DNA of 64,000 bases, from the NCBI RefSeq assembly GCF_000425205.1, contig NZ_AULI01000011.1, positions 62,001-126,000 of the forward strand. Direction: 5' to 3'. A program made the position numbers and the translations under genes. This document shows, in pieces, positions 1 through 64,000 of the stretch (the stretch's first letter is position 1; every line of letters begins with the position of its first letter). The notes beneath the pieces were generated by a model, which saw only the letters and a list, made by a program, of their open reading frames with translations, did not search any database and was not told the origin of the DNA. The stretch is from Pontibacillus halophilus JSM 076056 = DSM 19796. Its GTDB lineage: Bacteria > Bacillota > Bacilli > Bacillales > BH030062.

Positions 1-1110
1 TTGTGCGCCTAGCTTTTGGCTTTCACGCAGCGCTGCCAACGTGTCTGCTGTCTCCCCGGATTGGCTAACCACAATGACAAGTGTCTTTTCATCTACAATT
101 GGGCGACGGTAACGGAACTCAGATGCTACTTCTACATCAACTGGAGTACGTGTTAGTTCTTCAATAACAGATTTACCGATTAATCCTGCATGATAAGCCG
201 TTCCGCAAGCAACAATGCTTACTTTATTCCAGCCGTTCACTTTATCCTTCGTCCACTGCAACTCATCAAATACAATAGAACCATTCTCCGAATTCACACG
301 ACCTGCCATCGTATTTTGAAGAGCTTTCGGCTGCTCATGAATCTCTTTCAGCATGAAATGGTCGTATCCATTCTTCTCCGCCTGTTCCATATCCCAATCT
401 ACAACGAAGAAGTCGCGTGTAATTGGATTTCCAGTAACCGTTTCAAGCAGGGACACGTGGTCTTTAGTCAGGACAGCCATTTCCCCGTCTTCTAGAATGT
501 GCATGTTACGTGTATGTTCTAGAATAGCCGGGATATCAGAACTGATGAAGTTTTCATTCTCACCTGCACCGATAATCAGTGGGCTTGATTGACGTACTGC
601 AAATACTTTCCCTGGTTCATGCTTCGTCACAATCGCTAGCGCATAAGCTCCGTCAATGCGTTTAATTGCTTGTTGAATCGTTGAGATCATATCGTCGTCG
701 TAAAGGTGCGTAAACAAGTGGGCAACGACTTCAGAATCCGTCTCAGATTTGAAAACGTAGCCTAAGTCTTTAAGCTCTGCTTTCAAGTCTAAGTAGTTTT
801 CGATTATACCGTTGTGAACAACTGCAAAGTCTTGGTCTTTATCTGTGTGTGGGTGAGAGTTCGCATCACTCGGCGCTCCGTGAGTAGCCCAGCGTGTGTG
901 ACCGATTCCAACCGTTCCTGTTAATGGAGAAGTACCGAGCTGATCTTCTAAGTTCTGAAGGCGACCTTCTGCTTTACGTACGCCGATGGATTCACCGTTA
1001 TAAACAGCAATGCCTACAGAATCATAGCCACGATATTCAAGCTTTCCTAGTCCATTTGTAAGTATGTTTTGAGATTCCTTTGTCCCGATATAACCAATGA
1101 TTCCGCACAT
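1..1110 (-). CDS. glmS: Glutamine--fructose-6-phosphate aminotransferase (partial, 3' end beyond left edge)
   Basis: Cytosolic enzyme making glucosamine-6-phosphate from fructose-6-phosphate and glutamine, the entry to UDP-GlcNAc. The protein begins MCGIIGYIG, with Cys2 as the glutaminase nucleophile. TRWATHG and HNGIIENY (class II amidotransferase) follow, then the first SIS isomerase domain with VACGTAYHAG and SQSGETADT. About 370 of roughly 600 residues lie in the window. It is the last gene of a leftward run of polysaccharide genes, about 120 bases after the nucleotide-sugar dehydrogenase. The short leader has no room for, and no recognisable core of, the glmS ribozyme usual in Bacillus. 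It may be a second, pathway-dedicated copy or simply the housekeeping one; the window cannot decide. Confidence 0.96.
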   Translation of the reverse strand, partial: MCGIIGYIGTKESQNILTNGLGKLEYRGYDSVGIAVYNGESIGVRKAEGRLQNLEDQLGTSPLTGTVGIGHTRWATHGAPSDANSHPHTDKDQDFAVVHNGIIENYLDLKAELKDLGYVFKSETDSEVVAHLFTHLYDDDMISTIQQAIKRIDGAYALAIVTKHEPGKVFAVRQSSPLIIGAGENENFISSDIPAILEHTRNMHILEDGEMAVLTKDHVSLLETVTGNPITRDFFVVDWDMEQAEKNGYDHFMLKEIHEQPKALQNTMAGRVNSENGSIVFDELQWTKDKVNGWNKVSIVACGTAYHAGLIGKSVIEELTRTPVDVEVASEFRYRRPIVDEKTLVIVVSQSGETADTLAALRESQKLGAQ

Positions 1111-1172
1111 GATGATTCATCTCCCTTTTATAAGTTACGTATTTGTATTAAGTGTACGACTAGAGGAAAGAC

Positions 1173-1195
1173 GGGAAAGGCTCCTCACCCTTCCC
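1173..1195 (-). terminator. Weak hairpin between dehydrogenase gene and glmS
   Basis: On the minus strand gggaaggg (1195-1188) can pair with cctttccc (1180-1173) through 8 base pairs including one G-U, with a 7-base loop. The tract after it, gtctttcctct, is only moderately T-rich. It could be a partial terminator or a processing hairpin ahead of glmS. Confidence 0.3.
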
Positions 1196-1229
1196 TCCCC
1201 TTATATAACCTTGAGATTCTATACTTTAC

Positions 1230-2591
1230 TTAAAGCGCTACGGAGTGGGCTTCGCGTTTGTTGACTTTAGAAGCGGTTCCTAGCTTGTGGATGTGTGGCA
1301 TGTCGAATTGTTCGAATGCGTTACGTGTATCCACGATTGGAACACCAAGGTCTGCAATCGCTTCGTAATCAAAGTCACTATGGTTCGTTACAAGGACAAC
1401 GGCGTCGTATTGCTTGATTTCATCTAGACTGTTCTGAATTGAGCGAACCACTTCTCCTTCATCATCAATGAAGCTATGAGCGTGTGGGTCTAGATAGTCT
1501 ACATTCGCACCATTCTCTTTATAGAGTTCGTATAAATAAAGGCCTGGGGATTCGCGCAGGTCACTGATGTTCGGCTTGTACGCCATTCCAAGAATTAGAA
1601 TTTTCGAGCTGTTGATCGATTTCCCGTAAACATTCAATACTTGAGATGTTTTGCTTACGACTACATCTGGCATATTGTTGTTGATGGACTGGGCAAGGTC
1701 GATAAACTTGCTGTAGAAGCGGAAGCCTTTCGCTTTCCAAGACAGATACATTGGGTCTAGCGGAATGCAGTGACCGCCAATCCCTGGTCCTGGCTGGAAT
1801 TTCATAAATCCAAATGGCTTCGTAGCTGCTGCATCAATTACTTCCCACACGTCGATATCCATGCGTTCACACATCATGGCAATTTCATTCACGAAGGCAA
1901 TGTTTACGCTACGGAACGTATTCTCAAGTAGCTTGGACATTTCCGCAACTCGCGGAGAAGACACTGGTACAACGTTCCCAATGTAGTTGCTATAAAGCAT
2001 CGTACCAACTTGGTTACAACGCTCTGTTACGCCGCCCATTACTTTCGGCATGTTGTGCGTGTTATACGTGTCATTACCTGGGTCAACACGTTCAGGAGAA
2101 TAACAAAGGAAGAAGTCTTTGCCTGCTTCAAGCCCCATCTTGTTTAACTCAGACAAGATTAGCTCCTCTGTTGTACCAGGGTACGTTGTACTTTCTAGTG
2201 TAATGAGCGTGCCCTTCTTAAGATAAGGCTTCACATTATCGATAACACTTGTAATATATGAAGTGTCCGGGTCTTGGTTCTCACTTAATGGAGTTGGTAC
2301 GCAGATGCTAATGGCATCAAGCTCTTTCGCAACACTGTAGTCTGTTGTAGCAAGGAAACGATCTGTCTCAAGTGCTTCTTTGACGTCATCACTTGATACA
2401 TCGTTAATGTAGGACTCACCGTTACGTAGGTTATTGACTTTGTTCTCTGACAAATCAATTCCACATACAGTAAATCCAGCTTTCACCATTTCAACGGCAA
2501 GTGGTAAGCCGACATAGCCTAGTCCCACTACTCCGATATTCGCCGTCTTCGTCTCAATCTTGTGTACCAGTTGGTTGTAATAATCCATCAT
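1230..2591 (-). CDS. UDP-N-acetylhexosamine 6-dehydrogenase (WbpA/WecC-type)
   Basis: Oxidises a UDP-sugar at C6 to the uronic acid with two NAD+, giving a precursor for an acidic polysaccharide. The N-terminal Rossmann motif is GVVGLGYVGLPLA, and the active-site Cys lies in GPGIGGHCIPLDP. This GGHCIPLDP form is typical of UDP-GlcNAc/UDP-ManNAc dehydrogenases, whereas UDP-glucose dehydrogenases such as TuaD have GGSCFPKD. UDP-GlcNAc is therefore the likelier substrate, and no C2 epimerase lies nearby. The start is the ATG at 2591, because GGAGGG sits 7 bases before it; the in-frame ATG 15 bases upstream overlaps that ribosome site. The gene lies between a pseudo-receiver gene and glmS, which fits supply of an amino-sugar uronate to the upstream glycosyltransferase. 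Confidence 0.88.
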   Translation of the reverse strand: MMDYYNQLVHKIETKTANIGVVGLGYVGLPLAVEMVKAGFTVCGIDLSENKVNNLRNGESYINDVSSDDVKEALETDRFLATTDYSVAKELDAISICVPTPLSENQDPDTSYITSVIDNVKPYLKKGTLITLESTTYPGTTEELILSELNKMGLEAGKDFFLCYSPERVDPGNDTYNTHNMPKVMGGVTERCNQVGTMLYSNYIGNVVPVSSPRVAEMSKLLENTFRSVNIAFVNEIAMMCERMDIDVWEVIDAAATKPFGFMKFQPGPGIGGHCIPLDPMYLSWKAKGFRFYSKFIDLAQSINNNMPDVVVSKTSQVLNVYGKSINSSKILILGMAYKPNISDLRESPGLYLYELYKENGANVDYLDPHAHSFIDDEGEVVRSIQNSLDEIKQYDAVVLVTNHSDFDYEAIADLGVPIVDTRNAFEQFDMPHIHKLGTASKVNKREAHSVAL

Positions 2592-2627
2592 TTCATATCC
2601 CTCCATATAGTAGTTACGTAGTCTTTG

Positions 2628-3440
2628 TTATTGAGCAGGGGTTAACAAACGCTTTACTCTTGCTTCTAATTCAATCAGTGAAAAAGGCTTCGTCATGTAT
2701 TCGGCTACCCCATAATCGAACGTGCGCTTCATATCTTCTTCTTGCTGCTTATTCGTTAGAACCACAACCTCTGGTGTATGCGTCCGGTCCATCGTTCGAA
2801 CTTGTTCGATAAATTGATAGCCACCGAGTGCAGATAAGTTCAACTCCGTAATGACTAAATCTGGACGTGTAGCCTCACACTGCTTAACCCCCTCCTTTCC
2901 ATCTAAAGCAGTATGTACGGTATATCCTTTGTTCTGCATATATGACGTAAGCAATTGCAATACTTTCACATCGCTGTCTACGAGCAGAATCGTCTTTTCT
3001 TCGTGCGTCGCTCGGAGCTCAGGTTCAAACGTTTCAATCCCAGCTCCTGTTTCATTTTCTTCGATCATTTTCCACACCATCCCAAACATCAATTGTTCTC
3101 TCTGATGACGACAAGTCGTACAACTTCCAATGAGTACTCGCTTTGGATTTCGGCCACGAGTCTCCAAGAATCCCTTTATGAATAACACCATATGATGCGT
3201 CTCGGCATGCCTTTGATGGTTGACTAGAATGGCAAGTAGCCCTTCTTCTTCGTCATAGCTTAGGTGATGATCACCATCTGGATACACAGAAACGAGTTTA
3301 TTGCGTAGATTCACTATGGTTGCTTCGTTTAGTTGGATGCGAAGGAGCATTAGTCCACATGAGCCATTATGATTCCCGTTTAAATGCAAGAACCGATGGA
3401 ACGCATCCATTATGCGTAAGCCAAGAACTTCATCTGCCAT
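2628..3440 (-). CDS. Two-domain regulator with receiver-like C-terminus lacking the phospho-Asp
   Basis: The C-terminal ~120 residues form a response-regulator receiver fold: KTILLVDSDVKVL, then PDLVITELNLSALGGY, then VVVLTNK and YMTKPFSLIELEARV. The residue normally phosphorylated (Asp in LLD..MP) is Glu here, and the second acidic-pocket residue is Ser. The domain may therefore be permanently on-like or a pure binding module. The N-terminal ~130 residues faintly resemble a degenerate GGDEF domain (LMLLRIQL, later DEEEGLLAILVN) without the GGDEF signature. CTTCRHQ at about residue 110 might bind a metal, but this is unproven. There is no DNA-binding domain. The gene sits inside the polysaccharide operon, between glycosyltransferase and dehydrogenase, so a post-translational control role is plausible. 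The ATG at 3440 is used, 7 bases after AGAGGG. Confidence 0.75.
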   Translation of the reverse strand: MADEVLGLRIMDAFHRFLHLNGNHNGSCGLMLLRIQLNEATIVNLRNKLVSVYPDGDHHLSYDEEEGLLAILVNHQRHAETHHMVLFIKGFLETRGRNPKRVLIGSCTTCRHQREQLMFGMVWKMIEENETGAGIETFEPELRATHEEKTILLVDSDVKVLQLLTSYMQNKGYTVHTALDGKEGVKQCEATRPDLVITELNLSALGGYQFIEQVRTMDRTHTPEVVVLTNKQQEEDMKRTFDYGVAEYMTKPFSLIELEARVKRLLTPAQ

Positions 3441-3467
3441 CACATCACCCTCTCTACAACTCTAGGA

Positions 3468-4889
3468 TTAAGCTGACTTGTTATCCTCTGCGTTCCAGCT
3501 CGTTCGAACCATTGTGCCCCATGTGTTGTTCTTCTTGAAGAAGTCAATGTGGCCAAGGAAACGCCATAGGATTCCTAACTGGCGATAACCGAAGAACATA
3601 AGAACGGTGTAACCAAACATCTTGAAGAAGTCTTTCACTTTCGGGAAACGTTGGAAGGCTAACTCCTCTAATAAGAGCGATCCTAGACCAAGTAGCGATC
3701 CATAAAGAACGTTAATTAAACTAAAGACAAGGAGCACGGTCCATCCAGACATGTCCATAAATCCATATCCAATTAGCGCAAGGATACCGGTAATTCGGAA
3801 GTAAGGACTTAACGTCTCAAATATAATGTTGTAGGGTACTGTAATCCATCCCATAATCTTGTACTTCGGGCGCATGAACATGAAGATTCCTTCTTCAAGC
3901 ATGTTCTTCAAGTTTCCGCGCCCCCACCGCTTCCGTTGACTGCCAAGAATCTTGAAGGTGTCAGGAGCTTGGGTCCAACAGACCGCATCTGGACAGAAAT
4001 CAATCTTATACGGGAGGTTATTGTCGAGCATATAACGGTGCAGCTTAATAATGATGTTCATGTCCTCACCTGGATAACCACCACGATAGCCACCCACTTT
4101 AATGACATAGTCCTTACGGAACACGCCGAACGCACCGGAAACAATAATCAATCCGTTCACGCGACTCCAACCAATACGTCCACCTAGGAAGGCTTTGATG
4201 TACTCTACCGTCTGGAGCATTGGAAGCAACTTCTTCGGTAAATTCATTTCCTTCACTACGCCATTTTCAATGCGGCATCCATTTGCGATTCGGACGTTAC
4301 CGCCAATCGCAACATATTCCTCAGGGTTCTCCATGTACTTTCTCGCAATTCGAATCAGTGCGTCTTGTTCCAGCAGTGAATCTGCATCAATGGATGAGAT
4401 CAACTCATAGTTTGATAGGTTGATTCCTGCGTTAAGCGCATCTGCTTTACCACCATTTTCTTTGTCGACGACATATAAGTTCGGATAGCTCGGGTTATAG
4501 TAGATTCCTTTCACTTTCGCAGTCGCAATAGTGTCCTTCATGGCAGAAGGCTTATAGTACGTCAGATTGAACTCTTCTACTAACACGCCAACCGTATCGT
4601 CAGGTGATCCATCATTCACGACGATGACCTCATGTTCAGGGTAGTGTAACGCGAGTAGTGAGCGTACACTTTCAATAATCGTTAACTCCTCCCCATAGGC
4701 AGGAACGAGAATTGAGATGGGCGGGACTTGTTTAGACCCGGACAAAGAACGATATTTCGAATAATTTGTGCTTTTAATAATTCCAAAGATGTTTCGGAAG
4801 GAAAACAGAATGATGCCAAAGTACAACGTATTAATAAATAGCACATAATACATGGCAAAGATTCCGTACCCAAATAAGAGTTCTCTCAT
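3468..4889 (-). CDS. Membrane-bound processive family 2 glycosyltransferase
   Basis: Likely polymerises a polysaccharide from a UDP-sugar at the cytoplasmic membrane, in the manner of cellulose, poly-GlcNAc or hyaluronan synthases. After an N-terminal membrane segment comes the GT-A core: PPISILVPAYGEE, VIVVNDGSPDD, SSIDADS (DxD), GGYPGEDMNI (ED base) and the acceptor motif SQRKRWGRG (QxxRW). Several C-terminal membrane segments follow. The length of about 473 residues is normal for the family. The ATG at 4889 is preferred because GGGG lies 6 bases before it; the ATG at 4895 directly abuts the ribosome site. It is flanked closely by the HEAT gene (20 bases) and the regulator gene, implying one operon. 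The polymer cannot be named from sequence alone. Confidence 0.9.
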   Translation of the reverse strand: MRELLFGYGIFAMYYVLFINTLYFGIILFSFRNIFGIIKSTNYSKYRSLSGSKQVPPISILVPAYGEELTIIESVRSLLALHYPEHEVIVVNDGSPDDTVGVLVEEFNLTYYKPSAMKDTIATAKVKGIYYNPSYPNLYVVDKENGGKADALNAGINLSNYELISSIDADSLLEQDALIRIARKYMENPEEYVAIGGNVRIANGCRIENGVVKEMNLPKKLLPMLQTVEYIKAFLGGRIGWSRVNGLIIVSGAFGVFRKDYVIKVGGYRGGYPGEDMNIIIKLHRYMLDNNLPYKIDFCPDAVCWTQAPDTFKILGSQRKRWGRGNLKNMLEEGIFMFMRPKYKIMGWITVPYNIIFETLSPYFRITGILALIGYGFMDMSGWTVLLVFSLINVLYGSLLGLGSLLLEELAFQRFPKVKDFFKMFGYTVLMFFGYRQLGILWRFLGHIDFFKKNNTWGTMVRTSWNAEDNKSA

Positions 4890-4909
4890 GGTCATCCCCT
4901 TTCTTGTCG

Positions 4910-6079
4910 TTACATAGCTTGTATAACTTCTTCATCCCGACCGAAGAACTGCTCAAACAAGTTCAACTTCTGATGATAAGCTTGTAGGGTCGTAAACCCA
5001 TTTTCCGCGTTCGACGCTGTTTCTTTCAGGTCTTCTTGGATACACTCCAAGGCTACTTCTCCCTCGTGAGTACCTTTCCAATCCATCGCAAGTTGGTACA
5101 GACGCTTCACGCCAACCTGGTCAAGGGAGAGTAAACTCTTAGCTGAGGCTTTAGCAACGGACCATAAGGGATCTTTCACGCCTACTTCAAGAACCTCTTT
5201 CAACTCCACAAGCTTCGCATCACCAATCCATTTAGCAATGTACAAGCGCACTTCCCAATCGTCTGATTTCATGAACTGGAACAAGTCGCCTTTCGTCCAA
5301 GAACCAGAGGCAATCATAAGCTTGACCGCATGAATGCGAATCTCTTTGTCTTCCGCTTCGAGATAGGCACGTACCCGTCTCGACATGTGAGGTTCAGCAT
5401 GTTCACGTAGTCCAAGTAATCCTACTTTAATCAAATTCGGTTGCTCTTCCTGAATGAGCCTTGTATACAACTCACCGAGATCGAGATTGGATTCTTTCGT
5501 AATATCAACAAGTAGTTGGTAGTTGTTATGTCCGCGTTTTCCTAGATGATGAATCATTTCTTCCACTTCATTTGCATGGGTAGCTGCTTGAGCGATCGAA
5601 CGGCCTAAGATGAACATCGTAGAATCTCGTTGATTCTTCTCAAGCACCGTGAGCATAGGCTTTACAGCTCGGCCGCACCTCATTACCCCAAGATTGTAAG
5701 CCGCATCTAAACGAACGTAATGACGTCGACTTCGAAGTCGCTTTAAATCGAGGTCCACAAGCCCCATCTCTTCTGACAGACGTACAAGCTTCTGTAAATG
5801 GTTCCCCTTTATCCGGTCCATCCACTGAATCAATTCCTTCTGTAACACTTGCTTCTCTCGCTTCGTCGTTGGATTAGTAGGAAGCTGAAAGGCACCAGGG
5901 TCATCTAGATTTCGCAGCAAGTATTGTAAATAATCCTCATAAGTTGTTAACACTTGTTTTCTTTGCTTCTCTTCATTCGTTTTCCGAGCTTTAATAACCA
6001 GAATAGTAGCCATAAAGACCAGCATGATTGCAGATAAGCCATACACTACGTAAAAGGCCATCGTTAAATCTACTAACAT
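4910..6079 (-). CDS. Membrane-anchored HEAT-repeat protein
   Basis: One N-terminal membrane helix (about residues 7-28, VVYGLSAIMLVFMATILVI) is followed by a long helical region read as HEAT-type repeats. Examples are DAAYNLGVMRCGRAVKPML, KEIRIHAVKLM, WEVRLYIAKWIGD and WSVAKASAKSL. HEAT repeats usually form protein-binding solenoids; no catalytic motif is seen. The gene lies 6 bases after the glycosidase-like gene and 20 bases before the glycosyltransferase, so it is probably a scaffold in the same envelope machinery. Its specific role is unknown. Confidence 0.8.
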   Translation of the reverse strand: MLVDLTMAFYVVYGLSAIMLVFMATILVIKARKTNEEKQRKQVLTTYEDYLQYLLRNLDDPGAFQLPTNPTTKREKQVLQKELIQWMDRIKGNHLQKLVRLSEEMGLVDLDLKRLRSRRHYVRLDAAYNLGVMRCGRAVKPMLTVLEKNQRDSTMFILGRSIAQAATHANEVEEMIHHLGKRGHNNYQLLVDITKESNLDLGELYTRLIQEEQPNLIKVGLLGLREHAEPHMSRRVRAYLEAEDKEIRIHAVKLMIASGSWTKGDLFQFMKSDDWEVRLYIAKWIGDAKLVELKEVLEVGVKDPLWSVAKASAKSLLSLDQVGVKRLYQLAMDWKGTHEGEVALECIQEDLKETASNAENGFTTLQAYHQKLNLFEQFFGRDEEVIQAM

Positions 6080-6085
6080 AAGAAA

Positions 6086-8260
6086 TCACTCCTCTCCTTT
6101 CTCCGGAATACGTTGAAACACATCTTTCATAATGGAATAGCTTTCCTTCGGCTTTTCTATGAATTGAACCTCATCCCATCGTTCCCATTCATACATGGGA
6201 AGTTCAGAAACCGATAAAGGACGTTCATTCAACAACCCATTTGTTTCTTCTCCCATAACCCAAGGAACAACAGTGATTCCTTCAACGGCTTCTGAACTCA
6301 ATTCACTCGCATTTGAGTCATCCTCGTAGCTCACAGCCATGCGCTGACTCGGATCACTAAATCCAAGGAGAGCCCATGGGATTTTAAGCTCAATCGTATC
6401 GCCTGAAGCCGCCCAGGCGCTTTCACCATTCTGGCTCATTCTCCCTTCAACGAGCTCCCCAACTCCAACATCTTGGAATGGATAAGCTTGTTCTGTCTTA
6501 GAGGAATGTTGTTTCAAGCTTGTTGGTAGTTTCCATGGGACAAATGCACATGACGATTCCTCTCCTTCCATTTGGTCTTCATAAAGACGGGTATGGAAAT
6601 CGTAACTACATGCAACCTTCACTTCCTGCTCGTCAGAACCAACAATGGCCATTGTTTCTAAACCTTCATTAAATTCCACAGAGTCAAATGAAGAGGTGCC
6701 CCCTTCTAATGTGTGAAATCCGACGTTTAGTGTATCTGTTTTACGGTTATAGGGTTGTGACAATGTTAGCTTCAGATAAACGAAGCCTTCGTCATGAGTG
6801 ACATCCATTTCTGTGACGCCCGGAGTCTCTACCTGAAGACTTTCTACTTCTTCACGCTGTAGGTCATCCCAATCTGACGCCTTTCCATCAATGTCAATCT
6901 CCTCCGTTTTACTTGGATACATGCCAATCAGTCCGTAAGACATTTCATTGGATAGAGGGTTGTACCAGTATGCTGTACGATTCGATTGCTCATAGGGCAG
7001 CGAGTTCCATGTTTCTTTAAACCACTCGTCTTGCCAAGAGAATGTAATGGCTCCAGCATAACCACTGTCATAAATTTGATTGGTTAGCTGTGCATCAATC
7101 GTACCTTGTTCTTCTTCCGTATGACCGCCTTGGTCTCGACCGAGTGGACCTTCGTGAGCGTTCCCTGTCGAAGAAGCGACCCCATATTCAGAGATGATAA
7201 TCGGCATCCCTTTATGGTATTGCTTTAAGTCCTTCAAATAGCCAAGATAGGTATCTTCCTTACCATCTGCATTGTGTACATCTTGGTACGTGTCCGTGAA
7301 TCGCAGGAAATCTGGATAATACGGATAGACGTGATAGGAAGCGAAATAACCAGCATCCCAATCCTTTGCTTCAACATGCGTAGCATCGACACTTACATAA
7401 TCCTCAAGAATTGATGGCTCATCAGGATGGGTTAACGGATCGGTTGTAATCCAGTTCGTAAACGTCATCGGATGCTTCCAACCTTTCTCCTCTTCAAGCT
7501 CAGCTGTATACTCAAGCATTTCAGCCAGCCAGCCTTCAAATGGAGAAGCTGTCTCGTCTACTTGGAAATACTCCCCTTCGAACCGCTCTCGATCCACATT
7601 CTTCTCATTTGTCTCGTTCACCATTTCCGGGTCCCACTCTGTACCAATATGCCATGCGATTAAGTAAGGAGCGGCATTGACTGTGTAGGATCCGCTTGCT
7701 TTCCCAGGCTCCTCAGGAATTTCAGCATCCCCATACACAGCATCCACCGCCCGATGTAATTCCGCTTTAAACTCATGGACGACATCTTCCTGCCAAGCAT
7801 TGTTATGCTCTGCCAACAGATTGACAGGAGACCAGACTCCTTGCATGAAATAAAGCGGGTCTTCCTGATTCTCATTAAACTCTACAAGAGCTTCATAGAA
7901 CACAGGGTCGAGAATGGTATAGACGCGAACCGTATTCGCTCCCATGTCCTGAATCATTCGAAACCAGCTCAAGTAATCTTCCTTTGTCACTGGAAGCTCA
8001 CCTGGATAATGCCCGGGTAAAGTTGCTCCTATGTTGACTCCCTTGATGAACATGGGCGACCAGGAATCTTCTTTATACACCTGAAGTTGCTCCCCACTTG
8101 TACGGAACTTCAACTTCGTCCCATCTTCTAGCTCCTGACTCTCTATGACCTTAAACCCATCAAAGAGAATAAACGTAAGTACTCCTAAACTTAGTAGCCA
8201 CAGAGCGAGCCACTTTCCCTTTCTTCGAATGATCCATCCCTCCAAACCGTTGTGTTCCAT
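6086..8260 (-). CDS. Membrane-anchored glycoside hydrolase-like TIM-barrel protein
   Basis: First gene of the leftward polysaccharide operon, 724 residues. A signal-anchor helix (about residues 17-34) precedes an extracytoplasmic domain starting FIKGVNIGATLPGHYPGE. It has the clan GH-A look: IAWHIGTEWDPEM would carry the acid/base Glu and PIIISEYGVAS the nucleophile Glu. From about residue 450 a beta-rich module follows (EIDIDGKASDWDDL), probably for carbohydrate binding. It may trim, release or transfer the polymer made by the downstream glycosyltransferase outside the cell. No exact substrate can be given. The Shine-Dalgarno sequence is weak. Confidence 0.8.
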   Translation of the reverse strand: MEHNGLEGWIIRRKGKWLALWLLSLGVLTFILFDGFKVIESQELEDGTKLKFRTSGEQLQVYKEDSWSPMFIKGVNIGATLPGHYPGELPVTKEDYLSWFRMIQDMGANTVRVYTILDPVFYEALVEFNENQEDPLYFMQGVWSPVNLLAEHNNAWQEDVVHEFKAELHRAVDAVYGDAEIPEEPGKASGSYTVNAAPYLIAWHIGTEWDPEMVNETNEKNVDRERFEGEYFQVDETASPFEGWLAEMLEYTAELEEEKGWKHPMTFTNWITTDPLTHPDEPSILEDYVSVDATHVEAKDWDAGYFASYHVYPYYPDFLRFTDTYQDVHNADGKEDTYLGYLKDLKQYHKGMPIIISEYGVASSTGNAHEGPLGRDQGGHTEEEQGTIDAQLTNQIYDSGYAGAITFSWQDEWFKETWNSLPYEQSNRTAYWYNPLSNEMSYGLIGMYPSKTEEIDIDGKASDWDDLQREEVESLQVETPGVTEMDVTHDEGFVYLKLTLSQPYNRKTDTLNVGFHTLEGGTSSFDSVEFNEGLETMAIVGSDEQEVKVACSYDFHTRLYEDQMEGEESSCAFVPWKLPTSLKQHSSKTEQAYPFQDVGVGELVEGRMSQNGESAWAASGDTIELKIPWALLGFSDPSQRMAVSYEDDSNASELSSEAVEGITVVPWVMGEETNGLLNERPLSVSELPMYEWERWDEVQFIEKPKESYSIMKDVFQRIPEKGEE

Positions 8261-8617
8261 CTCTGTTTAAATTGTTCTTGAAAAAATTTTGTCAAACGTT
8301 TACTTTGAATATGCCCTTTGTTTGACTACGCTTTTACCCTATCACGGTGCGTGACCGTCCTACATCGAAAACGTCACTTCGGAAGCACGAAATTCGGTTT
8401 CGCGGTCTTCGTGCCACTATAACCTTTGACCCACATGAATTTAGTCCTAATTAACAAGGAAGAGTGGCGCGTTAGTCCTGCTTTGTCATCGTTCCTTCAC
8501 ACAGTAACCGCTTCCATTTACGTTGACTTAACACGACAGACCGAAATACGCATTTCGTGCCTACGTTCGATTGTTCGATGAATTTCGCGCAAAAATTTAA
8601 CAGAACAGGGAGCGTAG
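8261..8617. promoter_or_regulatory. Divergent intergenic region with two related hairpins
   Basis: This 357-base spacer separates the two divergent polysaccharide-type transcripts and so must hold both promoters. Two related elements occur: GCACGAA (8385-8391) pairing with TTCGTGC (8408-8414), and CGAAAT (8542-8547) pairing with ATTTCG (8552-8557) followed by TTCGTGCC like the first. A cre-like palindrome AAACGTTT lies at 8294-8301, close to the leftward start. TTGACA on the minus strand at 8290-8295 would give an almost leaderless transcript, so it is doubtful. No known riboswitch was recognised. Confidence 0.4.
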
Positions 8618-10330
8618 ATGATGAACCAACGTAGCTTACTTACAATCTTTGTCACAATGATGTCTCTTTTCCTTTTTGGATTCTCAGAATCTAGTGAAAA
8701 GAGAGACACATTCCTCGTCCACGGAGAGGAATTGAAGTCTTCCCAATCACATTTATTAAAGACACTTGAGAAACAGAAAATCGACATGGTCTATTTAACG
8801 ACAGACCCAACAAAAAAAGAGGAGTATTATGGTGACTTTATCCGAAAGGCACACGAACAAGGGATTGAAGTTCATGCCACTGCTGGAGATCCATCATGGG
8901 GACTCACAAAGAATCAAGACCAGCTTCTTGCCTTTACAGACTGGGTTAAGGAATTTAACGCATCTGTAGACGAACCTACTCAATTTGATGGGATTCATTT
9001 AAAGATCCAACCATTCTATTTACCAGAATGGTATGACGACCGAGACACTGTGATTGCAGAGTGGAAACAAAACGTAACTGCCTTTAAGGAAGCAGTAGCA
9101 GACCTTGATGTAGAAGTAAGCAACAGCATCCCGTTCTGGTTCGACGACATTAAAACGCCTGGACAGGAAGAGACTCCATTCTATGAATGGTTGATGGCTC
9201 AGTTTGACCATACGACGATTCTTGCCTACCGAGACACACTTGAAGGAGAGAATGGCATCGTATCTCTCATTGAAGATGAGATGGACGCAGCAGAACGACT
9301 GAACACAGAGATTATCGTTGGCGTCACCCTAGAGAATACAGGACAAGACCATGTCACCTTCTTCGAAGAAGGCATTGTCGATATGAACATGCACCTTGCC
9401 CTAGTCGATATTTACGTGGGGCGTTGGGATTCCTATGTAGGGACGTCTATCGATAGCTACACCTATTGGCGACAAAGTTCACAAGATGGAGAAGAAGATG
9501 TAGAAGATGAGGAAGAAAGCGAAGAGCAACCATTTATCCGAGGCACCTATGTATGGCACCCAGAACTCGTACGAACCGAACCAGACCAAATCATCCAATT
9601 TGCGAAGGAACAAGGATTGAATCATCTTTATACACAGATGGATGTGTCACAGCCTTATGACGTGTATACCTACTTCGTATCCGAAGCGACGAAAGCTGGA
9701 ATTGAAGTGCATGCTATGGGAGGCGGCCCAAAGTGGGCATTAAAAGAAAAGAAATATCGCATTACCCGCCTAACCGACTATGTGAAGAATTACAATGAAC
9801 AAGCCGCAGCCGATGAGAAGTTTGCTGGCGTACATTTAGACATTGAACCTTATGTGCTTCCTGAATGGGATGAAGATAAAGAAGCCGTGCTTCGCTCTTG
9901 GATGACGAACCTTGAACATTTCGTACAAGAAGTAGAAGAAGCCAACAACCTAGAATCAAGCGTTGACTTAGCGATGTGGTTCGATGACGAACCAACACCT
10001 GGAAATCCAGATACCCCATTTAACGAATGGGTCATCAATCAGGTCGACCACACCAGCATTATGGCATTTCGAGATTTCGCTGAAGGTCATGGCGGAATCA
10101 TTGATATGGCTCAGAATGAAATTGACCATGCCGACAACCTCGGTAAAGAAATTACCATCTCCGTAGAAATGAAACAAAACGAGACAAGCGATCACATTAC
10201 ATTCTTCGATGAAGGGAAAGCAGAGATGGAGAGTCAGCTAGCCATTGTGAATGACTATTTCAAGGAATTTGAATCATACGAAGGCTATTCAGTCCACGCC
10301 TATAAGTATTGGACAACAGCCAATAACTAA
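8618..10330 (+). CDS. Secreted protein of two tandem TIM-barrel-like copies, first copy degenerate
   Basis: A signal peptide (about residues 1-24) is followed by two homologous modules of about 265 residues, at about 30-300 and 307-570. They are joined by a very acidic linker (EEDVEDEEESEE). Both share GIEVHA, the LPEW block, FDD..TPG..TPF.EW, DHT.I.A.RD and HITFF/HVTFF. The second copy has GVHLDIEPYVLPEW, resembling the catalytic strand of barrel glycosidases; the first has GIHLKIQPFYLPEW, losing both acidic residues. Read as a polysaccharide-acting or -binding exoprotein from its divergent position beside the glycosyltransferase operon. No family was recognised with confidence. AGGGAG lies 5 bases before the ATG. 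Confidence 0.8.
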   Translation: MMNQRSLLTIFVTMMSLFLFGFSESSEKRDTFLVHGEELKSSQSHLLKTLEKQKIDMVYLTTDPTKKEEYYGDFIRKAHEQGIEVHATAGDPSWGLTKNQDQLLAFTDWVKEFNASVDEPTQFDGIHLKIQPFYLPEWYDDRDTVIAEWKQNVTAFKEAVADLDVEVSNSIPFWFDDIKTPGQEETPFYEWLMAQFDHTTILAYRDTLEGENGIVSLIEDEMDAAERLNTEIIVGVTLENTGQDHVTFFEEGIVDMNMHLALVDIYVGRWDSYVGTSIDSYTYWRQSSQDGEEDVEDEEESEEQPFIRGTYVWHPELVRTEPDQIIQFAKEQGLNHLYTQMDVSQPYDVYTYFVSEATKAGIEVHAMGGGPKWALKEKKYRITRLTDYVKNYNEQAAADEKFAGVHLDIEPYVLPEWDEDKEAVLRSWMTNLEHFVQEVEEANNLESSVDLAMWFDDEPTPGNPDTPFNEWVINQVDHTSIMAFRDFAEGHGGIIDMAQNEIDHADNLGKEITISVEMKQNETSDHITFFDEGKAEMESQLAIVNDYFKEFESYEGYSVHAYKYWTTANN

Positions 10331-10363
10331 AAAAAAGCTCCCGTACCATCATTGGTACGGGAG
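10331..10363. terminator. Bidirectional terminator between exoprotein and comA
   Basis: CTCCCGTACC (10338-10347) and GGTACGGGAG (10354-10363) form a perfect 10-bp stem with a 6-base loop. A run of seven A at 10330-10336 gives a strong T-tract for comA on the minus strand; the plus side (tctctta) is weaker. Confidence 0.9.
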
Positions 10364-10367
10364 TCTC

Positions 10368-11039
10368 TTATTCGATTTCTTCACCGATAATGCCCCATTG
10401 CTTCGATTTCAACACTGCTTCAGCCCGGGATTTAACCTTGAGCTTCTTAAAGAGGTCCGTTAAGTTATATTCAATGGTCCGCTGACTCTTGTAATACATG
10501 GAGGCTATCTCCTTGTTGCTCTTTCCTTCTGCCAGCCGCTTCAGTAGCTCTTGTTCCTTCTGCGTAATGGAAATTTCTTCAGAAGCCTCTTCCTCTTCTT
10601 TCGCTTCCTCTACTTGAACCTCCATGCGCCGGAGCTCTTTAAACAACGAAATAGGCAATAGCACCTTTCCATTCATGGCGCTTCTTATCGAACGAATCAA
10701 TTCCTCTTTTCTTTCTGTCTTATTAATAAATCCTGAAGCTCCTGCTTTCACAAGTGTATTGAAATAAGGTCCGATATCATGCCCTGTATAGATTAAGATT
10801 GGCACATGCACTCCCATAGAGCGAACTTTCTTAACAAGCTCAATCCCATTCATGCCTGGCATCTTCAAATCAAATAACATACATTCAAACTCCGCATTCT
10901 CCACTCGTTCAATCGCTTCGATTGGAGATTCCACAATTGTCACTTCCATATCTGCTTCTCGTTCTATAATTACCTTCGTTCCTTCCCCCACAGAAGGATG
11001 ATCGTCTACGAGTAGTATTCGAATCATTTCATACGTCAA
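10368..11039 (-). CDS. comA: ComA-type response regulator (NarL/LuxR family)
   Basis: Cytosolic DNA-binding regulator, the output of the ComX quorum system. The receiver domain starts IRILLVDDHPSVGEGTK, with the phospho-Asp in CMLFDLKMPGMNG and the conserved Lys in FINKTE. The LuxR-type helix-turn-helix is KSNKEIASMYYKSQRTIEY followed by FKKLKVKSRAEAVL. The RTIEYNLT...KL.V.SR.EAVL block closely matches B. subtilis ComA. It lies 3 bases after comP. The regulated genes are not visible here, and no clear ComA box was found in the window. Confidence 0.88.
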   Translation of the reverse strand: MTYEMIRILLVDDHPSVGEGTKVIIEREADMEVTIVESPIEAIERVENAEFECMLFDLKMPGMNGIELVKKVRSMGVHVPILIYTGHDIGPYFNTLVKAGASGFINKTERKEELIRSIRSAMNGKVLLPISLFKELRRMEVQVEEAKEEEEASEEISITQKEQELLKRLAEGKSNKEIASMYYKSQRTIEYNLTDLFKKLKVKSRAEAVLKSKQWGIIGEEIE

Positions 11040-11042
11040 CTC

Positions 11043-13379
11043 CTATATGACATTAAAATAATCTCTAGTTTTCATTCCAGTCGCCTTTAACACGATTGCT
11101 AATTCAAATCCTCCGTCCTCAGAAGAGAAAAACTCTACGTCACCACGGAGACTCTTCACACGTTGTCGAATCCCAGCCAGCCCCATACTCTTAGACTGAA
11201 TCGATCCCTTCTTCAATCCAACCCCGTCATCACGGTAATTCAACGTCACCATATCGCCGTCATTCTTTAAATCAAATTCAACAACGGATGCCTCCGAATG
11301 CTTAAAGGCATTATTCAGAAGCTCTTGAACAATACGATAGACTGCCAGGGATTGTTCATGCTCAAGCTCAATTCTAAATTCACGCGCATCGAACTCTACC
11401 TTGAACAAGACACGCTTCCGGTAGTAATCCATTAAGGAGACGAGCGCCTCCACAACCCCCGTCTCTTTCAAGAACGGCGGACGAAGGAATGTACATGTCT
11501 CACGAATTTGATCGACGACTTCTTCAAGCCCATCGCGCACCTCTTCTAATTCACTTCGCATTTCAGGGGTAATGTCTTCCTCTAGCAAATTCTCCACCTT
11601 TCGATACCAGACGAGTTGTTCTTGAAGAGCAGAGTCATGAAGGTCGGAAGATAGACGCGCACGCTCCTTCTCTGCCAAGTTAAACAATAGACGCAGCATC
11701 CAGAATGGCGTCTCACTATTCTGGTAGATGGACTGTTCGAATTCCTCTGTAACACCTTCTATTAATCTGAAATTCTCATAAACAATGCTCGCATAGTGAA
11801 CCATTGTCTTAAGCCAGCGAATCTCATCTTTGTTAAAGGTCGTATGGTTTACTTTCTCATCGACCCAAAGTACATAAATCGAGTCCGATTGTTCCACCAT
11901 AATGAAAGCCAAGCCGTTCCCCACTCTGAAATAATCTAAAGCCTTATGACCCGCTCCCTTGTTTAGCAAATGACTCCGAATCATCTCACCTGGATACCCC
12001 TCATCTCCGCTTTCTAAGCGTAACTCGCTGTGCGATTTATTCAGTTCAAGAATTGCTACTCCATGAGATGGCATCCCATTACGCACTTCTTCTACAAGCC
12101 TGTCATCTAGTTCATCACGTCTCAGAATGCTAGACAAATCTCTCGTAAATCGATCTAAGCTTATTTGGAAATTCGCTTTATCTCCGTACAACCTCGGCCT
12201 TACATTCCACTTCTCCTCTAAATAGAAGAACAAGCCCATTAATAAGTAAATCAATACCGTAATCCTTACCCATTCAATCAGCGTAAACTGACCAACTAAG
12301 ATGAGCACCCCGACCACAATCGACGTAAGTACGAACGAAATAATAGAATAATATCGAAGACGACTTGTAATAAAGTCAATATCAAATAGTCGATTGTTCA
12401 CCACAAGATACATAAAGAATACGGGTAGAAAGATGAGCGACGCCGCCGTAATCGGTGCAGGCACAACCCCCACTCCAAGGAAGATGTTTGGGAGTGCTGT
12501 TAACGCCACGAATGGTACGAAAGAAACCGCCAAGCCGAACATCATATTCTGGAAGGCAGGCTTATGAATGGTGTCACGAAAGCGAATATAGTGCACAACC
12601 AGTATAACGAGACACAACGCAATCTCGGCTGAGAAGAGAATAAGTTGAGTATTTCTAAGAATGGAGTAATACATTCCCATAGGAACGAAAATGGCAATAC
12701 TATCAGCTAAGATAATCAGTGCATTCACGCTATATAACAATACAACTGGCTTCTTCTTTAAGATGGTAATTTGAAATTGCTGAAAATAGGAATAGAGAAA
12801 ATGCAAGAAAGAAACAGGCACCATAAAGAGTGAAAGTCCATTGATAAAGCGAGATAACGAATCCGTCCGCGCAGAGGCCCCTGCACTCAAATAACAAAAC
12901 GCCACTGCCATCAGAAACCCGATGAGGATAAGTGCCGTTCGATCGTCTTTCTTACGTATATAGAGAAACAAAGAAAATGCAAATAGCAACACAAATACGA
13001 ATACAGGAATGACAAGGTGATACAAGAGTGTACTTGCATCTACACCGCCTGCATAGGTGAATGTCTGAAATTCCCCATTCCTTTCTAATACAATTTCTTC
13101 AAGGTCACCGACTACACCAAATTTCTTTATGGAACGAAAGGACGTGACAGGTTCTCCATTAATTTGAACCAATGCATCACCTGGTCGAATGTCATAACCA
13201 CTTGTCCACCCGACTCCCTCTACATCTTCAATAATCCATTTCTGCTCACCATCGACTCGTTCTACGTTCATACCGGCATACGGTTCATTGATTATAATAA
13301 AGGATAAGTAACTGACTAGCCCGATGGCGAGCATGCTCATCAAGAGAGCGAGCCACCCTCTTTCTTGTATGCGCAACAT
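11043..13379 (-). CDS. comP: ComP-type membrane sensor histidine kinase
   Basis: Receptor for the ComX pheromone, 778 residues, close to the usual ComP length of about 770. Order of parts: one N-terminal helix, an extracytoplasmic PDZ-like segment (YDIRPGDALVQINGEP, about residues 58-75), about seven further membrane helices to about residue 390, a long cytoplasmic linker, then HisKA_3 with SSDLHDSALQEQ (phospho-His) and the ATPase domain (NNAFKH, YRDDGVG, GLAGIRQRV). GGGGGAGCAAG precedes the ATG. The gene follows comX after 63 bases that contain a terminator, and it is tightly joined to comA. The assignment rests on architecture plus the neighbouring comQ and comX. Confidence 0.9.
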   Translation of the reverse strand: MLRIQERGWLALLMSMLAIGLVSYLSFIIINEPYAGMNVERVDGEQKWIIEDVEGVGWTSGYDIRPGDALVQINGEPVTSFRSIKKFGVVGDLEEIVLERNGEFQTFTYAGGVDASTLLYHLVIPVFVFVLLFAFSLFLYIRKKDDRTALILIGFLMAVAFCYLSAGASARTDSLSRFINGLSLFMVPVSFLHFLYSYFQQFQITILKKKPVVLLYSVNALIILADSIAIFVPMGMYYSILRNTQLILFSAEIALCLVILVVHYIRFRDTIHKPAFQNMMFGLAVSFVPFVALTALPNIFLGVGVVPAPITAASLIFLPVFFMYLVVNNRLFDIDFITSRLRYYSIISFVLTSIVVGVLILVGQFTLIEWVRITVLIYLLMGLFFYLEEKWNVRPRLYGDKANFQISLDRFTRDLSSILRRDELDDRLVEEVRNGMPSHGVAILELNKSHSELRLESGDEGYPGEMIRSHLLNKGAGHKALDYFRVGNGLAFIMVEQSDSIYVLWVDEKVNHTTFNKDEIRWLKTMVHYASIVYENFRLIEGVTEEFEQSIYQNSETPFWMLRLLFNLAEKERARLSSDLHDSALQEQLVWYRKVENLLEEDITPEMRSELEEVRDGLEEVVDQIRETCTFLRPPFLKETGVVEALVSLMDYYRKRVLFKVEFDAREFRIELEHEQSLAVYRIVQELLNNAFKHSEASVVEFDLKNDGDMVTLNYRDDGVGLKKGSIQSKSMGLAGIRQRVKSLRGDVEFFSSEDGGFELAIVLKATGMKTRDYFNVI

Positions 13380-13404
13380 CTTGCTCCCCCTTATGTAGAA
13401 GGTT

Positions 13405-13430
13405 AAAAAAAGCCAGAGAGTCTCTGGCTT
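13405..13430 (-). terminator. Terminator/attenuator between comX and comP
   Basis: On the minus strand AGCCAGAG (13429-13422) pairs with CTCTGGCT (13418-13411) around a 3-base loop, followed directly by a T7 tract. It lies in the 63-base comX-comP gap, so only read-through or an internal promoter would express comPA. Confidence 0.88.
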
Positions 13431-13442
13431 TTGTTCTTCTTG

Positions 13443-13616
13443 TTATTTCCAGTAGACCATTCCTTGTTTTCTTTCCTTTTGTCCCTCTGTTTGGAATACG
13501 TCTAGAATAGCTGTCTTTTCACTCTCTGAAATCCCAACCAAATTCAGTTCACCTGCTTGTAACTTCTGGACCATACCTGGGTTTTGTGTCAATGTTTCTA
13601 CGATTCTTTGTAGCAT
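13443..13616 (-). CDS. comX: ComX pheromone precursor (57 aa)
   Basis: A small gene lying exactly between comQ and comP. Translation gives 57 residues starting MLQRIVETLTQNPG and ending KQGMVYWK. ComX precursors are 50-70 residues, show this IV..L..NP..V..L..G pattern and carry a Trp near the C-terminus that ComQ prenylates. Here Trp is the second-last residue. The mature signal is probably the modified C-terminal 6-11 residues, though the cleavage point cannot be read. GGGGAGA lies 7 bases before the ATG. A strong terminator follows the stop codon. Confidence 0.9.
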   Translation of the reverse strand: MLQRIVETLTQNPGMVQKLQAGELNLVGISESEKTAILDVFQTEGQKERKQGMVYWK

Positions 13617-13676
13617 GAATATCTCTCCCCTACTTTATAAATCTCCCTAATTCTTCATAAGTAAAGACAGTGCCAG

Positions 13677-14615
13677 TTACAGCTGTTCTATTCTAGTCCA
13701 CATCTCCCCTTTCACTGTTTCATTAGCTTCGAGGGCTGAGAGTCGTTCTAGTGCTTGCAGCAGGTAGTTTCGTTTCAATACTTTCACATACATGATGGAT
13801 GGAGATGTCTGTATCCAGTTGTAAACCTGTTCTTTATGGTCAAGAAAGGATTCTTTCTTCATGCTACCGTTGTAGTAACTTCTTACAATATCCGCTTCTC
13901 TTGTATCTTCCTGCATTAAATGATAGATAGGCAGCGTGTATTTCTTATAGACGAGGTCATTATAGAAATCGAGACGTTGCACATCGTGAAGGTCATTCGC
14001 AAGCTGTGCAGCTACTCCAAATGCACGACTATAAGACTCAACATCCTCTTTAACGTCTACTCCAGCCAACGCCATCCCCACAAGACACGCTCCATTCATC
14101 AATGATGCCGACTTTCTTGCAACCATTTCTAGGATTTCAGCTTCATCTGAAAAGTCTTGTTGAAGATCGTCATGCTGCCCTTGAGTAGCATTCATCACAC
14201 AGCTTCTTAAATAATGACCGGCTCTTTCTTTATCTTCTGCCTGGAAGCTTGTCCCATGTATGATATCGAACGCTAACATAAGAAGAGCTGTAGAAGCGTT
14301 CATGGCTCTTGCTTCTCCGACTTCCATCCATGGCTTCCATGGAGCATCTCGGTCTTCCACATCGTCCTGTATATCAAGCGCCAACAACAATAGCTCAACT
14401 GCCGCACACACTTCAATCAAGTCTTCAGAAGTCTCCTCGCTCCACATCCTAAAGTGCAAGAAAGTTAAAGGTGCGAAAGGAAAACCTTCCGTCTGCTTAA
14501 ATTGAATAAATCGAATCGCATCCTCTGCCAATGAAGAATGTCCCCATCTAAATCTCACCGACTGCTCCATTACGCTCATTAATTCGTCATCCGTGTAATA
14601 AGGAATCCTTCCCAT
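13677..14615 (-). CDS. comQ: ComQ, isoprenyl transferase for ComX
   Basis: Polyprenyl-synthase-fold enzyme that processes ComX and attaches an isoprenoid to its tryptophan in the cytosol. The aspartate-rich motif is LDIQDDVEDRD (DDxxD), with a second weaker one in ANDLHDVQRLD. MNATQGQHDDLQQD fits the substrate helix of ComQ proteins. At about 312 residues it is close to the family size. The ATG at 14615 (MGRIPYY) is preferred because GGAG lies 9 bases before it; an ATG 15 bases upstream overlaps that site. comX follows after 60 bases, whereas comQ and comX overlap in B. subtilis. Confidence 0.9.
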   Translation of the reverse strand: MGRIPYYTDDELMSVMEQSVRFRWGHSSLAEDAIRFIQFKQTEGFPFAPLTFLHFRMWSEETSEDLIEVCAAVELLLLALDIQDDVEDRDAPWKPWMEVGEARAMNASTALLMLAFDIIHGTSFQAEDKERAGHYLRSCVMNATQGQHDDLQQDFSDEAEILEMVARKSASLMNGACLVGMALAGVDVKEDVESYSRAFGVAAQLANDLHDVQRLDFYNDLVYKKYTLPIYHLMQEDTREADIVRSYYNGSMKKESFLDHKEQVYNWIQTSPSIMYVKVLKRNYLLQALERLSALEANETVKGEMWTRIEQL

Positions 14616-14630
14616 ACCTATCCACTCCAT

Positions 14631-14947
14631 TTAAGAACTTTCATATCTTTCCTACACAAGATGACTACAACTTGTCTGTATCAAATCCAAATTAAGCCTA
14701 TCATAGAAGGGTTGCAGGTGAATAGGTAGGATTGAACCAAGAAAATAGTCAGTACCAACTTGTGAAAATCATGGAAAAAAGGACGAAAAGTGGGAGAATT
14801 ACACGGTTTTCGACGATTTTCGGGAAAGATTTCATCCTCTATCTTTATAGGCGTATCGTCACATGACCTTTTCATCATTTTTGGTCAGGCAGCAGACGAA
14901 ACAAAAAAAAGACCATTCAGCATTCATAAAGAATCTGTGGCCATCTG
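14631..14947. other. Intergenic region upstream of comQ
   Basis: About 317 bases without a convincing gene. It should hold the comQXPA promoter; a possible minus-strand TTGATA near 14690 has no good -10 partner. No terminator for the upstream holin-like pair was identified with confidence. Confidence 0.4.
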
Positions 14948-15202
14948 TTACAAGAATAGCTTTCCCGCAGCCAATAAGGCAGCCACTTGAGCTGCCATCT
15001 TCACGAAATCAATGAAAAATCCTCGCCACCCTAAATCTTTTTGAACGGTTGTGGCGATTTCATCCAACTGCTTCTCAATCTGCTCAAGTTTATAGATCAT
15101 CGTTTCCTTCTGAACTTTCAACTCGCTCACGTCTTTTCTCTTCTCTTCCACTTCCTGTTCAAGCTTACGAACCTTCTCTTCTAACACGTCGTAATTACTC
15201 AT
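14948..15202 (-). CDS. XhlA-like small coiled-coil membrane protein
   Basis: 84 residues. Positions about 5-55 are strongly heptad-like and charged (EEKVRKLEQEVEEKRK, IEKQLDEIATTV), followed by one C-terminal membrane helix (VKMAAQVAALLAAGKLFL). This is the architecture of the phage-type haemolysin/holin partner XhlA. It overlaps the previous gene by 8 bases at ATGAGTAA, implying translational coupling. There are no other phage genes nearby, so it is called holin-like only by shape. Confidence 0.6.
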   Translation of the reverse strand: MSNYDVLEEKVRKLEQEVEEKRKDVSELKVQKETMIYKLEQIEKQLDEIATTVQKDLGWRGFFIDFVKMAAQVAALLAAGKLFL

Positions 15203-15557
15203 CGGCTTTCACTTCCCGAATGCGCCACAAAGCTAAGACCGCAATCGCGAAATAGACCCCAGACCCTGTATTTGGAACATCTGCCATCATAAACCCCGCA
15301 CTAACAATTCCATAAAGAACTGCACACATGAATAAAGCCAAGCGTCTCATAAATGCCTTACCAGAAGTCATTCCTAGTACTAAACAGCACGCCACAAATG
15401 CAAATAAGCTCCCCCAAGCACCTTGGTCTGCTATTGTATAGAATAGATAAATTTCCGGTACACTTCTGAACAAGTCTTGATTCGCATACAGAATGACCGC
15501 CCACCATCCTGTAATCATAACGTAGAAGAGCTCTATACAAGGAACTTTGCTGCGCAT
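15195..15557 (-). CDS. Small multipass membrane protein, possible holin partner
   Basis: 120 residues with about four hydrophobic segments (CIELFYVMITGWWAVILY, SLFAFVACCLVLGM, LALFMCAVLYGIVSAGFM, GVYFAIAVLALW). No family motif was recognised. It is coupled to the downstream XhlA-like gene by an 8-base overlap. GGAGGGAGACG precedes the ATG. It is divergent from lrgAB, with only about 200 bases between the starts. Confidence 0.65.
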   Translation of the reverse strand: MRSKVPCIELFYVMITGWWAVILYANQDLFRSVPEIYLFYTIADQGAWGSLFAFVACCLVLGMTSGKAFMRRLALFMCAVLYGIVSAGFMMADVPNTGSGVYFAIAVLALWRIREVKADE

Positions 15558-15721
15558 CGTCTCCCTCCGTTCGCTATCCTTTAATTTAAGTCATTCCTCA
15601 CTCACTTTGTTGTATGATATATATACGCCAACCTTCCTTAAAATGGAATGATAAACGCACAATTGAAAGCAAAATGTGCGATTTCCTTAAATCAGATTGC
15701 TGTCATGAGACCAGATTATCT

Positions 15722-15730
15722 TGCTATAAT
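15722..15730 (+). promoter_or_regulatory. Extended -10 promoter for lrgAB
   Basis: TGCTATAAT is a perfect extended -10 element 28 bases before the GTG start. The -35 is poor (TGTCAT at 15701-15706, 18-base spacer), as expected for an extended -10 promoter. Confidence 0.55.
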
Positions 15731-15757
15731 AATAAACATGTCAAAGGAGGCTTACGC

Positions 15758-16153
15758 GTGACCACATTTAAACAACTGATACAGATTGTGATCCAAATCG
15801 CCGTTCTGTTCGGCTTCTCCTTTGTTGGAGGGTGGCTTGGACAGACGTTAAACCTTCCAATCCCAGGAAGCATAATTGGTCTCATCTTATTATTTATAGG
15901 ATTGCTCACGAAGGTTGTCCCCGTTCCTTTCGTTGAGAAAGGGGCGACAACGTTACTGCACTATTTAACTTTACTATTCGTACCAGCGACAGTTGGGATT
16001 ATGAATTACTTAGACATCTTTACAGGGAAACGCCTACTCCTCGTTGCTGTTGTCATCATCAGTACACTTTGTACAATGGCGGCTTCCGGGCTAACTGCAC
16101 AAGTCCTTGGTAAGAAAGTTACAGAAGCCGAGCGTCAGGAGGAGTCCGTATGA
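15758..16153 (+). CDS. lrgA: LrgA/CidA family membrane protein
   Basis: 131 residues with four membrane helices and the family block GWLGQTLNLPIPGSIIGLILLF. The family is described as holin/antiholin-like, and in B. subtilis the PftA member forms a pyruvate facilitator with its LrgB partner. The start is the GTG at 15758 behind AAAGGAGG; a longer upstream reading is unlikely because the first 48 codons lack any family character and contain the promoter. The stop overlaps the start of the LrgB gene. No LytST-type regulator is adjacent, so the trigger is unknown. Confidence 0.88.
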   Translation: MTTFKQLIQIVIQIAVLFGFSFVGGWLGQTLNLPIPGSIIGLILLFIGLLTKVVPVPFVEKGATTLLHYLTLLFVPATVGIMNYLDIFTGKRLLLVAVVIISTLCTMAASGLTAQVLGKKVTEAERQEESV

Positions 16154-16842
16154 TGATTCTAACTGCGCTCCTAACGTTGATAGGTACAATCGGAATCTTT
16201 CTCATCATGAACAAGCTCTACCATAAGATCCATAACCCATTCCTGCTCCCTGCATTGACTTCTACATTCGTCATTGTTGTAGTGCTACTCTCTCTCGGAG
16301 TTTCCTACGAGACGTACATGGTCGGAGGACAATGGATTGACGCGCTGCTTGGGCCAGCGGTTGTCTCATTGGCCTATCCACTGTACCGTCAACGATACGT
16401 CCTTCGTCGCTACTTACTCCCGATTGGAGTCGGGGTAGCGGCTGGTTCTGTAACCGGGATGTTCACAGGCATTGGGCTGACGAAGCTCTTACAATTTAAC
16501 CAAGACCTCGTGTATTCGGTGTTACCGAAATCCATTACGACGCCTGTCGCCATGGAGATTACGACGGACCTTGGAGGCGTCCCTTCCTTAACCGTTATCT
16601 TCGTCATGTTCGCTGGCTTTACAGGGGCCGTACTTGGTCCATACGTACTGAAAGCTGTGAGACTGACAACCTTTATCGGGAGAGGCATTGGCTTTGGATC
16701 TGCTTCCCACGCAGTAGGTACAGCGAAAGCGTATGAATATGGTGAGGATGCTGCCTCAGTCAGCTCAGTAGCCATGACATTAAGCGCCATTATTGGATCA
16801 CTCATTGCCCCCGTTATGGCTTGGCTATTCTATAACTTGTAA
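16150..16842 (+). CDS. lrgB: LrgB/CidB family membrane protein
   Basis: 230 residues, hydrophobic throughout, with the family signatures LLGPAVVSLAYPLYRQ, PKSITTPVAMEI and GIGFGSASHAVGTAKA. It is the obligate partner of LrgA/CidA in a membrane complex linked to murein hydrolase export or pyruvate movement. It overlaps lrgA by 4 bases, with AGGAGGAGTCCGT before the ATG. A strong terminator follows. Confidence 0.9.
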   Translation: MMILTALLTLIGTIGIFLIMNKLYHKIHNPFLLPALTSTFVIVVVLLSLGVSYETYMVGGQWIDALLGPAVVSLAYPLYRQRYVLRRYLLPIGVGVAAGSVTGMFTGIGLTKLLQFNQDLVYSVLPKSITTPVAMEITTDLGGVPSLTVIFVMFAGFTGAVLGPYVLKAVRLTTFIGRGIGFGSASHAVGTAKAYEYGEDAASVSSVAMTLSAIIGSLIAPVMAWLFYNL

Positions 16843-16847
16843 TGGAA

Positions 16848-16885
16848 AACCCCCACAACAGCAAAGTGTTGTGGGGGTTCTTCTT
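16848..16885 (+). terminator. Terminator after lrgB
   Basis: AACCCCCACAACA (16848-16860) pairs perfectly with TGTTGTGGGGGTT (16867-16879) around a 6-base loop, followed by cttcttt. Confidence 0.9.
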
Positions 16886-16913
16886 TCACATATGTAAACG
16901 GACAGACCGCTTC

Positions 16914-16988
16914 CTACTTGTTGCTCGAAACAGCGACTATGGCACCAATTAAAACCAAGAGCAACACAATACCAGAAAGGAATAACAT
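16914..16988 (-). CDS. 24-residue single-helix membrane peptide
   Basis: ATG at 16988 preceded by AAAGGGGGGATACG. The product begins MLFLSGIVLLLVLIGAIVAV and ends SSNK, essentially one membrane helix. It is convergent with lrgAB. The strong ribosome site and clean stop argue for a real small protein; function is unknown. It could also be chance. Confidence 0.45.
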   Translation of the reverse strand: MLFLSGIVLLLVLIGAIVAVSSNK

Positions 16989-17096
16989 CGTATCCCCCCT
17001 TTCGTTATGAATCATTCATCAATTTCTCCATGTTAGAAGGACTCTTCTAAAGAAGAACAGAAATGTACAAGTACCATACTTTTGAGGAGGCTCACT

Positions 17097-17462
17097 ATGA
17101 GCAAATTGTTCAATGACATTCACTACTTTAGAATCCCAGTTGTCAACGTAGCGGAAGCCATCAAGTGGTACTCCGAATGCCTTCAATTAGAATTGCGGTT
17201 CAATCGAGGAGACTTGGCCGTTTTCAACATCAACTCTGGGCCTCTGCTTGTCTTAGTGGAAGCAGACCAAGATTCCCGCGGACACTTCACCATTGATGGC
17301 CAACCAGCATTCTCCGTCAGCTTTACAACTTCTAAGATTAACGAACTTCACCACTATTTAGACAAGAACGAAGTGAAAATTGAACCCATCCGCTCTGAAC
17401 ATGGGCACCAGTTCTTTTACTTCTATGACCCAGATGGAAATAAACTGCAAGTTCATAACTAA
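17097..17462 (+). CDS. VOC (glyoxalase/bleomycin-resistance fold) protein
   Basis: 121 residues with the paired beta-alpha-beta-beta-beta pattern of the vicinal oxygen chelate family: HYFRIPVVNVAEAIKWYSECLQLEL, then FFYFYDPDGNKLQVHN at the end. The final Asp-Pro-Asp-Gly-Asn and possible metal ligands fit a small lyase, dioxygenase or antibiotic-binding protein; the substrate cannot be told. The start is the ATG at 17097 behind GAGGAGGCTCACT. It appears to be a single-gene unit. Confidence 0.85.
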   Translation: MSKLFNDIHYFRIPVVNVAEAIKWYSECLQLELRFNRGDLAVFNINSGPLLVLVEADQDSRGHFTIDGQPAFSVSFTTSKINELHHYLDKNEVKIEPIRSEHGHQFFYFYDPDGNKLQVHN

Positions 17463-17653
17463 CGTAACATAGGTGAATTCTCTTGACGATTACTTCATAG
17501 GGGTCCTATTCCTTACATTCCCTTTTCGTTTGATACCTCTACATGACTAAAAGGAATGAATCTTTTTAGAACAATTGTATTTTATTGGTTGCATGCACAA
17601 TTCAAATCGGTTATCTTTACACTAATCTATGCTACAGAATTTGGAGGATACTA

Positions 17654-18025
17654 TTGAATAGACTTCTATTAGCTATAGGCGTACTAGTTCTGCTAAGCGC
17701 TTGTGGACCAAATGATAATTTGCACTTTGAAGGAGAAAGCCCTTCTTGGAGTGGACAGCTTCAGGTGTATGCAAGTGACGAAGAAATGAACGGAAATTAT
17801 GAATTTCGTTTAAATAGTGAAGATCATCCTGTAATCGAAGCCCTCTCTATAAGAATTAACGATGGTAGTACGACGTTGAATGATGAAAGAGTAACTACGG
17901 ATAAAGCGATTACACTCCCTATAAAGTGTTCAGGATGCGCAACATTAAAGAATACTTCCGAAATACCAGTCACTATTGATTGGAACGGAAATACAGAGTC
18001 CTTCACACTTCACTTACAACAATAA
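17654..18025 (+). CDS. Small secreted lipoprotein of unknown function
   Basis: 123 residues. The TTG start at 17654 follows TTGGAGG. The signal peptide ends in the lipobox LLSAC, giving a predicted lipid-modified Cys17. The remainder is soluble and beta-rich-looking (QLQVYASDEEMNGNYEFRLN), with CSGC near the end. No family was recognised. It is monocistronic, followed by a strong terminator. Confidence 0.75.
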   Translation: MNRLLLAIGVLVLLSACGPNDNLHFEGESPSWSGQLQVYASDEEMNGNYEFRLNSEDHPVIEALSIRINDGSTTLNDERVTTDKAITLPIKCSGCATLKNTSEIPVTIDWNGNTESFTLHLQQ

Positions 18026-18048
18026 ATAAGAGCATGATAAAGAGGATA

Positions 18049-18094
18049 CACCCCAGAAGTTAGATTAACAGGTCAATTCTGGGGTGCTTTTCTT
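18049..18094 (+). terminator. Terminator after the lipoprotein gene
   Basis: CACCCCAGAA (18049-18058) pairs perfectly with TTCTGGGGTG (18077-18086); cttttctt follows. Confidence 0.85.
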
Positions 18095-18175
18095 GGAGAG
18101 GTATAGGGGATGTAGGTTATAAACGAACTCCTCGAAGCGCCCACGCTCTGTCTCTAGAATCATTTGTTCCCGCAT
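18065..18175 (-). pseudogene. Possible truncated alpha/beta-hydrolase N-terminus
   Basis: 36-codon frame starting MREQMILETERGRFEEFV, behind AGAGAGGTGGGTATAA. From memory this resembles the first strand of Bacillus alpha/beta-hydrolases that begin with an M-I-x-T-x-R-G-x-F-E-x-F-V pattern. The rest of a hydrolase is absent, and the frame runs into the neighbouring terminator. It may be a decayed gene end or chance. Confidence 0.25.
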
Positions 18176-18246
18176 TTATACCCACCTCTCTAAAGAAAAC
18201 TTCACTTCATTCCTTATTCGTTAGTGAGTCGCAACACCTCTTATAC

Positions 18247-18278
18247 AAAAAAAGCGCAATCGTATTTATGATTGCACT
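18247..18278 (-). terminator. Terminator of the DUF4269-like gene
   Basis: On the minus strand GTGCAATC (18277-18270) pairs with GATTGCGC (18261-18254, one G-U), followed by seven T. The stem overlaps the stop codon. Confidence 0.8.
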
Positions 18279-18817
18279 CCTCTAGGACTGATAATTTCTC
18301 TTTCTCCCCCATACTGAATCAACCCTTCATAAGGATCCCCTTCGATCCCAAGCCATTCACAAAAAGCCGGCTCGGTCTTGTAACCCTTCTTCTTCAATTC
18401 GATAACGTTGTCTCGTAACAACGGATTGTCCTTCAGTAGCTCATGCTCAATCATCATATGTACATAAGCACGCTGGCACTGAACAGGTTGATCTTGTCCG
18501 AATAGCTCAAATTCAAATCCTTTGAACATGAAATTGGCTTTCACGACATCATGTTCATCAATTACCTTATGTTTGATGGTGAAATCAGGTAGACCACCAT
18601 AGAGATTCGTTACCTTCTCTTTAAATGTACTGAGGTCGTTCACCTCCATGACGATATCTAAATCCGAATCGTCCACATCAATCCCAATCGGAATCGTTCC
18701 GCAAAGGACTGGAGTATACGTACGTAAATCTTCAAGAACTTGGAGCGCTTCGATAGCTTGATACGCTGCTCGTTGCTTCATAGTCCCGTCTTTCATGTTC
18801 TTGTAAAGTGCGTGCAA
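18266..18817 (-). CDS. DUF4269-like nucleotidyltransferase-fold protein
   Basis: 183 residues. CGTIPIGIDVDDSDLDIVME carries a G-T...D-x-D arrangement like the metal site of nucleotidyltransferases. Later CQRAYVHMMIEHELL and IIELKKKGYKTEPAFCEWLG-type segments match, from memory, the DUF4269 family. The biochemical role is unknown. The TTG start at 18817 has GGAGGG 6 bases before it. It lies convergent with the lipoprotein gene and downstream of the ABC operon. Confidence 0.75.
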   Translation of the reverse strand: MHALYKNMKDGTMKQRAAYQAIEALQVLEDLRTYTPVLCGTIPIGIDVDDSDLDIVMEVNDLSTFKEKVTNLYGGLPDFTIKHKVIDEHDVVKANFMFKGFEFELFGQDQPVQCQRAYVHMMIEHELLKDNPLLRDNVIELKKKGYKTEPAFCEWLGIEGDPYEGLIQYGGEREIISPRGVQS

Positions 18818-18847
18818 GATGCGCCCTCCTTTCTAATCCAAATGGAA

Positions 18848-19456
18848 TTAGAAGATTTTCTTATGATAGATCCGCGTCGATAACACTCCAGACAATCCAT
18901 AAATGAAACTAACAACCACAGCAAGGAATAGATAGATAAAAAAGCGGTCTGAGCTTAAGATTACATTCATTAATTCTCTAATGTAATCATTTAAATTCGG
19001 GACGAACAACGTAACGACCACGAAATAACTAGCGAAAGCAATCACTGAGGAGATAAGAAGGTAATTGCTCTTGAATTTATAACAAAAGGGCATGATAAAC
19101 GAAGCTGCTAGAATAACCATGCTACACATGATCAGCATATCCTTCCAATCGATCAATTCTCTATGAATCACTAAATTGCCCATGAAGATGACAGTGGCAA
19201 CGAGTAACGTGAACAGAAGAACGACGACATAGCGTGACTGGACAACTTCTCTTCGGGTATAGGGCATGGAGTTTATGAACTTGTGAACAGACGCTTTCTC
19301 TTCAAGTGCGAACGTGTTCACTACAATCACAATTCCAAACACCACGCCTACCCACATGGAAGAAATATCAAGAAACAAATAGATTGCGATTCCTATCATC
19401 ATGAGAGCTAGTGTCTTTCTCTGTATTACGAAATCCTTTCGTATCAGATTATACAT
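18848..19456 (-). CDS. ABC-2 type transporter permease
   Basis: 202 residues with six hydrophobic segments (for example MMIGIAIYLFLDISSMWVGV and FIYLFLAVVVSFIYGLSGVL). KFINSMPYTRREVVQSRY after helix 2 is typical of ABC-2 permeases of the ytr/bcr type. It pairs with the ATPase gene, whose stop overlaps this ATG (CATGTATAA). The start at 19456 has AAAGGGG upstream; a longer reading would overlap the ATPase by 65 bases. The substrate is unknown; homologous units respond to cell-envelope antibiotics. Confidence 0.82.
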   Translation of the reverse strand: MYNLIRKDFVIQRKTLALMMIGIAIYLFLDISSMWVGVVFGIVIVVNTFALEEKASVHKFINSMPYTRREVVQSRYVVVLLFTLLVATVIFMGNLVIHRELIDWKDMLIMCSMVILAASFIMPFCYKFKSNYLLISSVIAFASYFVVVTLFVPNLNDYIRELMNVILSSDRFFIYLFLAVVVSFIYGLSGVLSTRIYHKKIF

Positions 19457-20321
19457 GGCTTCCAACCCCTTTTTGGTGATAGAACATAATCTCTTCAAGA
19501 GTAGGTTCTTCAAGCATGACGTAATCTCCGAAAATGTTCTGCACCCTTTGTTTATTCGCAGTTAACGCTTGAAATCCATAGCGAGATACCTCTAGTGAGA
19601 TAAATTCCTTCTCTGTATCTCGGTCTATTACTTCCTTATCCCCTTTGACAATAGCAAATTCATCTCTAATTTCCTCTAAATCCTTCGTGAAGACGTGCTG
19701 TCCGTCATGGATAAGGGTAATGTAATCAGCAATTGAATCAAGGTCCGTCGTAATATGCGTAGAGAAGAAGATGGTCTTCTCCCCATCTTGTAACAGCTCG
19801 TGTAGGATTCCCAACAACTCTCTCCTAAAGATGGGATCTAAGCCTGAGGTAGGCTCATCCATTATGATTAGCTCTGCATCATGGGACAAAGCAACTGCCA
19901 GGGAGGCTTTCATCTTCATTCCTTTTGAGAAGGTCTTCATTTGCTTATTTAACGGCAAATTAAAAGCTTTCACATAGGTATGGAACACATCGTCATCCCA
20001 ACGATCATAGGCACCTTTCGCAATTTCCTTCATCTCTTTCAACGTAAGATTCTCATAAAAGATGTTCTCATCGTACACAAATCCAATACGCTGCTTAATT
20101 TCCTTCTCATGTTCCTTATAGTTCAACCCGAACAATCTGATTGATCCAGAATCCGGTTGAAGCAAGTTCATCATCAACTTAATCGTGGTCGATTTCCCCA
20201 CACCATTGCCACCGATGAATCCTGTTACAAATCCCTTCCTCACGTCTAATGAGAAATCCTTTAACTGGAAATCCCCAAGTGACAAGTTCACATCCCGCAA
20301 TTCCATTACATTCTCCATCAT
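19449..20321 (-). CDS. ABC transporter ATP-binding protein (YtrB-like)
   Basis: 290 residues with Walker A GGNGVGKSTT, Q-loop QRIGFVYDEN, Walker B AELIIMDEPTSGLDP and switch His in FFSTHITTDLD. The ABC signature is FSKGMKMK rather than LSGGQ, as is common in YtrB-type ATPases. It powers the adjacent permease. Start and stop overlap the neighbouring GntR and permease genes by a few bases, so the three are translationally coupled. Confidence 0.92.
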   Translation of the reverse strand: MMENVMELRDVNLSLGDFQLKDFSLDVRKGFVTGFIGGNGVGKSTTIKLMMNLLQPDSGSIRLFGLNYKEHEKEIKQRIGFVYDENIFYENLTLKEMKEIAKGAYDRWDDDVFHTYVKAFNLPLNKQMKTFSKGMKMKASLAVALSHDAELIIMDEPTSGLDPIFRRELLGILHELLQDGEKTIFFSTHITTDLDSIADYITLIHDGQHVFTKDLEEIRDEFAIVKGDKEVIDRDTEKEFISLEVSRYGFQALTANKQRVQNIFGDYVMLEEPTLEEIMFYHQKGVGSHV

Positions 20322-20695
20322 TCACCCTCCTGATATAACAACGTCAGCAGCTCTTTCAACTCAGGTAACGTAATACCGATGTCTTTGCTATTCTTAATCG
20401 CAGTCATTAATTGCTCTTCAACCGCCTTCTTCTTGCCTTCTTTAATCATCTCATTATTCTGGTCTGATACGAAGGAACCCTTACCCACGATAGAGAAGAT
20501 GTACCCATTCTTCTCAAGCTCTTCATACGTTCGCTTCGTGGTAATTAAACTCACTTGTAAGTCTTTCGCAAGTTGCCTCATAGAAGGAAGCGCCTGACCT
20601 GACCCCCACTCCCCTTCCATGATTAGATTCTTCATCTGTGTGTAGATTTGTTCGTAGATGGGTGCCTTTGACGTGTTCGATATGATAATTTTCAT
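20318..20695 (-). CDS. YtrA-subfamily GntR repressor
   Basis: 125 residues: an N-terminal winged helix (PIYEQIYTQMKNLIMEGEW, LPSMRQLAKDLQVSLITTKRTYEELEKNGYI) and the short C-terminal dimerisation region that defines the YtrA class. It is probably a repressor of its own ABC operon, binding the AT-rich palindromes directly upstream. In B. subtilis, YtrA-type operons respond to cell-wall antibiotics; the inducer here is unknown. Confidence 0.9.
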   Translation of the reverse strand: MKIIISNTSKAPIYEQIYTQMKNLIMEGEWGSGQALPSMRQLAKDLQVSLITTKRTYEELEKNGYIFSIVGKGSFVSDQNNEMIKEGKKKAVEEQLMTAIKNSKDIGITLPELKELLTLLYQEGE

Positions 20696-20710
20696 GTAGA
20701 TCCCTCTCTA

Positions 20711-20755
20711 ATTGTATATATACAATTATATACATTATATACAATATATACAATA
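20711..20755 (-). promoter_or_regulatory. Palindromic operator/promoter of the GntR-ABC operon
   Basis: ATTGTATATATACAAT (20711-20726) is a perfect 16-base palindrome 16 bases before the regulator's ATG. It is followed by two further tatacaat-type copies up to 20753. TATAAT on the minus strand lies in the middle. This fits autoregulation by the YtrA-type protein. Confidence 0.65.
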
Positions 20756-20837
20756 GCTAATTGTAAAATATGGAATTAGATGCAAAGAACAAGACCCCCA
20801 ATAGCGAGAGCCATATAGTTCATTTCTGTTTGACAGA

Positions 20838-20880
20838 TTAAAAAAAGAGCCTTCCCTAACTAAATCTCTGGAAAAGGCTC
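20838..20880 (-). terminator. Terminator-like hairpin without an obvious gene
   Basis: On the minus strand GAGCCTT (20880-20874) pairs with AAGGCTC (20853-20847), with further pairing inside, followed by seven T. The upstream LysM/3D gene already has its own terminator 150 bases earlier. No supported coding frame lies between them. Confidence 0.6.
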
Positions 20881-21033
20881 CGATTTTATCATATTTTATT
20901 AAGCAAATTTTTTCGTTTTCTTGAGTTTCTTTTCTCACATTCACAATCGACCTGATAGACAACTCTCTAAACAAAAAAACTTACCTATTCCTACGTTTAA
21001 CACGCAAGATAGCGAGGTATCGTTCACTGAAAA

Positions 21034-21062
21034 CAAAAAAAGACGCCCTTAAAAGGACGTCT
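21034..21062 (-). terminator. Terminator of the LysM/3D gene
   Basis: AGACGTCCTT pairs with AAGGGCGTCT (one mismatch) on the minus strand, followed by seven T. Confidence 0.85.
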
Positions 21063-21071
21063 CTTTCATAA

Positions 21072-21869
21072 TTAATCTAGTACGGTTACTTCTACATCTT
21101 GTCTACCAAAGTTGATTGCATCAGAGTGGCTTTGATGATAGATGTCAATGCGGTTACCTTGGATGTCTCCGCCAATGTCACCTGCAACGGCTTTGCCGTA
21201 GCCTTCTACATAAACTTCAGAACCTAGTGGAATGATGTCTGGGTCTACAGCAATTACTTTCTGGTCAGGGTTCGCATTTAGGTCAATGCCAGTAGCGGTT
21301 ACGCCTGTGCAACCTTCGCAGTTAGCCGTGTACGCTGTAGCTTCCATCGTCATTGTTTGACCCGCTTCATTTTGTTGGTCATTCGAATCGTTCGTTGCTT
21401 CTTTAGGTTCGCTTGTTTCATTTACAGGGTTAGACTGCTCTGTATTAGAAGCTTGTGGCGCAGCAGCCGTTTCGACAGGTTGTGCTGTTGCTTCTCCATT
21501 TACCGTTAGTTCTTCACCTACGATAATCAAGTCTGAAGAAAGGTTATTCCATGCCTTCAGCTCAGAAACGCTTGTCCCGTATTGTTGACCCAAGCTCCAT
21601 AATGTGTCGCCACGTTCGACAGTGTGCACATCTGCTGAGTCAGTTGCAACCTCTTGATTCTCCCCAGTTGACAAGCGTTGTCCTGGATAGATGGTTGTAT
21701 TCAATAGTCCGTTCATTTCTTGTAGTTCATTAACCGTTACGCCGTAATCTTGAGAAATGCTCCATAGTGTATTTCCTTTATCAACAACAACTTCCTCAGC
21801 GCTTGCCGTGATTGAAGTTGTACCCATAATCGATGCGACCGCCGCTAGTGAAAGAATGCTCTTTTTCAT
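21072..21869 (-). CDS. Secreted LysM-3D domain cell-wall protein (YocH-like)
   Basis: 265 residues. A signal peptide (about 1-24, ending ITASA) precedes two LysM modules for peptidoglycan binding (about 27-68, DKGNTLWSISQDYG; about 82-125, ERGDTLWSLGQQYG). A Thr/Ser/Glu-rich linker leads to a C-terminal 3D domain (about 172-265) with MEATAYTANC, GTEVxV-type GSEVYVEGYG and the IDIYHQSHSDAINFG block. The three conserved Asp give this lytic-transglycosylase-like domain its name. It probably remodels peptidoglycan. A WalR box sits upstream, as for B. subtilis yocH. Confidence 0.9.
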   Translation of the reverse strand: MKKSILSLAAVASIMGTTSITASAEEVVVDKGNTLWSISQDYGVTVNELQEMNGLLNTTIYPGQRLSTGENQEVATDSADVHTVERGDTLWSLGQQYGTSVSELKAWNNLSSDLIIVGEELTVNGEATAQPVETAAAPQASNTEQSNPVNETSEPKEATNDSNDQQNEAGQTMTMEATAYTANCEGCTGVTATGIDLNANPDQKVIAVDPDIIPLGSEVYVEGYGKAVAGDIGGDIQGNRIDIYHQSHSDAINFGRQDVEVTVLD

Positions 21870-21938
21870 GTTGGTTACCTCCTAGCAAACAGTAAAATGT
21901 TTGATTGCGTTAATGTTTCCTTTGAAACTCTGTTACCC

Positions 21939-21966
21939 ACTATAACATCTTTTTCTCTCACACCAA
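21939..21966 (-). promoter_or_regulatory. Promoter of the LysM/3D gene
   Basis: Minus strand TTGGTG (21966-21961), 16-base spacer, TATAGT (21944-21939), giving a leader of about 60 bases. The -35 is imperfect, which suits an activated promoter. Confidence 0.5.
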
Positions 21967-21996
21967 CAACAGAATGGATACAATTTCATTACGTTG

Positions 21997-22013
21997 TTAA
22001 CAGTTGTTTTACA
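21997..22013 (-). promoter_or_regulatory. WalR binding box
   Basis: Minus strand TGTAAA-ACAAC-TGTTAA is a perfect match to the WalR consensus TGTWAH-N5-TGTWAH. It lies about 30 bases upstream of the -35, a position suited to activation by the essential WalRK system. Confidence 0.75.
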
Positions 22014-22084
22014 CCCTTGTAATAGTTAGTAGAACGCATGACGAAGAGCGCTCACAACCCTGATGTGACCGCTTCAACTAAATG

Positions 22085-22450
22085 TTAGGTATGGAAATGA
22101 CTCTCTTCTCTCCTTCTAATGATCTCATCCGTCGCCCAATAGAAAGATGCCATTGGCAGTGCAAAGAAATAGAATATCGGAGACCCCCAGTCCACTACTA
22201 AACCGGTGCAGACCACATAGGCAGCAACTGCATGTAAGCCTAGTGAAACGAGCCATCGATGATTCAGATTTCTTACCAACATTTCAACCCCCATGGATAA
22301 GACCGCACCAATTGCAATGACAACTGGCATGATAAAGAACATAAGATCAAAGAGTACAGGATTATTTGTAAGTATCCTGACCACTACAATCGTAGTCAAG
22401 GTCGTAATCAACGAAGCCCATCCTCTTCCTCTCCTGAACGTACACTTCAT
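22085..22450 (-). CDS. Small multipass membrane protein, unknown
   Basis: 121 residues with three or four hydrophobic segments (ASLITTLTTIVVVRIL, LMFFIMPVVIAIGAVLSM, WLVSLGLHAVAAYVVCTGLVV, IFYFFALPMASFYWA) and a charged C-terminus with His. No family was recognised. The ribosome site before the ATG is weak. It lies downstream of the cold-shock gene terminator and is probably transcribed separately. Confidence 0.55.
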   Translation of the reverse strand: MKCTFRRGRGWASLITTLTTIVVVRILTNNPVLFDLMFFIMPVVIAIGAVLSMGVEMLVRNLNHRWLVSLGLHAVAAYVVCTGLVVDWGSPIFYFFALPMASFYWATDEIIRRREESHFHT

Positions 22451-22470
22451 TTATGTAAGGAAAAAAAGCA

Positions 22471-22501
22471 TAAAAAAAGAGACCCTATCGCTAGGGTCTC
22501 T
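22471..22501 (-). terminator. Terminator of the cold-shock gene
   Basis: AGAGACCCTA and TAGGGTCTCT form a perfect 10-bp stem with a 4-base loop; seven T follow on the minus strand. Confidence 0.92.
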
Positions 22502-22522
22502 TTCTGAAGTTAGCAATCGAAA

Positions 22523-22723
22523 CTATTGCTTAGTAACGTTCGCAGCTTGTGGGCCACGGTCGCCTTCAACGATTTCGAAGTTAACTGTTTGGTTTTCTTC
22601 TAGAGTTTTGAAGCCTTCTTCTTGAATGGCAGAGAAGTGAACGAATACATCGTCTTGACCTTCAACTTCGATAAATCCAAAACCTTTTTCTGCGTTAAAC
22701 CATTTTACTGTACCTTGTAGCAT
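22523..22723 (-). CDS. Cold-shock protein (CspA/CspB family)
   Basis: 66 residues, [20 protein letters not shown] and then [11 protein letters not shown]: the two RNA-binding motifs KGFGFIE (RNP1) and VFVHF (RNP2) of a single cold-shock domain. It is an RNA chaperone of the cytosol. The start is the ATG at 22723 behind GGAGG; a longer upstream frame lacks support. The leader of about 106 bases, with a GTGGATA...TATCCAC hairpin (22740-22754) just before the ribosome site, fits post-transcriptional control typical of csp genes. Confidence 0.96.
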
Positions 22724-22835
22724 ATTAATTGCCTCCTGCGTGGATATTATCCACATTGTATTACTATCATTGCTCTACATTCAAGATGAAGCTAACAAGT
22801 AACTATCTTTCTTTCGAACAAGAATAATTAACTAA

Positions 22836-22863
22836 AGTATAGCAGATTTTTCACTGAAGTCAA
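22836..22863 (-). promoter_or_regulatory. Cold-shock gene promoter
   Basis: Minus strand TTGACT, 16-base spacer, TGC-TATACT (extended -10). The start would be near 22829, giving a long leader. Confidence 0.7.
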
Positions 22864-22940
22864 CAATCACGAAAAAATCGATTTAAAAAATCTAGCTCCT
22901 AGTCTCAATAACCACCCAAAAAGCCCCTCAATCGCGGGGC

Positions 22941-23573
22941 TTAATCGGGTATCGGATAAATTGATGTAAGTTTACTCTGAACGATGTATCTGTCTGGTGC
23001 ATTGCCAAAGAAGTCAAATGGGTAACAAGTCGTCAGTGTTAAGGTAGCTGACTCTTTATCAACAATCACAGAACGGTCTTCGGCATCTGTAATCCACGTC
23101 GTTTGAATTTCATACACGTAGAGATTGCCGTCGAACTCAACCATCAATTCGTCGCCCTCTCCTAGCTTGCCTAGATTATGAAAGACTGTGTCACGGTGCC
23201 CACTCAACACGGTATGCTTCCGACCTAACGGTGTCGTCGTTAGGTCGCTGTCGAACATGCCGACGCCTGCTTGCAGCGTATTCTCATCCGTTCCCCAATA
23301 AACGGAGAAGTGATTGTTCTCCTCAAGCTTCGGGATAATGAGTGCACCAACCTTCTCTCCTTCAGAGTAATCCCGTTCTTCTATGTAAGAAGGCTCTTGA
23401 GTCGTAATCGCTGTTGATGAGAGGTGTTTCTGTTCCTTCAGCGCCTCATACTCCTCCACCTCATCTTGAGTTAACGTCTCTGCTGATGAGCGTGCCTGTG
23501 ACCATATCCAGTACTGATAACCCGCAACAACTAACCCCGTCATCATCAATAGAATGCCAATCCACTTCCTCAA
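22941..23573 (-). CDS. Class D sortase
   Basis: Membrane-anchored transpeptidase that attaches surface proteins to the cell wall. The N-terminal helix is WIGILLMMTGLVVAGYQYWIW. The catalytic residues are His in VLSGHRDTVF, Cys in LTLTTCYPF and Arg in PDRYIVQS. GALIIPKL opens the sortase barrel. The TTG start at 23573 is chosen because GGAGGTG lies 8 bases upstream; a longer frame would overlap the upstream substrate gene. It directly follows a gene for a protein with a sorting signal, its probable substrate. Confidence 0.9.
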   Translation of the reverse strand: MRKWIGILLMMTGLVVAGYQYWIWSQARSSAETLTQDEVEEYEALKEQKHLSSTAITTQEPSYIEERDYSEGEKVGALIIPKLEENNHFSVYWGTDENTLQAGVGMFDSDLTTTPLGRKHTVLSGHRDTVFHNLGKLGEGDELMVEFDGNLYVYEIQTTWITDAEDRSVIVDKESATLTLTTCYPFDFFGNAPDRYIVQSKLTSIYPIPD

Positions 23574-23631
23574 GTCGCCTTCACCTCCTCTAGATAAAGA
23601 AGGATGAGGCAAGAGCCCCATCCCAACAGCC

Positions 23632-24090
23632 TTATGCTCGCTTACGAAGCAACAACCACGCACCAGTAACCGCTAGTAGAAGTCCGCCTGCCATCAAAGC
23701 AGGTTGATTGGTTGCTGTATCTGGCATCGTCTCTCCTTCTTCACCTGTAGAAGAATCGGAGTCATCTGTTTCAGTTGTCGCACTCGCGTCATCTGAATCT
23801 GACTCAGTGGAATCTTCTTCTGACTGATTCTCATCACTAGTTGCTACATAGTTGCTTGCATCATAGTCAGCCGGTAGCAGGTTCTCACATGGTCTTAAGT
23901 CGTTATCATTCCCATCCAGGCCATATGGATCTGCTTCTAAATCATAGCCATCATTAAGAAATGCCTCCAACTCTTCCCAAGAATTAAAGTCGCTACAATT
24001 CTTATCCTCCGCAGAAACCGTCAAAGGAGCCGCCAACAAACCCATAAAGAACAATCCAGCCAACATCAACATACTAAACCGTTTCATCAT
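23632..24090 (-). CDS. Cell-wall anchored protein with excalibur-like domain and MPDTA sorting signal
   Basis: 152 residues. A signal peptide (about 1-27) is followed by CSDFNSWEELEAFLNDGY and DPYGLDGNDNDLRPCENL, a Cys-bounded, Asp-rich segment like the calcium-binding excalibur domain. A very acidic Ser/Asp/Glu stretch then leads to the C-terminal signal: MPDTA, a hydrophobic helix, and RKRA. The anchoring motif has Met where LPxTA has Leu. It lies directly upstream of the class D sortase, so the pair looks like a dedicated enzyme and substrate. Confidence 0.82.
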   Translation of the reverse strand: MMKRFSMLMLAGLFFMGLLAAPLTVSAEDKNCSDFNSWEELEAFLNDGYDLEADPYGLDGNDNDLRPCENLLPADYDASNYVATSDENQSEEDSTESDSDDASATTETDDSDSSTGEEGETMPDTATNQPALMAGGLLLAVTGAWLLLRKRA

Positions 24091-24280
24091 GTCCCCATCC
24101 CCTTTTCGATAGTTATGTACCTAGATTATCCAGGCCATTTGCTTACACAATAAGCCAATTTATTCCATATATCAAGAAAGATGAGGCGGTTTTAGCGATT
24201 AATTTACACAATTTTCTAACATATATTTTGGTTAGAATATGGATTTCCTTGTTAATTTCTTAACCTATCACGTACATAAA

Positions 24281-24314
24281 AAGCCCTGCTCATTCAAAAG
24301 GATGGGCAGGGCTT
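24281..24314 (-). terminator. Terminator of trhO
   Basis: On the minus strand AAGCCCTGCCCAT pairs with ATGAGCAGGGCTT (one mismatch) around an 8-base loop, followed by tttatg. Confidence 0.8.
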
Positions 24315-24326
24315 TTCTTATACTAC

Positions 24327-25292
24327 TTATAATGCTTGTGCGTTTTCTTCTTTTAGTGCGTCTAGACGCTCTTGAACTTGTTCTTCAGTAAGATCCTGTT
24401 CTTGAACGTAGCGGTTACGTGGGTGTACACGGCATTCGTGTGTGCAACCGCGCATATATTTGTGTTCATTCTCTTCTGAGATGATAATTTGTTTATTACA
24501 TTCAGGGTTTGCACAGTTTACATAGCGTTCGCAAGGCTCGCCTGTAAAGTAGTCTTTCCCGACAACGTTGTGCTCAACTTGGTTAATCGGAACACTAATA
24601 CGCTCATCAAATACGTACATTTGTCCATCCCATAGTTGACCTTGCACTTCAGGGTCCTTACTGTACGTTGCAATTCCTCCGTGTAGCTGACCTACATTGT
24701 CGAAGCCTTCACGCTTCAACCATCCAGAGAACTTCTCACAACGGATGCCGCCTGTGCAATACGTTAGGATTTGTTTTCCTTCTAGCATTTCTTTATTATC
24801 GCGAACCCAGTCAGGTAATTCACGGAACGTTTCGATATCTGGACGAATCGCGCCGCGGAAGTGACCTAGGTCGTATTCGTAGTCATTACGTGCATCAAGA
24901 ATGACTGTGTCTTCTTGCTGCATCTTCTGATAGAAATCTTTAGGATCAAGATACTCACCAGTGATTTCATGCGGGTTAACATCGTCTTCTAGGCTTAAGT
25001 TAACAAGCTCTGGACGAGGACGGCAGTGCATTTTCTTGAATGCGTGTCCTTCTGCCTCATCAATCTTGAATGGCATGTCTTGGAACATTGGATCATTGTT
25101 CATCGCATCGATATACGCTTGTGTTTGTTCAACCGTACCAGATACAGTTCCATTGACGCCCTCGTTCGCAACAAGGATACGTCCTTTAAGACCTAAGCTC
25201 TTACAGAACTCAAGGTGATCCGCAGCAAATTGCTCAGGATCTTCAATCGTTACATAATGATAGTAAAGCAATACTCGATAATTCTTTTCCAT
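24327..25292 (-). CDS. trhO: tRNA uridine(34) hydroxylase, rhodanese-domain protein
   Basis: 321 residues. An N-terminal acylphosphatase-like domain ([25 protein letters not shown]) precedes a rhodanese domain with [18 protein letters not shown] and the active-site Cys in [14 protein letters not shown] Cys-rich C-terminal tail follows ([26 protein letters not shown]). This matches TrhO, which oxygen-dependently hydroxylates U34 in tRNA wobble positions. Normal length. Monocistronic, with its own terminator. Confidence 0.92.
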
Positions 25293-25498
25293 GTTCAGTC
25301 CACCTACCTATTTATATTTGCAGGATATAATTTAGGCTGGCCAGATGATTTTGTTTTCGATCTCAATGGTTAGAGATGAGAAAAAACACATCTTAGTAAA
25401 CCATTTGTTAAATCCTTTAATTACAACACAACATTATATACGAATATCTATTGAAAAATCAATAGCCTTTCCAAGCCAGTCTTTTCCTATTAATCGCT

Positions 25499-26386
25499 TT
25501 ATACATCGATTCGGCTTTTAAATACCGTTGGGATGTCAGACTGATAGGAAATTGTCTTGCCTGTTATAGGATGTGTAAACGCCAATTCCTTCGCATGTAG
25601 TCCTAGCCTGCCAATCTCATTTGTGCTGGCACCATACTTCTTATCTCCCACAATTGGATGCCCCAAGTCTTTCATGTGCACGCGTATTTGATTCTTTCGC
25701 CCAGTCTTCAGCTGTAGCTCTAGTAAAGAAAATCGACGATTCGCTTGCAGCGTCTTGTAATGCGTCTCGGCGTACTTTCCACCTTGCCCCTCTTTAACCG
25801 AATACATAAGATGGGTCTTCGTTTCTTTCATCCAAGAGGTAATTGTCCCTTGTTCGTGTTTCACGCGACCTTCTACAAGTGCGACATACGTTCGCTTTGA
25901 GACAACTTCCTTCCAATTGTCCTGAAGCATGTTCTTTACCTTCTCGCTCTTCGCAAATACCATAACACCGGACGTGTCTCTGTCCAATCGATGAACAATA
26001 AACACTCGGTTGTTCTTATGGGTCTTCTTCACATGCTCCATCAATTGCCGATGAGCCGTCGCACTCTTCTCCTTGTCAGACGCAATGGACAATAGACCGG
26101 ATGCCTTGTCTATGACAATGATGTGGTCATCTTCATGCAGAATCTTCAAGCCCGCCCACTCGTCCTGCTTCGTAATGGTGCGATTCGACACCGTCACCAC
26201 TTGACCGTTCTGAAGCTGGGCATTAAACGCTGTAACCGGATCTCCATCTATCGCAATTTGCCCTCTACCTAGCATGGACTTCACAGAATTCCGACTCTTG
26301 TTTAAGACATGTAATAAAAATGGCAATAGCTCTGTTGATTCATGAACCGTGAAATGCTTGTCCTCATTTCCTTTCGCTTTCTTCAT
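25499..26386 (-). CDS. RluA-family pseudouridine synthase
   Basis: 295 residues. An N-terminal S4-like RNA-binding segment (LNKSRNSVKSMLGRGQIAIDGDPV) is followed by the catalytic core with the Asp of HRLDRDTSGVMVFAKS. Later LKTGRKNQIRVHMKDLGHPIVGDKKYG is the RluA-type substrate block. It isomerises specific uridines in rRNA or tRNA; the exact site cannot be read from sequence. AAGGAGG precedes the ATG. Confidence 0.93.
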   Translation of the reverse strand: MKKAKGNEDKHFTVHESTELLPFLLHVLNKSRNSVKSMLGRGQIAIDGDPVTAFNAQLQNGQVVTVSNRTITKQDEWAGLKILHEDDHIIVIDKASGLLSIASDKEKSATAHRQLMEHVKKTHKNNRVFIVHRLDRDTSGVMVFAKSEKVKNMLQDNWKEVVSKRTYVALVEGRVKHEQGTITSWMKETKTHLMYSVKEGQGGKYAETHYKTLQANRRFSLLELQLKTGRKNQIRVHMKDLGHPIVGDKKYGASTNEIGRLGLHAKELAFTHPITGKTISYQSDIPTVFKSRIDV

Positions 26387-26473
26387 AACAGTTCCTCCTT
26401 ACACACTCTCGATTTCACTAGCGTACCACGACCTGGACAGCAACACACCTTGTCAGAAAATTTAGGCACCACT

Positions 26474-26498
26474 GTTTATTCACGAGGGAGTTGGGTAT
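26474..26498 (+). promoter_or_regulatory. SigB-type general-stress promoter
   Basis: GTTTAT, 13-base spacer, GGGTAT, a close match to the B. subtilis SigB consensus GTTTAA-N12..15-GGGWAT. Transcription would start near 26505, about 50 bases before the transporter ATG. Confidence 0.7.
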
Positions 26499-26557
26499 AG
26501 GATAACCAATGCACCTGTCAAATTGTGGGTGAAAATGACACGAAGAGAGGAGACATT

Positions 26558-28075
26558 ATGAAACAAGTTACTTCAGTCTTTTGGATTACACTAGCCATTA
26601 CAATAGCCGCTTCAACATGGGGTGTCATTGCCCCCAAGAACTTTGAGAGCATTACAGGGTCCATTCAGTCGTACATTTCGGTCCACTTTGGATGGTATTA
26701 TTTACTTATCGTATCGCTGTTCGTCCTGTTCTGTCTTTACTTAATTGTTAGTCCCTACGGCAAGATTAAACTCGGGAAACAAGAGGACAAGCCTGAATTC
26801 AGTTATTCCACATGGTTCGCCATGTTGTTTAGCGCAGGGATGGGCATTGGTCTTGTATTCTACGGAGCCGCTTCCCCCATTTCCCACTTCGCTAAGACTC
26901 CACCACTTGCAGAAGCCGGAACAACAGAAGCATTAAGAGACTCGCTTCGAATCACGTTCTTCCATTATGGAATTCATGCATGGGGCATCTATGCCATTGT
27001 GGCACTCGTCCTTGCCTACTTTAAATTTCGTCACGGGAAACCCGGGCTTATCAGCGCAACGCTTGAACCTATCTTTGGGGATAAGATGAAGGGGCCTCTC
27101 GGGAAAGCGATTGATGTAATCGCCGTATTCGCGACGATTGTCGGGGTAGCCACGACGCTCGGATTTGGCGCAGCTCAAATTAATGGAGGATTCTCTTATT
27201 TACTCGGTTATGAGAAGCAATTCTGGATTCAACTTCTCATCATCGTCGTCGTTACAGGGCTCTTCATGCTTTCCGCTTATACGGGAATCAGTAAAGGTAT
27301 CCGATACTTAAGCAATGCAAATATGGGACTTGCGGCTGCCCTCTTCCTTCTGATGATCATAATCGGACCAACGCTCTACATTGCCAATTCGTTTGTAGAC
27401 ACACTCGGTTCTTATGTCCGTTCCTTACCAAGTGAAAGTCTTCGTCTCGCTCCAAACAACGACGGTCAGCAGCAATGGGTGCAGAACTGGACCGTCTTTT
27501 TCTGGGCATGGTGGATTGCTTGGTCGCCATTTGTCGGCATTTTTATTGCCCGTGTCTCTAGAGGACGTACAATCAGAGAATTCTTATCTGGTGTACTCCT
27601 TGTCCCATCCATTGTCAGCTTTCTTTGGATGGCAACCTTCGGCGTATCAGGCATTGACGTTCAACAAGCTGGTGCAGCAATTGCCGACCTCCCTGATGAA
27701 CAGGCATTATTCGGTGTGTTCGATCAATATTCTCTGAGCATTGTCATGTCGATTATTGCCATGTTACTCATTGGAACGTTCTTTATCACATCAGCTGACT
27801 CCGCCACATTTGTTCTCGGCATGCAAACGACGAACGGTTCATTGAACCCGCCGAGAACGACGAAATTTGTGTGGGGTATTGCTCAATCGACTATTGCAGC
27901 GGTTCTACTCTATACAGGTGGGTTACAAGCATTGCAAAATGCGTTAATCTCAGCCGCCTTCCCATTTTCATTTATTATGCTATTGATGGTGTATTCGCTA
28001 TACAAATCATTACGCCAAGAAAAGCTCGCTTCCGAACAACCATCGACGAGCAAATCGTATAGCGCCTCTGGATAA
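26558..28075 (+). CDS. BCCT-family osmoprotectant transporter
   Basis: 505 residues, twelve predicted membrane helices. BCCT signatures are FSAGMGIGLVFYGAASPISHF and the Trp-rich FFWAWWIAWSPFVGIFIARV segment that forms the betaine-binding box. It imports glycine betaine, choline or a related compound, usually driven by Na+, as a compatible solute. The start is the ATG at 26558 after GAGAGGAG. The SigB-type promoter directly upstream matches the general-stress control known for B. subtilis osmoprotectant carriers. Confidence 0.92.
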   Translation: MKQVTSVFWITLAITIAASTWGVIAPKNFESITGSIQSYISVHFGWYYLLIVSLFVLFCLYLIVSPYGKIKLGKQEDKPEFSYSTWFAMLFSAGMGIGLVFYGAASPISHFAKTPPLAEAGTTEALRDSLRITFFHYGIHAWGIYAIVALVLAYFKFRHGKPGLISATLEPIFGDKMKGPLGKAIDVIAVFATIVGVATTLGFGAAQINGGFSYLLGYEKQFWIQLLIIVVVTGLFMLSAYTGISKGIRYLSNANMGLAAALFLLMIIIGPTLYIANSFVDTLGSYVRSLPSESLRLAPNNDGQQQWVQNWTVFFWAWWIAWSPFVGIFIARVSRGRTIREFLSGVLLVPSIVSFLWMATFGVSGIDVQQAGAAIADLPDEQALFGVFDQYSLSIVMSIIAMLLIGTFFITSADSATFVLGMQTTNGSLNPPRTTKFVWGIAQSTIAAVLLYTGGLQALQNALISAAFPFSFIMLLMVYSLYKSLRQEKLASEQPSTSKSYSASG

Positions 28076-28079
28076 AGAA

Positions 28080-28110
28080 AGCGCCTCTTCTATATGAAGG
28101 GGCGCTATTT
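28080..28110 (+). terminator. Terminator of the BCCT gene
   Basis: AGCGCCTCTTC pairs with GAAGGGGCGCT (one U-G) around tatat, followed by atttcttt. Confidence 0.8.
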
Positions 28111-28266
28111 CTTTGCTTGCAATAGATAAGCTAAAGACAGAAAACATAAGGATGCAACGCCATACATCGTGCCAATCACCCATTTTGAGATCTCTTCATT
28201 GACGAAATAAAGGCCATAACCTAGGACGGCTGCCAAGATGCCAAGAATACCCATGGTTCTCTTCAC
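28105..28266 (-). CDS. Small two-helix membrane protein (53 aa)
   Basis: The GTG start at 28266 lies 7 bases after GGGG. The product reads VKRTMGILGILAAVLGYGLY, then a short NEEISKW loop, then GTMYGVASLCFLSLAYLL and QAKK: two membrane helices. An internal ATG at 28254 is an alternative start. It is convergent with the BCCT gene and ends inside that gene's terminator. Function unknown. Confidence 0.5.
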   Translation of the reverse strand: MKRTMGILGILAAVLGYGLYFVNEEISKWVIGTMYGVASLCFLSLAYLLQAKK

Positions 28267-28317
28267 ACAGTCACCCCGCTTCTACTATAGTGTACGAATC
28301 ACACTCGGCCATCTTTC

Positions 28318-28348
28318 CAAAAAACTCCCTCCTTAATAGGGAGGGAGT
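28318..28348 (-). terminator. Terminator of the alcohol dehydrogenase gene
   Basis: ACTCCCTCC and GGAGGGAGT form a perfect 9-bp stem, followed by six T on the minus strand. Confidence 0.92.
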
Positions 28349-28359
28349 CAGGACTTACC

Positions 28360-29523
28360 TTATAGAGAGCGTTGTAAGATATCGAGTACACGCTCACCAT
28401 TCATTTCTACGTAGGTACCAACGCCAGGCTTAATGAGCGTCTTCTCAACGATCGAATCGAAATCTTCATCTGTAATGTCGTAGTCACCAAGCGTACGTGG
28501 AGCTCCTAAAGAATCCCAGAATGCACGTAATGCCTCTGCCCCTTCACGTGCCACTTCTTCGTCAGATTTCCCTTCAGCAGAAATACCAAATACGTTTGTC
28601 GCTAACTGCTTCACGCGAGATGGGTCTTCTTCGATAACGTGGTGTAGCCAGTTCGGGAATAGAATCGCCAAGCCACCACCGTGCGGAATGTCATAAATGG
28701 CTGAAACTGCGTGCTCAATACGGTGCGTAGCCCAGTCTCCACCATCCGTACCGTTCTTCAACGTTTCATTGAATGCCGTTGTACTGATATACATCATCGT
28801 CTCTCGATATTCGTATGATTGAGGATTCTCAACTAACTTCGGCCCAGTCTCAATCGCTGTACGAAGTAACGATTCAATAAATCCATCAATCATCGGTGTG
28901 TTTGGAGTACGGTGGAAGTAATGCTCTAATGCATGGGACATGCTATCCACAATCCCGTATATCGTTTGATCCTGTGGCACCGAGAACGTGTATTCAGGAT
29001 CTAGAACGGAGAATGTTGGAAAGGCATGGGGTGAACTCCAACCTAATTTATCATTCGTCTCCCAATTCGTAATAACAGATACCGGATTCATCTCAGAGCC
29101 TGTCGCTGCTAGAGTCAACACTGTTCCAAATGGAAGTGCGCTCTCAATTGGAGCCTGTTGTGTAATAAGGTCCCATACGTCCCCTTCATACGTTGCTCCA
29201 ACCGCAATCGCCTTCGTACAGTCAATAACACTGCCACCACCGACCGCAAGCAAGAAGTCGATACCTTCACGCTTACAAATCTCAACACCCTTACGCACGG
29301 TCGTTAGACGTGGGTTCGGCTCCACACCCGTTAATTCAAATACAGTTGCGTCGACGTCATTCAGTTGCTTCATTACATCGTCGTAAACGCCGTTACGCTT
29401 GATGCTCCCACCACCATATACGAGTAAAACGTTTGCGTTCTCGGGAATCTCTTGCTGAAGTTGCTCCACTTGCCCTTTACCAAAGTAAAGTTTCGTCGGA
29501 TTGTATTGTAAAAATGTGTTCAT
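28360..29523 (-). CDS. Iron-containing (group III) alcohol dehydrogenase
   Basis: 387 residues, similar in layout to B. subtilis YugJ/YugK and clostridial butanol dehydrogenases. It has the NAD-binding GGGS motifs ([27 protein letters not shown]) and metal ligands in [14 protein letters not shown] and [12 protein letters not shown]. It interconverts aldehydes or ketones and alcohols in the cytosol; the physiological substrate is unknown. AGGTGACACA precedes the ATG. Monocistronic. Confidence 0.92.
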
Positions 29524-29675
29524 TGTGTCACCTCATCTATGTATCATCGTTCGCCTCATAGTGTAACACGTCACTTCCCATTTCACTCAACGAAAATGCT
29601 GATGGGTGTAATCGAGAAATTTGATAAGGAAAGGTGAACGACATCTTCAATCGCATAAAGTTCATTACGCTTTAG

Positions 29676-30452
29676 TTAACCATTCTTCATGCTTTTCTTC
29701 ATCAGTTGTGCACTGACTCTCGCCACGATTGAACGGGATAGAAGTCTAGGCAGTAAAGCTGTCATCACATTTGATCTTCCATCTATAACGGAACTTTTGT
29801 TGCGGTGAAGTGCTCTTAGGCTTGTTTCGACTACCTGATGGGCTGTTCTCATCTTTCCAACCTTAATGGAATCCGGTGCATGGTCGAAGAAGTTCGTCTC
29901 AGTATTACCAGGGCATACTGCTAAGATACGTATTCCATCATCCTTGTACTCTTCATGCAGCCCTTCAGAGAAGGAAAGAACGAATGATTTAGTTGCTGCA
30001 TAAATGGACATGTACGGAATCGGTTGAAATGAAGCCATAGAGGCAACGTTAATGATGTCCCCCTCTTGCCTTTCCACCATCTCCTCAAGCACAAGGTGCG
30101 TAAGTTTAACAACAGCATTTACATTCAGCATAACCTGCTGATGATTCTTCTCCAAACTACTCTCAAGCAACTTACCCGTATTCCCTGATCCAGCATTATT
30201 CACAAGTAAGTCGATTTGCAGACCTTCATTCTTAATCCTCTGATACACGTTCTCCGGTGCATTCCTTTCGCTTAAGTCTGTAGCAATCACAAGCACCTTA
30301 ACTCCATAACGAACTTGTAAGTCATCTGCTATCGCATCCAGCTTATCTTGTGACCTTGATACGATAATTAAATTGTAGCCTTTCTCAGCCAATGTGTATG
30401 CATATTGGCGACCAATACCAGTTGAAGCTCCAGTAATACACGCTGTTTTCAT
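29676..30452 (-). CDS. Short-chain dehydrogenase/reductase (SDR)
   Basis: About 258 residues. The cofactor motif TGASTGIGRQYA (TGxxxGxG), NNAG in LLVNNAGSGNTG, and the catalytic SMASFQPIPYMSIYAATKS with Ser, YxxxK arrangement are all present. Classical SDR acting on an unknown carbonyl or alcohol. The start is the ATG at 30452 after AAAGGTGAG. It lies 24 bases after the ArsR gene, so regulator and enzyme form one operon. Confidence 0.9.
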   Translation of the reverse strand: MKTACITGASTGIGRQYAYTLAEKGYNLIIVSRSQDKLDAIADDLQVRYGVKVLVIATDLSERNAPENVYQRIKNEGLQIDLLVNNAGSGNTGKLLESSLEKNHQQVMLNVNAVVKLTHLVLEEMVERQEGDIINVASMASFQPIPYMSIYAATKSFVLSFSEGLHEEYKDDGIRILAVCPGNTETNFFDHAPDSIKVGKMRTAHQVVETSLRALHRNKSSVIDGRSNVMTALLPRLLSRSIVARVSAQLMKKSMKNG

Positions 30453-30476
30453 TCTTCTCACCTTTTCTCTTGGTTG

Positions 30477-30785
30477 TTACAAATCACAAACATCTTCCAC
30501 TTCAGCCACTAAAGATTTAATAAGCTCCACACTTTCTCCAATCGTGAGGCGATAAAAGCGTTGCGTGCCTACCTTCTCAAATTCAACGATGCTGTTCTCT
30601 CTTAAGATCTTTAAATGGTGAGAGATTGCAGGATGTGACAAATTGGAATGTTCCCGAATTTCCTTTACAGACATTTTCTCTTTTTGAGCAAGCGCTAAAA
30701 TGATTTCCTGACGTGCAGGATCCCCAAATGCGTTAAATACAGGTGTGCACTGACTAAATAAATCTAAAGCCTTCTCATTCTTCAT
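30477..30785 (-). CDS. ArsR-family transcriptional regulator
   Basis: 102 residues: a winged helix with FNAFGDPARQEIILAL, MSVKEIREHSNLSHPAISHHLKIL (recognition helix) and VGTQRFYRL (wing). The ELCVCDL metal box of ArsR/SmtB is absent, so it probably senses something other than metal by that site. The C-terminal DVCDL is the only Cys-bearing motif apart from SQCTP near the start. It controls itself and the downstream SDR, most simply through the AT-rich repeats just upstream. The start at 30785 follows GAGAGG. Confidence 0.88.
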   Translation of the reverse strand: MKNEKALDLFSQCTPVFNAFGDPARQEIILALAQKEKMSVKEIREHSNLSHPAISHHLKILRENSIVEFEKVGTQRFYRLTIGESVELIKSLVAEVEDVCDL

Positions 30786-30805
30786 GCCAAGACCTCTCTT
30801 CATTA

Positions 30806-30838
30806 CTTTTAAACTTTTAAACATTTAAAACTTTAAAC
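30806..30838 (-). promoter_or_regulatory. TTTAAA repeat operator of the ArsR-SDR operon
   Basis: Four TTTAAA-containing units in 33 bases (cttttaaacttttaaaca and tttaaaactttaaaca), 21 bases before the regulator ATG. They form overlapping inverted repeats as expected for an autoregulatory site. Confidence 0.45.
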
Positions 30839-31050
30839 ATATAGAAATAAAACTGCAACACATTTGCATTTAAAGAAGCTCACTTTATACTAGATGAGCT
30901 TTCTCATTCGATTAATTTCGGTTGGAAGAGTGGTATATTATGCTCAAATGAATCGTGTATTTCCCTAATTCCTGAACTCCTCCTCCAACGTTTACTGTCT
31001 TTCAATAAGGTGAAAACTCCCTACATCCAATTTCAACGAAGGGGATCCTT

Positions 31051-31512
31051 ATGCTGGAAACATTCATTACTCATATTCCGTCTACGCTTCTCCATGGACT
31101 ACTGGCTATGCTGATTATGACCAGCTATTTCCGGGGGAATAATTCTCGACAATACCCGTCACTTTTCCTGATGATTAGTGTCCTGGCTGTCTTCTCACTA
31201 GACGTCCCTAAATTGTTCGGGATCGTGTCTCTTCACTCTCTTCTAATCGCTCCATTCATAGCTCTGGCTTTAGCTTTGTTCTTTAAGAACCAGTTACCAT
31301 ACAACCTGTTCTTCAATTGGGTTGGAATGTGCCTTGTCCTCATGATTGGTGGGATCTTGGTTGATGTGTGGGGCAACGGTGCGCATATCTTATATCCCAT
31401 CGTTCGAAGCAATATTTCCTTTCCGATTCTAGAGGGGACAGCATTGGCTTTAAGTATTGGTGTGGTTAGTCTAGCACTTCTTGTTCAGTTAAGAAGACAC
31501 GATTCTAAGTAA
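31051..31512 (+). CDS. Multipass membrane protein, unknown
   Basis: 153 residues with about five hydrophobic segments (LLHGLLAMLIMTSYF, SLFLMISVLAVFSL, SLLIAPFIALALALFF, FNWVGMCLVLMIGGILVDVW, ALALSIGVVSLALLVQL). Conserved-looking polar residues lie in LDVPKLFG and GNGAHILYP; these recall YdjM-type membrane hydrolases only faintly. AAGGGGATCCTT precedes the ATG. No operon partner. Confidence 0.6.
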   Translation: MLETFITHIPSTLLHGLLAMLIMTSYFRGNNSRQYPSLFLMISVLAVFSLDVPKLFGIVSLHSLLIAPFIALALALFFKNQLPYNLFFNWVGMCLVLMIGGILVDVWGNGAHILYPIVRSNISFPILEGTALALSIGVVSLALLVQLRRHDSK

Positions 31513-31676
31513 GCGACTTGAAGCTCATTCATCACCATTACAACTTTCAAACCTAAACGTTTACGTCCTCTTATCTCTCTTGGTCCCAGTTCTCCTTAAA
31601 GGTTAGGAGGACCCCTTCGCCCAAGACGAACCCTCATCTATTCAATCTTCTGGTACTATATTCCAGGGTGTTGTAA

Positions 31677-31703
31677 AAAAAAGACTCCCTCATCGGAAGT
31701 CTT
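31677..31703 (-). terminator. Terminator of the CGNR gene
   Basis: AAGACTTCC pairs with GGGAGTCTT (one mismatch) on the minus strand, followed by eight T. It overlaps the stop codon. Confidence 0.85.
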
Positions 31704-32266
31704 TATACGCTCGTTTTCTTTCGGTAATGCTTTTTCGCCTTCGCTCGGTTCCCACATACGTCCATGGAACACCATCTCCGCTTGCCCTTCTTGTTGACGA
31801 ACAACGCAAGACAGCCCTCGTTCTCGCACGCTTTCACTTTGTCTATCGTGCCTTCGCTCATTACATTCAATATTTCATAGGACAATAGAGCGATTAACCC
31901 GTCTGTTCCTTTCGATGAAGGCAGAGGAATTAAATGTTCTCCGTGCAATTCGAAATAAAGTGGCACTTCCTCTAAATTGCTGCTCAATCGATTAGAGAAT
32001 TCCTCTTTCCCAAAGTCGCCATTGAAATAGGAACGGCACCAATCACGGAAAGATTGTAGTTCCCGAATGCCGATTGGCCCACTTTGAATGTGCTCCACTT
32101 GTTTCGTTATCAACTGGTTGTGCTCCACCATGAGCTCTAGCCAATAGGTTAAGTCTTCTTTGTCATGAAGCTGTTCCTTTATTTCTCCCCGCTCCATTTT
32201 CACTGTGTTAATGAAATTGATAAATGGATACTCTGAAAAATGGGAAAACGTCATCCGTTCTGCCAT
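31703..32266 (-). CDS. CGNR zinc-finger regulator
   Basis: About 187 residues. The C-terminus has VKACENEGCLALFVNKKGKRRWCSMDVCGNRAKAKKHY, read here in parts as ACENEGC, RRWCSMDVCGNR and KKHYRKK: the zinc-binding CGNR domain. The N-terminus fits the stress-response ABATE-type region (DLTYWLELMVEHNQL). Probably a DNA-binding regulator. The start at 32266 follows AAAGGTGGG; an upstream extension has no ribosome site. It is divergent from the thioredoxin gene with about 118 bases between. Confidence 0.85.
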   Translation of the reverse strand: MAERMTFSHFSEYPFINFINTVKMERGEIKEQLHDKEDLTYWLELMVEHNQLITKQVEHIQSGPIGIRELQSFRDWCRSYFNGDFGKEEFSNRLSSNLEEVPLYFELHGEHLIPLPSSKGTDGLIALLSYEILNVMSEGTIDKVKACENEGCLALFVNKKGKRRWCSMDVCGNRAKAKKHYRKKTSV

Positions 32267-32384
32267 GGTAACCCACCTTTGTGTTTCTTTGTTGACATCT
32301 ATTCTAACATAACGTAACATTCTAACCATCAAATAATTATTTAGTGGTTATAAAAAATGAACTACTACCAAGGAGGAAACAATC

Positions 32385-32699
32385 ATGGCAATTACAAACG
32401 CTACTGACGCAACATTTGCAGAAGAAACAAAACAAGGACTAGTCCTAGCAGACCTAGGCGCACCATGGTGCGGACCTTGTAAAATGATCGCACCTGTACT
32501 AGAAGAAATGGACGCAGAAATGAGCGACCAAGTAAAAATTGTGAAGCTTGATGTAGACCAAAACCCAGAAACTGCACAAAAATTCGGTGTGATGAGCATC
32601 CCAACACTACTATTCTTCAAAGATGGCGAACTAGTAGACCAAGAAGTTGGTTTCAAACCGAAAGAAGAACTAGAAAACATCGTAAGCAAACACCAATAA
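32385..32699 (+). CDS. trxA: Thioredoxin
   Basis: 104 residues with the redox active site [14 protein letters not shown], the cis-proline segment [13 protein letters not shown] and the family length. It is a general cytosolic disulfide reductase working with thioredoxin reductase, not present here. AAGGAGG precedes the ATG. Leucine is almost always CTA in this gene, unlike its neighbours, suggesting selection for high expression or a different origin. Monocistronic with a strong terminator. Confidence 0.96.
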
Positions 32700-32708
32700 G
32701 TAGTAGAA

Positions 32709-32743
32709 AGCCGAGCCGTCATTGCGACGGCTCGGCTTTTTTT
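32709..32743 (+). terminator. Terminator of trxA
   Basis: AGCCGAGCCGTC and GACGGCTCGGCT form a perfect 12-bp stem with loop attgc; TTTTTT follows. Confidence 0.95.
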
Positions 32744-33081
32744 GTTAATGAGGTTGGCTGAACATTAACTTTGTTCCCAATGTTTGTCGAACGCTACAAA
32801 ACACCTGCTCCAACCTTACGAAAAGCATGTCACCCCACCTATTCTGTATATTTCTCACTATAACTATCACTCCCCTCTACTTTACCCCCTCACTCAATTT
32901 GGCTAGTAATCATTCTGAACAATCCGATACGAATACCACAACATCATTAGGCATTTTGATTTATTAACCCACTTAAAAATGCGCTAAAATACCCAATTTC
33001 CAATAGTTTAATTTACATTTTTATTATTTATTGTTATTTTTTTCAATGTTGTTCCAAATAAAATTTAGGAGAGTGTTATTT
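32744..33081. other. AT-rich intergenic region before the protease gene
   Basis: About 340 bases becoming very AT-rich toward the protease. No supported gene on either strand. The ribosome site AGGAGAG lies at its end (33068-33074). No clear promoter could be fixed. Confidence 0.5.
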
Positions 33082-34314
33082 ATCAAGAAAGTGTTTGTAA
33101 GTTTAGTATCTAGTTTACTGATTATTATGTCTATGGGTGCAACAGCGAATGCAGACTCAAATAAGAAACATGTTAATCCAATAACCACTACTGAGACACA
33201 AGAAATTGACAAACAACTTAAAGATGATCGAAATACTTTACGAGATGTTTTAGTTAAATATCTTGGAAAAGACTATATTGATCATATCTCTTATACTACT
33301 GAATATAATGAAACCAATGAAAATAGCAAGCTAGTAGTCCATTATAAAAATGAAAACACTAAAATTACGCAAGTGAAAAAAGAGCTCCAAAAACGACTAG
33401 CAACAAAAATAAAATTCAATAAAGTTGACTATACACACGAGGACTTAAGCAAGTTCACATCACAGATGAATAAAAAGATTGAAGACAATGGTGAGATTGA
33501 TAAATTAGCTGGCTTTGACCCTGACGCTCATAAAGAGAAAATTTATATCCAATATGTGAATAGTTTCAACGAATCTACAAAGAAAGAGTTAAAGAATATA
33601 TTTGAAAAAGTTGAATTTGTAAAGACTGAAAGCAAACCTCAGAGTACTATCGCTAGAGATAAGGACTACAACAAACTTGGAGGTGGTCTAGCAATCGATA
33701 TAGGCGGTGGTTTTTGCACCACTACTGGCGTAGCTAGTAAAGGGGGAAGCTGGTTTGTACTTACTGCTGGCCATTGTCTAGAAGGAGATAATAGTACTAT
33801 ATCCCAATATAATGAACCCCTTGGTACTGATCATTCTACGTTAGTAGGTAGAGGTGTAGATGCGGGTGTAGTAAAAGTTAGACAGAATATGAGTAACATA
33901 AAACGCTATGCTTATGACGGTCTTTACCTCCATGCAGAGAACGATAGAGACTATGATGCAAAATTCAAAAGCGAAGATCCTGCTGGACTTGGAGACGAAG
34001 TAACTATGTCTGGAGTAACGTCTGGTGTTCAAACAGGTGTTGTTACTGATATGTATACTGAAGTTAACTATGAAGAGCTACCTGTACTTCAAAAAGTCAG
34101 AGTTGCTACCTATAGTTCCGATAACGGGGATAGCGGTGCACCTGTATTCACTACTGCATATGGTGGAAATAAAATTTCTGGAATACATAGTGGTTCCAAT
34201 TCGTATAAAGGAGAAGCTTATTTCACGCCGATAGAAGATGTTGAGGAAGAATATTCTACGAGTGAAGCTACTTTTGATTTTTATCAAGGTGATGAAGCTA
34301 TACTAATAGACTAA
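33082..34314 (+). CDS. Secreted S1-type (alpha-lytic-like) serine protease with propeptide
   Basis: About 410 residues. A signal peptide reads xKKVFVSLVSSLLIIMSMGATANA. A Lys/Glu-rich pro-region of about 160 residues is followed by a trypsin-fold domain. The triad is His in VLTAGHCLEG, Asp in GRGVDAGVV and Ser in DNGDSGAPVF. It is probably a self-processing extracellular protease. The start is uncertain. The best-placed codon after AGGAG (9-base spacing) is ATC at 33082, giving a perfect (M)KKVFVSL signal peptide; GTG at 33073 or 33091 and ATG at 33046 are poorly spaced. The gene is clearly richer in A+T than its neighbours, suggesting transfer. Confidence 0.85.
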   Translation: MKKVFVSLVSSLLIIMSMGATANADSNKKHVNPITTTETQEIDKQLKDDRNTLRDVLVKYLGKDYIDHISYTTEYNETNENSKLVVHYKNENTKITQVKKELQKRLATKIKFNKVDYTHEDLSKFTSQMNKKIEDNGEIDKLAGFDPDAHKEKIYIQYVNSFNESTKKELKNIFEKVEFVKTESKPQSTIARDKDYNKLGGGLAIDIGGGFCTTTGVASKGGSWFVLTAGHCLEGDNSTISQYNEPLGTDHSTLVGRGVDAGVVKVRQNMSNIKRYAYDGLYLHAENDRDYDAKFKSEDPAGLGDEVTMSGVTSGVQTGVVTDMYTEVNYEELPVLQKVRVATYSSDNGDSGAPVFTTAYGGNKISGIHSGSNSYKGEAYFTPIEDVEEEYSTSEATFDFYQGDEAILID

Positions 34315-34330
34315 ATAAAAGTGATTTAAT

Positions 34331-34376
34331 ATCCTCAAGGCTAGTAGAATATATAGCCTTGAGGATGTTGTATTTT
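34331..34376 (+). terminator. Terminator of the protease gene
   Basis: ATCCTCAAGGCT (34331-34342) pairs perfectly with AGCCTTGAGGAT (34355-34366); gttgtatttt follows. Confidence 0.88.
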
Positions 34377-34506
34377 AAGAGTGTGTTTACATGTCTAACA
34401 CCCTATCATCCAAAACCCTGACATTCTCTTTCGAAAAGCAATTGACACCTTCTACTCTCTACCCAATCTCACAAAAGTGCAAGCCCATCGTACATTCTCC
34501 CCCTAT

Positions 34507-35688
34507 CTACACACGCTCAACAAGCGTCGCCACACCATGTCCTCCACCCACACATAAGGTAGCTAATCCTGTCTTAAAGTCTCGTCTCTTCATTTCATAC
34601 AACAAGGAGACGAGAATACGGGCGCCAGAAGCTCCGATGGGATGACCAAGAGCGATGGCTCCTCCGTTGACGTTCACCTTATAGTCGCCCCAGCCAAGCT
34701 CCTTTTGTACGGCTAGCGTCTGGGCTGCAAACGCTTCATTGGCTTCGACTAAGTCTACATCCTTCAAGGAAAGCCCAGTTCGCTCAAGCAGCTTACGAGT
34801 GGCGAAGGCTGGGCCGATTCCCATGATGCTTGGGTCAACCCCAACACTCGCGTTCCCTTTAATGACCGCGAGCGGCTCCACTCCAAGCTCATGTGCCTTC
34901 TCCATCGACATAAGGACGACCGCTGCTGCACCATCGTTAATGCCTGAAGCGTTCCCAGCCGTTACCGTACCTTCTTGGTCGAAAGCAGGACGAAGCTTCC
35001 CGAGAGACTCCACCGTAGTTCCTTCGCGCGGATGTTCGTCCACCTCGAATGGAATGGCTTCTCCTTTTCGTTGTGGTACTGGAACGGCTACGATCTCTTC
35101 CTCGAACCGCCCTGCCTCAATGGCAGCAAGGGCACGATGCTGGCTTCGTGCTGCATATTGGTCTTGTTCTTCACGAGAAAGGTCATATCGCTTCGCCAGA
35201 TTTTCTGCTGTAATACCCATATGATAGTCGTAGATGGCACACTGCAATCCATCTTGAATCATGCTGTCAACAACTTGACCATGCCCCATCCGATAACCGT
35301 CTCTTCCCTTTGGAAGCAGATAAGGAGCTTGTGACATATTTTCCATTCCACCTGCTACGACGACCTCTCTATCCCCAGTCTGGATCGCTTGGGAAGCTAA
35401 GTGAACCGCCTTCAACCCTGAGCCACATAGCTTGTTAATCGTCATGGAAGGCACTTCTACCCCGAGTCCAGCTTTAATCGCCGCTTGTCGAGTTGGATTC
35501 TGACCGAGCCCAGCTTGCAGCACATTTCCCATGATAACTTCATCCACAGCCAAGTCCTCAACACCGACCCGCTTTAAACATTCTTTAATTACAACCGCTC
35601 CTAGCGTCACAGCAGAGACATCCCTTAATCCCCCACCGAACGTTCCGGTTGCCGTTCGAGCTGCTGCAACAATAGCCACTTCTTTCAT
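34507..35688 (-). CDS. Acetyl-CoA acetyltransferase (thiolase)
   Basis: 393 residues. The nucleophilic Cys is in [12 protein letters not shown], the active-site His in [20 protein letters not shown] and the second Cys in TLCVGGGHG (often GGGQG in the family). It interconverts two acetyl-CoA and acetoacetyl-CoA. It is the last gene of the scoA-scoB-permease operon. The logical sequence is acetoacetate uptake, activation by CoA transferase and thiolytic cleavage to acetyl-CoA. Confidence 0.94.
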
Positions 35689-35734
35689 TCCATCCCCTCC
35701 ATGGCAAAGACGGGTGGAAGAACCCGCCTTAAGA

Positions 35735-37054
35735 TTAAATTCCTAAACCTAATGAAAAGAGTACAATCGCTAACGCTAACCCTAGTAACGGAACAATGAC
35801 CGTGAGCGCGCCTACTGCACCATAGGCATCCGCATGCGTTTCTCCACAAATCGCTCGGATTGTTGTCACAACGTATCCATTGTGCGGTAGAGAATCGAGT
35901 GCACCTGAAGAGATAGACACAGTACGGTGAAGTGCCTCTGTGTTTACGCCCATATCTAAATAATGCGGTGCAAGAATTGGCAACGCAATGGCCTGACCAC
36001 CTGAAGCAGACCCAGTTAATCCAGCGATTACACTGACGGCAATAGCTCCTCCAATCAACGGGCTGCCTGGTATGCTTGTCATCGCATCAACCGCCGTTTG
36101 AAAGGCAGGCACGGCCTTTGCCACGCTACCAAATCCAACAACCGCCGCTGTGTTCCCTATGGCAATCAACGCGCCAACTGTTCCAGCAGACAAGGCACCG
36201 AAGAAATCGTTAAAGTATTTATAATTCAACGCATAACCAGCTAGAATCCCTCCAAGCAACGCGACAATCAGCGCCGATTGCTTCAAGGAGTCGTGGAAGA
36301 TAAATGAGAGCACAAGTACCACGACGAGTGGGAGGATGCCCATTACTGGATTTGGTAGTTTCCGATTCTCCACTTGCGGGTCTTCTTCACGACCAACGAA
36401 CGTCTCACCTCGATCTACTGCCTTACCAATCATTTTGCGTAGCCACCAGTAGCCGAATGCGGCCATGAACAAGGCAACAATTATACTCACTTCCCAACCT
36501 GCATAAGGCGAGGTGTCTAAATATTCAATTGGAATCCAGTTTTGGATTTCTGGGGAACCAGCAGATGTCATCGTAAATGTCACGGAACCAAACGCAAGTG
36601 CGGCAGGTATAAACCGCCTTGGAAGGTTTGCCTCCTTAAACAAGCTAACTGCCATCGGATAGACTGAAAAGGCAACAACAAACAGACTAACCCCGCCGTA
36701 AGTCAGAATGGCACAAGCGAGTACGATGGCAAGCACGGCACGTTGCATGCCAAGCTTTCCTACAATCCATTTCGAGACACTGTCCGCTGAACCACTATCT
36801 TCCATCACCTTGCCAAATAAGGCTCCAAGTAAGAACATTGGAAACCATGACGCTACGAAGCCCGAGAACCCGCCCATATAGTTGCCGACGAGATTCGCAG
36901 CTCCCTCCGGAGCCGTCTGTGGAAACAAGTCCAACCCTCCGAGAACGCCAACAATGATGGCACAGAGTGGACCCGCTATAAGTAAGTTCATCCCTCTTAA
37001 CGTTAGAATAATTAAGAGTGCTAATCCCCCGATTAATCCAATCATACTTAACAC
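35735..37054 (-). CDS. GntP-family permease (YxjC-like)
   Basis: 439 residues, about twelve membrane helices, with the GntP-type blocks [34 protein letters not shown] and [19 protein letters not shown]. GntP members carry gluconate and other organic acids. The position between scoB and thiolase, as with B. subtilis yxjC beside scoAB, points to a short-chain keto- or hydroxy-acid such as acetoacetate or hydroxybutyrate (inference). A short hairpin follows before the thiolase gene (35706-35728), without a strong T-tract. Confidence 0.85.
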
Positions 37055-37088
37055 GGTCGCCCCAACTCCCTTAGTCTCTTAGATGTGT

Positions 37089-37742
37089 TTAATAGGCATC
37101 TAGCTTCAGTTCTTCAGAGATGATGAGCGCTGGTTCTGTCGTTGCTTCGACCTCCCCCAAACTGTAACCGCTCGCAATCTCGACCAGCTTCAACCCTTTT
37201 GATGTTACGTCCATGACCGCTCTCTCTGTAATAATCCGGTCCACTACCCCCACTCCCGTCAATGGCAACGTACACTCGTTTAAGATCTTCGACTCTCCCC
37301 GTTTGTTGACATGGTCCATGATGACAATGACACGCTTGCTGCCATGAACAAGGTCCATCGCCCCTCCCATGCCTTTCACCATCTTCCCAGGAATCATCCA
37401 GTTCGCTAGGTCTCCTGTTGCAGAAACTTCCATTCCACCAAGAATAGCCAAATCTATGTGACCACCACGAATCATAGCGAAGGATTCAGCGCTATCGAAA
37501 TAGCATGCGCCGGTCGTCGCAGTGACCGTTTCTTTCCCTGCATTGATTAAGTCTGCGTCTACTTCCTTCTCAGTCGGATACGGGCCTATTCCAAGAAGAC
37601 CGTTCTCCGATTGAAGCATAACCGTCTTCCCCCCGCCGATATAATTCGCTACCATGGTAGGCATTCCAATCCCGAGATTCACATAATCACCAGACTTAAT
37701 CTCACGTTCAGCCCTTCTTGCAATTCGTTCGCGATTCGACAT
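37089..37742 (-). CDS. scoB: 3-oxoacid CoA-transferase subunit B
   Basis: 217 residues. Family block [16 protein letters not shown] and the catalytic Glu in [14 protein letters not shown], then the [19 protein letters not shown] segment. It transfers CoA from succinyl-CoA to acetoacetate with subunit A. It lies 15 bases after scoA. Normal length. Confidence 0.94.
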
Positions 37743-37757
37743 GGGTCCACTCCCCCT

Positions 37758-38450
37758 TTAAGACGACGCGGTTGTGAGCCGCTCAATCCGTTTTTCCTGA
37801 TTTCCAACAATTAATCCTTGTACATACACACTCGGCGTGTGAATCTCATTCGCGTCAAGCTCCCCGGTCTCAACCAGATACTCAACTTCAGCGATAGTGC
37901 GCTTACCAGCTGCCGCCATGAGTGGGTTAAAGTTACGAGCTGTCTTGTTGTAGATTAGATTCCCAAGTCGGTCACCCTTGTAAGCTCGTACAAGGCTCCA
38001 ATCTGCTGTAATGGCTTCTTCTAATAAGTACGCTTTTCCATTGAACTCCCTAACTTCTTTCCCTTCTGCTACAGGCGTCCCTACTCCAGCTGGTGTGTAG
38101 AAGGCGGGGATTCCCGCTCCACCTGCTCGAACTCGTTCCGCAAGCGTCCCTTGTGGAATAATATCGACTTCAAGTTCACCATTTAATAACTGGCGTTCAA
38201 ACTCTTTATTCTCCCCAACATAGGAGCCTATCATTTTCTTGATTTGCTTGTTTAATAGGAGCAGCCCAAGTCCCCAATCATCCACTCCGCAGTTGTTCGA
38301 TACGACGGTTAAGTCCTTCACTCCGCTCTTGGCAAGCGCTACAATGAGATTCTCAGGGATGCCACATAGTCCAAATCCACCAACGAGCAGGGTATCCCCG
38401 TCTTTAATCTCCGCTACAGCATCCTCACATGATTCGTATAAGACCTTCAC
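37758..38450 (-). CDS. scoA: 3-oxoacid CoA-transferase subunit A
   Basis: 230 residues with [18 protein letters not shown] near the start, [14 protein letters not shown], and the [21 protein letters not shown] block of class I CoA-transferase alpha subunits. It forms a heterodimer or heterotetramer with ScoB. GTG start after AGGAGGGATTTGA. It heads the four-gene operon. No confident promoter was found; a near-match to a SigL (-24/-12) promoter has the wrong spacing. Confidence 0.94.
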
Positions 38451-38633
38451 TCAAATCCCTCCTTCTACATGGCCTATCCTATGTGTATGCATAAGTCGTC
38501 CAACTATGAAGCGTGTAAGGATGAAAGATCCATAGTTTTGATTGTATTAATTACGTTTAAATCTCTAAATCAAGGGAAAAGGAATAGATGAACCTTTAAG
38601 AAGATTCTAGTAATAGAAGGGAAGTAGGATGAG

Positions 38634-39368
38634 GTGAATCCACTCGTTTCTGTTGTGACGCCCGTGTTTAATGGAGAAAGGTACCTTTATGATTGCGTAC
38701 AGTCCGTGCTTAAACAGACGTACTCCAATTGGGAAATGATCCTTGTCAACGACGCGTCAACAGATGGAACCGCTCACCTCTTAGAAGACTTGTCTAAAGA
38801 CGACAAGCGGATTAAACCCGTCTCCCTCATGTATAACCGTGGAGCTGCTTATGCAAGAAATGAAGCCATACGAAGAGCGAATGGAAAGTATGTCGCCTTC
38901 CTTGATTGCGATGATTATTGGCACCCGGACAAACTTAGGAAGCAAATTCAGTTTATGGAACAGTATCATCATCCATTTACATACACAAACTATGCTCTCG
39001 TGAATGAGCGCGGCGAACTACTTGAAGAAATGACACTTTCTCCGACGTTGACTTACCGAGATTTATTGAAACGAAATAGCATTGGCTGTCTCACAGTCAT
39101 CTTAAACCGTGAACACTTTCATGAATTACACATGCCGTCGATTGGCCATGAAGATTACGCCACTTGGTTGCAATGTCTAAAGGAGATTGATGGAGCGTAT
39201 GGGTTAGAAGAGTCGCTTGCTTCGTTTCGAGTTCGTAAGCAATCGCTTAGCTCCAATCGTTGGAAGGGATTAAAGTGGAGATGGGGCGTTTATCGCTACC
39301 AAAGGCTTAACTATGTACAATCTTGTTATTATATGGTCAGTCATACCCTACAATCAAAGTTGAGGTAG
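38634..39368 (+). CDS. Family 2 glycosyltransferase (SpsA/GT-A type)
   Basis: 244 residues. It opens with PLVSVVTPVFNGERYLYDCVQSVL, with nucleotide-binding NDASTDGT and the DxD equivalent in VAFLDCDDYWHPDKL. It has no membrane helices, unlike the processive enzyme at 3.5-4.9 kb. It transfers a single sugar to an unknown acceptor, probably a surface glycan or teichoic acid. The GTG start follows AGGATGAG. It is not in an operon. Confidence 0.88.
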   Translation: MNPLVSVVTPVFNGERYLYDCVQSVLKQTYSNWEMILVNDASTDGTAHLLEDLSKDDKRIKPVSLMYNRGAAYARNEAIRRANGKYVAFLDCDDYWHPDKLRKQIQFMEQYHHPFTYTNYALVNERGELLEEMTLSPTLTYRDLLKRNSIGCLTVILNREHFHELHMPSIGHEDYATWLQCLKEIDGAYGLEESLASFRVRKQSLSSNRWKGLKWRWGVYRYQRLNYVQSCYYMVSHTLQSKLR

Positions 39369-39394
39369 TAAGGAACGAACGTCCTCACTACCTC
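39362..39394 (+). terminator. Hairpin overlapping the stop of the GT2 gene
   Basis: GAGGTAGTAAGGA and TCCTCACTACCTC pair over 13 positions with one mismatch. No T-tract follows, so termination may be weak. Confidence 0.4.
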
Positions 39395-39438
39395 CTTCAA
39401 TGATGAACAGGATTACAAGACTCTAGTTCTTTACCTTT

Positions 39439-40053
39439 CTAGTAATAGAGTTGGTTGGAATATACATTCCCTACCCTTCTACTATTCCACATTCTACTTT
39501 GTTCATATCCTTCCTCCGCTTCGATTGCATCGGCCTTTGTAGGATGAACAGTTCCAAATGGGTGGTTAGGCGGTGCGTAAATAGAATAGAGCTTCATAGG
39601 TGTATTCCCTGTATTCGTCACATTGTGCCACGTTCCAGCTGGAATAATGATGGCATCATCATCAAACACGCGTCGCTCGAAATCAAGCGCCTCCTTACGT
39701 CGTCCCATTTGTACAAGACCTTCGCCCTGCTCAATTCTTAAGAACTGATCCACATCTGGATGAATCTCTAACCCGATGTCCTCACCTGGTGCGATGGACA
39801 TTAACGTAAGTTGAAGGTGGGCACCCGTCCACAACGCCGTTCGAAAATTCTCATTTTGCTTTGTTACCTTCTCAATATTTACGACGTACGGGTTTCGTCC
39901 ATTGTCTTTTAGATTCTGTTCTCTGTAATTAGCAGGCCAAGACACAGGAGCTGGATAGACAGGTACTGGCATCGAAGTCATCCCATACCTTCTTTCCATC
40001 ATGGTCCGTTGACAACCGTAATGCGGGTGACACCCATACATGACGTGATACAT
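39439..40053 (-). CDS. Cupin-domain protein with Tyr/Cys/His-rich N-terminus
   Basis: About 204 residues. The cupin core shows APGEDIGLEIHPDVDQF (motif 1, reduced metal ligands) and AIIIPAGTWHNVTN (motif 2, with PxGxxH). The first 30 residues (MYHVMYGCHPHYGCQRTMMERRYG) are unusually rich in Tyr, His, Cys and Met, as in some spore-coat proteins. Function unknown; a spore or surface role is a guess. The ATG at 40053 follows AGGGG by 10 bases; an ATG 18 bases upstream has no ribosome site. Confidence 0.75.
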   Translation of the reverse strand: MYHVMYGCHPHYGCQRTMMERRYGMTSMPVPVYPAPVSWPANYREQNLKDNGRNPYVVNIEKVTKQNENFRTALWTGAHLQLTLMSIAPGEDIGLEIHPDVDQFLRIEQGEGLVQMGRRKEALDFERRVFDDDAIIIPAGTWHNVTNTGNTPMKLYSIYAPPNHPFGTVHPTKADAIEAEEGYEQSRMWNSRRVGNVYSNQLYY

Positions 40054-40198
40054 TTCTCTCAGTCCCCTCATGTTTATATACCGTATCGTATGCAGGGAGA
40101 GTCATAAAGTCCCTGATTGCGAACCCAACAATTCACGAAGATGAGCGTGACGAAGAACAACAATAACAATTAAAATCTGTACGATCAGGAGGGCAACG

Positions 40199-41047
40199 AT
40201 GTCCAACGGTTACAATTATTCCTCGACCGATTTCAAGTCTTTACACACAGCTTCTCATAAGCTGTTCGAATCCATTTGCCAGTACCTTAACGTAAATAGT
40301 GCTTACGTTGCCAGGAAAGGCAAGGATGCCATGATTGTCATTAGCTCCTATAATGCTAAGGACGTCATGGTACAAGAAGGGTTTTCCATCGATTATGGTG
40401 ATAGCAATTGCCAACACGTCCTTTCAAGCACGTATCATTCAACGTCAAATTTGCTAAGTGATGAGCAGACGAAAAACCTCAAGTTTAATATGGACGAGCA
40501 AGTAAAGGGATTTCTAGGTGTTACATTAATGGATACGAACGGCAAAACGTTCGGAACGTTATGCGTTCTAGATAAAGAAGAGAAAACATTTAGCGATGAA
40601 GATGTAGAGTTCTTAAAGTCAATGGCAGATGTGTTGTCTCACTTAATTGAACTCGACGAAACGAAATACAACATGGCATTCTTGAATGTTCCAATCGTAC
40701 CAATCACAGAAGGAGTTTCCATTCTAACCCTACAAGGCATCATTGATGAGAACCGTGCTGATAAAATACTAAGGACGGTGTTAGAGTATGGTTCCAAGCA
40801 TAAGATTGATTACTTTATCGTGGACCTATCTGGACTCGTCATACTTGATGGACAATTCCCTCAAGTAATCGTTAAACTTGTACAATCGTTAGAAATGATG
40901 GGGATTACTACAATTATGACTGGGATATCCCCCGCAAGTGCCATGCACGATGGGACGAACACTCAACTCACTCAGTTAAATACCAAGACCGTCTTTAATT
41001 TAGAAGCTGCATTACACTATATTGGCTTCTCGCTGATTGAATCCTAA
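40199..41047 (+). CDS. GAF-STAS protein (RsbR-paralogue-like)
   Basis: 282 residues: an N-terminal GAF-type sensor (about 15-155; GDSNCQHVL, GFLGVTLMDTNGKTFGTLCVLD) and a C-terminal STAS domain (about 165-280; VPIVPITEGVSILTLQG, FIVDLSGLVILDG, TIMTGISPASAM). This is the layout of stressosome co-antagonists. The two threonines phosphorylated in RsbR-type STAS domains appear replaced (ILDG instead of VDT; no Thr after GISPASA), so it may be a silent scaffold. AGGAGG precedes the ATG. No RsbS/RsbT partner in the window. Confidence 0.82.
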   Translation: MSNGYNYSSTDFKSLHTASHKLFESICQYLNVNSAYVARKGKDAMIVISSYNAKDVMVQEGFSIDYGDSNCQHVLSSTYHSTSNLLSDEQTKNLKFNMDEQVKGFLGVTLMDTNGKTFGTLCVLDKEEKTFSDEDVEFLKSMADVLSHLIELDETKYNMAFLNVPIVPITEGVSILTLQGIIDENRADKILRTVLEYGSKHKIDYFIVDLSGLVILDGQFPQVIVKLVQSLEMMGITTIMTGISPASAMHDGTNTQLTQLNTKTVFNLEAALHYIGFSLIES

Positions 41048-41195
41048 GTCAGCATACTCTTATGAAGGGGTGTAGGGCGACGGCCCCTATCCCCCCTGGA
41101 ATTCCGCGCAATCTATCGACCACATCCCCCCCCTTTTCACCCCTTGATTCTTCCTTTACTTTGAGCAGAACATACAATGGGCAACTAAGAAAGCG

Positions 41196-41342
41196 ATGAT
41201 ACTCCAAGCCACCGTTATCCTCACCGCCTTACTCACCATCATCTTAGGCCACTATATATGGCTAAACTTTGAGCCTCACCAAGCGAATTCTAGAACGAAC
41301 CTCTATAATGATCATGACTACATAAAAAACCGACTTTCCTAG
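41196..41342 (+). CDS. Possible 48-residue membrane-anchored peptide
   Basis: Frame starting MILQATVILTALLTIILGHY: one N-terminal membrane helix and a polar tail. The ribosome site is poor (aagaaagcg), and the frame ends in the convergent terminator. It may be chance. Confidence 0.25.
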   Translation: MILQATVILTALLTIILGHYIWLNFEPHQANSRTNLYNDHDYIKNRLS

Positions 41343-41353
41343 TGAAAGCCGGT
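41324..41353 (-). terminator. Terminator of the siderophore-iron operon
   Basis: ACCGGCTTTC pairs with GAAAGTCGGT (one G-U) on the minus strand, followed by T6. Confidence 0.88.
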
Positions 41354-41366
41354 TCAAATGCTTATC

Positions 41367-42383
41367 TTATAGATCAGACCTCATTAACAGGTATAAGAAA
41401 TAAGGCGCCCCTACAATAGAGACGACAATCCCTACTGGTATCTCGTTCGGAGCAAGTAGATTACGAGACACAATGTCTGCCCCTACGAGAAGTGCTGCTC
41501 CGAGCAGAGCTGAAGCAGGAATAATGAGTTGATATTGCCGTCCTACGAGACGACGAGCAATATGTGGAGCAAGCAATCCTAAGAAGGAAATTCCTCCACC
41601 AACCGCCACACCTGCAGCTGCAAGCGAGATACTTGCAAAGAGCAATTTCCGCCTTTCTTTATCAACTTGGACACCGAGCCCAGTTGCCACAGAAGCCCCA
41701 AGTTCAATCACATTTACAAAGCGGGCCTTATACATAGAATATGGGATGAAAACAACAATCCACGGGAGAATCGCGAACACATACATCCAATTCGACCCCC
41801 AAATACTCCCTGTTAACCAAACAGTCGCTGCCAGAAAGTCTTGAGGATTCATGATGAGTTGGAAGATGATAATCAGGGCTGAAAACCCTGCCGATACGCC
41901 AATTCCAACTAAGATTAGTCTAGTAGGGTGTAACTCTCCTCGCTTCGTCGCCAATGAATAAATAAGGATAGCGGCTACAAACGCCCCTACAAAGGCCGCT
42001 AACGGCATCATAAGTACAGAGCCCATTCCAGTAATGACACCATTTGAACTTCCCGACCAAAGGTGCATGTACATAATCACAGCTAATCCAGCCCCTGAAT
42101 TAATTCCTAGAATGCCAGGGTCTGCAAGTCCATTTCGTGATACCCCTTGAAGCATTGCTCCGGAGACGGCAAGTGCCATTCCTACTAACACCGCAACCGT
42201 AATGCGAGGTAGTCGGAGGGTGTAGAGTGCCACTTCTTGCTGCGTTGTACCTACACCGATAAGTGTGCGAACAACTTCAAGAGGGGTCATTGGAAATACC
42301 CCTACATTCATACTTAATAGAATCGTTCCAATCACAAGTGAGAGTAAGACAATCAAGACCGCAACTGGGGTTAATCGCTTCAT
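41367..42383 (-). CDS. Iron-siderophore ABC permease (FecCD family)
   Basis: 338 residues, about ten membrane helices. Signatures: LRLPRITVAVLVGMALAVSGAMLQ, NGLADPGILGINSGAGL and GGGISFLGLLAPHIARRLVG, the loop that meets the ATPase. It imports ferric siderophore together with the other permease. ATGA overlap with the upstream gene. No ATPase gene lies in this operon, so one is borrowed from elsewhere, as for several Bacillus uptake systems. Confidence 0.93.
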   Translation of the reverse strand: MKRLTPVAVLIVLLSLVIGTILLSMNVGVFPMTPLEVVRTLIGVGTTQQEVALYTLRLPRITVAVLVGMALAVSGAMLQGVSRNGLADPGILGINSGAGLAVIMYMHLWSGSSNGVITGMGSVLMMPLAAFVGAFVAAILIYSLATKRGELHPTRLILVGIGVSAGFSALIIIFQLIMNPQDFLAATVWLTGSIWGSNWMYVFAILPWIVVFIPYSMYKARFVNVIELGASVATGLGVQVDKERRKLLFASISLAAAGVAVGGGISFLGLLAPHIARRLVGRQYQLIIPASALLGAALLVGADIVSRNLLAPNEIPVGIVVSIVGAPYFLYLLMRSDL

Positions 42384-43366
42384 CGAAGTCCACCCCCGTC
42401 TCTACGAGCTAAGTATAGGAAGTACGGAACTCCGATGAGCGCAGTCAAAGCCCCTACTGGAATTTCACTAGGCGGGTTAATGGAACGAGCGGCAATGTCA
42501 GCAGTCGTTAACAAGAGTGCACCAAAGAGCCCAGCCATAGGAATTACCCACCGATGGTCATACCCCATAAGCATCCTCGTAATATGAGGGATTACAAGGC
42601 CGATAAACCCAATCGTCCCCCCAATGGCTACGGCGCTACCGATTAAGAGTAACGAGGCAAGTCCGCCTAGTAGGCGTACACGTGTCAAGTTCTGGCCAAG
42701 TCCGATCGCCGTCTCTTCTCCAAATACGAGTACTGTTAGGGAACGAGCAAGATACAAAGCGATTCCCGTTCCAATAAGGATAAAGGGGAGCGCGAACAAG
42801 ACACCTGTCCACGTTAAATTGGCAAGTCCTCCTGCAAACCAGAAGCTCACGTCTTGAGCCACATTAAAGTAGATGGCCATACCAGATGAGAGGGAATGCA
42901 ACAACGCCCCAACAGCAGCACCCGCAAGGGCAAGTTTCACTGGAGTCAGTTTCCCTTTCGCCATACTCCCAACTCCAAATACAAGTGCCGCTCCAAAGAC
43001 AGCACCTAAGAAGGACATTCCGAGCAAGCCAAGGTATGGGAGTTCAGGCAGTAGCACGTACGCGATCGCAATGGCAAATGCTGCTCCATCCGTAATGCCA
43101 AGGACAGTCGGAGAAGCAAGCGGATTGTTCGTTAAGGCTTGCATAATCACACCTGCAATCGCCATGGCAACGCCAACTAGAACCCCAGCCAACACTCGGG
43201 GAATCCGCAGTTCAACTATAATTTTTGATTCGATTGTTTCTGAATTCTGAAGCCATGTCTCCTTGATGTCTACCCAGGTAATATCAGCTGATCCGACCAT
43301 GAGGGAGACAATACTCGCTATAATTAAGCAAGCAATCGTCAGAAACAAGATTGAGATATTTTTCAT
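42380..43366 (-). CDS. Iron-siderophore ABC permease (FecCD family)
   Basis: 328 residues, second half of a heterodimeric permease. Signatures: LRIPRVLAGVLVGVAMAIAGVIMQ, NNPLASPTVLGITDGAAF and GGTIGFIGLVIPHITRMLMG. The start is the ATG at 43366 after AAGGGG; a longer frame would run into the terminator of the binding-protein gene. Expression probably depends on read-through of that terminator. Confidence 0.93.
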   Translation of the reverse strand: MKNISILFLTIACLIIASIVSLMVGSADITWVDIKETWLQNSETIESKIIVELRIPRVLAGVLVGVAMAIAGVIMQALTNNPLASPTVLGITDGAAFAIAIAYVLLPELPYLGLLGMSFLGAVFGAALVFGVGSMAKGKLTPVKLALAGAAVGALLHSLSSGMAIYFNVAQDVSFWFAGGLANLTWTGVLFALPFILIGTGIALYLARSLTVLVFGEETAIGLGQNLTRVRLLGGLASLLLIGSAVAIGGTIGFIGLVIPHITRMLMGYDHRWVIPMAGLFGALLLTTADIAARSINPPSEIPVGALTALIGVPYFLYLARRDGGGLR

Positions 43367-43403
43367 CGATGTGTTCCCCTTACGTACAGTCATCCTAAAT
43401 AGG

Positions 43404-43435
43404 AAAAGAGTAATGAACTCAATCATTACTCTTTT
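43404..43435 (-). terminator. Terminator/attenuator between binding protein and permease genes
   Basis: AAAAGAGTAATGA and TCATTACTCTTTT form a perfect 13-bp stem around a 6-base loop on the minus strand. It would lower permease transcripts relative to the binding protein. Confidence 0.8.
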
Positions 43436-43438
43436 CTT

Positions 43439-44377
43439 CTATAGTGATTCTACTACCTTGTCCACTACCATGTCACTTGCTTTCGGTCCGTGACCCATGT
43501 GCCAGATATCGAAATCAACATTATAAATTTGGTCTTTCTGCACAGCAGTCAGCTCAGACCAAATGCTACTGTTCTTAAGCTCTTCTAGTTTCTTATCACT
43601 TTGAACGAGCATAAAGATATGGTCTGGATTAATTTCAGGAAGTTTCTCAAGCGCAATTTCAGTATACGCTTCCTCGTCACCTGGCATTTCTGCAGGTCTA
43701 GCTAAGCCAAGGTCGTTGTATAGCATGGAGTAGTTACGCATGCCATAGTAGCGTAGCTCTTTCTCCCGAACACGTAGGACCATAACCGTCTCATCGCCGA
43801 TGGCTTCATCAAGCGTTTGTTTGGCTTCTGCTGCTTTCTCGTCGAACTCAACAAGTACTTCTTCTGCGCGTTCTTCTTCCCCAACAACTTCAGCCGTTCT
43901 TTGGAAGGAAGTTTGCCAATCCTCATCAAACCCATTCTTCAAAATGACGGTTGGTGCCATGCCGCTTAGTTGCTGCTCAACCTTTGAATGGAATTTGTCT
44001 ACCCCGATAATGAGGTCTGGGTTGGCGTTTAGAATCGTTTCCATACTTGGTTCAACCGTGTTCCCGAGGCTAGTTGTATCCTGAAGGTCCTCCTTCATGA
44101 AAGCCGGGAACTCTTCTCCACTCATAATTGGTCCTGCATGAGGCGTTATACCAAGCGTTAACAAGTGGTCCATCAAATAGGGCTGCAATACCGCAATATT
44201 CTCAGCATTTGCTGGAATCTCAACCTCTCCGTTCTCTGCTTCGTAGGTTGTCGTTTCAGATGCCGCTTCTTCTCCCTCGTTCTCCTCGTTGCTTTCATCG
44301 TTCCCACCACAAGCAGCAAGAACCAGTAACAGCATGGCCATTAAGGCGAACCATAGGGACCGTTGTTTCCTCTTCAT
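43439..44377 (-). CDS. Siderophore-binding lipoprotein of an ABC importer
   Basis: 312 residues. The signal peptide ends in the lipobox LVLAAC (Cys about 23), followed by an acidic linker. The helical-backbone class III binding fold shows in ENIAVLQPYLMDHLLTLGI, ILNANPDLIIGVD and LPEINPDHIFMLV. It captures ferric siderophore outside the membrane for the FecCD permeases. TAGGAGGATGACACA precedes the ATG. It is followed by a strong terminator. Confidence 0.93.
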   Translation of the reverse strand: MKRKQRSLWFALMAMLLLVLAACGGNDESNEENEGEEAASETTTYEAENGEVEIPANAENIAVLQPYLMDHLLTLGITPHAGPIMSGEEFPAFMKEDLQDTTSLGNTVEPSMETILNANPDLIIGVDKFHSKVEQQLSGMAPTVILKNGFDEDWQTSFQRTAEVVGEEERAEEVLVEFDEKAAEAKQTLDEAIGDETVMVLRVREKELRYYGMRNYSMLYNDLGLARPAEMPGDEEAYTEIALEKLPEINPDHIFMLVQSDKKLEELKNSSIWSELTAVQKDQIYNVDFDIWHMGHGPKASDMVVDKVVESL

Positions 44378-44398
44378 TGTGTCATCCTCCTATTCGTA

Positions 44399-45148
44399 TC
44401 AAGCAAAGGCGTGTTGTATTTGTGTCATGCGAGAGTCATGCGTGTGCTTTGGACACGTATGACAATAGAAGTTCTCAGGTAGGCAATGATTGTAACAACA
44501 TACTTTGCGTATGCGAACGTGCTCGCCTTCTAAGACAGGGTGCTCCACTTGGTCGAACTCCATCTGAAACGGATTACGCTTCATTCCAAATAACTCAGCC
44601 GGAACTTCAGAAGTGATATACGTGTAGTCATCCCATACTCTAGCTTGCCATTCAGCTCCCATACGTTTGTACATCCGCTTATAATGACCATCTACAGCAT
44701 ACGCCAAGTGTGTCCAAAATAATTTCGCAGGTAGCCCTGTTTCCTTTCCTAGCTGGTCAATCACAGGTTGAATTAAGTTTAGAACCAAGCCCCGCACATA
44801 GTGCTCTCGTGCGAACTCTCGTTCCGAAGTCACTTCTACTAGTTGAGAAGGAGTAACGTAGAAGTTAAACCCTTTCTTTCGAAGTTCAACCTCTACTTCA
44901 TTCCATTGCACAGGCAGCTGCTGATCGAACAGCGTAAACGCACTCAAACAGGCATTCACATAGGAAAGACGCTTCACAATTAAAGACCCTGTAACAACAG
45001 CCGTTGGCGCCTCGAAATGGTCCATCACATCTTGGAAGAACGCTTCCCACTCAGTATGCCCTTCAAGTGCATCACCTTTGTAAAGTGATCCTACTTTCGT
45101 ATGTATGAACACGTGCTGTGCGCCCAAAGTCTCTCGTAGTTCCTCCAT
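44399..45148 (-). CDS. FhuF-like siderophore-iron reductase
   Basis: 249 residues. The C-terminus holds CCYNHCLPENFYCHTCPK, a Cys cluster like the FhuF [2Fe-2S] site (C-C-x10-C-x2-C, with extra Cys). Upstream WTHLAYAVDGHYKRM matches the IucA/IucC-C-terminal-like body of this family. It probably reduces ferric siderophore in the cytosol to release iron. First gene of the operon, directly behind a Fur box. AGGTGGGAAG precedes the ATG. Confidence 0.85.
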   Translation of the reverse strand: MEELRETLGAQHVFIHTKVGSLYKGDALEGHTEWEAFFQDVMDHFEAPTAVVTGSLIVKRLSYVNACLSAFTLFDQQLPVQWNEVEVELRKKGFNFYVTPSQLVEVTSEREFAREHYVRGLVLNLIQPVIDQLGKETGLPAKLFWTHLAYAVDGHYKRMYKRMGAEWQARVWDDYTYITSEVPAELFGMKRNPFQMEFDQVEHPVLEGEHVRIRKVCCYNHCLPENFYCHTCPKHTHDSRMTQIQHAFA

Positions 45149-45200
45149 CTTCCCACCTGCTTACCGAAAAAGTATAGTCTAACAAAATCTTAATCTATAT

Positions 45201-45215
45201 TGATAATCATTGTCA
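45201..45215 (-). promoter_or_regulatory. Fur box of the siderophore-iron operon
   Basis: TGATAATCATTGTCA matches the 7-1-7 consensus TGATAATNATTATCA with one mismatch. It overlaps a minus-strand TTGACA (-35), with TAAGAT 18 bases on as a -10, so bound Fur would block transcription. Confidence 0.8.
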
Positions 45216-45255
45216 ATAAAGGAACGAGAACGACTCTCACTATGATGGATTCACA

Positions 45256-46050
45256 TTAGCTTGTCTCACTACTCTCCTTCCGCGCAATTGCTTCACCTAC
45301 CCGTACAGACTTCTGCAAGCGAATCTCATCTAGAAATTGAACCGTTCCCTTCTCAACAAGCAGCACAACCGTCGAACCAAACGAGAAGTATCCAACCTCT
45401 TCTCCTTTGTTCAATGTGTCTCCTTTGTGAGTGAGCTCAATCGAGTTGATCCACATCGCCCCTACTTTCACAAACGCCAAACGGCTCCCGTCATGTTCGG
45501 CAAGTTCGGTAATAACCCGGTAGTTTCGGGAGATGGGAGACTTTCCAAACCGTAGTCCCCACTTATTCACAGGATACGACGTCGCCCCACGCTCATACTG
45601 CGTCACGATTGTACCGGTTGTCGGAGCATGAATACGATGGTAATCACTCGGACTTAAATAAAGAACCATAAACCGCCCATTCTTGTAGCGTTGCGCCAAC
45701 TCTTCATCATCAAGTAGCTCTTCCACTGAATACGTTTGACCCTTCACTTCGATAGCCGTCTCCTTAATCACCCCGAATTGTTCCACTACACCATCGACCG
45801 GACTAACTAGAACATCCACTTCATTATGAATCGGACGTGCGTCGTCGTACAGCTTTCGTACGAAGAATTGTTGCAACGTTTGGAATTCATGCAAGGACTG
45901 TACAGATTCATCCATATCGACACGAAGCACCTTCTTGTACAAGGGGATTAAATGCCTGCTCGCCTTAGATTCAGTAAACCGCTTAAGTCCACTCGAAAGA
46001 AAACGACCGTTCATCAATCGAATTACGCTTTGATAAATTTGTCGCCTCAC
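45256..46050 (-). CDS. psd: Phosphatidylserine decarboxylase
   Basis: 264 residues. The self-cleavage site is GSTVV in YFSFGSTVVLLVEKG, where the Ser becomes the pyruvoyl cofactor. VSPVDGVVEQFG and LSPSDYHRIHAPTTGTI are the other family blocks with the catalytic Asp and His. It makes phosphatidylethanolamine at the membrane. GTG start after GGAGGTGAGAAG. No pssA gene is adjacent, unlike B. subtilis. Confidence 0.94.
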   Translation of the reverse strand: MRRQIYQSVIRLMNGRFLSSGLKRFTESKASRHLIPLYKKVLRVDMDESVQSLHEFQTLQQFFVRKLYDDARPIHNEVDVLVSPVDGVVEQFGVIKETAIEVKGQTYSVEELLDDEELAQRYKNGRFMVLYLSPSDYHRIHAPTTGTIVTQYERGATSYPVNKWGLRFGKSPISRNYRVITELAEHDGSRLAFVKVGAMWINSIELTHKGDTLNKGEEVGYFSFGSTVVLLVEKGTVQFLDEIRLQKSVRVGEAIARKESSETS

Positions 46051-46146
46051 CTTCTCACCTCCTATCTATCCCAATCGTTTCTCAAACTCTCTATTCCTAT
46101 CCCTAGAATACATAAAGAAGGGGAACGTCAGTCGCTCCCCTTCTGT

Positions 46147-46491
46147 TCACCGTATGTCCACTCGCAAAACATCAATAAGCGGAATTTCAACGCGCCTACG
46201 GTCTTCAACCGTTCTTCCTTTAATTAATCGATGCTCATGTTGAATCGATAGAAGCTTCAATCTCTCATAAGTAGTATCAAACCCATTATGGTAGGTTACC
46301 TCTACCGTTAAATCATCATTTAGCGCACGCTGCAATTTGAAATCAATCTCGACCGCCTCATCTTCAGCAATAATCCCTCTCTCAACACGTTCATCTTCCT
46401 TCCACATTTTCCTAAGCATCTCGACATGCTCAGGCAGCATGAGGCTGCTCCACTTTTTTGTTCCTCTGTCTTTCAAGTCATCCTTCTTCAT
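46147..46491 (-). CDS. YolD-like protein under a LexA box
   Basis: 114 residues. KDRGTKKWSSLMLPEHVEMLRKMW is the YolD-family signature. Members often sit beside Y-family DNA polymerases (UvrX/YqjW), but here it is alone. The start is the ATG at 46491 after GGAGGGG. A LexA site overlaps the promoter, so it should be induced by DNA damage. Its molecular role is not established in the family. Confidence 0.82.
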   Translation of the reverse strand: MKKDDLKDRGTKKWSSLMLPEHVEMLRKMWKEDERVERGIIAEDEAVEIDFKLQRALNDDLTVEVTYHNGFDTTYERLKLLSIQHEHRLIKGRTVEDRRRVEIPLIDVLRVDIR

Positions 46492-46512
46492 CCATATCCC
46501 CTCCCACAATAC

Positions 46513-46524
46513 GAACATTTGTTC
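46513..46524 (-). promoter_or_regulatory. LexA (DinR) SOS box
   Basis: CGAACATTTGTTCT contains GAAC-N4-GTTC, the B. subtilis LexA/DinR box. It lies immediately downstream of the -10, across the start point. Confidence 0.75.
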
Positions 46525-46526
46525 TT

Positions 46527-46555
46527 ATTATAGCGAGTGATGGATTACTTGTACA
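46527..46555 (-). promoter_or_regulatory. Promoter of the YolD-like gene
   Basis: Minus strand TGTACA (46555-46550), 17-base spacer, TATAAT (46532-46527). Confidence 0.65.
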
Positions 46556-46594
46556 GAGGAAAATTTGTGAATAGCAGCGAAAACCACCCTTTCG

Positions 46595-46858
46595 CTACAC
46601 ATCTTCACGGCTTTCCATTGACTCATTCTGTTGAGCTTTGTACGCATAGATTGATTTCCTCCACAAGCCCGCAACCCCAATCATGACAAGGAGTTCTAGG
46701 AACAATGCCCACCATAGTATAGGATGAACTTGAGACAACGGACCGCCACCTACACCCATAGTCGAGAACTTCCCTAACCATACAAGTTGACCATACATGA
46801 CAATTGCCATAAGCTGCGTCGTCCAAGCGACAAGAAAGAATCCAATCAATTTGTACAA
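46595..46858 (-). CDS. Small two-helix membrane protein
   Basis: 87 residues: LIGFFLVAWTTQLMAIVMYG and HPILWWALFLELLVMIGVAGLW are membrane helices, with a Gly-rich loop (MGVGGGPLSQ) and a polar tail. No family was recognised. TTG start at 46858 after GGGGG, 3 bases beyond the stop of the acetyltransferase gene, so the two are coupled. Confidence 0.7.
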   Translation of the reverse strand: MYKLIGFFLVAWTTQLMAIVMYGQLVWLGKFSTMGVGGGPLSQVHPILWWALFLELLVMIGVAGLWRKSIYAYKAQQNESMESREDV

Positions 46859-46861
46859 CCA

Positions 46862-47326
46862 TTATCCCCCTTTCTTCACCAATGTCATAAATAAGCTATT
46901 TGGGTCATCCTTATAGGGAGTGAAAGGCGGACAGTACTGAAATCCATACTGTTCATACAAATTTCTTGCAGGGATGAAATAATCTTGCGCACCAGTCTCA
47001 AGACTGACGCGCTCATACCCTCGAGCGTCTGCCTCCGTGAGGATATGCTCTAACATCCTTCTGCCCACACCACTCTTGAGTACACGCGACGCTGTCTTCA
47101 TAGACTTGATCTCACCGTGTACCGGAGAAAGCTCCTTTAATGCCCCACATCCGAGCAACTTCTCTCCCTCCCACATGGTCCAAAAGGTAACATCTTCCCC
47201 TGCCAACCGACTACTATCAAAGGCATGGCGACTCTCCATCGGTGAGACGAAAGCCATCTGTTGGAGATGTTCCTGAAGCAAAGCCTTCACGGCTTCAATC
47301 TTAAGTCCACCTTGTTTAATCTTCAC
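46862..47326 (-). CDS. GNAT-family N-acetyltransferase
   Basis: 154 residues. Acetyl-CoA site: IKSMKTASRVLKSGVGRRMLEHIL (V.P..RgxGxG-like), then YERVSLETG and ARNLYEQYGFQYCPPF. The YEQYGF motif is classic for GNAT. The acceptor is unknown. GTG start after GGGAGTGATAGACG. Confidence 0.88.
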   Translation of the reverse strand: MKIKQGGLKIEAVKALLQEHLQQMAFVSPMESRHAFDSSRLAGEDVTFWTMWEGEKLLGCGALKELSPVHGEIKSMKTASRVLKSGVGRRMLEHILTEADARGYERVSLETGAQDYFIPARNLYEQYGFQYCPPFTPYKDDPNSLFMTLVKKGG

Positions 47327-47519
47327 CGTCTATCACTCCCTCAAGAGGTTACATTCTATAGAAATACATGGTTCCCTCCCTCAAATCTCTAACCTTCCTA
47401 TTCATGCTAGTGTCTAAATTACATAGAAAAAAATGGATGTAGATTCGTGTCGTGGTATTGTTTAAATTAATGAGACTTATGCCCTTATCCCATACAAAGC
47501 TCATTGGGAGGAGACGTTT

Positions 47520-47993
47520 ATGAAACAAATAAGAGTAGGTTCTTGGACCATTGAAGTTGATGTTCATCAAACGAAAGAATTTTATAACGCTTATCACCTC
47601 ATTACTGAGGATTGTCCTTGCGATTATTGTGCCAATTATGTAGTAGCCTGCGAAACGTTATCGCGAGAAATCAAAGAGCTCTTTCAGCTACTTGGTATTG
47701 ATCCTCATAAGGAGGGAGAGGTTTCTGAGTATATGGAGAATGAAGATGGTACCCATTTATACGATGCCTTTTATCACCTAGTCGGAAGAATAGTAGAAGA
47801 ACCTAACGATTCTGCTCCCCATAAAACAGAGGACGAGTTCTCATCACTTCATGAACACGAGATTCATATAGCTTTCAGTAACGACTTAGCGCTAGTACCA
47901 GAAGGCTTTCCAAAGCCAATCATTCAGCTGGAGATTCAATTGAACTTGCCTTGGTTAGTAAACCAACAGGATAAAGAAGAGAACTCCCCATAA
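47520..47993 (+). CDS. Conserved-looking protein with CPCDYC motif, unknown
   Basis: 157 residues, soluble, acidic. TEDCPCDYCANYVVACE near residue 30-47 holds four Cys in a CxCxxC...C arrangement that could bind zinc. The later part (HEIHIAFSNDLALVPEGF, IIQLEIQLNLPWLV) is beta-rich. No family was recognised. GGGAGGAGACGTTT precedes the ATG. Monocistronic, convergent with the sugar ABC operon. Confidence 0.7.
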   Translation: MKQIRVGSWTIEVDVHQTKEFYNAYHLITEDCPCDYCANYVVACETLSREIKELFQLLGIDPHKEGEVSEYMENEDGTHLYDAFYHLVGRIVEEPNDSAPHKTEDEFSSLHEHEIHIAFSNDLALVPEGFPKPIIQLEIQLNLPWLVNQQDKEENSP

Positions 47994-48007
47994 ATGGAAA
48001 GTTCTCT
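47978..48007. terminator. Terminator between the Cys-motif gene and the sugar ABC operon
   Basis: AGAGAACT and AGTTCTCT pair perfectly, with partial inner pairing (CCAT/ATGG). It serves both convergent units; T-tracts are short. Confidence 0.6.
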
Positions 48008-48015
48008 TCAAGTTG

Positions 48016-48837
48016 CTATTTAATCGACCCTTTCATTACGCCACTAATGATCCATTTCTGTGCAAAGACGTACACAAGAACCATTGGTGCGAGCGCCATT
48101 AGATACGAAGCGAATGCTAAGTTGTAGTTCGTACTAAATTCAGACTGGAAGATGTATTGAACGAGCGGGAGCGTCGCATAGTCAGGGTCACTTAAGATGA
48201 CAAGCGGTAGCATGAAATCGTTCCATGCCCATAGACAGGTGAGAATCCCAACAGTTGCGTTCATAGGTGTGAGCAACGGGAAGATAACCCGCCAGAATAC
48301 TCCCCACGTACTTGCACCATCAATGATGGCCGCTTCTTCCAACTCTTTCGGAATCGACTTGATATACCCAACGTAGATAAAGACGTTGAACGCTAGTCCG
48401 TAGACAACATAGAGCAAGATGAGACCAATCGGATTATCAAGATTCCAAACCGCTGTCTGCTTTACAATCGGCAGCATAATGATTGGGAACGGGACGAACA
48501 TTGCACTTACGAAATAATAGAATAGAAACTTATAGAAGCGCTTATGCATGTTCCTTGCAATTGCGTAAGCGACGAGCGAGTTCGACAAGAGCGTAAAGAG
48601 TACAACGAACAGCGTCACCGTCACACTATTGAACAACGCCCCGAAGAAATCCGTCATCTGAATGGCATCAATGAAGTTTTGGAACCGCCATTGATCTGGC
48701 AACGATAGCAATGGGTCGGACATTTCCTGAGGTGTTTTCAATGCGATGGTGATGGTTAAGTATAATGGAAGCAGTACGAGCACTGTTCCGACAATTAACA
48801 GGGATGTGACGAGCCAGTTTTTCCGTCCTTGATTCAT
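48016..48837 (-). CDS. Sugar ABC permease (MalG type)
   Basis: 273 residues, six membrane helices, with the EAA loop ELEEAAIIDGASTWGVFWRVIFPLLTP that docks the ATPase. Second permease of a carbohydrate (CUT1) importer, probably for malto- or isomalto-oligosaccharides given the GH13 gene in the operon. It starts at the stop of the MalF-type gene. No ATPase gene is present; a shared MsmX-type ATPase is likely, as in B. subtilis. Confidence 0.93.
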   Translation of the reverse strand: MNQGRKNWLVTSLLIVGTVLVLLPLYLTITIALKTPQEMSDPLLSLPDQWRFQNFIDAIQMTDFFGALFNSVTVTLFVVLFTLLSNSLVAYAIARNMHKRFYKFLFYYFVSAMFVPFPIIMLPIVKQTAVWNLDNPIGLILLYVVYGLAFNVFIYVGYIKSIPKELEEAAIIDGASTWGVFWRVIFPLLTPMNATVGILTCLWAWNDFMLPLVILSDPDYATLPLVQYIFQSEFSTNYNLAFASYLMALAPMVLVYVFAQKWIISGVMKGSIK

Positions 48838-49700
48838 TACATCTCCACCTCCCGTTTCTGAAGCACGCGAATTTGAAAGACTGATATGATGACGATAATA
48901 ATGAAATAGATGACTGCATTGGCAGATTGATAGGCAAACTCTCCACCTTCAAAGCCACCCTTATAAATTAACAATGAGATTGATTCAGTAGCCTGACCAG
49001 GTCCCCCATTCGTTAGGGCAACAATCTGATCAAATGCCATTAGGAAGTTCTTCATTGCTAGCACCATATTAATCGTAAAGAATGGTGCGATGAGCGGGAA
49101 TGTAATCTTCAAGAACTTCTTCCATGCATTGGCCCCGTCGATGTCGGCGGCTTCATACACATCTTCTGGAATCGTTTGTAGTCCGGCTAAGTATAGAATC
49201 GTGTTAAAGGCTGTAGCTTGCCACACAGTCATAATGACCACACCTAACCAAGCCAAGTCAGGATCTCCTAGGATGTTCTTCGCCAGTGACTCAAAGCCAG
49301 CCCATTCCATAAGGTCTGGTAGGAAATGCGTAAAGATAAAGTTAAAGATGAACCCGACAATTAGAATGCTAAGAATGTTCGGCAAGAAATAAAGTGCACG
49401 AAGCGTCTTACGAAACTTGATCTTTGCATTCAACCCCATCGCAATCGCTAAACTGAAAATATTTACGAGGATGGTGGAGACGATTGCAAATTTAAATGTA
49501 AACCAATAAGCGTTTAGAGCACGACCATCTTGAAATACATTTAAGTAGTTCTTGAAGCCGACAAAGTCCCACTCCCCATATCCACGCCAGTTCGTAAAGC
49601 TGTAGAATACGCCTTGCAATACGGGGTACGTATGGAACACGAAGAAGATGATGACAGCTGGCATAGCCATGAGTAAAAATGCGCGTTGACGAGATTTCAT
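48837..49700 (-). CDS. Sugar ABC permease (MalF type)
   Basis: 287 residues, six membrane helices, EAA loop EDVYEAADIDGANAWKKFLKITFPLIAP. First permease of the CUT1 importer. AAGGGGAGGAACGAAAC precedes the ATG. It lies 18 bases after the binding-protein gene. Confidence 0.93.
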   Translation of the reverse strand: MKSRQRAFLLMAMPAVIIFFVFHTYPVLQGVFYSFTNWRGYGEWDFVGFKNYLNVFQDGRALNAYWFTFKFAIVSTILVNIFSLAIAMGLNAKIKFRKTLRALYFLPNILSILIVGFIFNFIFTHFLPDLMEWAGFESLAKNILGDPDLAWLGVVIMTVWQATAFNTILYLAGLQTIPEDVYEAADIDGANAWKKFLKITFPLIAPFFTINMVLAMKNFLMAFDQIVALTNGGPGQATESISLLIYKGGFEGGEFAYQSANAVIYFIIIVIISVFQIRVLQKREVEM

Positions 49701-49718
49701 GTTTCGTTCCTCCCCTTT

Positions 49719-50945
49719 TTAACGTCGAATGACTTTCTCCCATTCACGGTCCATCTTGTTCAAGAAAGCGTCCTGGTCTTTCTCAATCAGAAACTCTTGA
49801 ATGAGGTTCGGTGCTTGCATTCCGCTGGGATAGTAGTGATCCGGGAAACTCGTAATCTCGTTGTTGGCAATCTTCTGCTGTACGCCACTCAGTACCTCAT
49901 CTCCTTGTTCGACTCCTTCAATCGCTGAGAACGCGTATTGCTCTTCAATGTACTGTTTCGCCTGCTCATCTTCCATCATAAACTCAACAAACTGACGCAC
50001 CTCATCGGGATGGTCTGTCTCCTTCAATGACGTAATCATCACATCGACACCAGAAATAAGTTCATTTTCTTCTCGATTATTGGTCACAGGCATCGCAAAT
50101 GTACCGAGTTCAATGTCTGGGTTTACCTTCTTCAGTTCAGGAATTGCCCAGTTCCCTTGGAAGTAGAAGAGCGCTTCCCCATTTGCAAAGGCATTGTTCC
50201 CATCGTTGTAGTTGTACTGGAAGTTGTCTTTCAGTCCGTAATCAAGCAAGGTAAGCATCTTCTCGGTTACTTCAGAATAATCATCTTGGAAGCTAGCTTC
50301 TCCATTTGTCTTCTTCTCTGCAAATCGGTCTGGCTCTAAATTTCCCGCTACAGCATTCCAAGGAATCATTCCTGTCCACGCATCCTTAAGCGTGAAATAA
50401 ACCGGCGTGACCCCTTCCTCTTGTGCCGTTTCTAAGGCAGCGATAAATTCATCCCACGTCTCCGGCACCTCAAGACCCAGCTCGTTCATCACCTCTTTGT
50501 TGTAGATGACGGCGTTGGCGTTAGTAGCGTAAGGAAGGCCATATGTTCCCTCGTTCTCACCTGGCACGAGCTGGTCAATCATCTCTACATAAGCGGGTTG
50601 AATGCGATCAAGTAGTTCAGTGTCAGAATAGTCCTTTAGCAACTCCGCATCAGCCAATTCTCCGTACAGAGCACTACCGGCAATTGATAATAAATCAGGC
50701 AAGTCTTCCTTCACAAGTCGAGTACGAAGCACTGTATCGGCGGAAGGTGGTGCATACAATTCCACATTAATGTCCGGATGCTCCTCCTCAAATCTCTCTA
50801 TCAACGATTCGTAAGTACCAATGCTCTCTGGCTTGTTTGAGAACAACTCCAAATCCACCTTGCCATCCGCACTTTGATCCCCACATCCAGATAGCAATAG
50901 ACCTGCGCATAAACTGCCAACCACGTACAACCCCAATCGCTTCAT
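49719..50945 (-). CDS. Sugar-binding lipoprotein of an ABC importer
   Basis: 408 residues. The signal peptide ends in LLLSGC (Cys about 21). A family 1 extracellular binding fold follows (VDLELFSNKPESIGTYESLIERFEEEHPDI, GTYGLPYATNANAVIYNKEVM). It captures the oligosaccharide outside the cell. GGGGTGGAGAAGG precedes the ATG. One of the three LacI operators lies 20 bases upstream, so this unit also has its own control. Confidence 0.92.
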   Translation of the reverse strand: MKRLGLYVVGSLCAGLLLSGCGDQSADGKVDLELFSNKPESIGTYESLIERFEEEHPDINVELYAPPSADTVLRTRLVKEDLPDLLSIAGSALYGELADAELLKDYSDTELLDRIQPAYVEMIDQLVPGENEGTYGLPYATNANAVIYNKEVMNELGLEVPETWDEFIAALETAQEEGVTPVYFTLKDAWTGMIPWNAVAGNLEPDRFAEKKTNGEASFQDDYSEVTEKMLTLLDYGLKDNFQYNYNDGNNAFANGEALFYFQGNWAIPELKKVNPDIELGTFAMPVTNNREENELISGVDVMITSLKETDHPDEVRQFVEFMMEDEQAKQYIEEQYAFSAIEGVEQGDEVLSGVQQKIANNEITSFPDHYYPSGMQAPNLIQEFLIEKDQDAFLNKMDREWEKVIRR

Positions 50946-50964
50946 CCTTCTCCACCCCTTTTGA

Positions 50965-50976
50965 GTAAGCGTTTAC
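50965..50976 (-). promoter_or_regulatory. LacI-type operator before the sugar-binding protein gene
   Basis: GTAAGCGTTTAC, identical in core to the site before the regulator gene and one base from the perfect palindrome before malL. Confidence 0.65.
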
Positions 50977-50997
50977 GTAAATCTATAAAAGTGAGGC

Positions 50998-51013
50998 AGC
51001 CAGTTTCCTGGCT
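50998..51013 (-). terminator. Hairpin between malL and the sugar-binding gene
   Basis: AGCCAG and CTGGCT form a 6-bp stem with a 4-base loop; the tract after it (ctcacttttat) is only moderately T-rich, so termination is probably partial. Confidence 0.45.
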
Positions 51014-51024
51014 ACCAGAGACCC

Positions 51025-52710
51025 TTATTTCAATACAAAGGTCGTTGCTTCAAATGGTTCCAATTCTACCGTGCCTAACTGCGTCTCTTCCGTCCGTTCC
51101 TCTTCACGATTTGTAATGAGTACATCACCAGAACGAGATGCAAACTCCCCAAGTTCTGCTGTTACAGGTTCCTTTGTAAAGTTACAAAGAACAAGGAGTG
51201 TCTCATCGCCATTTGTACGCGTATATGCGAAGATTGACTCACTATCTTCTAACAACAAATCAAACTTTCCATAGACTATCGTTTCGTTTTCCTTACGAAG
51301 TTGGATTAGGCGCTTGTAGTAATGGAATACAGAATCTTCATCCGACAACGCTTCTTCCGCATTAATCGTACGGTAGTTCGGATTCACATCGAGCCATGGC
51401 TGGCCGGTAGTGAAGCCACCGTTCTCTTCAGCCGACCACTGCATCGGTGTTCTTGCATTGTCACGCCCTTTATGGTGAATACGCTCTAGCACTTCTGCCG
51501 GGTCGTCTCCATACTGATTCACACGCTCATTATACATATTCAAGGATTCAAGATCTTCGTACTGATCGATCGACTCAAATGCCACGTTCGTCATCCCAAG
51601 CTCTTCCCCTTGGTAGATGTATGGCGTTCCTTTCATCATGTGAAGGCATGTTCCAAGCATCTTCGCCGATTTCTTGCGATACTCCCCATCATCACCGAAG
51701 CGAGACACCACACGGGGCTGGTCATGGTTATTCCAATACAGACTATTCCATCCTTCTTCTTCAAGCTCGTATTGCCATTTAGATAGGATTTCTTTAAGGT
51801 CTGTTAGATTCCACCCGTTCAAGGACCACTTGCCCATTTCGCCGCCATCAACTCCCATGTGCTCAAAGTGGAACACCATGTTCAGTTCATTGCGCTCGTC
51901 AGCCGTATAGAGCTTGCCCTCGTCAGGCGTAACCCCAGGCATCTCCCCAACCGTCATCACATCGTAATTAGAGAGCACTTGACGATTCATTTCATTTAAG
52001 TACTCATGAATGCGAGGTCCGTTCATAAAGTACGGGCTTCCATCGCCATATTGCTTACCTGGCTGTACTTCTCCATTTGGATAGTCTGGATGCTTCGAGA
52101 TGAAGTTCACTACGTCCATACGGAAGCCATCAATGCCTTTGTCGAGCCACCATTTCATCATATCGTACACTTCACTACGCACCTCATCATTCTCCCAGTT
52201 CAGGTCCGGTTGCTTCTTGGAGAAGATATGAAGGTAGTAGTCGCCCGTTGCTTCATTATATTCCCATGTGGAGCCACTGAACGCTGATTCCCAGTTCGTT
52301 GGCGGCTGGCCGTCTTTGCCATCCTTCCAAATGTAATAGTCACGCTTCGGATTATCCTTAGAAGATTTAGATTCAACAAACCATGAATGCTCATCAGACG
52401 TATGGTTAACCACAAGGTCCATCACGATTCGAATGTTTCGATTATGGGCTTCAGCCAACAGAACATCGAAGTCTTCCATAGAACCAAATTCATTCATAAT
52501 GGAACGATAATCACGAATGTCATACCCGTTGTCATCATTAGGAGAATCATACACAGGGGATAACCAGATGACATCAATGCCAAGCTCAGCTAAGTAATCG
52601 AGCTTCTCAATGATTCCTTGAAGATCACCAATTCCGTCCCCGTTGCTATCATTAAAGCTTCTCGGATAAATCTGATACACGACACTTTCTTTCCACCATT
52701 GTTTTGTCAT
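51025..52710 (-). CDS. malL: GH13 alpha-glucosidase (oligo-1,6-glucosidase type)
   Basis: 561 residues, usual for MalL/oligo-1,6-glucosidase. GH13 regions: DLVVNHTSDEH (I), GFRMDVVNFISK (II, Asp nucleophile), MTVGEMPG (III, Glu acid/base) and WNNHDQPRVVSR (IV, Asp). It hydrolyses short alpha-glucosides, likely isomaltose or maltose-type, in the cytosol; no signal peptide. GGGAGGAAGAACAA precedes the ATG. It is preceded by a perfect LacI-type operator, and transport genes follow. Confidence 0.93.
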   Translation of the reverse strand: MTKQWWKESVVYQIYPRSFNDSNGDGIGDLQGIIEKLDYLAELGIDVIWLSPVYDSPNDDNGYDIRDYRSIMNEFGSMEDFDVLLAEAHNRNIRIVMDLVVNHTSDEHSWFVESKSSKDNPKRDYYIWKDGKDGQPPTNWESAFSGSTWEYNEATGDYYLHIFSKKQPDLNWENDEVRSEVYDMMKWWLDKGIDGFRMDVVNFISKHPDYPNGEVQPGKQYGDGSPYFMNGPRIHEYLNEMNRQVLSNYDVMTVGEMPGVTPDEGKLYTADERNELNMVFHFEHMGVDGGEMGKWSLNGWNLTDLKEILSKWQYELEEEGWNSLYWNNHDQPRVVSRFGDDGEYRKKSAKMLGTCLHMMKGTPYIYQGEELGMTNVAFESIDQYEDLESLNMYNERVNQYGDDPAEVLERIHHKGRDNARTPMQWSAEENGGFTTGQPWLDVNPNYRTINAEEALSDEDSVFHYYKRLIQLRKENETIVYGKFDLLLEDSESIFAYTRTNGDETLLVLCNFTKEPVTAELGEFASRSGDVLITNREEERTEETQLGTVELEPFEATTFVLK

Positions 52711-52731
52711 TTGTTCTTCCTCCCTTATTAC

Positions 52732-52743
52732 GTAAACGTTTAC
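52732..52743 (-). promoter_or_regulatory. LacI-type operator before malL
   Basis: GTAAACGTTTAC, a perfect 12-base palindrome with central CG, typical of LacI/GalR-family sites. It lies 22 bases before the malL ATG. Confidence 0.7.
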
Positions 52744-52760
52744 GCTTTCCGCAAAAAAAT

Positions 52761-53765
52761 TTAGTTACGGCTACTCACCGATTTTCTCTCAATCAACACA
52801 TGAGGCAAGATGCACGACTCAGCACCCTTTCCCCGATTCATCTGTAACACCATCTCAACCGCCTTCTCCCCCATTCGTTGGAATGGCTGAGCGATGGTCG
52901 TTAGTGGTGGCACCGACATCTCTGCAAGCTTTAAATTGTCATACCCGACGACAGAAACGTCGCCCGGAATGGATATACCCATTTCATAGGCTGCTGAAAA
53001 CGCCCCTATTGCAATTTCATCACTCGCGGCAAAGACAGCCGTCATTTCCGGATGGCGCGTTAATAACGTTTTGAACCCCTCTTGTCCTGCTTCATATGTA
53101 AAGGACAACTGTTTCTCAATTTGTGATTCTTGGAATGGAAGGCCCGCTTCCATAATGGCTTGCTTAAACCCTTCCATTCGTGGTATCCCCGCTATAAGGT
53201 CCTTTTCATTCCCTGAGATCATGCCAAGCTGGGTGTGGCCAGCTTGGATTAAATGACGCGTTGCCGTATAGGCTGCGTGACGGTCATCCACTTTCACATA
53301 AGGGAGCGGATATTGAAACGATTGTGTCGAGACAAGAACAACAGGTACTCCCATCCGACTTAGCGCCTTGTAGTAGACGTCTGTTACCTCTTCACTCACG
53401 AAGACCAGTCCATCAACACGCTTCTCGCTCAGCAACTGAATGTATTTCAATGTCTTGTCTTCATCAGCCTCCGTGTTACAGACAATCACACTATGCCCTT
53501 CCTCACTTGCCTGAGCCTCAATTCCATGAAGCACTTCAGCGGAGAGAAGCCCAGATACACTCGGGAACAACACCCCTATTGTTCCGGTCTTTCTGTTGAC
53601 GAGCCCTCTAGCTATGGCATTCGGCTGATAGCCGAGATCCTCAATGGCTTGGAGTACTTTTTGTTTCGTCTTCTCCGAGTAGCCAGGTAGATCGTTTAGA
53701 ACACGGGACACGGTTGCAATGGACACATTCGCTTTATTCGCTACATCTTGGATCGTTGGATTCAA
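52761..53765 (-). CDS. LacI/GalR-family repressor of the alpha-glucoside regulon
   Basis: 334 residues. The N-terminal helix-turn-helix is TIQDVANKANVSIATVSRVLND with hinge GYQPNAIARGLV; the periplasmic-binding-like effector domain follows (TIGVLFPSVSGLLS, SVVGYDNLKLAEMSVPPLTTI). It probably represses itself, malL and the transport genes through three near-identical operators in this window and is released by an imported sugar. Confidence 0.93.
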   Translation of the reverse strand: MNPTIQDVANKANVSIATVSRVLNDLPGYSEKTKQKVLQAIEDLGYQPNAIARGLVNRKTGTIGVLFPSVSGLLSAEVLHGIEAQASEEGHSVIVCNTEADEDKTLKYIQLLSEKRVDGLVFVSEEVTDVYYKALSRMGVPVVLVSTQSFQYPLPYVKVDDRHAAYTATRHLIQAGHTQLGMISGNEKDLIAGIPRMEGFKQAIMEAGLPFQESQIEKQLSFTYEAGQEGFKTLLTRHPEMTAVFAASDEIAIGAFSAAYEMGISIPGDVSVVGYDNLKLAEMSVPPLTTIAQPFQRMGEKAVEMVLQMNRGKGAESCILPHVLIERKSVSSRN

Positions 53766-53791
53766 CCCTTCACCTCACTTCCAGCCTTTAC

Positions 53792-53803
53792 GTAAGCGTT
53801 TAC
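53792..53803 (-). promoter_or_regulatory. LacI-type operator before the repressor gene
   Basis: GTAAGCGTTTAC, located about +9 to +20 from the predicted start point: a roadblock position for autoregulation. Confidence 0.65.
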
Positions 53804-53818
53804 TTTATCTTCTCTTTC

Positions 53819-53847
53819 ACTATAATACGCCCCCTATCACCCGTCAA
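53819..53847 (-). promoter_or_regulatory. Promoter of the LacI-family gene
   Basis: Minus strand TTGACG (53847-53842), 17-base spacer, TATAGT (53824-53819). Confidence 0.72.
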
Positions 53848-53992
53848 GCACAATTCGAAACTTTCAAATAACTATCGAATGAGAGAGAAAGAGATTTTTT
53901 TCTAATAATCGTAGTAAACCTCAACCATTGATGTACTTCGAGTACAGCCCCTTTCCATTTAGTTGAGTAGCACTATTTAACAACTACTATTC

Positions 53993-54024
53993 TTGTAATA
54001 AACCCAGAGCCGTACTAATATAAT
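53993..54024 (+). promoter_or_regulatory. Probable promoter of the HMA2/P-type ATPase cluster
   Basis: TTGTAA (53993-53998) with TAATAT 17 bases on; an overlapping TATAAT lies at 54019-54024. The leader would be about 35-40 bases. No known metal-regulator site was recognised. Confidence 0.45.
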
Positions 54025-54063
54025 GTAAAAGTTTGCAAAAGTTACCGTAAAGGGGACTCATCC

Positions 54064-54393
54064 ATGCTGTCCAAAGTGAAACAAGCTATCTTTCTTAGAC
54101 GAATTGAAAAAATGCTCGCACGCTACCAGATTACGGTGAAGCACTTCATTCCTGGACGCGTTCGGCTTTCCTCACCATATTGGCAAGGCAACTCAAAGAT
54201 TGTCCATATTCTCCTCCCTGTTCTCCAGTGTGAAGAACGAATCTATTCTGTTCGTCATACGCCTGAGACAGGGACGATTCTCGTAGAATTTGATTCCTCT
54301 AAAGACGTCACGGAAGAGCAAATTGAAACGTGGTTCAACAAGGTTCAGAAAGTACACAACGACGTCATCTCTAAAGAAGTGTTGCTGCCATGA
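54064..54393 (+). CDS. HMA2-like domain protein (HxxPGRxRL), first of cluster
   Basis: 109 residues built around one ferredoxin-like HMA-type domain: KHFIPGRVRLSSPYW, then IYSVRHTPETGTILVEFD. The metal-binding CxxC loop of ordinary HMA domains is replaced by HFIPGRVRL. There is no membrane helix. It may bind a metal through His or act as a regulatory or partner domain for the ATPase two genes on. The stop overlaps the next start (ATGA), so the two are coupled. Confidence 0.72.
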   Translation: MLSKVKQAIFLRRIEKMLARYQITVKHFIPGRVRLSSPYWQGNSKIVHILLPVLQCEERIYSVRHTPETGTILVEFDSSKDVTEEQIETWFNKVQKVHNDVISKEVLLP

Positions 54394-54923
54394 TTCAGAC
54401 TCTAATTGGCCTTGGAGCGTCATTCGCAATTCCAAGTTTAATGAAGCGGCTGAAAGACCAGAAAGTGCAAGTCTTACATGCAATGCCAGGCCGTGTTCGA
54501 CTCCAGAGTGACCATTGGAAGGACGATCACATTGCCGTCGCCTTGGAGGAACAGTTCTCAACGATTTCTATTGTAAAGAACGTTCGTGCATCAGGGACAA
54601 CTGGCAGCTTGTTAATTGAATTCACCACTCCCCACCTTACATCACAACAATTCGATGAAGTTGTTCAACTTGCTGTCGATACGTCAACAAGAGCCTATCG
54701 CCATGTTGATGCCTCTCTAACGAAATCAATGCGCCATGGCGTGGATTCACTAGACCAACTCATTAAGAAACAAACAGGTGCGAAGACAGATTTAGATTCT
54801 CTCATTGTACTTGGGCTACTAGTTAAAGGAACGACAGGATTTGCTACGAACCCAGCTTTCGCAAGTAGCTTGCTGTACTGGGCCTACACGATTCTTAAAC
54901 GAGAGGATGGTGGTTCTTCGTGA
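54390..54923 (+). CDS. HMA2-like domain protein with membrane-associated C-terminus
   Basis: 177 residues. HAMPGRVRLQSDHW opens an HMA2-like domain (about 28-100, ending SLLIEFTTPHL). The C-terminal part contains a short hydrophobic stretch (LDSLIVLGLLVKGTTGF, NPAFASSLLYWAYTIL) resembling the first membrane hairpin region of the ATPase. It overlaps both neighbours by 4 bases. Probably a subunit or assembly partner of the ATPase (inference from coupling and shared domain). Confidence 0.72.
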   Translation: MIQTLIGLGASFAIPSLMKRLKDQKVQVLHAMPGRVRLQSDHWKDDHIAVALEEQFSTISIVKNVRASGTTGSLLIEFTTPHLTSQQFDEVVQLAVDTSTRAYRHVDASLTKSMRHGVDSLDQLIKKQTGAKTDLDSLIVLGLLVKGTTGFATNPAFASSLLYWAYTILKREDGGSS

Positions 54924-57037
54924 GGACGCATCACGTTATTCATGCACTCCCTGGTCGTACGCGACTAAAGTTGAATACCGATGTGACACCCGAATTAATC
55001 GAAGCCATCTATCGTGGAATTCCTGGCGTCTATTCTGCTTCTTATACGACCGAAACAAGATCGCTTCTCGTTCATCACGACCCTCTCCTCCATCCGAACC
55101 ATCTCACAAAAGTCCTACCTACTAAAGGATTGAATTCGCGGACACACAAGGAAGAATTACTGTTAACGCTTGGCGCCTTCGCCATCGATCTCCTATTCCC
55201 ATCCAAGAGCTTTGTCGGCTTGAAGGCACTGATTCGTCCAGGTGCACTAGCCAGTTTATACGCATCAACTCCAATCCTCTCTAATGGGACGAAAGGATTG
55301 ATTGAAGCTCGTAAACCAAACGCGGACACACTCAGCACCACCGCAATCTTGGCTTCCTTACTAAAGGGAAGTCCACAGTCTGCCCTGGTCATCCTCTTCA
55401 TGTCAACATTAAGTGAAATGATTACCGACCATACAGCACAGCGAACGAGTCGCTATGTTCGTGACATGATGAATCTAGACGTCCCATATGTATGGAAGGT
55501 AAATGAACGCGGAAATGAGGAGAAGGTATCGATTCACGACGTGAAATGCGGGGATCAGATTGCCGTCTTTGAAGGGGAGAAAATCTCAGCCGACGGAGTT
55601 GTAGAAACCGGCTATGCATCAATTGATGAATCCTCTATTACAGGCGAGTACGTACCAAAGGATGTCACGATTGGAGAGCCTGTCTATGCAGGTACCATTC
55701 TTAAATCCGGCAACATTCGCCTGACAGTCGACAAGGTTGGAGCGGATACCGCCGTCTCCCAAATCGTTCAGTTGATTGAAGATGCACAGACGAAGAAGGC
55801 TCCGATTCAGACTCACGCCGATCAACTTTCTGAGCGGCTTGTTCCTGTATCATTTGGTCTCGCTGCTATGATTTATTTAGTAACCGGCAGTTGGGAACGA
55901 GTGTTGAACATGCTCGTCATCGATTTCGTCTGTGGCATTAAGCTCTCCACTGCGACCGCCATCTCTGCCTCCATCGGCAAGGCTGCCCGTCAAGGCGCCT
56001 TAATAAAGGGTGGCGAATTCGTCGAGAAGCTAGCCAGCATTGATACGACAATCTTAGATAAGACGGGGACGATTACAAGAGGCAAGCCGGTTGTAAAGAA
56101 GGTCATTCCTTATAACGGTTACTCAGAACGAGAACTCCTCCGCTATGTAGCCTCAGCAGAAGAGCATTCTTCACATCCGATTGCGGAAGCCATGGTCAAT
56201 CTAGCTCGTGAATGGAAGCTAGACATCCCAGAACACGACCACGACCAGCTACAACAAATCGTTGGACATGGAGTGAAAGCCACCGTGTCAGAGAAGACTG
56301 TGCTGGTCGGGAACAAGAAACTGTTGCTCCGAGAGAAGGTCGAGGCAAACGGATTAAAGTTTGTGGATAAATTATCCAAAAGCGGGAATACGGTCTATGT
56401 AGCCCTTGATGGACAAGTAGCTGGAGTGATTGTAATTGACGACGCGATTCGCACCGGTATGAAGCGAACGGTCAATCAACTTCGAAGACAAGGTGTGGAT
56501 GAAGTTGTGATGGTTACGGGTGACCGTGAGCATATCGCCAAGGACGTGCATCACGAACTTCAACTTGATGCTTACTATGCAGAAGTCCTTCCCCACGAAA
56601 AAGCCGACTACGTTCGACGGTATAAGAAAGGTGGTCATTCCGTAATGATGGTCGGCGATGGCATCAATGACGCACCTGCACTCGCCTATGCAGATGTCGG
56701 CGTCACCTTAGGTGGGAAACGAACGGATATTGCGGTTGAAGCAAGCGACGTGGTCCTTACCTCCGACAACCCTATCCTGTTATCCGATGTCATTCATTTA
56801 TCAAAGCGAACCATGCAAACCATTCATCAGAACTTTACGATTACGATTGCCATCAACAGCGCAGCCATCCTGCTTGGAGCGTTTGGAACGATTGCTCCGA
56901 TTGTCGGGGCAGCCATTCATAATGCCGCTACGATTGGCGTAGTGTTAAACAGTACGAAATTATTGTTGAAAGAGGAGCGAGGACAATGGGAGGAACCTTT
57001 GCCATCATCCACGACATACCTGGTCGACTCCGCTTAA
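54920..57037 (+). CDS. P1B-type heavy-metal ATPase with HMA2-like N-terminus and atypical membrane motif
   Basis: 705 residues. The N-terminus has HALPGRTRLKL instead of CxxC. The core P-type motifs are present: TGE (about 241-243), DKTGT (phospho-Asp about 380), SSHPIAEA (His of P1B class, about 419), GDGINDAP (about 580). The metal-site helix reads IDFVCGIKLSTATA: the usual CPC/SPC/TPC is Cys338-Gly, with a Lys two residues later. The last helices carry HNAATIGVVLNSTKLL. Together these point to a P1B pump outside the Cu and Zn/Cd classes; Mn2+ or Fe2+ are possible substrates but this is not shown. GTG start overlapping the previous stop. Confidence 0.85.
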   Translation: MRTHHVIHALPGRTRLKLNTDVTPELIEAIYRGIPGVYSASYTTETRSLLVHHDPLLHPNHLTKVLPTKGLNSRTHKEELLLTLGAFAIDLLFPSKSFVGLKALIRPGALASLYASTPILSNGTKGLIEARKPNADTLSTTAILASLLKGSPQSALVILFMSTLSEMITDHTAQRTSRYVRDMMNLDVPYVWKVNERGNEEKVSIHDVKCGDQIAVFEGEKISADGVVETGYASIDESSITGEYVPKDVTIGEPVYAGTILKSGNIRLTVDKVGADTAVSQIVQLIEDAQTKKAPIQTHADQLSERLVPVSFGLAAMIYLVTGSWERVLNMLVIDFVCGIKLSTATAISASIGKAARQGALIKGGEFVEKLASIDTTILDKTGTITRGKPVVKKVIPYNGYSERELLRYVASAEEHSSHPIAEAMVNLAREWKLDIPEHDHDQLQQIVGHGVKATVSEKTVLVGNKKLLLREKVEANGLKFVDKLSKSGNTVYVALDGQVAGVIVIDDAIRTGMKRTVNQLRRQGVDEVVMVTGDREHIAKDVHHELQLDAYYAEVLPHEKADYVRRYKKGGHSVMMVGDGINDAPALAYADVGVTLGGKRTDIAVEASDVVLTSDNPILLSDVIHLSKRTMQTIHQNFTITIAINSAAILLGAFGTIAPIVGAAIHNAATIGVVLNSTKLLLKEERGQWEEPLPSSTTYLVDSA

Positions 57038-57558
57038 ACGTACCAGCCTTGTATGACAAGCAAGAATATGATCAAATTGGAGATTTATTCTCCTCAATTA
57101 AAGGCATTGTAAGCGTTCGAATCGAACCTATTATTCAATCGATGATTATTTATTACAACGAAGAAGTCATCCACAAGAGATCCATTCTACGCTTTGTGAG
57201 CTTGTTCTTTAAGCAGACGAAGTTTGACCCGCTTGATAATATCATGGTCAACATTAATCCAAGCCAGCGCAAGGACTTGCTTCGCTCACTTGTAACGGGC
57301 TTTCTTCTTCTCCTCGCCTACTTGAACAAGTCATCAGGCAAGGTACCTGGAATGCTTGATTATGCCGTCGTCATCTCAACGGCGTATACGGTATTGTCAC
57401 ACGGAGAGAACAAGCTACGACATCCTGATGTTATTACAGGGATTGTCAGCATGCTGTCACTCGGAACAGGCAATATTCTTCATGTTGCCATGGTCACTTG
57501 GGCTGTGAACGTTATTGAATTGTTTAACGATGCAAATAAGAGCAAATTGCTTTTATAA
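56986..57558 (+). CDS. HMA2-like domain membrane protein, fourth of cluster
   Basis: 190 residues. IIHDIPGRLRLNVPAL begins an HMA2-like domain (about 5-75, SMIIYYNEEVI). Two or three hydrophobic segments follow (SLVTGFLLLLAYLN, LDYAVVISTAYTVLS, ILHVAMVTWAVNVIELF). It overlaps the 3' end of the ATPase gene by 52 bases in another frame, an unusually deep overlap. The ATG follows GAGCGAGGACA. Probably a membrane partner of the pump. Confidence 0.72.
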   Translation: MGGTFAIIHDIPGRLRLNVPALYDKQEYDQIGDLFSSIKGIVSVRIEPIIQSMIIYYNEEVIHKRSILRFVSLFFKQTKFDPLDNIMVNINPSQRKDLLRSLVTGFLLLLAYLNKSSGKVPGMLDYAVVISTAYTVLSHGENKLRHPDVITGIVSMLSLGTGNILHVAMVTWAVNVIELFNDANKSKLLL

Positions 57559-57591
57559 CATATATCTTAAAATTCTAGGAGGAATGAAGTT

Positions 57592-57837
57592 ATGGTTATG
57601 AATAAAGATTTTCTAATGGGGTTTGTATCAGGAACAGTTGTAGGAGCAGTTGGTTATCGCTTATATGAGCAGAATCAAGGCCAACTGTCCCAACTGATTC
57701 AGAACCCAGGACTAGGAAACCAAGCACAGAGCTCTCTTCAATCTGTACCGAATCAGAATCTCACGGTAGAAGACCTCGTCGCTCAGAAGGAACGCTTGGA
57801 AGATTTGATTGCAGAACAAAAAGTAAACAACCAATAA
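57592..57837 (+). CDS. Small YtxH/DUF5132-like membrane protein
   Basis: 81 residues: one N-terminal helix FLMGFVSGTVVGAVGYRLYE with Gly-zipper character, then a Gln/Asn-rich linker and a coiled-coil-like end (VAQKERLEDLIAEQK). AGGAGGAATGAAGTT precedes the ATG. Small proteins of this form often accompany HMA2 ATPase genes (recollection, not searched). Confidence 0.6.
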   Translation: MVMNKDFLMGFVSGTVVGAVGYRLYEQNQGQLSQLIQNPGLGNQAQSSLQSVPNQNLTVEDLVAQKERLEDLIAEQKVNNQ

Positions 57838-57848
57838 GAGGTGACACG

Positions 57849-58058
57849 TTGAGCAAGAACACCATTTATATCGGTTACTACAAAGGCAAGACTGAAGTTG
57901 AAGCAGTAGGTTTATGGCATCAAGGGGCTTGGGACGTCTTTCTAGCTGAGAACGACGTCCCAAACCGAGATCAGCATTTATTTAAAGCTACTTCGTTAGA
58001 TGAAGCGTACGACCATTTCTATGATTGGGTCGACGCTCATCTCCCGAAAGCACAGTGA
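57849..58058 (+). CDS. Small soluble protein, last gene of the HMA2 cluster
   Basis: 69 residues beginning MSKNTIYIGYYKGKTEVEAVG; aromatic-rich (LWHQGAWDVF, YDHFYDWVDAHL). No family was recognised. TTG start with GAGGTGACACG before it, 11 bases after the previous gene. A terminator follows, closing the six-gene unit. Confidence 0.6.
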   Translation: MSKNTIYIGYYKGKTEVEAVGLWHQGAWDVFLAENDVPNRDQHLFKATSLDEAYDHFYDWVDAHLPKAQ

Positions 58059-58088
58059 AAATCGCCAGAGAGATTTGGCGATTTTCTC
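58058..58088. terminator. Bidirectional terminator after the HMA2 cluster
   Basis: AAATCGCCA and TGGCGATTT form a perfect stem with A and T flanks on both sides, closing two convergent units. Confidence 0.88.
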
Positions 58089-58913
58089 TTATTCATGCAA
58101 CCAATCATAATAAGGGTTATCCCGGTCATTATGAACCTGATGGCGCACTAACCTTCTAAATTCCTCTCTTACCGCCCCGTAAAAATACGGCATGAATCCA
58201 CTCTTCACCTTCCCAATCATCCACACATACAGGCACGGCTTCAACACTTCAATAATGGAGTCTTCATAATCGTAAAGGTCCCCATACAGACGAACTTCTG
58301 CATAGGCTGTGACCACCCGCTTCCACGCTTCCTCAATCTCACATAGCGTCAAGTAGGGTTGAGCGACCTTCGCAAATGAACGAGGTATGTGGGAAGGCAA
58401 ATAGGTAAGATTGAACGCATTCGCTTCCCTTACGATATTCTCTTTATTAGGGTTTGTTTCTTTGTGTATTCTTTCTGTTTCCACGGTGCGTAGCACTCTT
58501 GAAGCCTGTTGTCTCAACGGTTCCCCCCTTGTCCATACCGTGTCTTTAACGGTGTCAGGTAGGGTGTCATCCTTCTCCACATGGTTTCGATAAGGTTGAA
58601 TGACGAGCAGATTCACACCCCTCTTCCCATTCGCCCGGACCGTCTCTACCCGTGTAAGTAAACCAAGCTCCACGAAACGTCGAATGGAGCGTACGACCGT
58701 ACTCCGACTTTTCTTCGTTCCCTTCATAATTGTCTCTACCTTCGCATACGATACACCCGGGAATTTAACAGAATGACGCCATATAAACCTTAAGACCTCG
58801 TAATTCCCTTCCGATAATTCGTACTTCCACCTTTGCACGAACCCTCTCACTCGTTCATCCATCTCTTTTTTCGTACGAAACGTCTGATACTCTCTTAACT
58901 CGGAGCGATACAT
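58089..58913 (-). CDS. Winged-helix, replication-initiator-like protein
   Basis: About 274 residues. The N-terminal half carries a winged helix (NYEVLRFIWRHSVKFPGVSYAKVETIM, SRSTVVRSIRRFVELGLLTRVETVR), like plasmid replication or helix-turn-helix proteins of Bacillaceae. The C-terminal half is helical and aromatic (VKSGFMPYFYGAVREEFRRL). On a chromosome this could be a plasmid remnant or a regulator. ATG at 58913 after AGAGGTGG. No iterons or origin were seen next to it. Confidence 0.65.
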   Translation of the reverse strand: MYRSELREYQTFRTKKEMDERVRGFVQRWKYELSEGNYEVLRFIWRHSVKFPGVSYAKVETIMKGTKKSRSTVVRSIRRFVELGLLTRVETVRANGKRGVNLLVIQPYRNHVEKDDTLPDTVKDTVWTRGEPLRQQASRVLRTVETERIHKETNPNKENIVREANAFNLTYLPSHIPRSFAKVAQPYLTLCEIEEAWKRVVTAYAEVRLYGDLYDYEDSIIEVLKPCLYVWMIGKVKSGFMPYFYGAVREEFRRLVRHQVHNDRDNPYYDWLHE

Positions 58914-59140
58914 CCCTACCACCTCTTCCGTTTATGACTATAATCGTCATAAGAAGAGAGTTTGGGGGCTTAAGTGCTACATCTCGCCCAAGTTACACGC
59001 GTGCTGAAGCCGCTCGGTACTGTCCTAGGAACACCGGAGTATGAGGAAATCAAACACAACATTGCAATCGTGAAATTCCCAGAGCACCTTCCCCATGCAT
59101 GTAGCCTATTTGCATAAACCGACTTATTTCTAGTTGTAAA

Positions 59141-59155
59141 GCGTAATTATTACTA
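59141..59155 (+). promoter_or_regulatory. Zur box 1 upstream of zinT
   Basis: GCGTAATTATTACTA against the Zur consensus TCGTAATNATTACGA (three mismatches, all in the outer bases; the core CGTAATnATTAC is intact). Confidence 0.6.
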
Positions 59156-59184
59156 TTTACAAATCGTAATCATTACTATAGAAT
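59156..59184 (+). promoter_or_regulatory. zinT promoter
   Basis: TTTACA (59156-59161), 17-base spacer, TAGAAT (59179-59184). Zur box 2 fills the spacer. Confidence 0.65.
59164..59178 (+). promoter_or_regulatory. Zur box 2 inside the zinT promoter
   Basis: TCGTAATCATTACTA matches TCGTAATNATTACGA except at one base, centred between -35 and -10: a repressor position. Confidence 0.78.
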
Positions 59185-59210
59185 AGTCCTGGTATAAAGG
59201 AGGAGAAACA

Positions 59211-59966
59211 ATGGTTAAAAAATTCTTAGGCATTATTAGTGTAGTTGCTTTACTGTTCATTATGACTGCTTGTGGAGAAGAAGAGTCAAGCAGCAGTGAA
59301 GAAGTGAAAGAATCAGAGGCTGTATCCGATTCGTCCGGAGGTTCAGATGAATCCTCTAAATCAGAAGAGCAGAGTGAACACAATCATGACCATGATCACG
59401 ACCATAGCCATGCACATGATGAAGAAGCACAACGCATTTATGATGGTTACTTTGAAGATGATCAAGTGAAGGATCGTCAACTATCTGATTGGGCAGGAGA
59501 TTGGCAATCCGTATACCCACACCTTCAGGATGGGACACTCGATGAAGTTTTCTCTCATAAGGCTGAAGATGACAGTGATAGGACAGCAGAAGAATATAAA
59601 GAGTATTATAAAGTTGGCTATGAGACAGATGTGGAACGTATTGTCATTGAAGACAATAACGTAACGTTCTTCGAAAATGGCGAAGAGTCTACTGGGGAGT
59701 ATAATTACAATGGATATGAAATACTTACCTACGAAGCGGGAAATAGAGGGGTACGTTACATATTTAAGCTAACTGAAGAGTCTCAAGACCTCCCTCAATA
59801 TATCCAATTTAGTGACCACAGCATCAATCCAACCGATGCGGACCACTATCACCTGTACTGGGGCAATGACCGTGAAGCGCTATTGGATGAAGTCACAAAC
59901 TGGCCAACCTATTATCCATCAGAAATGGACGGTCATGAAATCGCACATGAGATGATGAAGCATTAA
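59211..59966 (+). CDS. zinT: ZinT/YodA-type zinc-binding lipoprotein
   Basis: 251 residues. Lipobox FIMTAC (Cys about 20), then a Ser/Glu/Asp-rich linker and a His-rich stretch HNHDHDHDHSHAHD (about 57-70) that should bind zinc. The ZinT domain follows: LSDWAGDWQSVYPHLQDGTLDEVF, RYIFKLTE, YIQFSDHSINPTDADHYHLYWG. It scavenges zinc at the cell surface, normally feeding a ZnuABC-type importer, which is not in the window. Two Zur boxes overlap the promoter, so it should be expressed under zinc shortage. AAGGAGGAGAAACA precedes the ATG. Confidence 0.92.
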   Translation: MVKKFLGIISVVALLFIMTACGEEESSSSEEVKESEAVSDSSGGSDESSKSEEQSEHNHDHDHDHSHAHDEEAQRIYDGYFEDDQVKDRQLSDWAGDWQSVYPHLQDGTLDEVFSHKAEDDSDRTAEEYKEYYKVGYETDVERIVIEDNNVTFFENGEESTGEYNYNGYEILTYEAGNRGVRYIFKLTEESQDLPQYIQFSDHSINPTDADHYHLYWGNDREALLDEVTNWPTYYPSEMDGHEIAHEMMKH

Positions 59967-60008
59967 GGGTCACTGACCCTATATAATCATGACCATTACT
60001 TCATAAAT

Positions 60009-60045
60009 AAGCTGAGGACCGATTTTGGTCTTCAGCTTATTTTAG
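60009..60045 (+). terminator. Terminator of zinT
   Basis: AAGCTGAGGACC pairs with GGTCTTCAGCTT (one G-U) around gatttt, followed by attttag. Confidence 0.85.
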
Positions 60046-60161
60046 ATTTGTAGAATATTTTTTGTACCTGGCCCAGAAGTTCGATTACCTATGTCACAAC
60101 TCAATTATGGGGTTGCCTTACACTTATGAAAGAAGCAACTGGTCTCCCAGCCGCTTCTTCC

Positions 60162-61529
60162 CTATCCATTCATTTCGTTCGTTGTCGGTCGTTGATGATA
60201 TACCCCACTCCGGACACGCTTTCGAACCGTTACAAACAATCCAATCGCAACGAGTGCCTCCGCTACTGGAACAGACAACCACACACCAGAAATGCCGAAC
60301 CCTTTAGGCAGAATCCAAAGGAAGAAAAGCATGAGGATAAAGCTTCTTAGCACAATGATGAAGATAGATGGTCGAATCTGGCCAATCGATTGGAAATACG
60401 TCATATAAATAAAGTTAAAGCCCATGAACAGATAGGCGATAAAGAAAAGACGAATCCCTTGTATCGCTAGGTCTTTAATTGCTTGTGACTCGAGTCCAAA
60501 TAACGTAATCAGAAGCGGTGCAGCCAACAGACCGATTGCAAAGAGGCTGACACCTAGGATGAGTGCTGCCCGTTCACCAATCTCAACGCTTCGTTTAATT
60601 CGATCGCTTTGCCGAGCGCCGTAATAGAAGCTAATCATTGGTTGTAAGGCAGATTCAATGCCAAAGAAAGATAAGAACATAAACCCATGCAAGTAGTTAA
60701 TGACAGAAAAGGCAGCCACACCTTCTGTTCCAGCTAATCCTACTACAGCAAGGTTGTATCCGGTCACAAAGACAAGCATTCCCATTTCTGCAAGGTAACT
60801 TGGGAAGCCAATTGAGAAAATACTGCGTAACGACTTCCACGACCAGCGAAACGCGAACGCCCTTAACTTTGTCCCCTTCTTCATGAAGTGCGTCAGGATT
60901 ACAAGTAGACCAATCCCTTCGGCAATCACAGTCCCAATTGCGGCACCCTTCACACCAAGTTCAAGAACGAATATCATGTAGTAGTTTAACCCAATATTTG
61001 AAACCGCCGTTACAGCAAGAGAAATCATAGATAGCCTCGGACTTCCATCGTTCCGAACGAAGATACTAATCAACTGCTGCAAAGCCATCAGCCAACCAAA
61101 TAGGAACATAATGGCTAAATAATCAATTACGTAAGGGAGCGTATCTTCATTTGCCCCTAATATACCCGCAATTTCCCCCACATTGAAGTACCCGACCCCA
61201 CCAATTAGTAGTACGAGCACAACGGTAGTGAACACGGACAAGGAAAAGACACTCCTCGCTTCCGTATCTGCTCCTGAACCTACGTGCATGGAATAGAGCG
61301 TACCCCCACCGATTCCAATCCATAGCGAGATCGATAGGAGCAAGGAGAAGACAGGCATCGCAAGGTTCACACTCCCGAGCGCTACAGAGCCAACTCCGTT
61401 ACCAACGAAAATCCCATCAATTAAGATGTTCACTGACATAAGCATTAGTCCGAATAATGAAGGGATAAAGTAGTGGAAAAACACGCGACGAACGGGTTGA
61501 TTTCTTAATAGATCGTGTGTCTCATTCAT
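60162..61529 (-). CDS. MATE-family efflux transporter
   Basis: 455 residues, twelve membrane helices in two repeats. MATE blocks: IPSLFGLMLMSVNILIDGIFVGNGVG and SIGFPSYLAEMGMLVFVTGYNLAVVG. It exports cationic drugs or dyes using Na+ or H+; MepA-like in layout. Preceded by a MerR-type promoter, so expression is ligand-induced. The upstream MerR gene lies in the same direction. Confidence 0.92.
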   Translation of the reverse strand: MNETHDLLRNQPVRRVFFHYFIPSLFGLMLMSVNILIDGIFVGNGVGSVALGSVNLAMPVFSLLLSISLWIGIGGGTLYSMHVGSGADTEARSVFSLSVFTTVVLVLLIGGVGYFNVGEIAGILGANEDTLPYVIDYLAIMFLFGWLMALQQLISIFVRNDGSPRLSMISLAVTAVSNIGLNYYMIFVLELGVKGAAIGTVIAEGIGLLVILTHFMKKGTKLRAFAFRWSWKSLRSIFSIGFPSYLAEMGMLVFVTGYNLAVVGLAGTEGVAAFSVINYLHGFMFLSFFGIESALQPMISFYYGARQSDRIKRSVEIGERAALILGVSLFAIGLLAAPLLITLFGLESQAIKDLAIQGIRLFFIAYLFMGFNFIYMTYFQSIGQIRPSIFIIVLRSFILMLFFLWILPKGFGISGVWLSVPVAEALVAIGLFVTVRKRVRSGVYHQRPTTNEMNG

Positions 61530-61563
61530 GATGGATGGCCTCCTAAATAACTTGATAAGGCTA

Positions 61564-61594
61564 AGTGTAAACCTTCAAGCTACTTGAAGGTCAA
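61564..61594 (-). promoter_or_regulatory. MerR-type promoter/operator of the MATE gene
   Basis: Minus strand TTGACC (61594-61589), 19-base spacer, TACACT (61569-61564). The spacer is filled by the palindrome ACCTTCAAG-nnn-CTTGAAGGT (61571-61591). The overlong spacer is the hallmark of promoters untwisted by MerR activators, as for bmr and blt. Confidence 0.88.
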
Positions 61595-61600
61595 TACCAT

Positions 61601-62434
61601 TTAGCGAGAAATCCGAACCGCTATAACCGTTACATAGTCCTCTGGGTCTAGAACAATTGAGTCGTCCAACATCGCGATTTCAATCAGCGGTCCAATCCGC
61701 TCATAAGCTTCTCTTTCCAGTTCATGCAGTAACGTATCATAGCCTTCTTTAATGGATGCATAAGAACCTTTATAAGGGTAACAGGCATACCACCCTTCTT
61801 CTAAATACGCCTGCTCCTCCTTCCACGCTTCTCCATGGTGTAGTTCGAACACACCCTTATACTTCAAGCGCGTCCGTCCATCCAAGCTGGCCTCATCAAC
61901 CATCGTTCCAATATCACCAGAGAAAAAGCCGTTGTATTCCATGGATGGGGACGACAACTGCTCCATCTCCTGCACGTACAAATCTCCAAGTTCATCAATC
62001 AAGTCAATGGGCTCATTATAGTATAGAAAGGTAATAGGACGTCTCGGATAGTACTTGATGAATAGGCCAGGCTCTTCAACTAGCTCCAATCCCTCATCTA
62101 TAGTTGAGAGTTTCCCCTCAATTTTCATGGCCACCCGCTTCATCCGCTGGATTTCCTCCTGCACTTCTTGAAGCTTCTTCTCCAATAACACCTTTGTATT
62201 TTGAGGAGTGCGTTGATCCAACTGCGCTTTTATATCTTTCAACGTGAAGCCGTTCTTACGTAGAAAGATAATCGTATCGAGCACCACGAACTGATCAACC
62301 GAGTAGTACCGGTATTGATTCTCAGGGTCTGTTTCTGACGGCTGAAAGAGACCGATTTCATCGTAATACCTAAGCGTCGATTGTGGAATCATGAATAACT
62401 TTGAGACTTCTCCCACTTTAAACTGCCGTTTCAT
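61601..62434 (-). CDS. MerR-family multidrug-responsive activator (BmrR/BltR type)
   Basis: About 277 residues. The N-terminal winged helix is KVGEVSKLFMIPQSTLRYYDEIGLFQPS, followed by a coiled coil (LLEKKLQEVQEEIQRMKR) and a C-terminal GyrI-like ligand domain (about 130-277; IKYYPRRPITFLYY, GWYACYPYKGSY). It should sense hydrophobic cations and activate the adjacent MATE pump. The ATG at 62434 is used; an in-frame GTG upstream overlaps the AAGGAG ribosome site. Confidence 0.9.
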   Translation of the reverse strand: MKRQFKVGEVSKLFMIPQSTLRYYDEIGLFQPSETDPENQYRYYSVDQFVVLDTIIFLRKNGFTLKDIKAQLDQRTPQNTKVLLEKKLQEVQEEIQRMKRVAMKIEGKLSTIDEGLELVEEPGLFIKYYPRRPITFLYYNEPIDLIDELGDLYVQEMEQLSSPSMEYNGFFSGDIGTMVDEASLDGRTRLKYKGVFELHHGEAWKEEQAYLEEGWYACYPYKGSYASIKEGYDTLLHELEREAYERIGPLIEIAMLDDSIVLDPEDYVTVIAVRISR

Positions 62435-62459
62435 TCTCTTCACTCCTTATATGTACGTT

Positions 62460-62918
62460 CTAAAGGAATTCTGCGTCGTTCCATTCTGCATGTCGTACAC
62501 CTAGCTGCTCAAACGGGAGGTCCTCTTCGCTCATTTGCACAAATGCAACCAGTTTCACTTGCTCTAACAACAATTCCCAAGCCGCGGCTTGAATGGTATC
62601 CAGTATGGCATGAGCAACGGGAGGGAATTGTTCCGCAAATCGATCATAATGCGTAAACACCAACAGGATTCCCCCTCCTTCAGCTTCTAGTTCAGTCAAG
62701 CAATCATGCAGTGCATGTAGGTTGTTGCCATAATAGTCCGGGAAATGAAGGGTAGTGGCTAAATCTCTATGGTAGTTACACTCATCCCAAAGCCTACAGT
62801 CAAACGTGTAGACAGTAAATCCCTCATTCATAAGTTCTTCCTGATAGCGATGCAGGACCTGATTTTCACGATACTTCTTTACCGAACCAGTCAACATAAG
62901 TTGCTTCCATGTATCCAT
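62460..62918 (-). CDS. Barstar-family (RNase inhibitor) protein
   Basis: About 152 residues, with the barstar pattern VYTFDCRLWDECNYHRDLA and LHFPDYYGNNLHALHDCL. Barstars block barnase-type RNases. No barnase or polymorphic-toxin gene lies nearby, so it is an orphan immunity gene or protects against neighbours' toxins. The first ~40 residues and the C-terminal tail extend beyond the usual 90-residue domain. The ATG at 62918 follows AAGGTGAT. It lies just upstream of the MerR gene. Confidence 0.85.
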   Translation of the reverse strand: MDTWKQLMLTGSVKKYRENQVLHRYQEELMNEGFTVYTFDCRLWDECNYHRDLATTLHFPDYYGNNLHALHDCLTELEAEGGGILLVFTHYDRFAEQFPPVAHAILDTIQAAAWELLLEQVKLVAFVQMSEEDLPFEQLGVRHAEWNDAEFL

Positions 62919-62977
62919 TTCATCACCTTCCTCCACTATAGCATCCCACGGATCCGAATTCGTTTTCACACGCAGAA

Positions 62978-63007
62978 AATGCCAGGCCCTTTACTGAACC
63001 TGGCATT
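62978..63007 (-). terminator. Terminator of the MFS gene
   Basis: AATGCCAGG and CCTGGCATT form a perfect 9-bp stem on the minus strand, followed by ttctg. Confidence 0.75.
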
Positions 63008-63011
63008 CCTC

Positions 63012-64000
63012 TTATTGCGATGGAAGCGTCTCATCTAACCTTGTTGCAGCAACCACCCCAGCAAGGAATGGAAGCAACGCGACAAGTCCGATTGCCCATT
63101 CAACGCTTAATAAATCGGTGAGTAGACCGGCGAATAGTGCACCGAATGCATACCCACTGTCTCGCCAAAAGCGATAAACACCCATGGCTGAAGCACGCCA
63201 AGCTGGGCCTGCGACGTCGCTAATCGACGCTTGCAACGTCGGGTACACCATGGCGGTCCCGAGCCCTAATAGAACGGCGGCAATCACCCATAAGCTGTAC
63301 CCATTCACAGTTAAGACCATCCATAACGAAAACGCTTGAAGCCACATCCCTCCAACAATGAGCTTCTTCCTTCCTATGCGGTCGCTTATGGTGCCCGTGA
63401 AGAGCTGGAAGAAGCCCCAAGCAGCGGGATACACCGCCACTATCAGGCCAATCTCGCTTACAGATAGTCCGACTCCTGTAAAGAACAGCGGGAAGAGCCC
63501 CCAAGCCATACCATCTTTAAGGTTCGTGCTTAAGCCGGCGAACGTATTGCTCGACAAGTTTTTATTCCCATACGTTGTGAGCTTGAACACCTCTCGGGCT
63601 GGCTTTTTCTCCTCACTCTTAGTGGACAACTGCGCTTGAGCTTTCATATGAGCGCTCGTATCCGTGATGAATAGCGATAATAAGAAGCCAATGACCACGA
63701 TGACAATGCCTACATAGAATGGTTCAGGGCGATTCGAGAAATTTGTCGCAATTAACCCTGATAAAGCCGCCATTGCCGCGACCCCGATATAGCCAGCGAA
63801 CTCATTCATTCCCACCGCAAAGCCTCTTTCTGCCGGCTTTGCCAAGTCTATCTTCATGTTCACTGTCATCGACCAAGCAAGACCTTGATTCAAGCCAAGG
63901 AAGATGTTCGCAACGACGACCATCCACCACGCATCTGCGAAAATGACGAGCAATGGCACAACAATTCCGAAGCCCCAGCCAATTAGAAGCACCTTTTTCC
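63012..64000 (-). CDS. MFS transporter (partial, 5' end beyond right edge)
   Basis: At least 329 residues in the window; the frame stays open to the edge, so the first ~70 residues are missing. Nine or ten membrane helices are visible. The MFS cytoplasmic-loop motif is GTISDRIGRKKLIVGGMWLQ. Segments such as VYPTLQASISDVAGPAWRASAMGVYRFWRDSGYAFGALF point to a drug- or metabolite-efflux type; the split motif pieces here are YPTLQASISDV and GVYRFWRDSGYA. Substrate unknown. Confidence 0.88.
   Translation of the reverse strand, partial: KKVLLIGWGFGIVVPLLVIFADAWWMVVVANIFLGLNQGLAWSMTVNMKIDLAKPAERGFAVGMNEFAGYIGVAAMAALSGLIATNFSNRPEPFYVGIVIVVIGFLLSLFITDTSAHMKAQAQLSTKSEEKKPAREVFKLTTYGNKNLSSNTFAGLSTNLKDGMAWGLFPLFFTGVGLSVSEIGLIVAVYPAAWGFFQLFTGTISDRIGRKKLIVGGMWLQAFSLWMVLTVNGYSLWVIAAVLLGLGTAMVYPTLQASISDVAGPAWRASAMGVYRFWRDSGYAFGALFAGLLTDLLSVEWAIGLVALLPFLAGVVAATRLDETLPSQ

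Follow-up and report, generated by a model that had tools for sequence, protein, structure and literature searches.

A conserved gene set of HMA2 proteins around a P1B-type ATPase in Bacilli, with a likely front-half copy of the pump

Pumps of the P1B-6 group of P-type ATPases are defined by an SCA motif in M4. No member of this group had been examined biochemically as of 2016, according to the accessible part of one paper (PMC4932525), and the accessible part of a 2022 paper terms these pumps poorly characterised (PMC9374683). The latter describes the P1B6-like ATPase CtpC of mycobacteria, which needs the small membrane protein PacL1 (DUF1490) and serves zinc resistance; PacL1 binds zinc and not manganese. 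In the same accessible text, a report by others of CtpC as a slow Mn2+ pump is cited, and zinc is argued for instead (PMC9374683).

Six open reading frames lie on the plus strand at 54064-58058 of the window (the whole 64,000-nucleotide stretch of Pontibacillus halophilus DNA analysed here), as an earlier note claimed, and are referred to as genes A to F. A (54064-54393, 109 aa), B (54390-54923, 177 aa), C (54920-57037, 705 aa) and D (56986-57558, 190 aa) encode the four consecutive products in which that note recognised HxxPGRxRL, present as HFIPGRVRL, HAMPGRVRL, HALPGRTRL and HDIPGRLRL, respectively, and are followed by E (57592-57837, 81 aa) and F (57849-58058, 69 aa). The genes had been described as mostly overlapping by 4 bases, with one overlap of 52; this holds for A/B and B/C (4 bases each) and for C/D (52 bases), whereas D/E and E/F are separated by gaps of 33 and 11 bases. 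The proposed closing terminator corresponds to an intrinsic-terminator-like site of 13 pairs at 58057-58086, assigned to both strands, which would also serve the convergent gene at 58089-58922. A putative sigma-A promoter upstream of A (TTGTAA-17-TAATAT, 53993-54021, plus strand) was read by eye and was not found by a scan of the sequence; visual inspection of near relatives showed similar TTGTWA or TTGTCA elements before their A genes.

C is, judged from its sequence, the catalytic subunit. It has the complete motif complement of a P1B-type ATPase, with TGE, DKTGT (D380), HP and GDGxND, scores 533 bits against a cut-off of 346 for TIGR01525, and its catalytic motif columns are invariant in the pump alignment. 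The fold is P1B-like, with Foldseek matches to CopA (4bbj, 2e-46) and to a zinc pump (4umw, 1e-44). The M4 motif of C, MLVIDFVCGIKL (55910-55945, plus strand; residues 331-342, including D335 and C338), aligns with the CPC of CopA and contains neither CPC nor proline. The pattern ML[VF]ID[FY]xCGx[KQ]L fits all 30 Bacilli C proteins (29 loci plus the window), and the M4 triplet is VCG or ICG in 29 of these and SCG in L069; outside the class it is SCG in 14 of 15 pumps and ACG in L129. The HN of M6 (H667 and N668; 56918-56923, plus strand) is invariant in alignment A5, which comprises 31 pumps, including three encoded beside DUF6110 genes. Given this conservation, the metal site would be formed by D335/C338 of M4 together with H667/N668 of M6.

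Phylogenetic analysis places the C clade as sister to the SCA/HN pumps encoded beside DUF6110 genes, that is, P1B-6, with an SH-aLRT value of 98 and long-branch warnings on rows outside the clade. C resembles these pumps in the HN of M6, the D..C of M4 and a small adjoining partner gene. The three DUF6110-neighbouring pumps read VDFSCALKL or VDYSCAIKL in M4 (the DUF6110 match at L093 being below cut-off), whereas the C clade has VCG, or SCG or ACG in outliers, so that C-type pumps carry the HN but not the SCA of P1B-6; moreover, E is unmatched by the DUF6110 model and extra HMA2 proteins stand beside C. CtpC likewise has HN in M6 and a small membrane partner encoded in its operon, but it carries CPC, which C lacks, and at our locus neither CPC in M4 nor a DUF1490 partner was found; PacL1 has a His-rich metal-binding tail, whereas the window's E contains no histidine, and the accessible part of the paper mentions no HMA2 satellites for CtpC (PMC9374683). 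CopA and ZntA (P1B-1 and P1B-2, with CxxC HMA domains) share with C the P1B core and the HMA fold of the N-domain; the C set differs in lacking both CPC and CxxC, with HxxPGRxRL near the matching place. A 1419-aa P-type ATPase with an N-terminal HMA_2 domain was also seen in the same phylum (L028). Very long ATPases of this type resemble C in joining HMA_2 to a P-type ATPase; they differ in being single giant polypeptides with Cation_ATPase_N and Cation_ATPase_C domains, and are neither P1B pumps nor a set of genes.

The companions had been proposed to be HMA2-like on the strength of their motifs, and the profile search bears this out, since A, B and D all exceed the cut-off of Pfam HMA_2 (PF19991; 36.5 bits against 30 for A, 69.7 bits over residues 25-167 for B). 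All five genes are present at 29 Bacilli loci, and of these HxxPGRxR occurs in A of 27, B of 28, C of 29 and D of 26. The exceptions are A of L068 and L069 (the latter an ORF of 55 aa), B of L075, which is frame-split and was inspected in its better-scoring piece, and D of L066, L068 and L069, where S or T replaces P. The HMA_2 matches of A, B and D and this spread across loci show that the shared motif is not due to chance. The window's C has no PF19991 match in spite of its N-terminal HMA2-like domain, and five of nine aligned C proteins match at E values up to 1. The CxxC of classical HMA metallochaperones is absent, HxxPGRxRL being present instead.

The view that the pump's N-terminal domain was duplicated into three companions agrees with the HMA_2 matches, and A, B and D would indeed carry further copies of that domain; for D it needs refining, as D resembles the whole front half of the pump rather than the domain alone. 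D aligns with residues 1-182 of C (hhalign probability 98, E 3e-13), and its membrane part alone still aligns with C (probability 46, E 2.1e-4, against E values of 0.24-0.52 in three controls). The four predicted helices come from the AlphaFold2 model (mean pLDDT 73, pTM 0.43, with the helical half weakly modelled at 50-79), since hydropathy (19 residues, threshold 1.4) gives one helix. The N-domain fold is HMA-like (6a71_B, Z 8.9, rmsd 2.0, 65 residues aligned), with most structural matches spanning residues 6-78, and a Foldseek search with the whole chain gave no match at E ≤0.001, the best being ATP7B at 0.017. Structure is no proof of the origin of the helical half, because an unrelated nucleotidyltransferase reaches the same Z of 8.9 with it. 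D is likely to be a catalytically empty copy of the first ~180 residues of the pump (HMA2 plus four helices), a feature new here, and could serve in the membrane as a subunit that reproduces the entry platform of the pump but has no catalytic domains. A, for which hydropathy predicts no hydrophobic helix, may be a soluble cytosolic relay. The HMA2 part of B matches the N-terminus of C (hhalign E 3e-15). Two of the companions had also been called membrane-associated, which for B was not supported: no hydropathy peak of at least 1.4 was found (19-residue window), and a pump-derived membrane part at its C-terminus was rejected, the comparison being non-significant (hhalign E 0.04).

E contains a glycine-rich putative membrane helix (MGFVSGTVVGAVGYRLYEQN) and a C-terminal EDLxxQKERLEDLIAE; the helix is predicted from this PacL-like pattern, since hydropathy (19 residues, 1.4) gives none. 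No Pfam or NCBIfam family matched E above cut-off (best YidB, E 0.0048); this holds for DUF5132, a family that the earlier note had named for searching, and neither DUF6110 nor DUF1490 was matched in Pfam. Nine E proteins gave no match to the DUF6110 model (PF19605), nor did the genome of the window yield one, and profile comparison of E with DUF6110, represented by only three sequences, gave a weak likeness with E 7e-4 and probability 26, against 0.05 for the reversed control. E might be a small scaffold of the PacL/DUF6110 kind, with a part in assembling or stabilising the pump. F, which has no Pfam or NCBIfam family, had been counted with the cluster and falls outside the conserved set, being present in four of 30 loci (the window, L055, L056 and L076).

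The conserved core is A-B-C-D-E, found in one order in 29 of 30 Bacilli loci on genome contigs and in 12 of 299 genomes of the order (D in 13), two sets that share genomes and were both found through D. Outside the class, 15 loci combine A, B, C and E (5 of the 12 in one batch and 10 of the 11 in another), as E-A-B-C in 13 of them. The gene order is therefore kept beyond the window's genome, on which the earlier note had made its reading depend. A to E might still not belong to a single complex: the HMA2 proteins could act as separate metal buffers or sensors, and D could be an inhibitor or what is left of a pump gene after duplication. This would suit the failure to recognise D in 13 of the 15 non-Bacilli loci and the presence in L051 of an E'-D' pair for which neither A nor B nor C could be recognised. 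We consider this unlikely, given that all five genes stand together, overlapping or closely spaced, in 29 of 30 loci, and that the membrane half of D keeps invariant residues in 23 proteins. A to E may instead form a physical multi-subunit complex.

Genes for divalent-metal uptake (ABC importer, Nramp, ZIP, ZinT, DUF1980/permease or Feo) lie within about 8 kb of the cluster in 16 of 30 Bacilli loci, and outside the class FeoB is a neighbour at 4 of 15 loci. Four of these families could be compared with a control, and they were seen at 14 of the 30 Bacilli loci against 0.7 of 30 expected, a comparison in which the families were picked after seeing the neighbours, related loci are not independent, the null is a rough one of 12 genomes all carrying the cluster, and neighbours were counted by BLAST and controls by Pfam, with fragments of ZIP and Nramp joined manually. 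At the remaining 14 Bacilli loci the search for metal-uptake genes gave nothing; three of these, L063, L067 and L078, are truncated by contig ends. The closest solved relatives of the L071 importer are TroA (one entry being named zinc-binding) and a ZnuA, followed by Mn-binding proteins. Taken together, the neighbouring genes implicate Mn, Fe and Zn simultaneously.

Our preferred reading, which we hold about as readily as we doubt it, is that A to E function as a unit, namely a P-type pump for divalent metals that works with importers and belongs to the sister clade of the uncharacterised P1B-6 pumps. Such a unit would export Mn2+, Fe2+ or Zn2+ and so guard high-affinity uptake against overflow or the wrong metal, as suggested by the neighbourhood and one MntR-like promoter, the direction being taken from P-type pumps in general. 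A fuller picture, in which a five-subunit pump uses the empty front-half copy (HMA2 plus MA-MB-M1-M2) as a dedicated subunit and proof-reads or relieves high-affinity Mn/Fe/Zn importers as their export partner, is tentative and on balance doubtful. Together, the companion set, the half-pump protein and the repeated link to Mn/Fe/Zn uptake suggest a substrate range that can be tested for the sister clade of the orphan P1B-6, and the plasmid-borne cluster of Priestia megaterium QM B1551 offers a model. Among the matches listed in the open-access literature that was searched, we found no account of the A-E set and nothing for HMA2-domain proteins or PF19991.

A plain resistance pump for Zn, Cd or Co, with the uptake genes marking metal islands rather than joint function, would fit the patchy spread (D in 13 of 299 genomes) and the presence of the cluster on Priestia plasmids (14 of 72,556 PLSDB records), including pBM400 of Priestia megaterium QM B1551, both of which suit an accessory trait. 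A search of viral contigs with B confirmed nothing. Efflux-type neighbours favour this alternative, L066 having a CadA-like ATPase and an ArsR regulator, L083 a further P1B ATPase and L073 a CDF protein, as does the zinc-resistance role of CtpC in the accessible text (PMC9374683). We nevertheless regard it as rather improbable, because nearby metal genes are mostly uptake or starvation genes, an ArsR-type regulator is not among the neighbour families common to at least three loci, and an MntR-like box lies a short distance upstream of the gene, at a position suited to repression.

This MntR-like box precedes A in L071, L072 and L079, three related Neobacillus genomes, with a weaker one in L083, and is odd for plain Mn efflux since a repressor-type box would turn the pump on at low Mn. 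Together with the importers, which are most of the metal neighbours, it might suggest that the unit is directly part of uptake; we think this very improbable, as the catalytic motifs of C are ordinary and, to our knowledge, P1B pumps characterised to date all export. Export of Mn2+ or Fe2+ to load extracytosolic proteins, as once proposed for CtpC, accords with the Mn-type importers and MntR-like box beside some clusters and with the HN shared with CtpC, for which slow Mn2+ pumping has been reported. It is nonetheless improbable, since a role confined to Mn would not explain neighbours such as ZIP, ZinT, DUF1980/permease and Feo, and zinc is argued for CtpC in the accessible text (PMC9374683). 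Returning to the promoters of our proposed importer-linked pump, no Zur box within four mismatches was found upstream of A in the 30 loci, and Fur and PerR matches were mostly at chance level, the best being 12/14 for Fur at L065 (shuffle p 0.025) and 12/14 for PerR at L078 (p 0.015), p values uncorrected for 30 loci. In the window, outside the operon, a neighbouring gene encodes a ZinT-family lipoprotein (59211-59966, plus strand; PF09223, 291 bits) and is preceded by two Zur-box-like palindromes (59138-59181, plus strand), with 2 and 3 mismatches to the Zur consensus and no occurrence in 100 shuffles.

The six plus-strand ORFs at 54064-58058 of the window, which we call A to F, are closed by a terminator-like site (58057-58086), as the earlier note described. 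A/B and B/C overlap by 4 bases and C/D by 52, as it said, but overlap does not prevail as widely as supposed, D/E and E/F being gaps of 33 and 11 bases. The motif HxxPGRxRL was located in the four consecutive products A, B, C and D, and the HMA2 likeness proposed for the companions was upheld by Pfam, in which A, B and D lie above the HMA_2 (PF19991) cut-off.

Product C is a P1B-type ATPase, the centre that had been claimed for the cluster. It is assigned to TIGR01525 (NCBIfam), matches the Pfam families E1-E2_ATPase and Hydrolase, keeps the catalytic motifs TGE, DKTGT (D380), HP and GDGxND, and has an AF2 model (mean pLDDT 77.6) that matches 4bbj (E 2e-46) and 4umw (E 1e-44) in Foldseek. Its N-domain is HMA2-like; HMA_2 is matched by five of nine aligned C proteins at E up to 1, and the window's C is absent from the matches listed for these nine. 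In M4, FVC of MLVIDFVCGIKL aligns to the CPC of CopA. The pattern ML[VF]ID[FY]xCGx[KQ]L fits all 30 Bacilli pumps (29 loci and the window), the residue preceding the cysteine being V or I in 29 and S in L069; in 15 pumps outside the class the triplet is SCG (14 pumps) or ACG (L129). M6 of C carries an HN motif, and D335, C338, H667 and N668 are invariant across 31 aligned pumps, three of which, with SCA, adjoin DUF6110 genes (the DUF6110 match of L093 is below cut-off).

In a quick IQ-TREE tree (46 rows, with long-branch warnings on some outer rows), the window-type clade groups with the SCA pumps beside DUF6110 genes (SH-aLRT 98), and two CPC+HN pumps, L134 and L135, fall outside this grouping. 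Boudehen et al. (PMC9374683) report DUF6110 proteins beside P1B6 pumps and label CtpC P1B6-like on account of HN and CPC. C shares the four invariant residues with the pumps adjoining DUF6110 genes, and because it lacks their SCA we describe it as a sister of P1B-6 and not a member. The pumps L134 (4521-6878) and L135 (6978-9269), from genomes of the same phylum, are CtpC-like, with an N-terminal HMA2 domain. Locus L028 (1539-5798) encodes a 1419-aa P-type ATPase with N-terminal HMA_2 plus Cation_ATPase_N and _C domains; further HMA_2-matching frames measure 1430-1648 aa.

The companions had been interpreted as duplicates of the pump's N-terminal domain. By hhalign, the HMA2 parts of B (E 3e-15) and D (E 2e-14) do match this domain, but D resembles the whole front half of the pump, aligning at full length to C residues 1-182 (probability 98, E 3e-13). 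Its membrane part alone aligns to C's first four helices over 92 columns at E 2.1e-4, with a probability of only 46; controls gave E 0.24 (reversed profile), 0.52 (M3-M4) and 0.31 (M5-M6). In the AF2 model of D (mean pLDDT 73; 50-79 in the helical half) four helices accompany an HMA-like domain. Its structural matches in the PDB comprise HMA domains (for 6a71_B, Z 8.9, rmsd 2.0, 65 aligned) and ATP7B (Foldseek E 0.017). Since an unrelated nucleotidyltransferase also reaches Z 8.9 on the helical half, structure leaves the origin of that half unsettled; we read D as the likely front half of the pump minus its catalytic domains. H139, H146, D148, W172, N175 and E178 are invariant in 23 D proteins. 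The C-terminus of B was considered as a counterpart of C's helices and rejected, the likeness not being significant (E 0.04). Gene E encodes a glycine-rich segment plus a conserved tail, and weakly resembles DUF6110 (E 7e-4, probability 26, vs 0.05 reversed, in a profile of only three DUF6110 sequences). According to PMC9374683 and PMC13043812, CtpC stability depends on PacL1 and both cluster in the membrane, a dependence that we take as a model for E.

Gene order is conserved beyond this genome. D relatives are encoded at 30 genome_contigs loci, 29 of which keep A-B-C-D-E, and among 299 genomes of the order D is matched in 13, from 8 of 116 genera; A-B-C-D-E is complete in 12 of the 13, counting the genome of the window. 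The two sets overlap in genomes, and D is present by design as loci were found through it. The five-gene core of the proposed six-gene set stands, but F, by a two-sequence profile, occurs solely in the window, L055, L056 and L076. In the remaining order genome, L051 has just an E'-D' pair (7304-8035; E' 54 aa, first half missing; D' 136 aa), near which A, B or a pump was not recognised. L084 of Halobacillus hunanensis holds only remnants, the C-terminal part of D and part of E (7974-8360), and is perhaps a decaying cluster. Among the full loci, L056 and L075 have a frame-split B, and L069 has an A of only 55 aa. Outside class Bacilli in the same phylum, A, B, C and E occur in 5 of 12 loci of a first fetch (L126-L130) and 10 of 11 of a second (L144-L153; L154 ends at a contig edge). 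Their order is A-B-C-D-E in L129 and L145 and E-A-B-C in the other 13, in which D was not recognised; in three of these (L128, L148, L151) a second product has an HMA2 domain at its C-terminus. Across the phylum the E profile matches 18 genomes out of 398, a figure that counts the genome of the window; the match in G460 falls within a frame of 556 aa and is probably something other than E. The literature matches listed contain no description of the A-E set, whose products we infer to form one complex.

The cluster lies in a metal-uptake context. Within about 8 kb per side of 30 clusters (29 Bacilli loci and the window; L063, L067 and L078 shortened by contig ends), an ABC importer with a Pfam-confirmed ZnuA-family binding protein adjoins nine (L057, L058, L059, L061, L070, L071, L072, L073, L079), Nramp L066, ZIP L065 and L076, and ZinT L080 and the window. 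These four families together mark 14 of 30 loci by BLAST tally vs 0.7 expected by chance (mean 5.9 genes per 4.35 Mb in 12 cluster-bearing genomes, or 0.024 per locus), a comparison of families picked after the fact over loci that are not independent; by parsimony, the ABC importer takes 3 changes and the presence of any metal gene 6. A DUF1980/ArsP_1-permease pair at L075, which we take to be YcgRQ, and DtxR with FeoA/FeoB_N at L083 raise the count to 16 of 30; at the other 14 the searched uptake genes were not found within these spans. Contrary to an uptake reading, a CadA-like ATPase and an ArsR regulator also lie at L066, a further P1B ATPase at L083 and a CDF at L073. Outside the class, FeoB adjoins 4 of 15 loci (L127, L145, L147, L149; L127 and L149 share a genus). 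All 14 plasmid records carrying D are from Priestia; in the two examined, pBM400 (P. megaterium QM B1551; L138 7055-10881) and p5_CACC119, the cluster sits beside TIGR03943 and permease genes. In a genome beyond the 30 loci, a ZIP-family match (G283:C1:156820-157218) lies about 600 bases from the cluster's D end. After the cluster of L062 come, at 9135-13933, D-glutamate cyclase, carboxyltransferase and LamB/YcsF genes with a more distant Nramp-family gene, seen by Pfam and not in the BLAST tally, and uncounted, in a pyroglutamate-type operon; ycsG of the B. subtilis pxpA operon is reported as a Mn2+ transporter locus in PMC10448178.

The A-E unit may act as a partner of importers, and its transport would be outward. 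Its metal would be Mn, Fe or Zn. The nearest PDB relatives of the L071 binding protein are TroA (one entry named zinc-binding) and a ZnuA, then Mn-binding proteins, and this mixture leaves the metal of that binding protein unsettled by sequence. A regular-expression scan of L055-L084, with what we take to be the MntR consensus, gave a raw count of seven distinct MntR-like sites, preceding A in L071, L072 and L079 and importers in L058, L059 and L066, the seventh (L075) having neither gene behind it. The 13/16 matches before A in L071, L072 and L079 were reached in 0, 0 and 1%, respectively, of 200 shuffles of the 300 upstream bases per locus, these three being close Neobacillus relatives that represent one event. 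A looser pattern has three matches across the whole of L071 vs 0.16 expected, two of them not before A, and L083 has a weaker match (15/19) before A; in the window, the equivalent stretch upstream of A shows no such match. MntR is treated in PMC10448178 and PMC11275975. In the window, two Zur-box-like palindromes (59138-59181; 0 in 100 shuffles) precede the zinT-like gene (59211-59966).
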